Source: Anaeramoeba flamelloides
Taxonomy: Eukaryota > Metamonada > Anaeramoebidae
DNA length: 64,000 nt
NCBI GenBank assembly: GCA_027625915.1
Contig: JANTQA010000023.1
Location: 9,548,001-9,612,000, forward strand
Reading direction: 5' to 3'
Shown: positions 1 to 64,000 of the stretch, piece after piece
How positions within the stretch are numbered: the stretch's first letter is position 1
Layout of the letters: each line of letters opens with the position of its first letter
The notes under the pieces: model-generated
What the model saw: the letters and a program-made list of their open reading frames with translations, nothing else
Databases searched by the model: none
What the model was told of the DNA's origin: nothing
Made by a program: the position numbers and the translations under genes

Positions 1-191
1 TAATAATAAAAAAAAAAAATAAGAAAAAACAAGATTATTTGTTTGTATTTTTGTTTGCGATTTTTTCGTCAACCAAAATCAAAGACAAAAAGATAAAATT
101 TTAAAATAAAAAAAAAAATAAAGGAAAAATCAAAAAGATCCAAAAAAGAGAAAAAAAAAAAAAAAAAAAAAATTAATTTTAAGGTTCTTAC
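1..191 (-). other. Start of an intron of the CTL/SLC44 gene, continuing beyond the window
   Basis: Begins with the donor GTAAGA. It is A/T-only in long tracts and has no CT dinucleotide on the plus strand (that is, no AG on the coding strand), so the intron is at least 191 bp. Confidence 0.6.
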
Positions 192-657
192 AAGGTGTGC
201 TTTTATAGGGGCAAAACTTAAATTTGTTTAAATAATTTGGCAGAGCGCGATCACAAGTTTCTTTTAAATTATTGATGTCACCTTCCTTGGGGCATTCTTG
301 AATACAATACTCCTTTCTGTAATCTTCAGCAGGGAAGAAACAATAATGGCTTTCTGTTAGATCAGTTAAAAGGTGATCGATTTCTTTGGTCAAATTTGGA
401 TAATTTTTTGTTAAGTGTCCCTCAAGTTTTGTGTTGTCATAACCACAGACGTTTCCTCTGTAGTCACTTGGGTAGTACAGTCTTTTTGGCTCTCCTTGCA
501 CAAAACCAAAAATTGCTACAATGACCATCCCGATCCAAAAAAGGATAAAAAGAAATAGCCAAAAGATATCTTTACATTTCCTGTCTTGAACAGGAACTTC
601 AAAGTCTTCAACGTATTCAAATGGCGAGTCAAGATCACCATATTTACCTTCACTCAT
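192..657 (-). CDS. Choline transporter-like protein (SLC44/CTL family), N-terminal exon, partial
   Basis: First exon of a multi-pass membrane protein of the CTL/SLC44 family, which carries choline or related solutes across membranes. Seen: after a short cytosolic N-terminus comes the family-typical KCKDIFWLFLFILFWIGMV membrane segment (about residues 27-50), then a G-x-P-x-RL-YYPSDYRGNVCGY block, which is the CTL signature just after TM1, and an extracellular Cys-rich stretch with CIQECP. I start at the Met at 657 (MSEGKYGD) because the 22 codons upstream are low-complexity and hydrophobic and look like untranslated sequence. The exon stops at a GTAAGA donor (191-190), leaving phase 1. No AG acceptor exists on this strand between 189 and 1, so the remaining exons, with the other transmembrane segments, lie off the left edge. 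Family assignment is secure; substrate is inferred. Confidence 0.85.
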
Positions 658-1099
658 TTTAAAGCAATAACAAGAAAAAAAAAATAAAATTTGAAAGGGT
701 AAAAAAATAAAATTACCTTTCAAATTTTTTTAAATCTCTCGAATACAAGAAGTCCTTTTTTTCAAGCTGTGTCAAGAATTAAGAAGTAAAATTGACTTCT
801 TGATACAAAATTATTTAATTTAGTAAAATATTTTCTAAATTCGTTTTCAGTTTTAAATTTTTTTTTTTTTTGGAATACTTGATCTATTGACTGAAAAAAC
901 TTAATTAAATATGCTGAGAGGTTTAAATTAATAAATATTTTTGGAAAAATGTCCCTAGTTTCATCGATATTGATTTGATAAATCCTTTTTAAGAAATAAT
1001 TGTTTAAGGGGGTTTTGGAAAAGAGGTTACGAAATACTGTTATTTTCAAATAAATTTCTAAAAATTTTCACTTCATTTTCCTATTCAAATCTTTTTTTT

Positions 1100-1270
1100 T
1101 AATCATTTTGAATCGAGCATTCTATTGGCATAAATGTTGAAAAACTTTGTAAAATTAGTTCTTCCTTCAAAATATTCTTACTCTCGAGTTTTTTTAAAAG
1201 TTGAGTACCTAGTTTATAAAAATTGGAATTGAACTCTAAATTTCATGGAATAAATTTGAATTTATCAGTA
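1100..1270. repeat. Dispersed repeat, partner at 14200-14370
   Basis: Shared words CTTTGTAAAATTAGTT, CTTCAAAATA(T/C)TCTT, AATTGAACT and ATTTATCA(G/A)TA in the same order and orientation. The partner lies in SIN3 intron 2. Confidence 0.5.
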
Positions 1271-1281
1271 AGGTAAAAAAG

Positions 1282-1736
1282 AAATTATTTCGATTAAGGA
1301 TTATCTAAAATAAAGTCATCACGGATGTCTTACGAAATAAAACATCAGTGAATTAGACTCTTTATCTCTTTAGATCTAGAAGAACTATAAAATTTCAAAA
1401 AATTAGCAATAGATAATTTGGCAAGAGCAGTTCTTTAATCGTAAGTAACTTTGAAAACCCCAACCTAAACATGTTTCTTTCCAAGTCTCTTTATTCAGAG
1501 GTTTTTATTGGAAACTAGACAATACTTCAGTTAGAAGAAACATGGTTCGTTTTGAAAAATAGTACCCAAGGACAATGAAGTATCTGATCTTGCCAAATTA
1601 TCTATTGCTAATTTTTTGAAATTTTATAGTTCTTCTAGATCTAAAGAGATAAAGAGTCTAATTCACTGATGTTTTATTTCGTAAGACCTCCCTGGTGACT
1701 TTATTTTAGATTATCCTTAAGTCCAAAGTAATTATC
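1282..1736. repeat. Foldback (long inverted-repeat) element FB1, about 455 bp
   Basis: The left arm (about 1282-1430) and right arm (about 1590-1736) are near-perfect reverse complements over roughly 115-140 bp: the left holds ATCTAGAAGAACTATAAAAT and the right holds ATTTTATAGTTCTTCTAGAT. Weaker pairing continues inward (AAACATGTTTCTTT against AGAAGAAACATGGTT), leaving a loop of only tens of bases near 1490-1530. There is no coding capacity. It resembles a non-autonomous foldback or MITE-like element. I saw no clear target-site duplication. Confidence 0.75.
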
Positions 1737-3212
1737 AAAGGTATTGAAAAATAATTTTTACAAACCATCTTTCTTATGAAATTGATCGATCCTGGAGAGA
1801 AAAATTTAAGAAAAAATTCACAGAACCTAAAATTTTTGTCATTTTTTCTTATTTTTCATGGTTTTTTTTATATTTTTTTATTCAGAATTTCAGTATTTAA
1901 ATTTAAATTAGAATTTATTGATTGGTTTATAAATAAATATAAAGCATGAAAAGGAAAAAACAAAAATTAATTTTTAAAGAAAAGAAAAAAAGTAAAGTAA
2001 AAAATTGGGGAAAATGAATAATTTTTGTTAACAAAAATTTCTAAAACTATCAACAAAAATTTAATTAACCTGTCGTAAAGAAGCATAAAAACCTTGTGAA
2101 CTGTTGTTAAATATGATTTTGATTTCTAAAATTGTTTTACCATATTTTTGAAACCAAAAAAATATTTGGTAACACCTTATATTATTAGGTATATAAAAGA
2201 ATTAAAAAATCAACAAAATTTCTTTTTTTTTTAATCTGATCTTACTGAAGTAAATTTTTTGGGATTTCCAAACAGCACCAAACACACTGTTTCTCAATAA
2301 TTCAGACGTTATCATTTCGTTTCGTTGTTCTTCAAGATATCATTGAATAAAAAAATCCTGTATCATATTTGAAGAATATATCTTTATGTCAGATTATATC
2401 TTTTGCCAGTGCAAATGGGTAAATCCATTTTCTAAAAAAAGGTTCTTTTTTCTACAACCTTTTTGTCAATAATATCTCTAAAAAAAATAATGAAAAGTAT
2501 TTGTGTTTTTTATATTAATACCAAACAGTGGAAATGACAGTATATACTTTATTTTGATTTTTTAAAACAAATTTTTCATTGGGTAGTGATTATATTGAAA
2601 AATAACATATATAAACACAATCATGTATATATAAATTAATTTAAAGGTAAGCTTAATTTTGGAAATAGGGCAGATTTTTCATGAATGAAATTTGTTTCCT
2701 TGTTTTTCCAATTTCAATAATAATGGATTTTACTAAAGTATTTGTGGATAATAACCAATATAGAATAATAAATAAAAATATAGTGTAATACTCTTCTTTT
2801 TTTGAAAGACAGATGAAAAAAGAATGAAATAATAATAATAAAGTTTGCCCCTAATTTTGAAATTTGGATTATTACCAAATGAAAAAAGGAGATATTAAAT
2901 AACACTTCATAAAAAAAAACAACCAATCATCTTTATGGGAATAAAATAAGATTTTTTTTTTTTTTAAGTTTTTTCTTTTATTTTAATTTTAACCTTTCTT
3001 TTTGCAGATAAAGTTACATTATATCGGTTTGTATTGAAATTTTCACAATTTTTTTATAATTAAAATAAGACTATTAAAGAAAGGGGAAAATAAAAATAAG
3101 TTTAACCAATCAAGAGTACCAAACTTATTCGTTAAATTTTTTATTACCTAAACTTGTTGATCTTTATTTATTTATATAAATTTCATTAAATTAAAAAATT
3201 TAGATTCTTTTT

Positions 3213-3248
<36 letters not shown>

Positions 3249-4377
3249 GTAGTTTTTTTAAAAATTAAATAAAATCTTATTAAGATTTTAATTTTTTTTT
3301 TTTTTTTTTTAGTAATTTGTGTTTTGTATTCTGATAAAGATGAGTTAACCACATTTAAACAATTTATTAATATTAGTGTCTTTTTTCAAAACCTAAATCC
3401 ACATTTATGAAATATAAAAAGAAAAAAAAATAATATATTATTTTAATTAATAAATTAGTTAATTCTTCGAAATAAATAAAAATAATTAATATTTTCGGTT
3501 AGAAAGTCCTGATTTCTGAATAAAAATTTTGGTTTTGTTTACTTTTGTCAAAATAATAAGTGTAAAAAAGTGTAACGGATGTTTCAAAATGCAAATTGTG
3601 TTGATTTATTTTATTATAGGATGTAAATTCATTAATAGATCAAAAAAGGTGACAATAAACCCAAATTAAATATTTTATTAGTTTCTTAAAGTTCTACTAT
3701 CTAAAAAAAAATTCTAAAAATGAAGGGTCAAATTTAAAAAATTTATCTCAACAATATAGTTAATTTTTAAACTTTTTTTTCTTTAAAAAAATAACAAAAA
3801 AGTGAAAAAAATAAGAAAATGATAAAAAAAAATTGTAAAAATTGCATTCCTAATTTAAATTTTACTTAAAATATTAAAGATTTTACTTTTATAATTGATT
3901 AAAAAATAGGTTAACTATTTTTAGTAAATCAGATGATACGTTGAAACAATAAGAAAAAAAAAAACAGATTATATTTTGAAATACCAATTATAGTCTTTGA
4001 GTACACCTTATTTTGATCACTGCAGTATTTTTGATTTTTAATAATTCAGTTCAAATCTTGGGCAATATAACTAATTGATGTTATGTCTGATTTGATAATT
4101 TAAGTTTGTTGGATGCTTAAGAAATTTTTATTAATGAAATTTATATCTATAAAGTAATTATTATTTTTTAATTCTTTAAAGTTTGAAAAAAGTCCTTTTC
4201 TTGTTTTAAGAAATATAAAAAAAATAGCATAGAAATTTACAATTTGAAAAATTATACAACAGAATTCTAGATTTGAAAAAATACTTTTATTATTTACAAG
4301 GGTTTTTATAACTATTTAAATCATTTTTAGGAAATAAAAATTGAATTTAAATTTTTTGGATAAAATAAATTAAATCC

Positions 4378-4550
4378 CAAATATCTCGAAGAAAATTTTA
4401 TTTTGAAAAAATAGAATTACCCCTGAGCACAAAAATATAATTTATAATAAAAATTTGTAAATTGTTTGAAAATTTTAATTGTTAATACTACTTGTCTAAA
4501 AGTTATTTAAATATTTTTCAATTGGTTGGATAAATCAATTTTTTTGTTTA
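4378..4550. repeat. Dispersed repeat, partner at 25520-25710
   Basis: Shared order: a TCGAAGAAAATTTTATTTTGAA-like word (TTCAAGAAAATTTTATTTTG in the partner), TAATAAAAAT, GTAAATT...TTGAAA, AATACTA and TTTTTCAATT. Diverged, same orientation. Confidence 0.45.
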
Positions 4551-5517
4551 ACCACAAAATACACAACTTACAAAAAAAAAAAAAAAATGAAATCTATATT
4601 TTAATCTGTTGATAATAGACCTTAAATAATTAAACCAAAAGACCGTTTGGTCATTTACATTGTTCATAACAAATTCATTATGTGCTATCAATCTAAAAAT
4701 ATTCAAATAAAAATAAGAATTTAACTATTTTATTGAATTTGGAAATAACTTTGAGTTTTGCAAACTTTTATTTACTTTGTTGTATTTTATGTTTTATTTT
4801 TCATTCTGTTTTTCCCAGTTAATAATTGTTTTTTCATATTGTTATAAATTTTTCTCAATAATTGATATCGGGTTTAAAGTAAAGTTCATTATAAGAACAA
4901 AACCAAAAACAAAATTAGTTGGTGGTATTTAACCATTTGATCGATCAATAATTGTAAGTGAACTATCAACAAAAATATCAATATTTTTTTTTTTATTACT
5001 ACTATTCCCCAAAAAAAATTGTGACTTTGAATTTTTTATTTTGATTTTCAATTATTTTTTTTTTGTTTATATGATCGGTAAATTATAAAATGTTTTTTTA
5101 TGATTCTAATTAATAACTCGTTCGAATTTTGCATTTCTTATTTAATTTATTAAATAATATTGTATTTCATAAAATTCAATTTGAGTGTGGCAAAAGATTT
5201 TGAATTAGAGTTTCCAAATCAAAACACCAAATTATAAAAAAAAATGTGTTTATCTTTAAAAAATTGATTTGTTATACTTAATTTGACATTTTTTTGCCTC
5301 TGGTTATACTTAATTAAGTAGCAAAAACTAAAATTATTGGGATAAAATCTAAATTAAAAATTATTTTTTTATAAAACAAATTTTCTTACAAAAGCAAATT
5401 TTTTTAAAAATGAAATAAAAATAAAAATTTTATTTAATGAAAAAATTTAAAATATAATTAAATAAAATCAATTTAGAATGATAAGAAAAAAAAGAAGAAG
5501 AACAATAAAACTAATTT

Positions 5518-6459
5518 TTAATCTATATTATTCTTAATTTTTATAATTTTTCGATATATTAAATCTTCAGATCCTTGAACGAATATTAATTGCCTTTTTA
5601 ATTGATCAAATTTAAAACCTAAATTATTTTGGATTCTTACATTATGATATATTTTTTGAAATAATTCTTGATTTTGGTTCTTTTGGAAAGAATGGTTAGG
5701 GTTTATTGATTGAGAATCTTTATTTGTATTATCATTTTGAGTGGGTTTTTTTATTTGGTTAATAAATAAATTTAAACAATAGCGTTTATTTCTCTCTAAA
5801 AAAAGGTTATTTTTTCTGATATAATCTGGTTCACTTAATTCATTTGTTTTGTTTAAGTTAATAAATCTAGATAAATGGTTTGTTTTTCTTTTAAAATATT
5901 GTTTATATTCGTTATTAATTTCATTAATTTCATCATTCTCTAACAATTTCACTGAAAAATGTATTGGTAAATTATTATTATTGTTGTTGTTGTTATTCAA
6001 TTTTTTTTGTTTTACTTGTGGATCATATATATTGCCGTTTTTTTTCTTTGATTGTTTAATTATTTGATGGCAATTTTGGTTTTTAATATTATTAATCGGA
6101 AATTGATTATTATTAATTACAAATCTAAATAATTGATCATTTTTTAAAGAAAAACGTTTTAAGTTTATTAAATATTTTAAATCATTAAATTTTTTATTTT
6201 TATTTTTTTCATAATGAAAAATATCAATATAAAAATAAAGATCTTTTTTATTAATTAATTCAAAACAAACATTTAAAATTGATTTTATAATTTTTTTTAA
6301 CCCAAGAAATTGATAAGAATAATTTCCAAAAAAGTAATGACATATTTCTATATATTTTTGTTTTTTGATTTTATTATCTAGATAATGTTTCAAAATTTCC
6401 TGAAAAGTATGAAAAAACATTTTCAAATTGCCATTCTTATTCACATTATCATAATCATC

Positions 6460-6524
<65 letters not shown>

Positions 6525-9500
6525 CTCCTTTATTATTATTATTATTATTATTATTCTTATTATTAAAATTTATTATAATATTAAGTTTTTTACTATATTT
6601 TTTTAAAATATCAATATTCAAATTTTTGGTGTTTTTTTTTTGATTTAAATAATTTTTGGCATTTAAAAGTCTTTCGTGAAATAAAAAAAATAATTTGAAA
6701 AGTCTATAAAAATGTTGGTTACCATAAAAAAGTTTTTCTTTTCTTCTAAAAATATTTTTTTTTTTTTTAATACTTTCAAGATAATTCACTTTGCTTTCAT
6801 TAATAAATAATTGTGGTATTTTATTTTTTTGATTTATTTTTGGATGTTTTAATGGTTTTTGATCCTCCCAAATTAAAAAAAAATTATATAAAAAATTTTT
6901 AAGAAAATCTAAAACTAATGGGCTTTGGTCAATTATTTGATTATTTTTTTTTTTAATTATTTCTTTATTATTGAATAAATAATTTTTTTCTTCTTGATTT
7001 TCTAAATTTAATTTTTTTTTGTTTTTAATTTCTTCAATGTCCATTTCTTTTTCTGATTCTATTTCCATTTCTTTTTCTTTTTCTTGTTCTTTTTCTTTTT
7101 TCGTATTATTTTCCTTTTCATTTTCATTTTTCTTTTTCTTTTTCTTTTCTTTTCCCTTTTCATTTTCTTTTTCTTTTTCTTTTCCCTTTTCTTTTTGTTT
7201 TTCTTTTCCTTTTCCAGTTGTATTTTCAATTTCAATTCCATTTTCTTTTTGAATTTCTTTTATCATTTGATTACCAGCCACTTTATCATTATGCCTTTTT
7301 TTATTCTTATTTTTTGTATTAAATGTTGATTTAAAGAGCAAATCAAAAATAAAATCTAATAAAGAAATATTATCACAATATTTATTAAATCCAACAAAAT
7401 CAAGACAATTAATTTCATTTTCAAAATTTATTTCATTAAATATGAAATTTTTAGACAATATTTGCTTATTTAAAAGTTGATAATTTTTTGATTGTAATGT
7501 TAAATATTTTTTAAGATTTTTTTCTAAAACTTTATTTCTTAAAAACTCAAATTTTAATTTTGATTTTTTAATTTCTTCAAGTCTTTTTTTAAAACGTGTG
7601 TATAATAAATGAACCGTGACTGGTGGATTAATTCTTAAACCTTCAAAAATAAATCTTGATTGGTTATGATAAAGGTCAATGATATCCTTCAGAAATAATT
7701 GATCATAAAATAAATGTTCAATATTAAATTTTACTATTTCATTTTGTGGAATTAGTTTGAGCTTTTTTATTAACTCTTTTAATATATTAAACGTTCTATT
7801 ATATCTTGATATTAAATGATCTAGTTCATATCTTTGATCTTCTAATAAATTTTGCTTAGTTTGATATTCATTTTTTTGATTATTGTTATTTAATAATGAA
7901 ATTTCTTTTGAAGGTGGTAAACATTTATATTTTTTATTAAGTATTTTATTTGTTTTATTCTGATTTTCTTTTTCTTTTCCACTTTCTTTTTCACCTTCTT
8001 TTTCTTTTTCTTTCCCACTTTCTTTTTCTTTTTTACTGTTTTTTTCTTTTTCTCCTTTTCCTTCTTTTTCTTTTTCTTTTTCTATTTCCATACCATGGTT
8101 TATATTATTATTATTAAGGTTTGAGGAATTTTTATCCTATATTTTAAATAAAGTAAATTATAAAAGAAAAATAATTCCAAAAGTAAAATGATATAATAAA
8201 TAATTAAGTTAGAATAAAATAAATAAAAATAAAAAATATAAAGCCATACATTATTTTGAATTTTGAAATATGAAGTATTTGATTTTTTATTATCTTTAAT
8301 ATAATGCTTCTTTTGTAATTTTTTGTTTTTCTTGAAATGGATTGATGGTGATTGATTATTAAATAAAATATTTTTTAAATTTAATAATAAATATTTATGT
8401 TTTGATTTCCACAAAATATTTTCTATTGATTCCAATGCTTCGGTTTTATTTATATTGTTTTGTTTAAACAAATTAATAATTAAATAAATTCGTTCAAGAC
8501 TTTTATGTGAAATTTTGGATTTTAAAATTTTTAAAAATCTTAATTGTGTATTATGACTTTTATTATGATTATTATTATTGTAATTATTGGTTTTTTGCAT
8601 TCTTGTTGTTTTTTTCTTTTTTTTTTTTTCTTTTTCATAAAATCTTTTTTTATATTTTTTTGGTATTTGGGATCTTGATTCATTATTTTGATGATAAAAA
8701 TTATTTTGGAAAGTTAAAGGAGTAATTTGTTCAATTTCTAAATTATTCTGTTTTTGATTATTTTCATAAGGATAATTTCTTTTTCTCAAATTTTTTTTCT
8801 CTTGCTTTTCTTTTTCTTCTAGTATTATTAATTTTCCATCTTTGAGAACAGTTTTATTTGTTTCTGGTAGAAATTGTAAAAAGTCTTCAAGCAGATCGTG
8901 ATGTTCTTTAAAAAGTTCAGATACTTCATTACAAATCTATATAAAAAAGAAAAAGAAAAAAAAGGGCGTGAAAAGATATAAAATAAATATAAATTATTAG
9001 TTTTTAGATATTAATTTTATGGAAATTTATTGGTTTTTAATTAATTTTTATTGTTGATTTAATAAATTTAATTGTTTTTAAGATATTTATCATAATGGTT
9101 TATTTTCGAATGAATAATTTTTGTAAAAATATTTTGTAAGTTATAATACTGTGAAATTATTTTGTTTTATTTCTTTTGATATTAGTACATATTTTTTTTT
9201 TTTTTTTTCCTAAAAAATTTGATTTTTATATCAATCATTAGAAACAGAATCCATTGATCAAAAGTATAAAATAATGTCATTAAAATCAATAAGGGTAAAC
9301 AAGATATAAAAAAATGTTAAAATAATTTAAAAATAATATTCAAAAATAAAAATTAAATTTAATCCAATTATAGTTTTGTGATTGTTTATCTTGTTTTAAA
9401 TTAAACAAAATTTTTGAATTATGGTTTAAATTTTTACTCATTGTACAAATTAAATTATTGGCATTTAAAAGTTAAATAGAAAAAAATTTACACTTTATTT

Positions 9501-12500
9501 ACTTGTTTTGTTTTTTTATTAATAAGTTTCTAGAAATCAATTTACCATTTTCACGAGAAGATCTTGGATTGAATTTACTTCATGCTCACGTAAAATGTGA
9601 TTATTTAAATCATGTTATAATAATAATTGTTGGTTTTTAATCAAAAAAAATTTTTGGGCAAAATTCATAAAAAATAAAATCTGAAAAATAATTCTCAAAG
9701 AAAGAAAACGGAAAAATAAAATTTTTATATCAGTTTTTTTTTTATTCATTTGAGAGAACTTGTGTGTTAACTTTAAAAGCTTTATAAAATAATGTGAATT
9801 TTATTATCTAATAATAATCACATAACCTGTTGCTATCTGTTCGCCACACAGGACATAAAGAAGATGTATTTGGTATTTTTTTTTTTTATTATATTTTTTA
9901 ATGTGAAACCAAGATCATTCTTAAGAATAAAAGTTTTTTTTTTTTTTTATATTTTGTATTTTTTATTGATTGAAGGGAGTGATCAAAGATTCTCTTACAG
10001 CCGTTAGGTTTTCTAGAATTCAAATGAATTGAGAAAAATCTTAGATTTTACTCCATTCTTTTGAATTTTGGAAAACCTAGGCACTTGACGGCACTCAACT
10101 GCACTTGTCGTTAGGTTTTTTTCAATTTGAGAAATAAACTGAAAATTTATTTAATTTTCGGTTTATTCCCAAAAAGTAGAAAAAAATCGCCATTAGCTTT
10201 TCTAGAATTCAAAAGAATAGAGTAAAATCTTTGATTTTTCTCTATTCTTTTAAACCCTGGAAAATCTAGGCACTCACTCTGATTACTAATGGTAAATTCG
10301 TAATTTAGATGATAAAGAAAAAAAAATATTTTGAAATTGAGCAAGTTCCAAATTTTTATTGGTTGAAAAAAAAAGAAAAAAAAAAAGCAAGTTGACAGTT
10401 CTCGAAAAAAAGTGAAAAATAGTTTTTAATTGGTTACATTAATAGAACCTGAAAATTCAAAGTAAAATCAATTAAAAAGAAGAAACCAATTAACTACGAA
10501 TAATTTTCCATTATATTATTTTCAATCAAATCAATAAATACAATTTAAATCTACTTTCATATCGAAATTGTTGGAGTGGTTTTGGAGATCGCAAAAATAG
10601 TCAATTTTTTCAACAAATTTTTAATAATTGATCAATCAAAGAAAAGTTCATACCAAAAGATAGTATTAAAAAAACTGTTATTGTGCTGAATCCTTCATTT
10701 GGTCTTTATTTATTTATTTATTCTTTTATTAATTAATTTTACTTTGAATTTTCAGGTTCTATTAAGGCTCCCAATTAAAAACAGTGTTTCACATTTTTTC
10801 TCCTGTTTCACTTTTTTTCCAGAACGATAAAAACAAAAAAAAAGGGTTTTCAAAGAAAGTTGGTTAAAAATCAAAAAAAAAACAACCCATTTTTATCAAG
10901 AACACTCAAAAAACAGAAACAATCCATTTATTTAAAATTTTGTCATTTAATTATTTCTAGAAAATCGTGAATGCTTCGTTTAGAGGATCTTGTTTAGTAG
11001 ATTCCATTTTTTTCTTTTTGATCGAATCTTTTTAAACCTTTGAAGTTTTTTTTTTTATATTTTCTTTTTATTTTCAAGTTACCCACACCAACTAGTTTCT
11101 ATCCTCCCAATATTAGTAGGTAACCACTTGATTTTTCTCCTTAGTAACTGTTCTTCCCAATAAAAAGGAAATTCAACAAGGGAAAAAATAGAAAAAAAAA
11201 AAATAAAATAAAGTATTTTAACCAAACAATAAGATTATTCCAAAAAAAGGCAAATAATTTTTTTTTTTTTTTTTGACAAAATGGATCTTTTCATTAATAA
11301 GAACTGCTTGTGTCAATAATGGTTTTGGAATATTAACCAAGAAAAATATTTTATTAATGATAATTCAAATTATTAACAAGTAATTGTTGGCCTATTAATC
11401 CTTTTATTAGTGAAGTGGTGCGCCAATACTCAATTGAAAATCTAATCAATACCGATTGATTAGATTGTTTTCAAATATTAAAAAAATAATATTGAGAGAA
11501 ATAGTTTAAAAATAAGAAACTTTGATATCTTTTGTTTTTGGTATGTTTTCAGATCAATTAATAAAAAAACAAAAAAAAAAATTTAGTAAATAGAAGTCTT
11601 GTATTTTTTCATTAAAAGTTGGTTTAAATATTATTAATAATCATTTAAATTTGAAACAAAAAATGTATTATTACCCTCTCTTCCTTTACTTTATTGTTTT
11701 TAATAAATTGTATTTTTTGCTGTTTTTTTTTTTTTAATTGTAAAAAGTATCTTCAAGTTGTATATTTATCTCTTTCGTTTGATTCCTTCAACTTTCTCTC
11801 TAAAATATTTCAAACAACAACAAGATAAATTTTGATCTTGACATGTTTTTTTCAAAAGTTCGTATTTCAAATTGAAAATAAAATTAATATTAAAAAAATG
11901 ATTTTTATAAAAATGAGATAATTTTGTAATTATGAACTAGATTGTTAGTATATTATGGGGTGTATTATTGGTGAACAATTTCTGTGAGAATAGAGCTGAT
12001 TTACAAAGCACATATACCTGTGAAAATGATCATTATATTGGTTTCTTATTTTCTTTCCAAAGATCCCTTTTATTGTTAGCAACTCAATATTGTGCCATTT
12101 GTTGAAAAATAAATTGAACAAAATTATCATTTGTCTTTCTAAAATGGTGTTTAAAATATCTTTGGGGGATTAAACTTTTTATTACCTTAAATCATGTTTC
12201 GATTATATTTTACCCTTTTAGAGCCAGGTCTTTAATGGATTTATTTAATTTTTAGATTTTGATTTTTTTCTTGTAAAGATGATTTGAAATTTTGTTCAAT
12301 TTGTTGTTAAATCAACAATATCTTTTTCTTTTAAGCTGATGGTTGTTCTAAACGAAAGTGGTTTATAAGCGTTAATAAAGGAAAGCGAGGTGAAATCTCT
12401 ATTTTATTTTAATTTCGTCAATGAGCAATACATAATAATTTTTTTCTCTTCTTTAGTAGATAATTATTTCTAAAAATCTTGGTATTTAAATGAGTTTTCA

Positions 12501-15500
12501 ATTAAACAAAAATTAGAATGTATTGGGATCTATCCTGATTTTATACTCTGTGAGTGTTGAAATGCGATATATTAATAAATAAAAATCATTTAAAAGGATT
12601 CTCAATTGAAGGATATGAAAAATATAGCAAATTTTCGTATTTTAGAGGGTTGTGAATGAAAAGATTTATTGCTCAAAAACTTTTTGAAATTTCCAAGCAA
12701 AAGAAGGCAAATTGAAAAGAAATTGATGATTGCCTCTTACGAATCTACTTAATATTCAAGTATATTTCTGCAATTTTCCTAAACTCCATAATATTGCAAG
12801 ATGGGTTGGATGGCTAGATTCGTCAGTGAGTTTTAATTTACAAACCTTTTCAAGGTAAATTTCGAATTTGAATCGGAAGAAAATGGTTTTTCCATTCTAA
12901 AAAATATTGAAAAAATAACCTAAATTTTAAAATTTTAGAAAGATTTCTTGACTCAGCATTTTTTTAAAGTCAACAGATGTGTTGCTAGTCTTAAAATTAA
13001 TATTTGCATGCCATAAAATTTGGATAACCTATAAATCAGATACATGCAAAAAGTGTAAAATCCAAAAAATACACAAAAAGTTATCAAAAACTCTATAAAA
13101 TGGTTTTTTTTATGTGTGAAAGGTGTGTTTTTTGTAAAATTGGAAAAAGATTTTTTCGGCAAAAAAAAGACAATAAATACTGTTATTTTCCAATTAATAA
13201 ATGAAAATTTTTATTTCAAGTTTTCAAATTTCTTCTGAATTATTAAGAAAAAAACACAAATATCAAAAAAATCGATTAGTAATGGCATTTCTGGTGATTT
13301 CGGTAAGCTTTGTTATTGAAGTTTGGGATAAAAATATAATTATGGATAATTCGTTTTGGAGCAGTAATTAAAATAAAGAATTAAAATGATTTAGGCTTGG
13401 TTTTTATATTAGACTACACTATGTCTTCTACTCCGAGAGCTCCTTCTCACTTTCAATTTTCTGGTGAGCTGTAAGAAGGGTATTTGTTTGTGAGAAGGAT
13501 CGCCTTTTTCTAGGCACGCCCATAGTTGCTTTCCATGAAATGCGTAAATAAAAAAATGAATTTTACATCCACAAAACATCATAAGCCCACTTGGAAATTG
13601 TGTATACTCCTTAAACCCTTAAATCAAGCACTTATTCTGTAATTTAGAAAATTTCGTACTTTAAACACACGAAGAAAATCTTCTAAATCACCTTCTTTTT
13701 GACGAGGAAGCGATTTAATTTAATAAACTTTAATCTTTTTTCGCTTTAATCCAAATCATAATGAAATTTAATGGCCAATTTATTCACACAAAGTAAGCTC
13801 CTCACTAAAAAGAAAAGTTATTTACTCGCTTTGTGTATCATTTTTTTGGACATGGTTTGCCTGTCCCCGCCTTGAATAGATTTGATAAATGGTTGTGGAA
13901 ATCGAATGTGAGTTGCAATGAATTTATTATTACCTTACTGGTATTTGAATTTCAAATGAAATCAACTATTGCTCTCAACCTTTCATCTTTAAGTTTTGGT
14001 TTTTCTCTTTGAGTTGCTATTTTAAACCAAAGAAAATGTCACAATTTCGAATATTGCCAAAGGGTTTCTTCAAATATACGAAAAAGATTTAATTTATTAC
14101 ATTGTCTTAAAGATTAAAACAAGTTCCTGAAGCCAAAAGTAATACTGATAAATTGCAATTTATTTTTGGAAATTTTTACTTGATTTTCCTTTTTGAAATT
14201 TTTATGCTCAACCTTGAATAAAGCATTTTTTGAAGTCAAGTGTTAAGAAACTCTGTAAAATTAGTTGTTCTTCAAAATACTCTTTGTCAGGTACTGTTTG
14301 ATAAGAAACAGTTCATAGATTTGTTCAAATGGAAAATTGAACTAAAAATTTTTTGAAATTTACGAGAATTTATCAATAGAACTGAAATTTTTTTCCCTTA
14401 AAAAATTCAATTACCCTTAAAGTAAAAGCATTTGACGCAAACAAGACCAACAAAACCAGGGTATTCTTCTATTAGGTTTCTATTTGTCTTGTTTCCATTC
14501 TGAAGTTTAATTTTTTTTTTTTTTCTTTTTTATTTTTTGTCACACAGATCTCTGAGAGAAACAAATGAAAGATTAAATTCGTCTTTTTATAATAAACACT
14601 ATATTTTTATTAAAATCCCTTCATCAAATAGATTTGTGATATTTGCTTGAAAAAAAAAAAGTATCAATCTTTTTTGGTTGACTGAAAAAAAGAAAAAAAA
14701 TAATAACACAAAAAATTCAAACAAAAACACATACTTTTTGTAAAGAGTTATTTTTGTCATAACGCTGAAGAATGTTCAAAAAATCTCTGAGAGGCTTTGA
14801 ATTCTGCGAAAATCTTTGCTTAATTTTGTTGACATAATCAATCATTTTGTTTTCATTTAAGGCTATCCCATCTTTCTGAGAAGAACGGAACTGATCAGAC
14901 GGCGGCAGAAATATATTGAATTTTAAAACCAAGTCATAGTTCCCTTGAAACATTGTCTTAATTTTGGTAACCATTATTTTTGTTGGGATTTTTTCATCTT
15001 TAAAATCCCTCATTAATTCCTTAAATTTTGAAAAATTTTCTGGTTGATTCTTAAAGTACCTATAAATAAATAAACGTGTGTAGGCGGGGTAGAACCAAAC
15101 AAGAAAAATGAATGAAAAATTGTAACAAAAAAAAAAAAAAAAAAAAACAATTTATGGTTTGTTTGTAATTAAATAAATATTTGCTTCTTTGTCCAAAGAA
15201 AAACTTTCAAAACTTACTTTTTAACTTGACCAAAATATTCAATTGCTTGATTTAGCTCTTCTTCTTTAGATTTTTTTAAAATTGAATTCTCATTGATGTT
15301 CAGGCTCATGTTCATGTTCATGTTTGTGTTCGTGTTCAGGCTCATATTCATATTCACGTTTGGGATTTCTAGTGGGATTTGAGAATTTAGTGGAAGAATT
15401 GTTGGGTAATTGTACATTGGAAGAAAAGGGGTGGAGTTTTGGTAAGGATCAAATTGTGGGTTTTGATGAAAATTTGGAAAAGATAAATATTGTGGTATTT

Positions 15501-15720
15501 GAGTTAAAGGACCATGTAGTCGGGGATAGTGCAGTGGCACCATTGGCGAAATTTGTGAAAAATGGCCAAGCGGTGGGTTGTTTGTACTAAAATATGTTTC
15601 ATTAAATTGATTTTGGTTATAGTTTGTTGGTTTATTTTGTTGTATTTGGTTTGTTGAAAGATCTGTCATTTTTGAAAAAGAGTGAATACGTTCTGTTGGA
15701 AAAACTGTTGTTGAGTACAC
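5518..15720 (-). CDS. SIN3: SIN3 co-repressor (paired amphipathic helix protein), four exons
   Basis: Scaffold of the Sin3-histone deacetylase co-repressor complex in the nucleus. Exons 15720-15218, 15059-14735, 8936-8250 and 8136-5518 join with consistent phases (2, 0, 0) at GT-AG borders into 4134 nt, 1377 aa. Seen in order: PAH1 about 154-221 (AIEYFGQVKK...FNIFLPP, crossing intron 1), PAH2 about 240-301 (YVNKIKQRF...FLNILQRY | ICNEVSELFKEHHDLLEDF, split by intron 2), a PAH3-like block about 408-467, and the HDAC-interacting region from about 575 (YKCLPP, then EDQRYELDHL and the FEGLRINPPVTVHLLYTRFK block). A Lys/Glu-rich insert follows, then the Sin3 C-terminal domain near 973 (LFYGNQHFYRLFKLF...HERLLNAK). 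A long Asn run and K/E repeats are inserted. The charged front of the HDAC-interacting domain, with its conserved Cys-x-Gly-Arg part, appears shortened. Translation could instead start at the Met at 15669. Confidence 0.9.
8137..8249 (-). other. SIN3 intron 3 (113 bp)
   Basis: Donor GTATGG and acceptor AATATAG, phase 0 on both sides. Without removal, the frame meets a stop at 8102-8100. After splicing, the downstream exon opens with a DKNSS-Asn-rich stretch and runs in frame into the Lys/Glu-rich segment. Confidence 0.75.
10003..10271. repeat. Hairpin repeat cluster: two type-A palindromes around one type-B palindrome
   Basis: Type A at about 10003-10082 and 10190-10271: TTCTAGAATTCAAAAGAAT followed by a short centre and the reverse complement ending in a GGAAAA(A/C)CTAGGCACT motif. 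Between them (10115-10175) is type B, built on AATAAACTGAAAATTT and its complement AAATTTTCGGTTTATT-like arm. Both types recur elsewhere in the window. Non-coding. Confidence 0.75.
11640..11960. repeat. Dispersed repeat, copy 1 (partner at about 40000-40330)
   Basis: Shares an ordered series of blocks with 40000-40330 in the same orientation: GAAACAAAAAATGTATTATT, CCCTCTCTTCCTTT, GTTTTTAATAA, then near the end TTTCAAATTGAAAATAAAAT. Diverged, with indels; no ORF. Confidence 0.6.
15060..15217 (-). other. SIN3 intron 1 (158 bp)
   Basis: Donor GTAAGT and acceptor ATTTATTTATAG; it splits the first helix of PAH1. Joining gives GQVKKYFKNQPENF, a normal PAH1 sequence. Confidence 0.85.
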
Positions 15721-18700
15721 AAATTTAGTTGATTTGATAAGATTTAACCCAAAATTGAAAAAAAATAATTTTTCGAAAGAAGTCGCAAAAAAACAAAAAA
15801 CTTGTGTAAATGCAAAAAAAAAAATAAAAATGATTTTGTTTGGAATCCTTTAAGAAATGTAATTTTCAGTTTTTTGTTATTTTTGGTAAGTGTGTTGTTT
15901 GGGAAACCAAATGAAAAACCTTGGAAAAACCATTTTATTTTACATTTTCAACAGAGAAAAGTCAGATTAATTCTTGACAACCCAATTGAACATGTTGTAT
16001 CAAAATAAGAATTCATCGAACTAAAAGTTTCGGAATGACAAGAAAAAACAATATTTTGTTTTTTTACGTTTTGTTTGAGAATATTGCTTTGTTTCAATAA
16101 ATTCAACAATTTCTGTCAACAAGAACTTTCAATTAGGTTGTTCATTTTTTCACAAAGTACAAAATTTTCCCTTTTCTCGACCCAAATATAAGACAAAACA
16201 ACAAACTATATTTTGTCTCACTCTTTTGAGTTATTTCTAAAATGAAAACCAACTTTTAAAATTTCCTTCAAATATGATCCTGTTATGAATCCTTTTGGAT
16301 TCTTCCTTACTAAGTTTGATTTTTTTTTTTTTCAGGAAGTTCATAAGTTTTATTTAACAGGTTTCCTAATATTTTTAGTGAACTTCAAAGGTCGATTTTA
16401 TAGTAAGAAGGAATTGAAGAAGAAAAATAATGAATTGAACAACTCAAGTAGTTTGAATTGAAAGTTAAGATCAAATCCCCTTTGTAAAAAACTGATTCTT
16501 TCAGAAAAGTTGTTATTTATTTTCTTGTTTAAATGAACTAAAGAATGAGAATTAATATTATTAATCTAAGTTGAAATCACACTAGTTTATAGATGCCAGA
16601 ATTTTGGATAATATTTTTTAAACAAGACCATAATCAAACTATAAAATATTTGTTTCAAAATTAAAAGTGTATCTTTTTTTTTTCAAGAAGGTTTTAACAT
16701 TAAATTCTCCAAAAAACTTACAAATATACAATTTTATCGGTTGAAAAATCAATAGATCAAAATTTCCTTCAGCTTTCCACAAAAATTTTTTAAAGATCAA
16801 AGTAAAATTTAATATTTTAACTAAAGTTTATCTGCTTCATTATTCATTTTCCTTTTAGAATTGGGTATTTTGCTGATTGATTTTTTTGTTATTTTATTTT
16901 TTCTGAACGCTGTATGAAAATCCTTATCCCATTTTTTTCCAATTAACAGAAAGACAATTTGTTCACCTATTAAAGTTGTATGACTAAAAATAAAAAACCA
17001 AAAATGAAATATTAAATGAAAATTTTTATTTGAAAATTAGAGTATTTAATCAAATTTTTGTATATATAACAAAAACAAAAAATTTATTAAAAAGTAGAAA
17101 AATTGGGAATTAATTGTTAACAAATTCCAATGTTATTTCAAAATTTTCAGAATAGATCAACAAATTAACCTTCGAAATCGATTTAAACTTGGGTAAATTA
17201 TTCAATACGAAATAATTATTTATATGAATAAGAGAAAAAAAAAAAAAACACTCGTTGAAATTGATTCAGAATGTTTCTCTTCATGTTAAACACACCTATG
17301 ACGAATGTGTTTAAGCATTTAGTGGATTTTTTTTGATCCCAAAATTGTAAAATAAGTACCAAAACTACAATGAAACTTCAATTTAACCCCTCTTTTAATT
17401 TTTCATTTATTTTTTACAAAGCCAAGAAAAAAAATTTGAATACAGTTTATTTTTAATTTTTTCTCAAAGTTTTTTTAACTTAGCTAACCCCTTAAAATTT
17501 CCTAATCACTCTCAGGTTTCTTTTCTTTTATTTGTGATCGTTCGATTTACTGTTTATAATAAGTTTTTTTCAAATTTTCTTTTTTCTAACAACCAAAAAT
17601 GTTTTTTGATTTGAAAAAGATCAGCTTTACATCAAAATATGATTGTTTTTAAATAAAAGAATTGTGTTTTACACGCCATTTGGATTAAAAGGTGGAAAAA
17701 AAGTATACTTATTTATATATTAATTACTTGTTTCTTATCAGCAATTCAATTGTTTTGAATTTGTTATTTATTCATTTTTAAAACTATTATTGTTATTTTT
17801 TTTTCGATAAAGTTGGCTTTTATCGTTGAAATTTCAACAAATTAATCATTTTCCAGTCAAAGGGGACTATTTTTTATCGGTGGATGAATTACATATATTT
17901 AAAGCGTTTGTATCGATATTTGAAGAATAAAATTTAATGTTCGAAATTTCAAAATTTCAATCATTTTTTCTTATTTATGAACATTTGCTTTTTTTTTTCG
18001 ATTTTTTTTACAATCTTAATTCTTATAAAAATATTTTTTAGTGCAAGATCGGTACCCACTCAGTAAAAGCCCCTTATTTTAATACTTTTGAAATGATGGA
18101 AAGGATTGTAGAGAAATAATTTTGATTTCTATTGGAATTTTATTTAATCCCCAATTAGGGATTAAAAGAATAATAGTTGTTTTACTCGATGAGATCTCCT
18201 AAGAGTTTAAGTTTTTCAATGTTTAAGAAAATATATTGATTTTTTATTGTTTTTATCATTTCAATATCAACAATTCTTTAATATATATTATTCTGCTTAT
18301 TTATTATTTCTTATTCAAAGGTTAATTAACAAAAAATAATTGATATTTGAAAAAAAATATTGGACAACTTAAGTGTAACGAAGTTTATAAATAAGATAAA
18401 TATAAATATAAAAATAAAAAAGAAAAAATATATTAAAATATTTTTTTTTCAAAATTTGGTTAGAACCACCCCCCACGAATATTCAAAAATGTAAACTCTA
18501 TTCCACGAAAGGGGCCCAGCTAAAAATCAAAAATTCACTTTATTTTTAAGAATAAACCAAACTCAGATTGTTTAGAAATACGAGAAATAATATACTTTGA
18601 ATTAGAGTCAATAGTCATAAAAAAAGCATGAAAACACCATAAATTTCAAAAAAAAAAAAGGTTAAAATTATTTTTGGGTCCATTTCATTGAAATATCTCG

Positions 18701-19226
18701 TGTAAAATTCTTAATTTCTATAGGAAAATTAAAATAGTTGACAATAAGATTTTTTACTTGTAAATGTATGGATTTGAAAAAGAACATACAAATACTCACT
18801 TTTATTAAAGTTAATTTAGAGAATCAAACATTTTTTTTTCAAATTTGATTTTTAAAAAAGAATAAAAAAGAAAAAAAAAAATTAAAAAAATGAGAAAAAA
18901 TGTTCTTGATCTAAAACTTGATTATTTATTTTGAGAAGAATAATGAATTAAACTCAAAGAATATTTTCTATTTCTTCAGTAAAGCTGAGCTAATTTGACT
19001 GAAAAAAGAGTTTAATTTACTAAATATTTATATGGTATTTTCGTTAATCTAACTCCACAATACCCGCTGTTAATATATCAATATGCTACTTTAAAAGGTA
19101 TTGGTTTAAAAAAAAAAAAAAATCAAAATAACTCAAAAAGAAAAAACTTGTCAAAATTTTATTTTTTTAATGTCTCTAAAAAGTAAAATCAAAGTATTAA
19201 GTGGATGCTTTAAAAACTAAAAAAAA
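15721..19226. other. Intergenic between the SIN3 5' end and the SURF6 3' end, about 3.5 kb
   Basis: No recognisable gene. The first few hundred bases must contain the SIN3 promoter and leader, but I see no motif that defines them. About 18720-19000 holds a fragment of the repeat shared with 41380-42165 and 62580-63200. Confidence 0.5.
18720..19000. repeat. Dispersed repeat fragment, related to 41380-42165 and 62580-63200
   Basis: Contains ACAATAAGATTTTTTACTTG, an A/G-rich simple tract, and then AATGAGAAAAAATGTTCTTG, in the same order as the copy at 62820-63110 and the left arm at 41388-41690. Confidence 0.5.
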
Positions 19227-19802
19227 TTATTTTTTTCCTCTTGTTTTTTTTTTTTTCAAATTGACTTCTCTCTTTTTCATTCTCTCTTTTTGCTCCTTTT
19301 TTTGTTGTTTGTTTCTTTCGTTCCATTTTTTTTTGCTCTTTTCTTTCTTTTTTTGAACTCTTTTCATGGTCTTTTTGATTCTTTTAACGTCATCCTTAAC
19401 TTTAACACCCTTCACTTTCTTAAGAGCATTTTTCATTAATTTTGATTTCACGTCTTTATCTAGATTCATGCCATCACCGTTTTTAATTTTATTTTGAATT
19501 TGTTCTGCTTCTTTTAATTGAGATTTCAAGGATCTCTTTTTGACATCTGTTTTATTTTTTTTTCCAAAGTCAATTTTTGAAAATTTCACACTGCTATGTC
19601 GAGCTTGATAATCCAACCTATCTTGAATTTTTTTCTCCTTTTTTGCTTTTTTGATCTTTTTAGCCTTTGCAATCATCTTTAATTTATGTTGTCTCTTATT
19701 TTTCTCCTTTCTCTTTTGATTTCGGGAGAGTGTGTCTTTTCCTTCTTTTTCGTTTGAGTTCTTTTTACCCACTGTTTTCTTTAAGTCCTTTTTACCACCC
19801 AT
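19227..19802 (-). CDS. SURF6/RRP14 family ribosome-biogenesis protein, compact form
   Basis: 191-aa, highly basic nucleolar-type protein. Seen: a Lys/Arg-rich N-terminal half, the block SSVKFSKIDFG (about 70-80), then the family core at about 117-165 with ALKKVKGVKVKDDVKRIKK, KKWNER and a closing KMKKREVNLKKKK-like helix. This is the SURF6 C-terminal domain, known in yeast Rrp14 and animal SURF6 to take part in early 60S/40S maturation. The protein is shorter than animal SURF6, which has a long poorly conserved N-terminus. I start at the first Met (19802), which gives MGGKKDLKK. The frame stays open about 20 codons upstream without another Met, so an upstream exon cannot be excluded. Single exon, ends in TAA, AT-rich UTR on both sides. 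Confidence 0.8.
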   Translation of the reverse strand: MGGKKDLKKTVGKKNSNEKEGKDTLSRNQKRKEKNKRQHKLKMIAKAKKIKKAKKEKKIQDRLDYQARHSSVKFSKIDFGKKNKTDVKKRSLKSQLKEAEQIQNKIKNGDGMNLDKDVKSKLMKNALKKVKGVKVKDDVKRIKKTMKRVQKKKEKSKKKWNERNKQQKKEQKERMKKREVNLKKKKTRGKK

Positions 19803-22800
19803 TTGCTTTCTTTTTCTTGATGGTTGTTGTTTGCCTTTGTTTTTTTCTTTAGTTATTATTATTATTATTATTTTTATTATTGTTTTTATTTTGAATTAAT
19901 TATGAGAATTATAATTGAAAGATAAAAACCAATAAAACAATTTAGCGGTTAATAAATAATTAAATATTAATAATAGATGTGTTAATATTTAATTATCATT
20001 TTTAAAATAGTGAAAACAAAACGTTTTAAAAAGTATCTCAAAAAAAAAAAATAAATAAATAAAAATAAAAACAGTTTAAAAGAACAAATAGAACAATATA
20101 TTGAGCATTTGTTAAAAGTATTTGGTTTCAATTTTTGAAAATGATTAAAAATAAAACACAGTATTTGCTTTCCAAATACATACACTCCTTACATTTAAAT
20201 TTATTTCATGAAAACAAAATTTGCGTATCAAAATTAACATACAAAAAGTTTATTCAAATAAAATGAAATGTATTTATAAATTCATTTCATTTTAAAAGAT
20301 TTTGATATACTAGTATTTGAATTTTAAAGAGGAAAAATTGTTTTTATTATCAGAATTGGTATTTGTAATTACTGTTATTTTTAAATTCTAAAAAAAAATG
20401 AATTTTGTCTTGTAAGTTTAATAAAGAAGTGTGGAATTCAATACAACTAAATCCCCTATTAAATAAATTTAAATTTCATCTCAAAGTTCAAAAATGAAAA
20501 GATTCCTTTTAATCAGATAATTTCACTTTTTAATTGATTTGTGATCATGTTTTTAACATGCCAACTCATTGCAATGTAAATGATTTTGAGAAAGTGAAAT
20601 AAATTTTTTTTTTGTTTAAATGGAAAATTACAGTAAAATAATTTTCATTTTTAATGAGTCTATAAAAATCTTGTTGTTTTTTCTTGTGATTAAAATAATT
20701 TATTTTTGAGAGCTAGATAAAAAAATTTTTAATTTATTATTATTATGCAAAAAGAAGTGTAATTAATAAATCTAAATTTCCCTATACTTTTATTTTCCTT
20801 TCTAGATAATTTAAGTGTAAAATCATAGAGTTTACGATTATTAATTAACATAAATAATTTTAAACTCTTACGGTTCAAAATTATTTTATTAAAGTTTAAT
20901 TTCTTTTTAATTTATTTTGAAATATTAATCGATCATTTTCATCGGAATTCACACCCAGAAAAAATGATCAATAAAAAAATTTTCATTTATTAATCGTTTT
21001 CCGAAGATCTTTTGTTTTTTAATTATTGACTCTTTTTCAAACAAAAGGACACACCTCTCAAATCATCAATACTATTGAATTTGATTGTTAATAAGATAAT
21101 TACTTATTGATGATTTTCATTTTAATTATTCATTTTTTCATTTTTTTATTTATGGATATTGAACAGTTGGAAAATAATATAAAAAAACAAGATAAGAAGA
21201 AATCATTATGGAAATAATCTGCCAGTATATAAAAATGGAAACAGTATAAGTTTGATTTCGAATGAGCTAGAAATAGGAATTAAGAAAGACCATTCTTGGA
21301 TTGATGTATGGAACAAAGAAAAAAGAAAATATTATAAAAAAAAACATTCCAAAAAAATACCCAGATGAATTAAAGCTTTATATTGAAAATGAGACTTTAA
21401 AGAACAAAATTTTGACGTGTAAAGAGTTATCAATAAAATGTAAAGAACTTTTTATCAATTCACCTTGTTCAAAGGCTTTTATCGATTTATAATTTTTTTT
21501 CTCTTTAATTTACAAAACGAGATTTCTCATTTTAAATAAAAGTGCACATAAAATTTTAAAATATTTAATTTTAATTGTTATTGTTTTGTTTAAATGAGTT
21601 TTAAATATTCTATTGAGTGTTTTTTTTTTTTTATGTTTTAAAGAGTTTCTTATATTTTAGAATGATACTACAATTAATTTGATTTGATTATGAATAATTC
21701 TTGAAATTTTCTGTGGATTTTTATTTGAAAAAGAGTTTAGTTGTGATGGAATATATTTGGGGAAATTGAAATAAAATTTTTCATTTATAATTATCTCATT
21801 ATTAAACGTGTCAGAATTTTCACTTGAATTTTTTGTTTTTTCATTTACTTAGAACCTGTATTCCAAGATATTAATTTACCTTTTGTTTTTTTATTATTTA
21901 TTCCATATGCTTTTTAGATAGCTTTCAGATAGATTAATTTAATTTAATTTTTTTTTTTTTTTTCGTTAGAATGGTAACTGTATATGTATACAGGAATAGA
22001 ATAAAAAAAAATGATGAGATGAGATGAACAGTTTTCCCCATTTAAAATTCAAAAACTAGTATTAACATTCCATAAAATAATTCTCAAATTGGTTTTAATT
22101 GTAAAAAGATAGTTAAAAGGAAAAATTTTCAAATATTCTTCTTCTTATTTTTCACTGATCAGTAAAGATATCTGGAATTGAAATTCTCCAAACTTGATTA
22201 ATAACTATTGTTAAAGCCTTAAAGCCAATTTCACATTAATGGGGAAATCAAAGCAACAAAAAATTCCAAAAAATTAAATTTTACTGATTTTTACATTAAA
22301 AAATCCCAAATTTTTGGAAAATTTAACATTTTTAAATTTTGATTTCATTTAATGTTTTGAATTCTATTTTAATTCTAATAATCAATCTAATTTTTGTACT
22401 TGGTTTTTTTCTTTTAAAATGAACAAAAAGGCAGCACAGTAAAAAAAATATTGGGAAATGATAATTTTTACTGGACTTTTTACAATTAAAATCGATTTGA
22501 GTATTTTTTTTTCAATTTGAAATTTTTTTAAGGAATAGTTAATCGGAAAATGATAGTGATAGAGTTGTTTTAAAAACAGTGTGATACAAAAGATTTTAAT
22601 ATAATCCTGAAAATAGTTTTAAGTTTGAAAACTGTTTACAGAAACTTTTTTAAAGCTTTTTTTCAAAGAAATATAAAAAAAATGAAAATATTCTCAATTT
22701 TGTTAGGTATTTTGTTAGTTTGTATTGGTTTTCAATTAAGAACCCCCTTTCACCTTTTAAAATTAGATGACAGTAATTATCAAAATGAATTTTAAGTAAT

Positions 22801-24168
22801 ATTTCTCAATTCACTTTTAAAAATAGGGAAATGAAATGACAATTTTTTTTTTTAGAGAGAAAATAAGATTATAAGGAGTTTGGCCTCAGATCGCTAATTT
22901 CTGATTTCATCATGAATAAAAATAGTTTTCACGAATTTAATAATTATTACTGCAAATATCTTTACAAACTCAAAAAATAAAGATACAATTTTATTCTGTT
23001 ACAAAAAATCTAAATAATAAATTATCATTTAAATTATTTTTACAATTTTTTTTAATGTTTATTGAGTTTTTAAGTCATTTTCCAAAGCATTAATTAAAAC
23101 CAAAGATTTTTTCTCAATTTATTACAAATTTTTTTTTTTTTTTGATTCTCACGAATTTGTCCATTATCGTGAGTTTTGAATATTATCAGAAATATTTCAG
23201 ATTATCGGCAAAAAAACTCAAATTGACCAAAATCTACATTACTGTGAAAAGATAAATTAATCACTAATTTGTCGGTTTGTAATGAAAATTCTAATATTGC
23301 TGATAATCCCTAATGAAAAGGGGAGTGGGATATTTTTTTCATCTTGAAAATTCTAATACCAATAAGTTTTAGAAGAGGAGGCCAAAATTGTTCTGATAAC
23401 TATATGAAATTCGTGTGCCAGAATAAAAACATTTAAAAACTATTAAATCCTAATTCCCATATTTTAGATTTGATTTTATCTCAAAAGTTAAAAAAGGAAT
23501 AGTCAATTTAACAAGATCAAATTTTTCTTTTTAATTGATTTCTGAGAGTGTTGTGTATTTTCATAATGGTAGTGTTGAAATACTATTTTGGGAAATTAAC
23601 CACATATTTTTCATTTATTAAATGAAAAATGATCGTAATGGCAAACTCACTATCAAATAGTCATTTTGTTTTGATCTTTTTATGACTTGAATTCGGGGAA
23701 TGTGAAAGTATAAAAAAAAGTTTTGTTGTAATTTTAAAAGAACATATCTAAAAAGAAAGCTTGACTATTTACCTTGTTTTTCAACTATAAACTTCATTTG
23801 GTTTATTGTGTAGGCTTTTGTTGGATCATACTTTTTTTTTTTGTTTTTTTTTTTAAATTCGTAATTGTTGAAAAGAAAAAAAAATTCATCATAATTTGTT
23901 AAAGGGTACTGATTATATAAAATGTCAAATAACCAAGAGGAGTAAAGATGGGTTGTAGTGTTGTTTTTTCAGATAGAATATTTCCTGCATTAAAAAATTC
24001 TTTTTGATTTTATAACAAGATTTTTTTACTTAATTTCTTTTCAGAATGACAAGAAAAAAGAAAGTTTTGTTATTCGAAGCGAGCCGATCAAAAACACACA
24101 CTAAAGCGAATTCTAAAATCATTTTGGTTTTAACGAACTATTAGAAGAATTGTTTTTTTTTTTGTTTT
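19803..24168. other. Intergenic, about 4.4 kb, one decayed ORF
   Basis: Apart from the frame-broken HTH-like ORF at 21152-21492 I find no gene. Long A/T tracts and ATT/TTA simple repeats; nothing else stands out. Confidence 0.5.
21152..21492 (+). pseudogene. Frame-broken ORF with an HTH-like segment, possible transposase remnant
   Basis: Three overlapping reading frames follow each other. A Met start at 21152 (MDIEQLENN) runs to about 21209. A +1 shift then gives NGNSISLISNELEIGIKKDH...WIDVWNKEKRK to about 21365. A further +1 shift gives KYPDELKLYIENETLKNK and CKELSIKCKELF before the TAA at 21492. The middle segment reads like a helix-turn-helix of transposase or Tc1-type N-termini (short residue pattern S-I-S-x-I-S-x-E-L-x-I). 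No DDE domain follows. The decay is seen; the transposase identity is inference from a short pattern and could be wrong. Confidence 0.4.
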
Positions 24169-24645
24169 TTAATTTTTTAAAAGGATGATTACGTGTTCAA
24201 TTTTGTTTTTTTTGACGATTTCTTCTCTGATCCTTTTGTTTTCTTTTTTTTCTTTCTTTTTCATATATTGATGCACTTTAGGTGGTTCGTAGTATTCACT
24301 GAAATACACCCTCGAAGAAATGGTGTTTAACATATCCGTAAAATCTTTTAACAGAAAGGGCAAAAAGCAAATAGAGAAACAAAAAGGAAAAAAAAAAAGT
24401 TATAATTGAGAGAATTGTATAAGATCCTTGGTATCCAAAAAAAAAAGAAACTGAATTTCAAATTAATTACACTTCTCGTTTTCTGCAATTCGATCATTAA
24501 TTGAATTTTTGTCTTCTGTTTGTTCAACGTTTTCCATTATCATTTTTATTAAAAGTATTTCAAACTAAAAAAAATGATTATTAAAAACCAGAAATCCAAA
24601 AACTTCAACTCGAGTTTCAAATTCACCATTAAAAGATTTTTCCAT
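24169..24645 (-). CDS. Hypothetical protein, 101 aa, three exons
   Basis: Not recognised. Exons 24645-24610 (36 nt), 24564-24471 (94 nt) and 24344-24169 (176 nt) join with phases 0 and 1 across GT-AG introns of 45 and 126 bp (GTTGAA...TTTTTTTAG and GTAATT...GTTAAAAG) into 306 nt with a TAA stop. Each junction is otherwise closed by stops, so the fit is unlikely to be chance. The protein begins MEKSFNGEFETR, has an acidic helical middle (MENVEQTEDKNS), then MLNTISSRVYFSEYYEPP and a charged coiled-coil-like tail (about 70-90). No signal peptide or membrane span. It looks like a small cytosolic or nuclear helical subunit; I assign no function. Confidence 0.55.
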
Positions 24646-27600
24646 AGTGTCAATTACGAAGATTGGAAAGGTTTTTTATTTTTTTCTCTTTATTAGAAAG
24701 ATATATAATAATTGTTAATATTGGCCTATTTTTGTATATAAATAAAATTACGGTAGTTTTCCAATGTTTGTTGTTAACATGTTTTTAACAACACAAATAA
24801 TTAAAATAATTCTGTTTTTAATATTTGTTCTAAATCTTGAGGGTAAACTTTAAAAAGCAATTTAAATTTTGATTTTAAGGGAGTATTATTTTTTAATAAT
24901 AAATAGAAATATTGTTGAGATCTTTGAAAAAATTTTTTATATAATTTGTGTTTTTTCTTATAAAATGGGTGTGTTAAACTCATTTATATTCTTTATTAAT
25001 TTGAATCATTTTATTTTAAATCCAAAATTTATATGTTTCCAATGTAAAACGAAAAAAGTAGTTTATTATTTTTATTAACAATTATATTAATTCTTGAAAA
25101 TGGTCCATGGTATTTTTAGTTTTATGTTGGAAAGTCATGATTTTCAAAGAAAATTTTATCCTTTGTTCTTATTTTTAATTATAAATCTTCAAATTCAAAT
25201 CTCAGCAAATAAATTTAATCTAGAGTAAAGTGATTTAATAAATGAAAATTTTATAGAATCTTAACTAAATGTTTATCAATCAAAATTGATATCTATTAAA
25301 CGACAAATTTTTTATTCTTAAAAGGTTTAAAAAAGGTCATTTTTGTGTTTTCAAAAAATGAAAAAAAATTCCAAAAAAAATTCCAAAAAAAAAATGCAAT
25401 AAAATTTTGAAAAAATTTTTTTATTAATTGTTTGGTCTTATTCACAAGAATTTTTAATAATAATCTAAAGCATTTTGGGAAGAAAAAATAATTTTGGATT
25501 TTGTAGATAAAATTATAAAATTCCAAATTTCTTCAAGAAAATTTTATTTTGAAATAATAAATTTCCTCTATTAATAAAAATACAATTTTTAATTGGCATA
25601 TGTAAATTTTTTGAAATTTTTTATGATTATAATCATCTGTGGTTTAATAATACTATTATTTTTCAATTATATTAAATAAATTATTTTTTTTTTCTTTAAC
25701 CATGATTATTATCATTAAAAAGAAAGAAAAAAAAATCAACATATTACTATTTTTGACAATAACGACTTGATGTTGTATAATATTAATTGAAATTACTCTA
25801 TTAAAATAATTTTTTTTATCAAGTAATAAATAAATTGAATTTTATACTTTTGGTTTTCCTAGAAAAAAAGGAAAAAAAAAATTATCTCACTGAAAAAAAA
25901 TATTTTATTCGGTTTCATGGTTGAATATAATTTTTTGCTACAATGCTTATATAATATTTTTGATGTAAAGAATATCACCTATAACAGATTTTAAAAAGTT
26001 ACACAATTATTGTGGAAGAAGGGGCCCTTTATTTATTTATTTATTTTTGATGTAAAATACATTAATAATTTTATATTTTTTTCTTCTGGATTTAATTTAG
26101 AATTTTTCTTTCTAATAAATGTAATAAATTTTTTTATCTCAATATATTAAAAAACCCAGTTTTACAATAATTAAAGTATTTATATTTATTTTGATTTTTT
26201 TTCAAGTACTTTTAAACTCTTGGTATAATAATTTCCTAAAAATAAATCCAATTTAAATGATTTTTATCATTTTTTTATTTTTTGTAAATACAAAAAAAAC
26301 TCTTTTTTGTCTTTTTGAATTTGTTTTTTGATATTTTTTTGTTTTATTTTCTTTAAAAAAATGTATCAACAACATTTCAGTTGCTTATTGAATTGTTTAT
26401 CTAAGCTTTCTATAAAAAATGCTTCTTTCCCCAATATGATAAAGAAAACAAAAAGAAAATTGTTTTCATTTTCTACTTAATTGACCAATCGATGAAAATA
26501 ATCGTAAAATCTGGATAGACGGATTAAAATATTTTAATATTTCTAATATATTAGTATATAATATTATAATAATATTTTTGATATTATTAGAAATAGAGAT
26601 TCAATATATTTATTAGCCCCAGTGTGGAATATAATTATTTTTGAGTCTTTAACTAAATTTATAAATAAAAATTTAGGAATTTGGGAAGTTCTGTAGAGTT
26701 AATAGGGTGTCGTCAAGTACCTAAGAGTATCTTCAAGCGCCAAGGTTTTTTTTAATTTTAGAAATGAAAAGAAAATTTCTTAACTTTTCTTTTTATTTCG
26801 AAAATTAAAAAAAAATAAAGTTAAATAAGAGGAATGAACCCCCCCCCCCCGTTGAATAATAAAAAAAAGAAAGAAAGAAAGAAAAGTTTTTTCATTTTGA
26901 ATAAAACAAAAATGAAAAATGAAAGTTGGATTTTTTATTGTATAAACAATTTTTCAATAAATATCTTTGATTTCGATCCTTTTTAAAAAAAAATATTTTT
27001 TGACCTTTTGTTGTGTGTAGTTTATATTCATATATATATAATTTAATGATTCCAAGATAGACAAATAATTTTTTTTTTTTTATATTTCAATTACCCTAAA
27101 CCTCAAATCAAGAATTATACTTGTTTTTGAATAATAAATGAGAAACAATTTTCACTTCCTTGCCCTTATTTCGCTTTTTCAAATAAACTTTTCAAATTAC
27201 AACTGTCTTCCTTGGCAACTCTATCTTGAAAAGAAAATTTTGGAAAAGAAAGCGAAAGTTTTCCCATTTATAATTGAAATACCTGTAGAATAACCGTATA
27301 TACTTTGTTGAATTAATTTTCTAAAGTTCTGATTTTTATACAAAAGCTTTACCAATAGGGATCTATCTGTTTTTTTCAAGAAAAAGTAGGACACAATAAT
27401 TATTAGATTAGGGTGAAATAAAAATTTCGGAATGAATTTTTAAATGTGAGTAAAAGAAATTCTGTGAATCAAGAATTTTTATTAGTGAAAACAAAATTTT
27501 TCGAAATTGACAAACACTGAAAAAAAAACTACTGTTTTTAGATTAGGTAACTCAATTTGGAGTAAATTGAAAACTAAAAAGTATTATACAGAATAAATTG

Positions 27601-27732
27601 ATCAAAATTATGAGTTTTTCAACAATACAATTGATAATAAACCCTCCGAGACAATTGTAAAAAAATGATCAAAAAGTTTTTATTTTTTTCTTCTTTTATT
27701 TTTTTCAAAAATAAAAACTTAAATTACATCTT
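24646..27732. other. Intergenic between two divergently transcribed unknown genes, about 3.1 kb
   Basis: No recognisable gene. It contains a repeat fragment at 25520-25710 (matching 4378-4550), a degenerate repeat at 26480-26740 (matching 45950-46180), a type-B hairpin at 26745-26820 and a run of 12 C at 26839-26850 followed by an AAAG simple repeat. Confidence 0.5.
26480..26740 (+). mobile_element. Degenerate dispersed repeat, partner at 45950-46180
   Basis: Shares ordered blocks with 45950-46180: AATAATCGTAAA(A/T)T(C/T)TGGATA, TTAGCC(C/T)(C/T)AGTG, TTTTTGAGTCTTTA and AAATAAAAAT, ending at a GTCTAAGAGTGTCT-like segment next to the hairpin repeats. Translated on the plus strand, both copies give broken but similar peptides (residues around W-I-S-K-L and F-L-N-K-N-L), so they may be remains of a retroelement ORF. 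Confidence 0.45.
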
Positions 27733-28347
27733 ATGACCACTCGAGGAATTTTTCCAAAAGAAAAATGGCCACCAGAGTCACACACAAAAGGAAAGGGTTT
27801 TGTAATCGAAGGGAAAGTTGTCAAGGTCAATTCACACGTTGTTAAAAAGGAAGGTGTTTACCAAGGCTATCTGAAATCGCAACTGACACACGACAAGTCA
27901 CGCCAGTATACTCGCATTGCGTTACAAATAGTTTCTGCATGGGAAAAGAATAGACAAAGTATAACGCACAAGGGAAGGAAAATGCAGGTCAACGAGTCCT
28001 TGTTTGATCGGCTACCAATTTATGAAACGCCAGATGTCCAATACAAAGAATACAAAGTGCACCGAGGCGCTATCCATGACTTTTGGGCAAGCCAAACAAT
28101 CGTTAGTGAAACTGGTATCAAGGACTATTCAGTGGTTTCCCTTGAAACAAACGGAGACTCCATCTTTGTTACAGACCTCAAGGTTTTGAAGGAAGGTACC
28201 GATAAGGATCTCTCTCGTCCTAAAATGAATCTTGGCCAAAACTTCCAAAATATGCTTCAAAAAACCCAATTTGAATTACAAAGGGACGGGCAGCTTGAAA
28301 AAGAAAAAGTTGAAGAAGACAGTAACAGCGACTGGGATTCTGATTAA
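27733..28347 (+). CDS. Hypothetical protein, 204 aa, intronless
   Basis: Not recognised. The single ORF begins MTTRGIFPKEKWPPES and ends in an acidic EEDSNSDWDSD tail, a typical CK2-like acidic C-terminus. Composition is clearly coding: base use is much less AT-rich than the surroundings, with C/G at many third positions, close to the style of the EF-1alpha gene, which suggests a well-expressed protein. It has a soluble mixed alpha/beta composition, with no signal peptide, membrane span or low-complexity insert. Segments such as GFVIEGKVVKVNSHVV and GDSIFVTDLKVLKEG look like beta strands. No catalytic motif is evident. Confidence 0.75.
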   Translation: MTTRGIFPKEKWPPESHTKGKGFVIEGKVVKVNSHVVKKEGVYQGYLKSQLTHDKSRQYTRIALQIVSAWEKNRQSITHKGRKMQVNESLFDRLPIYETPDVQYKEYKVHRGAIHDFWASQTIVSETGIKDYSVVSLETNGDSIFVTDLKVLKEGTDKDLSRPKMNLGQNFQNMLQKTQFELQRDGQLEKEKVEEDSNSDWDSD

Positions 28348-29549
28348 TTTTCCTTTTATTTTTCAAAATTAAATATTTCACACGAAAAAATATTCCATCA
28401 GTTTCTCAAAAAGTTAAGCCATACAAACATCACAAACGTTCACTTTTATAGTTCCCTTCCTTAATTTGTATTTTGGAATCTGACTAATGTGTGGAACTTT
28501 GGGTTACGAGGAAAAATAACAACATTATTACAAAATAAAATCTATCTAAAAAGAGAAAAAAATAGCCCTAACTAAAATCTTTTTATTTTATTTTACACAT
28601 TTTTTTTACCTACTTTAAACAATTTAAAAACTTTTCCAAAACGGAATACCCCTTTAAGGGGAGATCCATTTCATCCAACATTTTCTTTTTGTAATCGAAA
28701 TTGTTTTTTATGACTTTCTTTCTGAAGTACCAAATTTAAATAAAAAACAAACTATAATGGACTACACAATACGTTTCGAAAAAACATCAATGGAAATTAA
28801 GTACATGTGCTGAAAAAAAGTACTACAGGTATTTGAAATTTAAGCCAAAGAAATTAGAATCTTGATTATTGCTTTTTTCAGTTCTTCAATATTCCTTTTA
28901 ATTTAGAATTTCCATTTCACACAAAATATATGTCCTTAATAAAATTAAGCACTATTTTTTTCTGATTAATATTTTTCGAAATCTAACATTATAACTTAAT
29001 TCAATTAACCACCGGGATAAATTTTTACAGAATAAAAACACTCTCAACTTTTGAATATCGAAAATATTTTTTGAAATTATTGTGTACTTTTTTATTTTTT
29101 TTCGAAAAATTGGGGTTGAGAAAATTTTGAAATCAGAGAATAAGTTAATATATTAAATAAGAATATTTTTCCAGAGAGTTTATCTTTTTAATTTGTCCTT
29201 TTTTTAATTTTACCATTTAAAAATAAAAAAAAAATTTGAAGACCAAATTAGTCCCTTTTGTGAAAAGAAAATTCCCATAATTTAGAATTTGTTTTAGTAA
29301 ATGAGTTAAAACAAGATAGTGTATCTAAAAATATACATAATTTCAAGTGTGAATTCAATGATTTTGGCAAAAAATGTTGGCAAGAAAATGTTAAATTGAA
29401 ACTTTATTTATTTTTATATTTTCATTTAGTTTTTTAATTGTATTAATGGAAATTATTTGATCAGTTTTACATTTTTAGTGTTTTTTGGGTCATAGGGACA
29501 TATCAAAACAAAAAATTGAATGGAACATAATCAAATGAAAAGAGATAAA

Positions 29550-30235
29550 CAATTACAATCAAGTATTAACGTTCAAAATGAATTCTTCAGATACACCACA
29601 AATACTATCCTTTTAAATTGGTTCAGGCTCTTAAGATCTTTTATTCAAAGATTAAAATAAATTTTTTTTTCAGAAATAATCTATCTTTTTTTTTTTTTTT
29701 TTATTTTTTGTAAATACCCACGAACTCACAAAGTAATTATAAGGGGTAGTATTGGTTTACAGTCAGTTTCACTTTTAAGGCACAAACTTACAACGAAATT
29801 TAAGGTACAAAAAAATCTCAAATTAAGGCACAAAATTTGGAATTTTTTGTTTTACAATTTATTTTTACTAGAATTTGAATTTTGTGCTTTAATTTTAGAT
29901 TTTTTTTGTGCCTTATATTTCGTTGTAAGTTTGTGCCTTAAAAGTGAAACTGACTGTATGGGTAAAGTATTAAATTAAATTGGGGTATTAGTTGAAAAAT
30001 ATTAATAACTGTTCTATATTAAAAAATCAATGGATAAATACCTTCTTAGGTGTGTTTCTAATGATATCCCAAGTAGATTTGAGAGTAGAACAAAAAATAA
30101 ATAAAAAAAAAAAAAAGATGGATTATTTCTGAAAAAAAATTTTATTTTAATCTTTGAATAAAAGATCTTAAGAGCCTGAACCAATTTAAAAGGATAGTAT
30201 TTGTGGTGTATCTGAAGAATTCATTTTGGACATCC
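29550..30235. repeat. Foldback element FB2 carrying a nested TA-flanked element
   Basis: Arms at about 29571-29700 and 30105-30231 are almost identical reverse complements (for example AATTCTTCAGATACACCACA against TGTGGTGTATCTGAAGAATT; AGGCTCTTAAGATCTTTTAT against its complement). Weaker matches continue outward to about 29550. The loop of about 400 bp contains the 197 bp element at 29760-29956, so without the insertion FB2 would be about 485 bp, near the size of FB1. Non-coding. Confidence 0.8.
29760..29956. mobile_element. TA-flanked MITE, copy 1 (197 bp), nested in FB2
   Basis: Terminal inverted repeats begin CAGTCAGTTTCACTTTTAAG on the left and end in the exact complement on the right. 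A TA dinucleotide flanks each end (29758-29759 and 29957-29958), as expected for Tc1/mariner-type TA target duplication. The whole element is nearly palindromic, with repeated AAGGCACAAA words and a centre of about 40 bp. A second copy lies at 62257-62455. Non-coding, so non-autonomous. Confidence 0.85.
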
Positions 30236-32664
30236 ATCTTTGAAATATTGTAATTTGATATCCCTCCAGCCGTACTGTAGAAATTTTCAGATATAGAGAT
30301 TAATTAAATATTTTTGAATTATATTTTATATAAGAGACAATTCAATTTCTATTATACCAAATATTTTATAAAAATTTAAACAAATTTTCTTTCATTTTCC
30401 TTTTTTTGGAAATAACTTAGATCTGACTTGAAAACAAATTAATGTTAAATAATATTTTGAAAAGCTAACTAAATAGTAAATTGTTTTTTCTATTTTACAC
30501 GATAAAGTTCTATCTTCAAAGTAAAGTTAAAAACAATGAAAACTTGAAAGGAAATAAACATTTTCAAACATTTATTTGAATTTATCAATAAAAGAAGGCA
30601 AATTTTTAATTTCTATTAAATCAATAAATAATTTGTCTAATACCAGTTATATTATTATAGAAAAAAATTCTTTAACGGTGACAAAAATTAAATTTCAAAT
30701 GAAAATAAATCATTAAAAACTTTCAAGTATTGTTTGGTCATTACTTAAAAATTATTTAAATCCGGTATTTTTGCATTTTTTGAAAAATGAGTTTCTTTTT
30801 TCAAGTGCATTTTTTTATTATATTAGTTTTTATTTTTTAACAAAGGTCGAAAAAACTGGAAAATAGTTTTTTTATTCTCTATAATAAAATTTATGATTTA
30901 TCATAAACTTTCATAACTTTTTTCACTCTTTGTAAAACAAGATAAAATTTTAAATGTAAAAATTATTACTCTACTTGATAAATTCACACACCAAGACTTT
31001 TGTGGTAATATTGAAACGGCTGTAATATGGTAATAAAAAGAAAATGAATTTAAACATTTTTTACATTTATATTTCAAAATTCAGTAATTTTCTGTATCAA
31101 ATTCAAATTGAAATCAACATATTAGGAATTGTAAAGTATTATAATTGAATTATTTTTTTTTGGTTCTAATAAACCCTAACTCAAGTATTTATGATTTAAA
31201 ATATTTTTATTTGGGAACAGAATAATATCTATGTTTATTGTTTTGATTTGGAAACAATCTCCTTGTTATAATCTGAGTGTGGTCTGGAAGAAAGATAAAA
31301 ATTAGATTGTTCGAAGTGAGATAAGATGATATTGAGGAGTTCAAGAAAGGTGAAGATTAATATCATCTTAGCACCAGAATAATCTCATTATTTTGAGTCT
31401 GGAAGGAGAACCAAAACCAAGAATTATAACCAGTGATTGTTGAATAAATGAAACTATATGAGATACAATTTATTTTTTCAACTCGGGATCTAACTCATTA
31501 TAACAAAAAATAGAACAAAAAAATTTGAACCAAAACCACCTAGTTCATTATTTTTTAATAGTATTTTAAAGAACTTGTTCTTCAAAAGATCCCATTCTCC
31601 AAATGTAGTTAGCGAAAACATTGAAATTGAATTTTACATTTTCATCATTAGAGATAAAACTTGGTTTAAATTTTACAGAGACAAACCAGATTGTCGAAGC
31701 AATGAGATCTATCTATCCTTTTAATTTCGGTTTGTCAGCCAATTCTCTAAAACGATCAAACTTAAAAATCTGCATGCATATGGGTTATAAACAATGAATT
31801 ATTTTGAAGATTCCTCTAAAACGTCTTGACTTGATGTAATAAAAAAAATGTTTTTTTTTTTTTTGAAATTATTTTTTATATTTTTCTCTACTTTCTAAAA
31901 CCTCTTATTTAAAGATCTTTTCTATCCTTTTTCAAAGAAAAAAGAGAACAAATTAATTTTTTTTTTAAAAAAATGATATTGCTTTTTTTTCAAAATGAGA
32001 AAAAAACAATATTTGTATTAAAGATATTGTTTTTAATAAAGAAATGGAATTTATTCCCAATCCAAACATTCCAAGAAAATTCAAGTGGTTTTTTTTTTTA
32101 GTTATTTTTGAACAAGTATTTTGGTTACTTGGGTCATAATATGTATTCAATTGGTTTTATATTGAGAAATTTTCAAATCTCATTGTTATCATTTAAACAA
32201 CTTCGGAAATAATAATTTCAAAGTACTTCTAAAATAACTTTAAATATCATATTTAAAGACAAATTTATTGGTAAAATACTACTTAATTCACTTTGTTAGA
32301 ATTGGAAATAAAAGATCAGAAAATTTCCAAACTTTTCTTAATAATACTAGTTATTCTCAAAATCTTTCCATAACAATTACAATGTTATCAAAAATTTTAA
32401 GAGTTCTAATTTCTTTCTTATCTATAGTTTTCAAAAATTATTTACTTGAATTTTATCAAAGAAAAAGTTTGAGTTTTAAAAAAAATAAATAGCTAATATA
32501 TTAAAAAATAATATTATTCTTAATCTTATTCTAAAAAATAAAAAAAGGATTCAACGTGCTTTATAAATATTAGTGGATCAATAAATTAATTTTTTCATCT
32601 TTTATAAAATTCAAAAATAAATATTTATGAATTTGTCTTCAAGTGCCGTAGAGTTTGGCCAAGT

Positions 32665-32825
32665 CCATAGATTTTTTTGTATATAAGAAATAAAAAGAAA
32701 ATATCTTGAATTTTCTTTTTATTTTTATAATTAAAAAAAACTTTTCAGCAGTTTTCCAGAATTTAACAGAATTGAATTAAATATTTTGATTTTACTCCAT
32801 TCTTTTGAATCCTGGGAAACCTAAT
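32665..32825. repeat. Hairpin repeat: type B followed by type A
   Basis: A type-B palindrome (about 32665-32745) has arms AAATAAAAAGAAAATAT and AATTTTCTTTTTATTT. Type A follows (about 32752-32825): CCAGAATTTAACAGAATTG, a centre, then CATTCTTTTGAATCCTGGGA. It is preceded by a CAAGTGCCGTAGAG motif like that flanking other copies. Confidence 0.6.
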
Positions 32826-32982
32826 GGCGGTTTTTTTTATTTTGTGTTGTTATTGTGAAAAATCTTTTGATTTTTTTAATCAAAAAAAAAAAAAAAAAAA
32901 AAAAACGAATGACAAACAAGAGGGGTTAATAACTCTTCTCTTGAAATAAAAAAAAATCAAATTAATGTTGAATATTTACGAT

Positions 32983-33282
32983 TCAAAAATTGCTAATAAA
33001 TTCAATTAATAAAAGTTTTAATGTGTTTACTTTATTTTTTCCTAATCTTTCTTTTTGATAATATTTTTTGAGCCAAGTTTTGATTTTTTCATTTTTAATA
33101 TATTTATCAAGGGCATAGTACTCAACATATATGACTAATTGTATCAAAATATTTTTTAATATCATTGAATCGACCTCAATTAAAAATTTGCAGTTTATTT
33201 TTTCTCTATTTGGAATTAATTTGGTATATTTATAAAGAGAAGAATGGTTGTGTGGGTTTCTTCTATTTAAAGTTCTGATCAT
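32983..33282 (-). CDS. Possible small hypothetical ORF, 99 aa
   Basis: Met-to-TAA ORF (MIRTLNRRNPHNHSS...) that is Lys/Ile/Leu-rich with a plausible helical middle. An open stretch just upstream (EDLLPNEETLKIEKCRTTF, 33350-33300) is in another frame and might be an upstream exon, but I could not join them convincingly. No family recognised. It may be a chance ORF. Confidence 0.22.
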   Translation of the reverse strand: MIRTLNRRNPHNHSSLYKYTKLIPNREKINCKFLIEVDSMILKNILIQLVIYVEYYALDKYIKNEKIKTWLKKYYQKERLGKNKVNTLKLLLIEFISNF

Positions 33283-34292
33283 TAAAGTCTGGAAAGTTTT
33301 TTTTTACCTCGAAATGTTGTTCTGCACTTTTCAATTTTTAGTGTTTCTTCATTAGGTAATAAATCCTCTTATCTTGGAACTATTTCAAAACTAAATCAAT
33401 ATTTAAAGAGTTGTGTTGTTATAGCTGTTGTTGGGTGTGAGTTTTGGAGATCATCTGTATTGTATCTCTTTGAAAATTTCGTTTCTTTGGATTTTTTTAT
33501 TGGTCAAAAATTACTTTGATTTTTAAAAAGTTTTTAATTTGACAAATAAATTTAAAAATTGAATTTTAGTTATATAAAATACTCAAAATGAATTCTACCT
33601 TGATGGAATTGAATTAGTATATAAAAAAGAATTATTTCAGATATCTAATAATACGTATTATTTAATATTTTTTTAGATTGTAGAATGGGATTATTTTTAC
33701 TATAAAACCCCTTTGTTTAATATTTTGAAGAGCTGATAGATCTTGCATTTTTCTTCTTATAATTCTAGTAGTATTTGGGATAACAAAACCAATTATAGAA
33801 TTATATCAAAATTGGTTCATTATTAAAGAATTGACCAAAAAATCGAGGTCGATTCATTTATAACAATAAAAAATTCTTAATTTTTATATTACTTTTTGAG
33901 ATTTTCTTATAAAAATAATAAATTTAAAAAGGTGATTCCTGTGCCAAAGTTTTTTTTGGAAACCAAATTGAAAATCTTATACTAAACTCCAAGAGTCTTC
34001 AATTCCTTAATCGGCCCGTTTTAGGAAAAATCTACGAAAATGATAAGCATTAAAAAGAATAAAAAATTTAGAAAAAAAACGAAGTGTGATAGTTCTGAAA
34101 TTTTTGTTTATATAAGATATGTAAGATTATTAAGAATATATTTTATCTTTGGAGTGTGGCATAAAATGCCCTCTTTACGAGAATAAAACAAAAGATTAAA
34201 GAAAAAATTTATCAAATTACAAGAAGAACTCGAAAAAAAAAAAAAAAAAAAAGTAAAATTAATAAATTTGATAAAAGAATTTAATAAAGATC

Positions 34293-35226
34293 TTAGTCTT
34301 CTTCTTCTTCCTTCTTATTTCCTCTCATTATGTTTAATTTTCTTTTTAATCTACCTGGTCTTCCGCCACCAAATGGGCTTTTTGAAGAAAATCCGATATG
34401 TTTTTGTGATTCAATTTTGACCATGAAAGATGGCACATTGACCAATTGGCTTCCGACAGAGATGTGTCTTTGTTTAATGAGTACCCTTGCGTGGTGAATG
34501 GATCTTGCTAAGCCTGATTTGTATACTTGGGTTTGTAATCTTCGATCGAGAAAATCATCAATGGTAAGTGTCAAGACATATTCAAGTCTTTGTTTCTGTT
34601 CGTCGAGGATTCCAAGATTTGTTAACCTTCTTAAAAGTGCTGCACCTTCAAAGATTCTTCTTGGATCTTTTTATTTTTTTTTGTTTTTCATTTTTATTAA
34701 AAGTGGGAAGAAAAGGAAGAAAAGTAGTATAAAAAAAAAAAAAAAAAAAAAAAAAGAAAAAATAAAATTGTATAAGGCATGGGTTGAAAAAACCAAGAAA
34801 GAAAGAAGGATAAAATTTGTGTTTTCCATTTATATTTTTTGTTATTATGAAGAAAGTAAAGGCCAATTAAATATAAAAAAAAGGTTGAACAAAAACAAAA
34901 ATAAAAAAAAAATAAAAGCAAGAAAAACAATGAAAAAAATTTTTTTTTTGATTTTGAAAGAATGGATGGAAAACAAGAAAAAAGATCTTTGTGTTTTTAC
35001 AAAAGGACAAATCTAAAAAAAAAAAAAAGAATAACAAACCATTTTCTTCAAGTGTAAGGAGGTTTCTTGCAGATTTTCTAATTTTAGCAAGTGTGTAATG
35101 AACTCTCCAGACTTCTCTTTTTGTTCGGAGTCCATATTTTCCTACAACTTTTAATTCGTGATCTAATCTTTCTTTTTGGTATGGACGACGTGGTGTCTTA
35201 AATGTTTTTGATTTTCTTCTTGACAT
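34293..35226 (-). CDS. RPS9: 40S ribosomal protein S9 (uS4), two exons
   Basis: Component of the small ribosomal subunit that binds the 18S rRNA 5' domain and helps decoding accuracy. Exons 35226-35040 and 34666-34293 (phase 1) give 561 nt, 186 aa. Seen: N-terminal [40 protein letters not shown], the junction [18 protein letters not shown], then the S4 RNA-binding domain with [18 protein letters not shown] and the [15 protein letters not shown] signature, followed by [13 protein letters not shown] and an acidic EEEED tail. Length and all family blocks are normal for eukaryotic uS4. The 5' exon donor is GTTTGT, weaker than the GTAAGT-type donors seen elsewhere. UAA stop. Confidence 0.97.
34667..35039 (-). 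other. RPS9 intron (373 bp)
   Basis: Donor GTTTGT and acceptor ATAAAAAG; it includes a T20-class tract. Removing it restores uS4 exactly at Asn-Asp-Pro-Arg-Arg. Confidence 0.9.
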
Positions 35227-38200
35227 TTTATAAGAATAATTATTTGTTTTACTTCTTAATTATCTTTTATTTAATTTTGAAAGAGAAATAAAGGAAAAAA
35301 AATGAAATTAGACTTTTTTCAAAACCGATTAATTGTATTTGAAATAAATTAATTTATGGATAAGGGACTTGATCTTTGGGTGGTTTAAATTTTAACAACG
35401 AGTAAACAGTTCTTCTGGAATTTCCAACCAATCACAAATTTAAAATTATACAGAACATTATAATACGGTTCATATCAATTTAATATTGAGGCCACTGGTT
35501 ATATGTCCCCTGAAATCTAGATTTTCTTTGGAATTTTTGAATGAATTTTAGTATTTTTCAATAAATGATTGTGATCATATCCGATTTTACTAGTTATCAT
35601 ATCTGTTTAATTTTAATTTGGTATACAATTATGATAAAAATAAGAGTTGTTGATTAAGGGTATTACAAGTATTATTATGAAATCAATATTATCTTTTATT
35701 AGATAATTTTCTCATTTTTATCCTTTGTTTACTCAGTCAAGATTGTGCATAATAAATTTATTGATTGATGAGGTTTTTTTTTATTTTTATTTTTTTTTTT
35801 TCAATTTCTGTTTTACATTTTTCATTAATTAAAAAAATAAAAATAATATTATAAATTTGTTTAATTTTTTTCAAACAGATTTTTTTTTATAATAATTTCT
35901 TGATTATTTAGCATTTGTTAGTTTTTATTCATTATTAAAAATTGAGGAGTTGATACAAGGGGTTTAAATATTAATTGTAGACGTGATAATCATAATAATA
36001 TCGAAAAAAAATATTAATAAAAAAATAAATATAGAAATTAAATAGTTTAAGCCAAAGTGGGGAAAACTATATTTGGCCAATTATGTGTTTTTAAATGTTT
36101 TTTTTGGGGGGGGGTATTTATCAAAAAAAAAATGTTTTACTATTAAAAATTTCAATATTGAAATCATTTTTCACATTTTTTCTCAGAATGCTTTTTTCAT
36201 TTCTATTTTTTTTTTTATGAATCCAAACTCTTTTACATTTTTTTTTATTGTTATTACAGGATCTGTATCTGTCAAATAAAAATGTGTTATTCTCGTGTTA
36301 TTGATAGTGTGTAAAAGGATATATAAGAAATTATATCGATTTCTAATGAATATTTCTTTAATATTCAATTGAATATTAAAATGATAGTTGTTGTTTTTTC
36401 CAATGTTATTAATGAATTTTATTTTTTCTATTTTTAAGAAAATTTTTTGATTGGTTAGATTAACTTATGAAATATATTGAATATTCTTTGATTTGTATTA
36501 TTCTATTTATTTCTACTTTAATTTTAAAAAGTTATTTATCAAAATAATCAATATCTGAAATTATTGGTCCTCTTTTTATTGAAACAAAATTTCGATTAAT
36601 TCAAATGAATAATACCTGAGCCACATTATCTGGAAAAATGTTTATGGGGGGGGGGGGGGTAGAAGAAGGTCATCAGTGGTCAGTTTTTTGATTTTTTTTT
36701 TCAAGTGTAAAATAATTAATGTATTTTTTGAGAAATTAAGTATTTTTTTTAAAAAACTACTTTTTTTTGAAACTTGTTGGTTATATTTTAAAGTGTGTTT
36801 TTTTGTACACTTCCTTTGAAGTGAAAAGGATTTCTTTCTTCTTCAATAAAAATACTTTTTTTTGGAAACATTAAGAACAATTTTGAATTTAGAATTTTTG
36901 AAAAATCTAAAATATATCAAACTTTTCAAAACAAGAATTCATTATTGTATATTACTTTAAAGGTGTGTTTGGTATTATCGTTCTTGGATTTTAATTGATT
37001 TTTAAATGTCAGGAAATGACAATTTTTTTTTGTTTTACTCTTATTTTTTACTAGAAAATTTTTTTAGTTGACGAATCCCTTAAATTTTATTTTATCAATG
37101 GTGCCTATTAATTATGGTGTGTGCTAGAACTTGTGTTTTGTTGTTTTATTATTTTCAAACAATTTAGATGTTATTTTGTATTAATTTGTAGAAATAATAG
37201 TTGTTTTTCCGATTTTGCTTTGTGAGTGTTTCGAAATAATTGTTGTATTTTTTATTATGGTTTTGAATTCCTTCTACTATTAAATGGTTGTCGTTGAATT
37301 GTAATATTAACTTGGGTTGGTTGACTTATTGAAATGTAGACGAAAGGAAAAAGAATTCTTGTATTGATAAAAAAATAATTAATCCAAAAAAATTTTTTTT
37401 TTTTTCCTGTTACCTAAAAAATTATTTCTTATTTTTCAAAAAGTTCCTTTTTCTCAATACAGGATCCACCAACGTATTTGAATTCAATTCAAAATTAATT
37501 TTTTGGAAATAAATTCCAAAATGTCTAACTATTACAACACTTTTAAAAAAAAACAAGTATTTATTTTGATAACCTTTAAATTTGTTAAAGCACAAACATC
37601 AAACACCATAAGTTGTCAAGCATGCAATATAACAGAAAAACATAATTTTGATCTTTTTGCTTTTGACTCTAATCTATCATGAACATTATCTCTACAAATT
37701 ACAAAGTTGGATCTGATTTTTTAAAATAAATCCTGGTCTAAAAGCCTCTAAACAATAAAGTAAGTTTGAGATCAAACAGTGTAAGTCAAAAATAGTTAAA
37801 AATAATCGTCGATTCATAATAATCTGATTTCACTTTTACATGACCTTTAGGCCCAAATCGGATTATTTTGATTTTAAAAAAAAAATATTAAATTAAGCTA
37901 AAAAGAAAGCAAAGTTCACTTATTCTTTCGTTCGCTACCATATTTTGAGTCATTGGTTTTCTGTTTTAAAAGAGTCGTATCCAAAGAAATTTTTTTTACT
38001 TTAAAAAAAAGATTACAAAATTAAACTTGTCTTACTTTAAAAGCTTTTGTCAACTTTTTAATATTCTTCCTTTTACCAAATTAAAACAAACTCAATTAAA
38101 AACTCATTATTAGAATTGAAGTACAAGAATTCCTTTGTTATTTAGAACAAAAGATCTTATTAACTCTCTTAAATTTTCTCTTGGAAACTTTTAACTTGAA

Positions 38201-38470
38201 ATTTCTGTTTAATAAAAAACTAATAAAAGGATCTAAAACACTTACTTTTGTCAGGTTTTTTTTTAAAGTTAGAAATTATAAAAAAAAGTAGAATTTCCCA
38301 ATTGAACTTTAAAACATCCCATAAACATCACCCTATGTTGTTTTATTGTTATTCTTGTCTTTTCTTTTCGAATTTTTTTTATATTTATTCATTTTTTTAC
38401 TCTTTTTTAAATTTCATTTTTTTTATTTGAAAATTTTTGAAATTTTAAAGTTAAAACAATTTAAAAACAA
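35227..38470. other. Intergenic between divergent RPS9 and G-alpha genes, about 3.2 kb
   Basis: No recognisable gene. It has runs of 9 G (36106-36114) and 14 G (36646-36659), striking in such AT-rich DNA. The part nearest G-alpha (37480-38470) is slightly less AT-rich and may hold its promoter, but no defined element is visible. Confidence 0.5.
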
Positions 38471-41400
38471 ATGGGCTGTCTGCTTGGTAAAGAACAAAAT
38501 GATTTCACTGATAAAAACGGAATGATCGATAAAATGCTCCGTGACGATTTTACAAACACAGACAATGAACTTAAGCTTCTTCTTTTAGGTAACAACCAAA
38601 ACCCTTTTTTTTTTTTCTTCTCCTTATCACGATGAATTACATTTTTCTCGCTTGGCTTTCTTTTTGCTTATTTACAAATTAAAACCCTTTTTTGACACAT
38701 TAACAACTAAACAAAAAAAAACAAACCAACACTTTATCAAATAGGTCCTGGCGAAAGTGGCAAATCAACATTCCTAAAGCAAATCAAAATTATTCATAAA
38801 CAAGGTTATGAAAAAGAGGAAGAAAGAAAAAAGTTCAGCGAAGTTATCAGTTGCAACATTCTCCATTCAATCCAGTCACTGATAGAGGCATCTATCAATT
38901 TAAAAATTGATTTTGATGAAGAAAACAAGGACTACATTACCCAATTGTCAAAACTAAATCCCATAACCTACGTTCTGAATGAAGATGATCTTGAGATGGT
39001 TCAGAGTGTCTGGAAAGATCAAGGGATACAAAGTGCTTACGAAAGAAGAAGTGAATTCCAGTTAATTGACTGTGCTAAAATGTAAGTATTTTTTTTATTG
39101 TTTTTTTTTGACTTGTATTTTCTGGAATGTTTTTGGCTTATTTCAACTTTTTTTTTTGAGCAATTAAAATTTTTTCTCTTTTTTCAAAAAATTCAATTCA
39201 ATGTTTTTCGACTCGAATAACCTTTCGAAAAAAAGCACCTTTGTTAATTTTATAATAAATTGAATAAAATTTTTCAAATTCTTTCTCAAAAAAGATACAG
39301 TTCTTCATAATTAAGATCATTTTATTTTATTTGACCGTTTCTTCCTGAAGATGGATTATTTGAAATTGTAACCTACAGGCAGAAATGAACATGCACAACA
39401 CCAAAGCACCTTTACTTGAACCCCATACTGGAGCTGATACCTGAACTCTGCCTTTTGACAAGAATTATTGATTTTTAAAACTAAATATATATTTCAAAAA
39501 TAACTTGTGGTTAGTGAGTCATTTGAAAAGAGTGTTCAAAAAAGTTTTCAAAATTGTCTATAAAACAGTGAACAAACTACAATAAACACTATTTTCAGGA
39601 TATTATGTGAAAATTTTGTTTTTGTGGAACTTTTTAAAAACAAATAAATGAGAATTTTCCAATTAATAAATGAATATTTTTATTTCAATTTCTCAAAATA
39701 GTCTTTCCTCACAATTGAAAAAGAAAAAACACAGCACCTTTACAAATCAATTAAAAATAATAATTGTCTCATAATTTTGGCTTTTCCGCTTATTGAAACT
39801 TGATGATAAAGTTTTATTTTGTTAAATTCGAATTTAATAGTTTTGAAAATTCATTTTTTTTTTTTTTTATTCCTTAGGTATTATTTAAATTATTTGAAAT
39901 TTTGTTTGCTTTTCTTGGTTCACCAGAGAAGATAAATAAAAAAAAAATTCTGTTAATAGGGAAAGCAATTTTCATTAAATTTTGGTTTAAATGAGGAAGA
40001 ATAACAATTTTAAATCGAAACAAAAAAATATATTATTGCCCTCTCTTTCCTTTTTTCGTGTTTTTAATAATTTTCATTTGTTATATATATATATTTATAT
40101 TAATGGAAAAATGCATCTTCAAATCTGAAGTTTTATTTCTTTAGTTTGATTTATTAAAACTTTTCTCAGAAACCCACCACAAATTTATAAAAAAACTTTT
40201 GAAAAACAATACATCATTTTTTTCACTTACGAAAGGTCATGTTTCAAATTGAAAATAAAATTAAAGTCAAAAAAATGCTACTATTAAGAGAATATTTTAT
40301 CATAATGAGAGAAAAATATATTTGAATGATAAATAGTCTTATTTCTGGTTCTTTGTATGAGGATATAACAAAAAATACATGCCTTCTTCTCACAGAAAGG
40401 TTCATCCCAATTCTTAAAAAAAAACATAGTATTACCTATTTAACGTTTTAAAAAATAAACTATTTTGAATCTAGAGGTTCGTTTTTTTTTTAATTTAAAA
40501 AAATACAAGAAAATTTAATAGTTTTTTTTATTTTCCTTATATTAAAGAAAAAACACAAGTTTTTTAGGTTTTTTCGGGTTTTCAGTTTATTAGGAAAATC
40601 GATTGACTTTAGAAAAAAATTTTTAAATTCTTTTTGATTAAATCCACTGTTAACCTTTCCATAATTCAAAAGAATAGAGTCAAAATATAAGATTTCACCC
40701 AATTCTTTTAAATTCTGGAAATGCGCCGTTAGTTTTTTTTTTTGGTTTTTGAAATTAAAAAAAAAACTCCTTGAGGTTTTCTTGATTTCGTGCATAATTA
40801 TTTTGAACTATAGAAACCATTTCTTAGTTTTTCTCAGTTTTTTTGTTTTATTTGAAAAAATTAATAGATTTTCTCTAGGTTTTTTTGAGTTTTCTATTTA
40901 TTTAGAAAATCAATAGATTTTCGTTAGGTTTATTTCTAAAGTAAAAAAAACCTAGAACACCCCATAAAATAAAATAGAAAACCCCAAAAAAACCTAGAAC
41001 ACTTCATAAATAAAACAAAAAATCTAAAAGACTAGAAAAGAGCTTTGTGTTTTTTTTTATTTCTCAAATCAAAAATAATAAAAAAAAAAAAAAAAGGCAC
41101 TCCACAACATCTTGCATTATACTACTTCACACAATGTCGCCATTCCCAGTTAAAAAGGAAAAATTCAAAAACAATTATAGAATCAACCAATATAACATGA
41201 ATAAAAAATAAGAGAAATAATAAACATCATACAAGAGTTTATATTCTACTTGATATGAAATACATTTTCAAATTATATCTTTATTACAAAAAAATAAATC
41301 TTAAAAAAATTTTTGGCTTATATGATAAAAAAAAGTCTCGTTTAAATTTTTGTTAAATTCATTCTCAATATAAAATGATTCATAATAAGATTTTTTACTT

Positions 41401-43562
41401 ATAAATTTCTTTATTCCAAATCAAATTTACATAGAAACAATTTTCTTAGTGTTTATTGGTATTTTCGAAGGTCTTTTTTTTTAAATTGAATTCTATATTA
41501 AAAAAAAGGGATCAAAAAAAGATAAAGAAAATTAAATGAAAATAATAAGAATGAAAAAGCAAAAAAAAAAAAAATAATTAGATGAGAAAAAAAGAAAAAA
41601 GAAAAAGAAAAAGTTAGAAAAAAGCAAAAAACAGAAAAAATCAAAATTTGACAAAATGATAAAAAATAATTTTTAGCTTAAAAATTGAAAGTTTGTGTTT
41701 TGAAAAAAATATTCATAAAAATTCATAAAATTTAAATATAAACCTTTGTTTATACTGGACTCAATGTAATAGGATGCTGCGGAGTTCGTAAATTTGATGT
41801 TTTGTTCTGAAAATCTAACCATTTTAGATCAAAAATAAACTATTTTTCAAAAATTTTGACTCACTTTATAATGTTAATGATTGTTTTTTTGAGGGTTTAT
41901 TCCAGTATTCTTAAAAAAAATATATTTTCAAATTTTTGGATCAAATTCATTTTTTCTATTTTTGCAAATTTTAGTTTTGTTTTTTAAAATTTTTGCTTTG
42001 CTTTTTCAAATTTTTTTTCTTTTGCTTGTTTTTTTTTCCCTTTTTTTTGCAAGATCATATGAAAAAAAAAAAATAATATCTTCCAAAATACAAATAATAA
42101 CTAACAAAATTTCGAATATGTAATGTCTTTTAAAATGATTTTAACTATTAGCAAAAAATCTTCTTGTTCAACTTTTTTTTAGTGAAAGTTCAGTAATAAA
42201 AAATTGGTAATGCTCTTTTCACAAATTGTTACTCACTTTTTTTTTCGTTTTTGATTTTATTTTTTTTTAATTTTTAAAATATCAGGTTTTTTTTTTATAT
42301 ATAATGACTTTAAAGTGAGTTACAAATCAGATTTAATTAATTGCTGTTCTTTAATACTAAAGGATATATGTATTTTTTTTCAATTTTATTATTTGAGATG
42401 AGTCACAATTTTTGAAATGGTGTTTAATTTATATACTTTTCCAAAGATAATTTAAATATTTTTGTTCAGAAAAATCAAATTATTGTTCGATTTATTTTTC
42501 ATCTAATGAGTATTTAGAGACTTTTTCTCCAAAATTTTAAAAGAATGTTTTAAATCTGAAAAATTCTTTCAATTATTTTGTAGAAGAATTATTTTGTAAA
42601 AAAAAAAAAATTTCCTTTAATATCAAATATTTTGGAAAAAGTACACAAGAAGCTAAAAAATTACAAAAAAGTATATTAAAAGTTATTTTTAATTAATTTT
42701 TATTAAAAAACACAAAATCATGATCTGAAAAATGAAAAAAAAAAGATAAAAAAAAAATGTTTTGATTTAAAAACAAAAATTTAATAAAAAAAATATTTTT
42801 TTAAAAAGTTGCAATTTTTTGTTTTTGTATTGAAATAATTGTAATAGAAAGAACTTTTCTTCTGTTTATTAATAAACTTGAAATTAATTGATTTTTTTTC
42901 TATTTGAAAAAAATATTATTGTTATATATTATTTAAATCTTTTAATTCAAATATTTTAAAGATTCCTTGATGATGCTGAGCGTATTTTAGATCCAGATTT
43001 TATTCCAACTGTTGAAGATATTATCCATTCACGTTCCAGGACAACCGGTATCTTTGATGTCGATTTCAATTATGATAATTTGAAATTCAGATTATGGGAT
43101 GTTGGTGGTCAAAGAAATGAAAGAAGAAAATGGATCCATTGCTTTCAAAGCGTAACAGCCGTGCTGTTTGTCACTTCATTAAATGAATACGACCAAAAGC
43201 TCTTCGAAGACGTCACTGTAAGCCGAATCAAAGAATCTTTGTTACTTTTTGATGAAATCTGTAATTCAAGGTGGTTTTCGGATACTGCAATCATCTTGTT
43301 TTTTAATAAAGATGATCTTTTTAGAGAAAAAATTAAAAAAGTAAATTTAAATGTTTGCTTTGAAGACTATGAAGGTGGGTGCGATTATCAGAATGCACTT
43401 GAATATATTCAAGACAAATACATTTCCTGTCTTGACAACGAATCCCAGCAAATTTATTCATACACTACCTGTGCAACTGATACAGATAATGTGCGTAAAG
43501 TTTTCCTTGCAGTGAAAGACACAATTTTAGAATCCCAAGCTAAAGATATGGGCTATGTTTAA
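38471..43562 (+). CDS. Heterotrimeric G-protein alpha subunit, three exons
   Basis: GTPase that relays signals from membrane receptors. Exons 38471-38588, 38745-39081 and 42962-43562 (phases 1 and 2) join to 1056 nt, 351 aa. Seen: MGCLLG start (Gly2 myristoylation and Cys3 palmitoylation are likely), P-loop GPGESGKST at 40-48, switch I SRTTGI with the ADP-ribosylatable Arg178, switch II DVGGQR at 198-203 with the catalytic Gln202, NKDD at 267-270 (the NKxD base-specificity motif) and TCAT at 321-324. The P-loop has Pro where Ala or Thr is commoner, a natural variant also found in some animal members. The C-terminus ends KDMGYV: the Cys at -4 that pertussis toxin modifies in Gi types is replaced by Met, so receptor choice is probably lineage-specific. 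All GTPase motifs are intact. Confidence 0.96.
38589..38744 (+). other. G-alpha intron 1 (156 bp)
   Basis: Donor GTAACA and acceptor ATCAAATAG; it falls inside the P-loop, between the bases of the Gly40 codon. Confidence 0.9.
40000..40330. repeat. Dispersed repeat, copy 2 (partner 11640-11960)
   Basis: Same ordered blocks as 11640-11960, including GCCCTCTCTTTCC, GTGTTTTTAATAAT and TTTCAAATTGAAAATAAAAT. Just upstream, TTTTCCAATTAATAAATGAA (about 39655) is also found at 13188, so the parent repeat was larger. Confidence 0.6.
40480..41090. repeat. Hairpin repeat cluster in G-alpha intron 2
   Basis: A type-A palindrome at about 40661-40725 (CCATAATTCAAAAGAATAG, centre, CCAATTCTTTTAAATTCTGG), surrounded by TTTATTTAGAAAATCAATAG units and two AAAACCTAGAACAC words. 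Non-coding; the minus-strand ORF 40490-40795 across it is a shadow. Confidence 0.55.
41380..42165. repeat. Foldback element FB4 in G-alpha intron 2
   Basis: The left arm (about 41388-41690) carries AATAAGATTTTTTACTTA, then TTTATTGGTATTTTCGAAGG and a purine tract. The right arm (about 41840-42165) is the diverged reverse complement. The right-arm sequence and its flank to about 42420 also match 62580-63200 in opposite orientation, and 18720-19000 in part. Confidence 0.6.
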
Positions 43563-44529
43563 AATGATTTATTCTCTTTTAATATTTTTTTTTCTCTTCT
43601 TAATTTTTCTTTTATTCATTGTTCTTTATCTTTAATATTTTTTTATTTTTGAATTTTTTTATTTTTATTTATTCAAATAAATATTTGAAATGTTATTTTT
43701 GTTTTAATTTTTGGATACCAATTGCAAATAATTTTTTTTTGAACTTTAAAACGTTTACCCAATGTATTAAAGTATATTCACCAAATAGTTATTGATGTCT
43801 TGATTCTATTGTAAATTTTTATTTTTTTGAAATTTCAAAAGCTGAACAAATTTCTTTATTTTTCAAATAGAAAAAAATCTTGATTATCAAACATTCTATT
43901 TCCAAGTATCATTTACCTTATCAAATAATAATTTTATTTACAGTGATTAGATTTTGCGAAGATTTGTTGATAATCAAAGTATATTGTTATTGAAAAGTAA
44001 ATGATATTAGTGCTACTTGGTTAAAATAGAGTTCAAAATGTATTATAAATATTATTTAACAATAAATTATAATATTAGTTTTTTACTAATGATCGTGAAT
44101 TAAAATTATCATTTTGGAAATTTGTGTTTTTAATTACTTTTCCAAATCTAAATATAGAGATTCAAAATATAGAGATTGATATTGTCTAATATTTATATTT
44201 AGAACTTCCTAATGTAACTATTTTTATAATTTTTGAATTTCAAAGATTGATATAATAAAAATAATTGGAAAAACCAAAAGAATGATGAATTTGGTTTCTT
44301 TTTGACAAAATTTGGTTGTATTTACAATATATTTAAAAATTAAACCGAAATAATTGGTCAAAAAAATCGATATGTGAATTATTTTAAATTTTGAAAAAAA
44401 AAAAGAATTTTTAGTAAAATTAAGGTACATTACAAGAAAATTGTTTATAAAAAGCTATTTTGTAATTTTAATTTTGAAAAGTAATATTTTTACTATTTAT
44501 TGTATCTTTTAATTGATTTTTTTAATTGA

Positions 44530-46500
44530 TTTTTTTGTTAGGTTTTCCATAATTTAAAAAAATGGAGTAAAATCAGAGATTTTTCTCAATTCTTTTGAAT
44601 TCTGGAAAACATAGGATACTGTTGTGAGGTATTTTTTTTAATTTTTGAAATAAACATAAAATTTTATTAAATGTCCAGTTTATTCCCTAAAGTAACAAAA
44701 AACTCGAAAACTTGCTTTTAAGTTTTCTAGATATTACAGAGTTCAAAAGAATCTAGAAATTTCAGAAATTTCCCTCAATCCTTTTTATTTCTGAAAAAAT
44801 GCTGTTCGATTTTTTTTTAATTTGAGAAATAAAAAGAAAATTTCAAAAATTTTCTTTTTATTTCATAGAAAAAAAAAAAGAAGAAGTTAGGTTTTTTTAG
44901 GTTTTCTGTTTATTTAGAATATAAATATATTTAACGAACCATCAGAAAATAACAAAAAAGCCACATTGAGATTTTCCAATGTTTAAAATAATAGAGTTAA
45001 ATCTTAGATTTTACTAAATTATTTCGAATTCTGGAATATATAGACACATCCCAGAACTCAACGGCAATTGACAGTGCTGGTTGGCACTCTAAAAAATTCC
45101 TTAATTTCTATAATTTTTTTCAAGAATCACAATTTTGATTATCTCTTACTAAGGATAATATAAATGATGAATTTTTTTCATGAATAAAAATCATGGATAT
45201 CCTTAATTCTTGTATTTTTTAGACAATTCAGATTTCCAGATTTTTCGAAGTTTTTTAGTGGTACTTGACCAATCCGCCATACAAAATATGTTCAAATTTA
45301 TGACAATATCTCTATTTAATATTCCATTGTATAAAACCGATCTTTTTATTAATAAATCCACACCCCTGGACTAATTTATAAGAAAGAAGCTGAAATCGAC
45401 TTGGTAAGAATAACTATATATAAAAGAAGATTTAAACTAATTCAAAAATATAAAATTTTTGGATTTTAAATAAATATTTAATAATCTTAAATTCAGAGAA
45501 CAGAAATTAGAAAATATTAACATGGAACCGAACACCTTAAAAGAAATAGAAAATAAACTGGATAAATATCGAAATAAACAACTAGAAAATAATACCCGTT
45601 CGAAAGTTCAAAAATATTTAAAAATAACTTCTATTCAAAATAATATTATCAAATAGTCGTGATTTCAAGTGTTATTAAGTGCCGTCAAGTGACCAGGTTT
45701 TCCAAAATTCCAAAGAATTGAGTTAAATCTTTGATTTTACTCTTTTATTTTAAATTCTGGAAAAAACCCATGACAAAAGATATTTAAATAGTAAGGACCC
45801 AACTTAGATTTTAAAACTTTGAAATTTTACAAATTATCGTAAAAGATATTTTTATGTTATGAATAAAGATATATTAAAATTTAGTAAAATTATGCAAAAA
45901 ATCAAAAAAATTGGAGGAAATGAATATTTGGATCATGTTCTCTAGAACTACCCAACCTATGTAAATAATCGTAAATTTTGGATATCTAAATTAAAAAATA
46001 TTAATAAATCTAATATATTAAAAAATAATAATATTACTAAATTTATTATAAAAAAAGTTGAAATATTGTATATTAGCCTTAGTGGGTAATAGACGAATTT
46101 TTGAGTCTTTATTAAAATTTCTAAATAAAAATCTCTGAATTCAGGAAGTTTTGCCAAGTGTCTAAGAGTGTCTAGATTCTCTTAAAGTTTACTTTTTATT
46201 TGTTAAGTATTCTAGGTTTTTTTAAATTTTGAAATAAACAGTAAATTTTTATAAATTTTCGGTTTATTTCAAAAAGTAAAAAAAAAATTAAGGAAAATCT
46301 ATTGATTTAACAAATAAACAGAAAACTTAAAAATACATAAAGAAACTTTTATATAATTTAAATGAATTGAGAAAAATCTTTGAATTTACTCAATTCTTTT
46401 GAATTAATGGAAAAACTAAATGTAGTTTTTTTTTTAATTTGATAAATAAAATGAAAATAAAATAAATTTTTGGTATATTTCTCAAATTAAAAAAACCTAA
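44530..46500. repeat. Cluster of alternating type-A and type-B hairpin repeats
   Basis: Type-A palindromes at about 44540-44613, 44722-44800, 44971-45043, 45697-45770 and 46355-46420. Type-B palindromes at about 44630-44700, 44815-44875, 46210-46285 and 46428-46495. Each type A has arms of about 25-30 nt around a short TAAAATCTTTGATTTTA-like centre. Several are flanked by GTGCCGTCAAGTG-like or AACGGCAATTGACAGT-like words. Confidence 0.7.
45950..46180 (+). mobile_element. Degenerate dispersed repeat, partner at 26480-26740
   Basis: See the partner copy. Here the plus-strand translation NRKFWISKLKNINKSN is open for longer, then broken by stops. Just upstream, 45521-45655 has a short open stretch (MEPNTLKEIENKLDKYR). 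Suggests a decayed coding repeat. Confidence 0.4.
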
Positions 46501-46517
46501 AGGCATTTTAGCATGAT

Positions 46518-46637
<120 letters not shown>

Positions 46638-46899
46638 TAAATAACAATAACAACAATAATAAAAAACTGGGCTTTTTATTTTTACTTGGCAAGTAAGAGA
46701 ATATCTTGAAACAATTAGTAAATATTCAATTTGTTTCAAAATGTGGATTTTTTTTAAAGTGGTTATAGACTAAGATATTGTATCGTTTTTTTTAGTACTC
46801 TTTGATAAACTGATTTTTATCCAATTTTATTGTGAAATTGGGCAACTTGTGATTGGATTACATAGATAAGTCTGAAAAGGAGAGAACAAGGGGTAACAT

Positions 46900-47330
46900 T
46901 GATAGGAAAATATTAAAAAATACAAGATCAATTAAAATCTTCAAATCATTATTATCAAATCAATACAAGATAAAATTGAACTTATATCCAGGTATGAAGA
47001 AAAGTGGATATTGAAAAAAAAAATATCATAGTCACCGAACTCCTGAAAAATTCTGAAAAGAGTAACGCGCTTAAACATGGAATCAACAACTATATTCAAA
47101 CTAAAATCATTCTTAAAGAATTTGAATAAATATTATGTTTAGATGGTGAAAGAGGGTAGATTCAAAATATATATTGGTACTCTAAATGGAAAACTGAAGA
47201 TGTAGACCACTTCATATGGAAATGTACAAAATAAAAAAAAGTATGTAGATATTGGAAAAACTTAAAATTTTTGACTTCAGCATCATTGTCAAAAAGGGTA
47301 CAGATGGATTGTTAAGAAAAAATAATTTAA
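46900..47330 (+). mobile_element. Decayed retrotransposon-like coding fragment
   Basis: One frame stays coherent through several stops: KHGINNYIQTKIILKEFE, then a stop, IQNIYWYSKWKTEDVDHF, then IWKCTK, a stop, and KKVCRYWKN. The pattern E-D/T-V-x-H-F-x-x-x-C followed by aromatic/basic residues resembles the zinc-knuckle tail after the reverse transcriptase of LINE-type elements (E-T-x-x-H-L-x-x-x-C). The paired upstream Cys residues are not clear, so identity is inference. Confidence 0.3.
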
Positions 47331-47761
47331 AAGAAATTCCTAACATTGTAATATAATAATTTTTAGTAAATAATACACACCATTAAATAAAATGGAAATA
47401 GCTGAAATCAAAATCATTTTAGGACACTTACTAAAGCAAATGCAAGTCTATTCGAAGAACCCATAACATTATATTTATCTATTTTTATATTCTTTTTTTT
47501 TGTAATTATACCGGTTTTTTTAATTTTTTCATTTTTTTAATATAGATTCTTTATTTAAAATCATTTAGAGAAAACTAATTTACGTTTAAAATCCTTTCAA
47601 ACAAATTGTCGTGTTTTTCTTCACTATGCCGAGATTCTCTTTAATATGAAGTCACAAATTTATTAACTTGAAAATTCTCTCCTTGCCAGGATTAATGTCC
47701 AAGGGGGTATTTACCCATTAAAAATGAATCCAAAATTTGAGAAAATACAAAACATAATCTT

Positions 47762-48324
47762 TTAAGGTTTGTAATCTTTGAAATTGAAAAAAAAAATTAT
47801 CTTGTGTTGGGTATGCTGAATTGTTAATTTGGTTCTAAGCTGAGCGATCTTGAACTTGGTATGAGTTTTAAAAGTGGTACAAAATGATAATTTTTGAAAA
47901 TTTATTTTTTTTTCCGAAATCCGAATTGAAGGCACTAAGATTAATAGATTGATAGGTGTTTAAGAATAAATTAATATTTTTGGGTTGGAGAAGAAAATTT
48001 AGAAATATTTTTTGAAAGTCAATTAACTAAATGAAAAAAAAAAAAAAATTAAAAGCTCCCAATAAACTCAAAATAATTAAAAACAAAATTCAACATCCAA
48101 TAAATCACATTTATTGGCAATTTATCTTTTAATATATTAGCCTTACACTCTTCTATTTGGATTTCGTAAATAAAATAAATAAATTTGCAAAAAATGCCAT
48201 TTTGGACCACTTTTAAAACTCATACCAAATTCAAGATCGATCAGCTTAGAACCAAATTAACAATTCAGCACATCCTACACAAGATAATTTTTTTTCAAAT
48301 TTCAGGGAATGTAAACCTTAAACT
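47762..48324. repeat. Foldback element FB3, about 563 bp
   Basis: Arms at about 47762-47950 and 48138-48324 pair almost throughout: GAATTGTTAATTTGGTTCTA against TAGAACCAAATTAACAATTC, and CTTGGTATGAGTTTTAAAAG against CTTTTAAAACTCATACCAA(A). The outer ends pair as TTTTAAGGTTTG against AAACCTTAAA. The loop is about 190 bp. Non-coding. Confidence 0.8.
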
Positions 48325-48746
48325 TGTGTAACGAATTTGTAAAAAAAAATAAAATATTGTTGAGATCTTGAAAATTTTTTTTTTTTTTTTAATTAATCGA
48401 AATTTATCTTTATGAAATTATTGATTGAGCATCGTCTCAATAATTTAGATACTAGTAGTCTGTTTTCTGAATTTAAGTTTTTCATTTTTGAAAGTAAAAT
48501 CAAAAAATGAGCAAATTAAAAAAATTAAAAAAATTAAAAAAAAAAAAAAAAATTAATTGACAGGGAAAGGATAGGAGAACTTTATTTAAGAATTATTATA
48601 ACTTTATAAAGAATTAGGACTTATAAAATGAAAGTTCTAATTTTTAAATATTGTCTCTATATTATATTATTTATTCTAAGATTATTTTTTCTTGAAAAGG
48701 TAAAAAAAAAAAAAAAATATTAAATTAAATTAAGAATAAAAGCATC

Positions 48747-50087
48747 TTATTTCTTTTTGGAGGCAGATTTGGTGACCTTTCCTGAAACTTGTTTTCTTTC
48801 GATGGCTTTGATGACACCAACAGCGACTGTTTGTCTCATATCTCTTACAGCGAATCTTCCAAGAGGTGGGTATGAGGTATAGGCTTCAACACACATTGGT
48901 TTGGTTGGTTCGAGGGTGACGATAGCGGAGTCTCCGTTTTTGATGAATTGTGGTTTTTCGTCTAGGACTTCACCAGATCTTTTGTCCATCTTTTTAAGGA
49001 GAGCGGTGAATTTACAGGCAATATGAGCGGTATGACAATCAAGAACTGGGGTGTAGTTAACCTTGATTTGGCCTGGGTGGTTCATGACGATGACTTGTGC
49101 GGTGAAGTTTTGGACGGCTGCTGGTGGATCGTTTTTGGAGTCACCGGCGACCATTCCTCTTCTGATGTCCTTAACGGAGATGTTTTTTACATTGAAACCA
49201 ACATTGTCACCTGGGAAGGCTTCGCTCAAGGTTTCGTGATGCATTTCGACGGATTTGACTTCAGTGGTGATGTTTACTGGGGCAAAGGTGACAACCATAC
49301 CAGGTCTGAGGATACCTGTTTCAACTCTTCCGACTGGGACTGTACCGATACCTGAGATTTTGTAGACATCTTGCAATGGGAGTCTGAGTGGTTTGTCTGT
49401 TGGTCTCTTTGGTGGGATGACGGTGTCGAGGATTTCCAAGAGTGTTGGCCCTTTCCACCATTTCATGTTTGTGGATTTTGTGGTCATGTTATCACCTTGG
49501 AAACCGGAGATTGGGACAACTGGGACTTTCTTTGGGTTGTATCCAAGTCTTTTCAAGTATCTGTGGATTTCCTTTTTGATTTCTTCGTATCTCTTTTGTG
49601 AGTATTGGACAGATTTATCATCCATCTTGTTGACAAGAACGATCATTTGTCTGACACCAAGGGTGGAGGCAAGGAGTGCGTGCTCCCTTGTTTGGCCTCC
49701 TTTGGAGATACCTGTTTCAAAACCACCTTGGGTTCCGTCAATGACCAATAAGGCAACATCGGCTTGGGAGGTACCTGTGATCATGTTTTTGATAAAATCT
49801 TTATGACCTGGGGCATCAATGATTGTGAAGTAGAATTTGGAGGTTTCGAATTTCCAGAGAGCAATATCAATTGTGATACCTCTTTCTCTTTCGGCCTTGA
49901 GTTTATCTAATACCCAAGCGTATTTGAAAGATCCTTTTCCCATTTGGTCGGCTTCCTTTTCGTATTTGGCAATGGTTCTTTTATCAATACCACCACATTT
50001 GTAGATTAAATGTCCTGTGGTGGTGGATTTACCAGCATCAACATGTCCAATGACAACTAAATTAATGTGTTGTTTTTCTTTACCCAT
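48747..50087 (-). CDS. Translation elongation factor 1-alpha (eEF1A), intronless
   Basis: GTPase that brings aminoacyl-tRNA to the ribosomal A site. 446 aa, normal eEF1A length. Seen: G1 GHVDAGKST (14-22), [12 protein letters not shown] switch region, G3 [16 protein letters not shown]4 NKMD, G5 ISGFQGDN, then domain 2 ([20 protein letters not shown]) and domain 3 ([32 protein letters not shown]), ending in the basic tail SKKK. Start [14 protein letters not shown] is the family standard. Base use is clearly less AT-rich than the surroundings, as expected for one of the most highly expressed genes. The leader is an A-rich tract on the coding strand (50088-50180). UAA stop directly after the usual C-terminal lysines. 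Confidence 0.98.
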
Positions 50088-51160
50088 TTGAAATTATTAC
50101 TGTTGAAGTTTTGGGATTTTTTTTTGTTTTGTTTTTTTTGTTTGTTTTTTTTTGTTTGTTTTTTTTTTTTTTTGTTTTTGTTATGAAAAAAGGGAAAAAA
50201 GCAAAAACAATTTGTTAAAAAATGTCTGTGAAGAATACAAACGAATATTTTTTTGAATTCAAATTTTGTATTTTTTGTTTTTAAAAAAAAACAAATCAAA
50301 ACAAAAAATATTCTCAAAGAAAAAAGTAAAAAATCAAACTTATAAGATGTTTTTTCAAAAAAAATGAAATTCCAATGAATTTTGTAATAAACAATTTTAC
50401 CAAGTCAATAAGAACTCAGGGATTGAAGTGGGATATTTTTATTCGATTTTTTGAGAGAAATTAGAGTTTATTTTCAAACAATAATATGAAAATTTGTAGT
50501 TAGTATTTTAGCAATTTTACTTTTTCAGTGAAAGAACGAGAAACACTACTTTAGGAATTGATTTCTTTAAACCGAACCACAACTCTGAAAAACAGGTCCA
50601 GCTATCAAAAACTAAATAAAACAAAACTCTTTTATTCCATCATTTAATAAATGATTGGTTCTTGTGATTATTCTCAAATAGTCGTCTTTTATAAATAAAT
50701 CTTAAAATTCTAAATACTGTTCAGACCAAATGTTTGGTTACAATCTGCAAAATATGGTTCTATCGAATAAAAACCCAAAATTTTATCTTTGGAAAGATTC
50801 TTTTCCGTAAGATGAAGATCTAATTTTACTCTGTTGGTAAGAACGTAATTTCTTTGTTCCCCTTTCTTATTAAGCATAATCAAATCAATCTTTGTTTTTT
50901 TTTGTTGTATTTATTTGTTTTTCTTTGATTATTCTTATTTATTTCTTTCAGTGACATTAACAGATCAAGATATTACTTCAACTTGTATTATCAATAAACA
51001 AATTTCCCTTTTTGTGAAAATGTTCGATTTTTGAAAAAAAATAAAAAAAAATTTTTTTTTTTTTGTGTTTGTTTGTTTGTTATTAGAAAAAAAAAACTTT
51101 TCAAACTTTTTAAAGGTATTTTAAAAAGAGAAAATAAGTGAGTTCAAAGGTAGTTAAGCT
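50088..51160. other. EF-1alpha leader/promoter region and spacer to tRNA-Leu
   Basis: Extreme A/C-rich tract on the minus strand (50105-50180), then AT-rich DNA without a recognisable gene. The minus-strand ORF at 50057-50317 overlapping the start is a simple-sequence artefact. Confidence 0.5.
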
Positions 51161-51170
51161 AAAAAAAAAA
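51161..51170 (-). terminator. RNA polymerase III terminator of tRNA-Leu
   Basis: Ten consecutive T on the coding strand directly after the discriminator base. Confidence 0.85.
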
Positions 51171-51251
51171 TGCTAATGACAGGACTCGAACCTGCGCGGA
51201 TACTTCCACTGGGACTTAAATCCAGCGCCTTAACCACTCGGCCACATTAGC
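51171..51251 (-). tRNA. tRNA-Leu (anticodon UAA)
   Basis: 81 nt, no intron. The acceptor stem GCTAATG pairs exactly with CATTAGC, followed by discriminator A. D-arm TGGCCGAGTGGTTAAGGC is typical of class II tRNA-Leu. The anticodon arm CTGGA-TTTAAGT-CCCAG places TAA at 34-36, with an A31-C39 mismatch. A long variable arm (GTGGAAGTATCCGC) and T-arm GCAGGTTCGAACCTGT follow. It reads UUA, a codon expected to be heavily used in this AT-rich genome. Box A and box B promoters are inside the gene as usual. Confidence 0.95.
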
Positions 51252-53035
51252 TTGTGAAAAATGGTGTTTTTTTTTTCATATAATAAATTTTTTTGTTCTT
51301 TTAAATTATTTATTCAGTTTTTGAGAATTAAAAAAAACAAATACATTAAACCGACTTCAATGATGCAACAGAATAATAATTTTTGTAAAACTGTTTACAA
51401 AATATCTCTCTAGTTTCCTTACACAAACATATCAAAATGTATTAAATCATTATAAAAAATAAAAAAAAGAATAGAGATATATTACTATTTACAAAGTAAA
51501 TAAAAAACATGGTTTAAAAATAAAACCACAAAGTTCTATAATAACACAGTTTGAAAAATCTACCCAATGTCAAAAAAATTAGAATATTTAATTTAAACAT
51601 AAAAAAAATATAATTTGTTTCTCCAAAGAACAGTTCTAATCAATTTTTTCTTTTTATTAAAGAAAAAAGGAAAAAAAAATCAAACCATCAAATTAACCCC
51701 CCCCACCACCACCAAATAGTTTTTTAAAACCTGTAAAATTCAATTTATAATCTAAAGAAATAACTTTAAATTTGATTATTTTTATCCAATAATTAATAAC
51801 TCAATCTTAATTTATTTCTGCGAGTTATTAATAACCCAAAAATTAAAAGGTATGAAATGTTTAACAATTATTTCTCTATTTTTTAAAGATCTTGCAAGAT
51901 AAACAAACTATTTGAAATTAACAATTCAAATAATAAAAAAAAATAATAGATATTTTCAAATAACTGATTTTAATAACAAACAGTTTCTTGTTTATACTCT
52001 GAATAATTTAAAAAGAATATTGCCTAATCTCTTAATTTTCATGAAATTTGATAAATATTTGTAAATAAAATAGATGATCAATTTTTTTAGATCTTCAAGG
52101 ATTCAATATTTAATTTATTTTTCTTGTATTTTTAAAATAAGATTAAAATTTTAAAGTTATTTGTTCCAATAGACTCTCATAAATTACTCAAAGAGATATT
52201 TCATGAAAATAAAAATTATTTGTAAATTTTTCCTTTTTTTAATTTCATAAAAAAATACAAACTAAAAAAAGGATTATGATCTTGAACTGAAAATTTTATT
52301 GAATAAATGAAACTCTTTTAAAAATGATAATTCGTTTCTCTAAAGTTAATAAATGAAGTTACATATCGGGTTTAATCAGAACCTTATTTAAAAAATTACT
52401 CTATTACCTTTTGGCACAAAAAAATCAATTAGAGTTACTATTCCCTTAAAGGGAACAATCAAATTAATGGATGTCATTTAGTAAAAAAAATCAGTTAATG
52501 TTGAAACAAGTGAAGTACTGTTTTATTTTTCGCAGAAAAACTATCAAAAAACATCAGAGTATCTTTTTTTCAAGATGATCAAAAAAAAAAACTTTATTAA
52601 AAAAAACTCATAACGACTAGTTTTTCTTAAAAAAAACAATGACTTTTAGATGGGAAACCTAAATGTAGAAAAATTATAAAAACTAAATATGTGAGTAGAA
52701 AGGAGGAAGAAAGATAATACAACTCTTGAACCTTTTTTTGATATTAGTTGTGAAACTTGTGACATAAATGTAAATAACAAATATTCTTCATTTTTTTAAT
52801 TTCCAAAAATTGTTTTTTTTGATCTTTCTTTTTTAGAAATCAAAAGGCCCTACACCTCACTCCAGAGCACTTATTATATTTTTTACTCAAGCTTGGTTTT
52901 CCTTTTTTTTTTTCAATTCGAAAAAATTTTAAATAAGAAAAAAAAAAACGTGTATTATTTACTTTGTTTAAAGTTTGTTTGTTTTCGTTTTTGAAACTTT
53001 CTAAATAACATAAACTATTGGTTAAATAAAAAATT
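51252..53035. other. Intergenic, about 1.8 kb, no gene seen
   Basis: AT-rich, with a short CACCACCACC-type stretch near 51700. The tRNA upstream flank and the start of the RB-like locus bound it. Nothing else recognisable. Confidence 0.5.
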
Positions 53036-56000
53036 ATGGATAAAGTGAAAAAGCAATATCAATTCAATCACTTGGGATCAAAGGAGTCCTTAACCAGAGC
53101 TACCAAATGCCTTGACTGTGTCTTTTCAATTATATCGCATCTTGATCGTGTAACATTATTTTCCCTATGTCTCTTTTTTTGTCGATCCAAGAACCAAATC
53201 CCAACTGCTGGTGGCAAATGTGTTTGGAGATCTGAAGTATCATTAAGGGTGCTCGTCAAATATTCCAAATTATCACACAAGAAATTTCTGGAGCAATTAC
53301 TATACATACTGTGCTGCCTGGGAAAGAAGTACACTCACCACTTGAGTCGTATACATTGGCTCCAACAGCAAACCCTTGGATTAGATGAGATGTATCAAAA
53401 ATATATTAACGAGATTTCTGCCATTATTGATTTTGATGGTATTGATCTCTATGATGTTGGTAATTTAGTTTTCAGCCGAAGAGATCGAAGCACAAGTTGC
53501 CAAATCAAAACACCCTCGCCTAAAAAAAGAAAGCAGTTGTTTTTTCTGTATGGCTGGACACTTTTCCTGTTATTAAGAGATTTTAAAAATAAAAAGATTT
53601 CCAAATCAAAGATTCAAAATTCTCAAAAAATTAAGTAAGAAAACAAAGATCAAAAAGGAAAAGAAAGGAAAAACAAAAATGAAAATAAAGAAAAAAACAA
53701 AAACAAAAATAATGAAAAAAACAAAAATCCAAAAACAGAAAAAAATAAAAATACAAATAATGATCAAAACAAAAACACAAATAAAGATCAAAACAAAAAT
53801 GAACAAGGAAAATTCAAATTAAAAAATGAAAATAATTTAAAGATAAAAGAACAGTCAGAGTTAATTAATGCAGTTTTGATTTTAATCAAAAGGAACTTTC
53901 CTAAACAAATAAAAAATCAAAAGAAAAAAATTAAAATCTCTCTGGACAACGAAACAAAATTTTTTTTTTCTTCTTATTTGAGAGGTTTGATCGAGAATAA
54001 TCTGATAATTACCAAAAAAAGGAAAAAATATGAAAAATATAATAATCAATTTGAATGCCCTTCTGCAAACCAGAGAATATTAAATTTTGGAAATGAAAAC
54101 AAAAACCAGAAATTCCAAAAACAACAAATGGAACCTGAACCCTAACCTCAACTTTGGGCTGAACATGAACAGAAACAGCGACAGGGACAGAGACATGAGC
54201 TGGAAATGGAAATGGAGACGGAAAGGAAAACAAAAATGGAAACGGAAATGGAAAAGAAAAACATGATCAATTCATTACCTATGCTTAATTTAGGTTTAGA
54301 GAGAGATTTTATCAACGAGAATGAAATGTTTGACAGTGAGCACGATGGAAAAGAAAAGAAAAAAGAGATCGAAAAAGGGGAAGAGAGAAGGGAAAAAAAG
54401 AATTTTATTTATTCTGGAATTTTTGAGAAAAATTTATCACAAAATTTTATGAGGATTTCAAGAGAATACGAAACACTTATAGGTGTTGATGATCTGTTTG
54501 ATAATCGAATTTTTTTGAAAAATAAAGATAAATATAATAAAAATAAAATTGTAAGGAGAAAAAAAGTCACAAAAAGAAAAGAAAAAGAGAAATCGAAAAA
54601 AGGAAAGAAAACCAGAAAGAATAGCAATATAAAAATCGAGAATTTTAAAAACAAAATGAAAATTATAAACAAAAGGAAAAGCAAAGTCAAAGACAATACC
54701 AAAAGTAAAAAAAGGGAAAGAGAAAAAGGAGAGAGAAAAGAAAAAGGGAAGGGAAAGGGAAAGGGAAAGGGAAAAGGAAAAGGAAAAGAAAAAAATCGAA
54801 AAAAAGAAAAAGCATTAAAAAAGAAAAGAAAATTAAATAGCCAGACTCCCTTAAAAAAATTCAAAATGAATAACCAATATTTGTCAACACCAAAAAATCC
54901 GTTTAAAAAAAAAAAAACATTTAGCAATGCCAAAAATAAATAACAAACTCAAAAAACACGAATTCTATAACGTTCTTAACACACTTCCAGAACAAATACC
55001 CCCCGAATTAATTAATTATTTTAAAAAATTTAATAATATTAGTGTTTTGTTAAAATTAATTCAATTATTAAAAAATTCACTTCCAATTCCTTTTCATGAT
55101 AATATTTCAATCGATCATAATGATAGCAATACATCTACCAATGCCATTAATCTGGATAATACTTTAATCAATAATATTGAGATGGATAATAATAATACTA
55201 CTACTACTAATAATAATAGTGGTGAAATGATCTTCAAAAATGATCAAAAAGCAATAAATAATAGTTTCAATATCAATTATTCAAAATTAAATGAATATGA
55301 ACAAATAGTATTAAAACTTTTTTGGTATGCTTTGGTGCAAATTATTTCTAAAGAAAAAAAACAAGAAACAAAAGAAAACAAATCACCCAACGTAAGTGAC
55401 AACCAAAATGAAAGCACCATGAATGCTAAAGTGCAAGACACATCAAACAAAAGAAAAAAATCAAAATTTTCAATTCAAACTATTTTTTATCCATTTTTAG
55501 AAAATGAAGAATTTTATCAAACTTTAATTTGCTGTTGTTTTGAAATTGTAATTTATCAAAGCAAAAATAAAAAATTACAATTCCCAGCAATATTAAAATT
55601 ATTTAATTTATCTTGCTTTGAATTTTCAAAAATTTTACCGGTAGTCATCCCATCTTTTCAAATCCTCCCAAATCTTCTTATTAATCATTTAATTGAAATT
55701 CAAACGGATATTATTTCAAAACATATTTGGGAAAAGGATTCAAAATTTTTGCAAATCTTTAAAAAAATACCAGATGAAAATAAAATTGAACTGATCCGCA
55801 ATTTAACAGCAGATTTACCGAAAATTTCCGATGGGTTTGCAAATATTCTATACTCCCATCTAAATATAGCCAAAGAAAGGATCCAATTACTGTTGCAAAA
55901 GCTAAACTATGGTAATGATAATGTCATCTTTTATCAAATATGGAACACTTATTTATATCTATTATTGTAAAAATATGATTTAATACAAAACTCCCAGCTT

Positions 56001-56675
56001 GATATAAACCACATTTGCTGCGTATTGATCATATTAAAAACGATGAACAAAAGTTTTAATAATTCTTTGGATCAAATTATATCACATTATAAGAAAATGG
56101 ATTGGAAATTAGTTAATTTTTCTTTTATTAATAACAAAAATAACAATTATGATAATGATAATGATCTTGGTGGTGTTGATAATGACAATGACAATGACAA
56201 CGATAATGATGATGATAATGATGATGATGATTATAATGATGATCAGAAAATGGAAAAAAAAAAAAAAAAACAAATTTCTTTGATGTAAATCATTTTTTTA
56301 ATGAGACATTTTACCCTTCAATGTCTAACCATGTTTTTTTTTGTGCAATGATGAGACAATAAGTTTGCTTAAAGAAAAAAATAATGATAATAGAACATGC
56401 TCAAATGTTCGAAGTAATTCTAAAAACGATTCCATTAATTTTAATTTATCTTCAAAATCAAAATTTTATTATAAACGGAGAAGGAAAAATAACACACTTT
56501 CATAATCAACAAGAGCTGCACTTTTCCAAGAAGACGAAGAAAATACCAATGACAATGAATTCCAAAATGCCATGAATTTACTTCAGATGATGATAATGAA
56601 GATGACAATGACGACAATATTGATTTTAGTCTTGTCAACTCACCTATTGACGTCTATGATAATTTTTTCAAATAG
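53036..56675 (+). pseudogene. Retinoblastoma (RB)-family gene, disrupted by in-frame TAA codons and frame changes
   Basis: RB proteins repress E2F-driven S-phase genes. Seen along one axis: the N-terminal cyclin-like domain (CRSKNQIPTAGGKC...SLRVLVKYSKLSHKKFLEQL, then YGWTLFLL), a linker block FFSSYLRGLIENNLI, a charged K/E region, pocket A (VLNTLPEQIPPELINYF; FYQTLICCCFEIVIYQ; FPAILKLF; NHLIEIQTDIISKHIW), pocket B (YLYLLL-stop-KYDLIQNSQLDI-NHICCVLI), then VNHFFNETFYPSMSNHVF and an acidic tail ending in TAG at 56673. Reading breaks: TAA at 53636, 54143 and 55968 with the same frame continuing after each, a frame change at an A13 tract (54905-54917), another at an A17 tract (56254-56270), a probable one at T9 (56334-56342), a further TAA at 56503, and a last shift near 56570. 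Homology is firm; whether this is a pseudogene, sequencing error or recoding is open. Confidence 0.8.
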
Positions 56676-59093
56676 CCCTTATAATTTAATTTTTTTATAA
56701 TAATATATTATCCATTTATTAATTCTTTATTTTATTATTCTCAAAAAAATTATTATTAAAGAAAAATAGCATTTCAATTTTTTTTTGGAAAAATTTTGAA
56801 AATTAAATATTTTTCCTATTTGAAGATTGATATTAAAAAAAAGTACCAGCAAAACTAAAAAGAATTCAGAAACTAGCCTCAAGTTAAATATAATTAAGCT
56901 ATCATGATTTTCGAATTTTACTAAGAATAAATTTAAAATATGTAACCTTCCCGTTTTAGAAACTGTTTTGTTTTAGTAAAGTTAAAATTGAACACCAATA
57001 ACAAATTCTTATAATAGATTCAGTCTTTCGATTTACAATCTGAACTAAAAGAAAAGAAAACATGGGCAAATATTCCAAAAAGAGGGAGATTAAAAAAAAA
57101 AAAAAAAACATGAAAAAATACAAAGTTGGCAATTTTCATGACTTCAAACATAAAAAAGCAAATGTGGACAATCTAGAATCAATTTTTTGATCTCTTCCAA
57201 AAAAAAACTGATTCTTTATTTAAAATACCATGGAAATTGTACTTGAAATTATAAATTTTTTTTACAGAGAAAACTCAAGAATACCCATTCATAAATTAAC
57301 TTGTATTCAAAAGACTAAATTTAAAAAATGTAATTATGATTTTAATAATTTTTTTTTTTTTATGGTAAAAGAAGAAATATCTTCGAATTATATAGTTTAG
57401 TTGAAATTTTTATTTCATCTTTGATTTCAATCAGTTCCTTTTACTGTAGCCATATTTCTTGTTTGATTATCAACAAAAAGGTTTGTTTCAAATACACATC
57501 TACTAGGGTCTTTTTTTTTTTTTTTTTTTCTTCAATGATAAATTTCAAACATTCCTATCTAAACATTTCAAGATTCAAAAAAAAATTATTAAAACCTACA
57601 ATTTAATCAAAAAAATGTACAATATTATTGAAAAATTCGAGATTCAACTCTAATTTATTTGATTTATTTTTACAACTAGAACAATGAACGATATTTTGAT
57701 TTGAAAGTTTCAATATCTCATGCCAGGTATAAAATTTTTAACAGAAATGTTCTCACATTTAAAGATCTAATTTCAAAATATGAATATTCTTAAATTTTGG
57801 TTTAATTGGAAATTTTAAATTTTATTTACATTTGAAGAATTAATTTAATTTTGTGGTTTGGTTTTTGTTTTAAAATAGATGGGGAAATTCTATAAAAAAA
57901 TAATAAAACAAAAGATCTAATAAATTTTTTTTTAAAGAAAATGATTTTTCATTTTTTTACTATTGACCATTTTTTTATAGAAGAATTATATTTTTTATGA
58001 ATTGAAAAAAGTGATCCTTAAGTTAAAAATTTATCTCTTTAGTTGGATTTTTTAAATGATTCAAATTGAACCTTCCAACTCAAACAACACAATATATATT
58101 TTCTAGTAAATATTATTTCAAATCATCAATAAAAGTGCAGTAAATAACTTATTTTATTATGAGACATTTTTGGAACCTTAATAATTAGATTGTAATGATT
58201 ATGAAGTTTAATAAAGATAATCACTTATTTTCTAATATTCATGATTTATATACTACCACCTTCTTGTGAAATTTGTAATTATTATGTTTAACAGATTTAT
58301 ACTGATGATTAAATAATCCATTCGAAAAGGTTAAAATCTGTGTGTCAAAATTAAATCAATGCTTCTTTTTTTTATCGAAGAATCACACATTAAATAATCA
58401 ATCAAACTAACAATAAACTATATTCAAATATCAGATTGGTTTCTTAAAGTTCTATTATTAAAAAATAAATTGTAAAAATGAATGAATAAGGTCAGATTAT
58501 CTTAAAAAATAGAGATATTGTTTTTAGATAATTTGATCATAAAAAAATTTACCAAAATAGAAAAAATTGAGAAAATTACAAAAAATTATTTCCAAATTAT
58601 TTTCCTAATTTAAAATATTCTCAAAATCTCAACGAGTTAACTTTCAAAATTGACTTGACATTTTGTATACCGTTGGAAAGTTAGTTTGGTGTTGTTCTTC
58701 AAGAAGAAGAAAAAAGGAAACAGTTTATATTCTAAAACTTGGTATTCAAACTCTTTTACTTGTATTCTTTGATAATTGTCAAGAACAATGTTGATGAGTA
58801 AAAGAGAAATATTCAACAAAGCGTATCTCACAAAAACACTGTTTTATTTTTTAACTAACAACAGTATTGAGTAAAGATAGGTTTTGGATCATTGAGTTGT
58901 TACATAGTTGAAAATCAGATAAGTATAAGATAAGGTTTTTCCTAATTTGAATACTTGGATTGGACTTTATGTACAGAAAAAAACTCACTCTATATTCTTT
59001 CAAATATTGGATTAATTTCCTTCTTACTGAAATGAAAAACATACACAACTATTTTTTCATTTTTTTTTGCTTTCAACTCTCAAAATTTAATAA
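56676..59093. other. Intergenic, about 2.4 kb
   Basis: No recognisable gene. A dispersed repeat at about 58400-58640 matches 3640-3920 (TTTCTTAAAGTTCTA(C/T)TAT word and following TTTCCTAATTTAAA-like blocks). The last part must hold the RPS5 promoter. Confidence 0.5.
58400..58640. repeat. Dispersed repeat, partner at 3640-3920
   Basis: Shared ordered words: CAATAAAC, GTTTCTTAAAGTTCTA, ATTGTAAAAATGAA-like, TTCCTAATTTAAA and AATATT...AAA(A/G)AT(C/T)T. Same orientation, diverged. Confidence 0.5.
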
Positions 59094-60123
59094 ATGACCC
59101 AATACGAAGAACAAGAATCCGAAACACAAAAAGAACCAGAAATTGAATTGGAATCAGCAACAGAGATTAAACTTTTTGGTAAATGGAGTTATGAAGGACT
59201 TAAGGTATTACGATCTACTTTTTCTTTTTTTTTTTTTAATGTGCTTTTCTTTTTTGAAAAACTAAAAAAAATTCAAAACAAAATTATTTATTTTCTTTTT
59301 TGTTATGTAATCTAAGGTATCCGATATGTCTCTCGAAGATCAAATGTCATGGAAGCCAAACTCAAGAAGATTTTTAACTCACTCTTCTGGAAGATGGCAA
59401 GTAAAACCATTCAGAAAGATCAAGTGTCCAATTGTCGAAAGGTTTGTGTGTTCTTTAATGATGCACGGAAGGAATGCTGGTAAAAAAATGATGGCCATCA
59501 GAATCCTTAAACACACTTTTGAAATTATCAATTTAATCACAGAAGAAAACCCAATCCAAGTCTTACTCGATGCAATTACAAATTCAGGCCCACGTGAAGA
59601 TACCACCCGTGTTGGAAAAGGTGGCGGTGCAAGAAGACAAGCTGTCGATGTCTCTCCTTTAAGAAGAGTAAATATCGGAATTTATTATCTCTGTTTTGGT
59701 GTAAGTTTCCTTTCAGTTTAATTTCTTTCTTTTTTTTTCTTTTTTTTTTATTTATTTTCTTTTTTTTATGTTATTTTTGCTTTCTTAAAAAAATTTTTTT
59801 TTTATAATACTTTTGTTCTTTTCTTTTTTTTTATTCGTTACATCCACAAATATTCGTTGACTAAATCAACATACCAACTTTGTGTCTATTTTTTTTTTCT
59901 TTTTTTTCTAAAAAATCTTTCTTCAACATACCACAACCAAACACTAAATAAACATATTATGCTATTAATCAACTTTTAGGCAAGAAAATCTGCCTTTAGA
60001 AACACCAAATCAATTTCTGAATGTTTAGCTGATGAATTAATTAATGCAGCTAAAGGAAATTCAACAAGTTTTGCAGTTAAAAAGAAAGATGAAATTGAAA
60101 GAGTTGCTAGGAGTAATAGATAA
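59094..60123 (+). CDS. RPS5: 40S ribosomal protein S5 (uS7), three exons
   Basis: Small-subunit head protein that contacts the E-site tRNA and 18S rRNA. Exons 59094-59204, 59317-59700 and 59980-60123 (all phase 0) give 639 nt, 212 aa. Seen: an acidic lineage-specific N-terminus, [59 protein letters not shown], the uS7 signature [16 protein letters not shown], then [41 protein letters not shown] and the canonical end IERVARSNR with a UAA stop. One small oddity is [11 protein letters not shown], with Gly residues where most eukaryotes have Ala-Gly-Thr-Val. Splice sites are GTATTA, GTAAGT and AG acceptors with T-rich tracts. Confidence 0.97.
59205..59316 (+). other. RPS5 intron 1 (112 bp)
   Basis: Donor GTATTA, acceptor TAATCTAAG. 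Phase 0 on both sides. Confidence 0.85.
59701..59979 (+). other. RPS5 intron 2 (279 bp)
   Basis: Donor GTAAGT, acceptor CAACTTTTAG, with a long T-rich body. Phase 0. Confidence 0.9.
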
Positions 60124-62256
60124 ATGTTTTTCAATTATTTTTTCAAAAAACAAAGAAAAAGATCTTTCAAATCTTAAATATAATTAAACACGAAAAATAT
60201 TGTAGAGAATCAACTTTCTTATTAACCAATTTTCATAGAATTTAAAAAGTTCAAATAAAGACAATAAATATTTTATACCATACATTTTATTTTAACAAGC
60301 ATTTTTTTTTTTTTTTTCTTTTATTTTTTTTTAAGGACAGAAAAACCATCTATCATCCACAACAAGAATGCTGTATTTTTAAAACAATTTCTTTTCTTTT
60401 GTTTTTTAAAATAATATGTTACCACTTGAACTGTCTTTGTTTTAGCATATTAAAAAATACATTACTGTACACAAATAAAAAATGAAAAAATAAAGAACAA
60501 TAATATATTTCAGAAAAGTAAATGGGAATCTCAAGTTCCAATTTGCCAATCATCAAGAAAGAAAAGAACAAAATTTTGAGTGCCACTGAAGTATTTTTTG
60601 TTTGTTTTTAAGGATTTTAAATGTTTTTTTTTAAAACTCAAAATTAAAACGAAAAAAATAAATGAAAATTCAAAAAAATTAATTAATTTTTTATTATTTA
60701 AAAAAAAATTGGAGGATTATCAGATCAAAAAAATGTTATTAAAGCATTGATTGACCATTTTGGTTATAAATTAATCATTATAAATTGACAATTCTTGTTA
60801 AAATTCTCATCAGCAACAAATCCCATAATCCAATAGCATTGTATATTTCATTAGTCTATAACCATCTCTTTGTAAAAGTATTTTTTTTCAAAAGTTTATT
60901 GCTTTTTTATTTGAATAGGGACAATTCAAAAAACAAATAAAAGATCTCAATTTAAATTTTTGTTTTTGTTGTAAATTTCATCTTAAGAGTTTACATAATT
61001 AAACTCGAGAGATACATTCAACAACCACATGAAGACTTTTTCAATGAAAAAAAAAATTTATAACAAATGTAATTTTGATTATGGAAAAAAGGTATCTGTA
61101 GAAAATAATAAATTTTTTGTTTCAATTGTAAATGGGTATGTGTCATATACAATGTAATTTTTGTGAAATTTTGATGGTCCTACACACGAAATTTTTTTTT
61201 TTTTTATTTTGATTTCAATTTATTGGTAGACATTTGAATGAAGTTGAGAAAATAGGTTATATATTTTTCTTGGTTGGGTGGTGTTTATAACACTTAGAAA
61301 AAATCATATATTAATTTTCATCAAAACAATGAGTTAAATTTTATGAGTTATTATTTATTGTAATGTGAGGATCTTAAATGAAAAAAAAAAAAAAAAAATA
61401 GAAAAAAATATTAAAAGTTTTTTAATTCACATTTTTTCGATCAATTTAAAGCTAGAAGAATTTTCGATTTCTAATAAAAGAAATTAACACCAAATATTAA
61501 ATTAACTTTATCTAAATTACACAATTTTTAAAAAGTTATTTTCTACGGCCATTTTAAACTTTTAAATTCAATAATAATTATCGAATAACAAAACATTTTT
61601 ATTCTTTTTATTTTTCAATAAAAAACATAACTGGTTAATTAAGATCTTGGGCGAATTCATATTTTTTTTATACATTTATTTATTCAATTTTTTATATTTA
61701 TATACTTTAACCAATAAATCAACCAATTTTCTCATAAAAAACAATAGAGAGGGGGGGGGGAGAGCGAGAGAGAGATATATAGAGGGAGAGAAGAAAAAAA
61801 TAATACGAATAATTGGTAGAGTATTATCCAACAAAGATTTTTTTTCTAGAAATAACCTTTATATGTGCCTAATAATAATGTTATTTTTTTATCATTTTTT
61901 TTAGCTTTTCTTTTAAAAAAATAATAACTAAATTATTTTAAACAGTTTAAAAACCAAACAGGGAAATTTGTAAAAAATAAAGAAAAACCAACTGAGTTTA
62001 AAAAAAAAATAAAAGGGTTTGTATATTAATTAACAATGAAAAAAAGAAAATAATTTTCTCATTTAATTCAATAATAGTAAAAAAAGATCATAACATTGAT
62101 TCTCAAGAGTATTTTGGTTTATTTGATAATTGATTGTTCAGATTCATTTGAGAATGTTGCTGGTTAATTTTTTTTAATTCTAAATGTACTTTGACTTATT
62201 TTTTTTCTGTTTTAAAGCAATTCAAAATATCTTGTTTCGGTGTTTCATACGCAATA

Positions 62257-62455
62257 CAGTCAGTTTCACTTTTAAGGCACAGACTTTCAACGAAAATTAA
62301 GGCACAAAAAAAAATATCAAATTAAGGCACAAAATTTTGGATTCTAGTAAAATAATTTGTAAAAATTAAAAATTCCAAATTTTGTGCCTTAATTTGAAAT
62401 TTTTTTGTACTTTAAATATCGTTGAAAGTTTGTACCTTAATAGTGAAACTGATTG
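62257..62455. mobile_element. TA-flanked MITE, copy 2 (199 bp)
   Basis: Starts CAGTCAGTTTCACTTTTAAG and ends in GTGAAACTGATTG, flanked by TA at 62255-62256 and 62456-62457. Same internal AAGGCACA(A/G)A words as copy 1 at 29760-29956, with several substitutions mainly in the right arm, so it appears older. Confidence 0.85.
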
Positions 62456-62579
62456 TAAGTAACCATTTTATCTATTTTATTTGTAACATTTCTCCAAATA
62501 AAAATGAATTAAAATAAGTAAAAAATCATTAATTAGAGAATTTAATAAGTTAAATCTCGAAACTAAACTCTTTATAAAA

Positions 62580-62932
62580 TATTGTGACTCACCTGAAATA
62601 ATAAATTGGAAGAAAAAAATTATTCTTTAGTATTCAATAACAATTAATAACTAAATCTGATTTTTAATTCACTTTTAAATCCTTCTAAATATATAATAAC
62701 CTGATATAATATAAATTGAAAAATAAAAAAAAAAATAAAACCAAAAACTAAAAAAAAGTGACTCACAATTTTTGAAAAGAGCATTACAGATTTCTATTTA
62801 CTCAACTTTCACTACGAAAAAAAGTTGAACAATAAGATTTTTTATGAATAATTCAATTCATTTTTAAAGACATTACATCGTCACAGTTTTCTTAGTGATT
62901 ATTGGTCTTTTTAAAGGTTATTTTTTCAACAT

Positions 62933-62963
<31 letters not shown>

Positions 62964-63200
62964 AGAAATAAAAAAAAAGAAATAAAAAAAAGAAATAAAA
63001 AAAAAGAAAAAGAAAAAGTAAAACAAAAAGAAAAATAAAAATTTGAAAAATCAAATCTAAAATTTACACAATGAGAAAAAATGAATTTGATCTAAATAAT
63101 TGAAAATATTTTATTTCTAAAATACTGAAATAAACCCTCAAAACAGCTTCAATAAACATTATAAATGGGTCAAAATTTTTGAACAAGATTTTATTTTACA
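62580..63200. repeat. Dispersed repeat, inverted relative to 41840-42420
   Basis: The reverse complement of 41840-42420 matches in order: GAGCATTACAGA, TCAACTTTCACTA, AAAAAGTTGAACAA, AATGAATTTGATC, CTGAAATAAACCCTCAAAA and ATTATAAATGGGTCAAAATT. This shows a repeat of at least 600 bp present at both loci. Confidence 0.65.
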
Positions 63201-64000
63201 ATTCTGAAAAAAAAAATTTCAAAAAAATTAAATATATTTGATAATTTATCACGTTTTAATAACTTTACATATAATAAACTACTATTATTTAATGAAAGAT
63301 ATTTTGTCAAAAATTATTTTAAAAGATATTTTAAAATTAATTTAAAAATACAATTTTCCAGGTTCTATTAATATTTTTTCAGATTTAAATATAAAAAAAA
63401 TTGAATATTTTTTTTCTTCTCATTTAAGTAGCTATTTTATTATCTTTTGAAAGTATTTTAAATTTAATAAATATTTTTCAAATAGGGAACTAATTAAGTA
63501 GACCATTTAAAGAATTATTTGCAGTTTTAAATTGAAAAAAATATTTTATTTTTAATTTTTTTTTTCAAAATTTGTTAATATAGCTTTTTTCTATTTTTAA
63601 AACCTTATATTAATGATTTCTTCTCTCTTTTTGAGATGAGAAAAAAATACTAAATGTTTTTTAAAGGGATATTGATTTCGGTCAAAATAAAACCAAAAAA
63701 GATTTTTGGTTTTCGGTATTTTTTTAAAACTAAGAATTAGAATCACTTTAATATCCAACCTTTATGGGTAAACTACTGGATTTTTTCTTTGTTTTTTTAT
63801 TGATTAAATAATCACTTTCCTTAAGGGGGTAGCCAGGGGAAAGTATTTTTTTTTTCACTTTTTTACAATTTTGAAGAGGATCAGAAAATAAAATTTTTTA
63901 CTTTGGCTGTATCTCATAGTTTTTGATTATTTAATGTATTTTATTCATTAGATTTTTAATTTTTTTTTCATGGTCTCAAAGAAATTGTCCGAATTGAATG

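Follow-up and report, generated by a model that had tools for sequence, protein, structure and literature searches.

Why should a gene of the retinoblastoma (RB) family be interrupted by four stop codons, every one of them TAA, and then end in TAG? This is the question raised by positions 53036-56675 of the stretch of Anaeramoeba flamelloides DNA that we analysed (64,000 nucleotides, hereafter the window). An initial description made without database searches, which we refer to as the sequence-only reading, offered three hypotheses for this arrangement: a recent pseudogene of a duplicated RB gene, an assembly or sequencing error, and readthrough or context-dependent decoding of UAA in this one gene. 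Our follow-up finds that a pseudogene fits best and assembly error second, while readthrough or context-dependent decoding of UAA finds no support. RB-family proteins are placed in the last eukaryotic common ancestor by a published study (PMC4862756), and a literature search for Anaeramoeba together with retinoblastoma returned nothing.

Identity and domain layout of the gene

In profile searches, pocket A matched PF01858 (RB_A) with an E-value of 1.7e-20 and 74.2 bits (cut-off 25), covering profile positions 104-194 of 196. With the TAA at 55968 read through, pocket B matched PF01857 (RB_B) with an E-value of 2.3e-7 and 31.3 bits (cut-off 26.9), covering profile positions 10-116 of 144. Judged from these two matches, the gene is a member of the RB family. 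The best solved-structure match of the pocket region is the pocket of p107 (4yoo; E 5.2e-17). The homology that the sequence-only reading had traced from the N-terminal domain through both pockets is thus borne out for pockets A and B and is weaker at the N terminus, where the match of PF11934 to the first 200 residues (E 3.8e-5) reached 23.8 bits, under the 26.3-bit cut-off. This match vanished when the 628-residue read-through of 53036-54919 was searched, a query that returned no Pfam family at E <= 10, and the same first 200 residues matched no solved structure at E <= 10.

The order of pocket A followed by pocket B is that of RB1, p107/RBL1 and p130/RBL2, the upstream PF11934 match being sub-threshold here. 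The locus differs from RB-family pocket proteins in possessing long Lys/Asn/Glu-rich inserts, and in its reading frame, which is not intact: TAAs interrupt it four times, and the frame itself changes four times.

Stops and frame changes

The four TAAs and the final TAG (56673-56675) are all present in the sequence as first described (Table 1). The TAAs do not share a single frame, however, as had been supposed: they are spread over three frames, and four frame changes accompany them. The gene follows frame 1 and then frame 2, after which the tail is read in frame 1, then in frame 3, and finally in frame 2, where the TAG lies. Three of the frame-change intervals contain a long A or T run, and the fourth, 56559-56700, has no A/T run longer than 7. 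Between 53036 and 54904, frame 1 contains 2 stops, against 34 and 58 in the other frames; between 54918 and 56253, frame 2 contains 1, against 79 and 31.

Table 1. Coordinates of the RB-family locus and of the introns predicted within it
Feature	Positions	Strand	Basis or remark
RB N-terminal domain (PF11934-like), open segment, frame 1	53036-53635	+	PF11934 at residues 65-190, E 3.8e-5, below cut-off
TAA 1, frame 1, just past the PF11934 match, in Lys/Asn-rich insert	53636-53638	+	sequence
Remaining N-terminal region and Lys/Glu/Asn-rich linker, frame 1	53639-54904	+	one frame-1 stop (54143)
TAA 2, frame 1, within linker	54143-54145	+	sequence
Predicted intron 1 of P0001, probably not real	54705-54924	+	220 nt; 60.5% A, 11.8% T
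A13 run, inside frame 1 to frame 2 interval 54870-54943	54905-54917	+	frame analysis
RB pockets A and B, frame 2	54918-56253	+	PF01858, PF01857, p107 pocket 4yoo
Predicted intron 2 of P0001, probably not real	55967-56053	+	43.7% A, 27.6% T; removes conserved pocket-B sequence
TAA 3, frame 2, inside pocket B, in gap-free stretch	55968-55970	+	alignment; opposite His (p107) and Asn (RB1)
A17 run, inside frame 2 to frame 1 interval 56243-56288	56254-56270	+	frame analysis
T9 run, inside frame 1 to frame 3 interval 56329-56362	56334-56342	+	frame analysis
C-terminal tail assigned to frame 3, holds TAA 4	56343-56562	+	codon score, no homology support
TAA 4, frame 3	56503-56505	+	frame analysis
Acidic C-terminal end assigned to frame 2, ends in TAG	56563-56675	+	codon score and TAG 56673, no homology support

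When sliding windows were scored by codon usage, 12 of the 31 in the N-terminal half favoured frame 1, and 18 of the 23 in the pocket favoured frame 2. In the tail, frame 3 scored 6.7 across 56343-56562 (the other frames, -5.8 and -9.8), being unfavoured in 56343-56502 taken alone, and frame 2 scored 14.6 across 56575-56672 (the others, -0.7 and -10.4). The tail frames in Table 1 are those suggested by such scores: frame changes 2-4 and the TAA at 56503 are based on open frames and codon scores, outside any homology, and the TAA at 55968 is the one lesion anchored by homology on both sides.

The deposited protein and its introns

The NCBI record for an A. flamelloides retinoblastoma-associated protein rb-related (581 residues; here P0001) could be rebuilt without a single mismatch from three exons of the window (54236-54704, 54925-55966 and 56054-56288), joined across two predicted GT-AG introns, and P0001 is the deposited model of this same locus. 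From this exact correspondence we take the window to be nuclear DNA of A. flamelloides. Relative to the locus, the model begins downstream of the first two TAAs and lacks the N-terminal region; its introns avoid the TAA at 55968 and the change from frame 1 to frame 2, and it ends before the tail. That P0001, with its two introns, represents the real product is improbable, even though the model reproduces exactly and GT-AG introns exist in the A. flamelloides genome. Three introns in the window are fixed by protein continuity, those of uS4 (35039-34667), uS7 (59701-59979) and SIN3 (8249-8137); each has GT-AG borders, and their T content is 54-61%. The first predicted intron of P0001, rich in A and poor in T, is unlike these three, and the second deletes conserved sequence, because the pocket-B segment around the TAA at 55968 aligns without gaps to p107 and RB1. 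Together with the omission of the N-terminal region, these features argue against the deposited model, and both of its introns are probably artefacts of a gene prediction that skirts the lesions.

Introns outside the deposited model were considered as well. One that removes the TAA at 55968 was rejected on account of the gap-free pocket-B homology surrounding this codon. The TAA at 53636 overlaps GTAAGA, which would make a good splice donor, but the sequence that follows (53639-53852; 71% A, 11% T) differs in composition from the three homology-fixed introns and translates as a Lys/Asn-rich insert. An intron at this position is consequently disfavoured, and introns at 53636, at 54143 or in the tail are left with some residual plausibility.

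Elsewhere in the window, uS4 (34293-35225, minus strand) and uS7 (59326-60123, plus strand) each possess one GT-AG intron, of 373 and 279 nt, respectively. Two G-alpha segments (38711-39082 and 42962-43562, plus strand) lie ~3.9 kb apart, and because profile positions 143-182 could not be placed in either, this gene is likely to contain at least one further exon, along with long introns. The first SIN3 exon that we identified (8936-8250, minus strand) is preceded, at a distance of ~5.8 kb, by a PAH-domain segment (14720-15151, minus strand), and the two probably belong to one gene with long introns.

Decoding of UAA

The use of TAA at all four interrupting stops and of TAG at the end is the observation that speaks for readthrough of UAA, or for its decoding as an amino acid, in the RB gene, a reading that we regard as scarcely credible. 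The pattern to which the sequence-only reading drew attention is real and also unremarkable. When six simple models were applied to the 1193 sense codons of the gene, the chance that four of four stops would be TAA was 0.11-0.19, as 58-66% of single-substitution stops are TAA. The codon AAA was the commonest or second commonest source of TAA, and the order of CAA, GAA and TTA varied by model. The four TAAs have no visible common context (AAG-TAA-GAA, CCC-TAA-CCT, TTG-TAA-AAA and TCA-TAA-TCA), and recoding of UAA would leave the frame changes unexplained. Nor is the residue aligned to the TAA at 55968 a Gln. The suggestion that Gln fits there, drawn from the motif LQNEYEL of animal RB, was one residue off, the Gln of RB1 aligning instead with the preceding Leu.

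TAA terminates all seven of the neighbouring genes that could be identified (SIN3, SURF6, Arpin, uS4, G-alpha, EF-1alpha and uS7), in keeping with what had been noticed at the outset for most of them. This argues against decoding of UAA in the RB gene, and on the same grounds we reject genome-wide reassignment of UAA, which the sequence-only reading had already disfavoured. The single tRNA gene in the window (51171-51251, minus strand) is a tRNA-Leu (anticodon TAA), a decoder of UUA rather than a suppressor of UAA. We also regard as highly unlikely a reading in which this locus is the only RB gene of the organism and has split into separately translated N-domain (ORF 53036-53638, 200 residues) and pocket-A (ORF 54927-55970, 347 residues) proteins, or in which programmed frameshifting and readthrough of UAA maintain its function.

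Assembly error and the comparison with neighbouring segments

The main rival to a pseudogene is an undamaged cellular gene whose stops and frame changes were introduced by assembly or polishing, an alternative that we judge unlikely, if clearly deserving of consideration. Homopolymers are a typical source of Nanopore error, and the A13, A17 and T9 runs sit in three of the four frame-change intervals. The published A. flamelloides assemblies are described in PMC11550330 as based on R9 Nanopore reads, with Racon, Medaka, five Pilon rounds and Illumina polishing, and the genome is A+T-rich with many duplicated genes. On the other hand, neither the four separate substitution-type TAAs nor the one frame change that lacks a long run is typical of homopolymer error, and in coding segments nearby, which had been selected as open, runs of this kind have remained in an open frame.

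This last contrast can be given in numbers. In the other segments, all 10 of the A/T runs of at least 9 nucleotides that were counted fall inside the open frame, one further run, a T21 in the PAH segment of SIN3, having been set aside as a possible intron edge; in the RB gene, three of four fall in a frame-change interval. The Fisher probability of this difference, for segments that were picked open, is 4/364 = 0.011, or 3/78 = 0.038 without the T9 of the tail (hand calculation). No internal stop interrupts the frame of any of twelve other open coding segments in the window, which total 8312 nt. Had the lesions been distributed at random over the RB gene and these twelve segments, all 8 would fall in the RB gene with a probability of 7e-5, the four TAAs alone with a probability of 0.009, and the five that precede the tail (the TAAs at 53636, 54143 and 55968, with the A13 and A17 frame changes; RB 3235 nt) with a probability of 0.0017 (hand calculation), a comparison that is biased by the choice of the twelve segments for being open.

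A probable pseudogene of recent origin

We propose that the locus is probably a recently inactivated copy, that is, a pseudogene, of an RB-family pocket-protein gene in A. flamelloides: RB-family homology is found here together with disabling lesions in the assembled sequence. The ancestral gene would have encoded a single protein of ~1200 residues, composed of an N-terminal RB domain, a long low-complexity linker, pockets A and B, and an acidic tail. Once selection was lost, some four substitutions to TAA would have accumulated in it, together with some four indels that change the frame; three of these indels would lie in long A/T runs or close to them. In P0001, the automatic gene model, the third TAA and the first frame change would then have been bypassed by means of two implausible introns. 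According to this proposal, the cell's own DNA would carry the lesions, and the RB copy would be non-functional and would have arisen by duplication. The decay would be recent, because apart from the TAAs and frame changes hardly any stop interrupts the frames; a count of four stops corresponds to roughly 1.3-2.7% neutral substitution, with Poisson limits of 0.3-7%. Our confidence in the pseudogene, good without being strong, is lowered by the location of the tail lesions outside homology, by the modest codon scores and by an N-terminal match that lies below its cut-off.

According to PMC11550330, the gene families of A. flamelloides are greatly expanded, each strain having more than 1100 genes for ribosomal proteins, and in view of this expansion surplus and decayed copies are to be expected. 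The passages on pseudogenes found in that paper deal with the bacterial symbionts. In a protein search for RB relatives, P0001 was the sole match among 7987 scored candidates, all of them proteins sharing exact words with the query within a length range. A second search, which was probably swamped by low-complexity words, gave none at E <= 0.1 among 7987 candidates, and one limited to the pocket, which sees only exact-word relatives within the length range, gave none at E <= 1 among 622.

With duplicated (unprocessed) eukaryotic pseudogenes, the RB copy shares the presence of stops and frame-changing indels in a still recognisable gene; it differs in that no intron is established here in 3.6 kb. 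Because of this lack of an established intron, the copy may instead have a processed origin, as a retrocopy. No poly-A tail is visible after 56675, and the direct repeats found are simple A-rich, GAT/GAC/AAT-type or AT-rich ones.

This interpretation has consequences for how the locus is to be read. What appeared to be gene-specific decoding of UAA is likely to be ordinary decay, and P0001 stands as a public record with probably artefactual introns and with conserved pocket-B sequence missing. If A. flamelloides possesses no intact RB gene, the decay of this copy would amount to the loss of RB in a protist with RB-bearing ancestors, which would be of interest for the evolution of the cell cycle.
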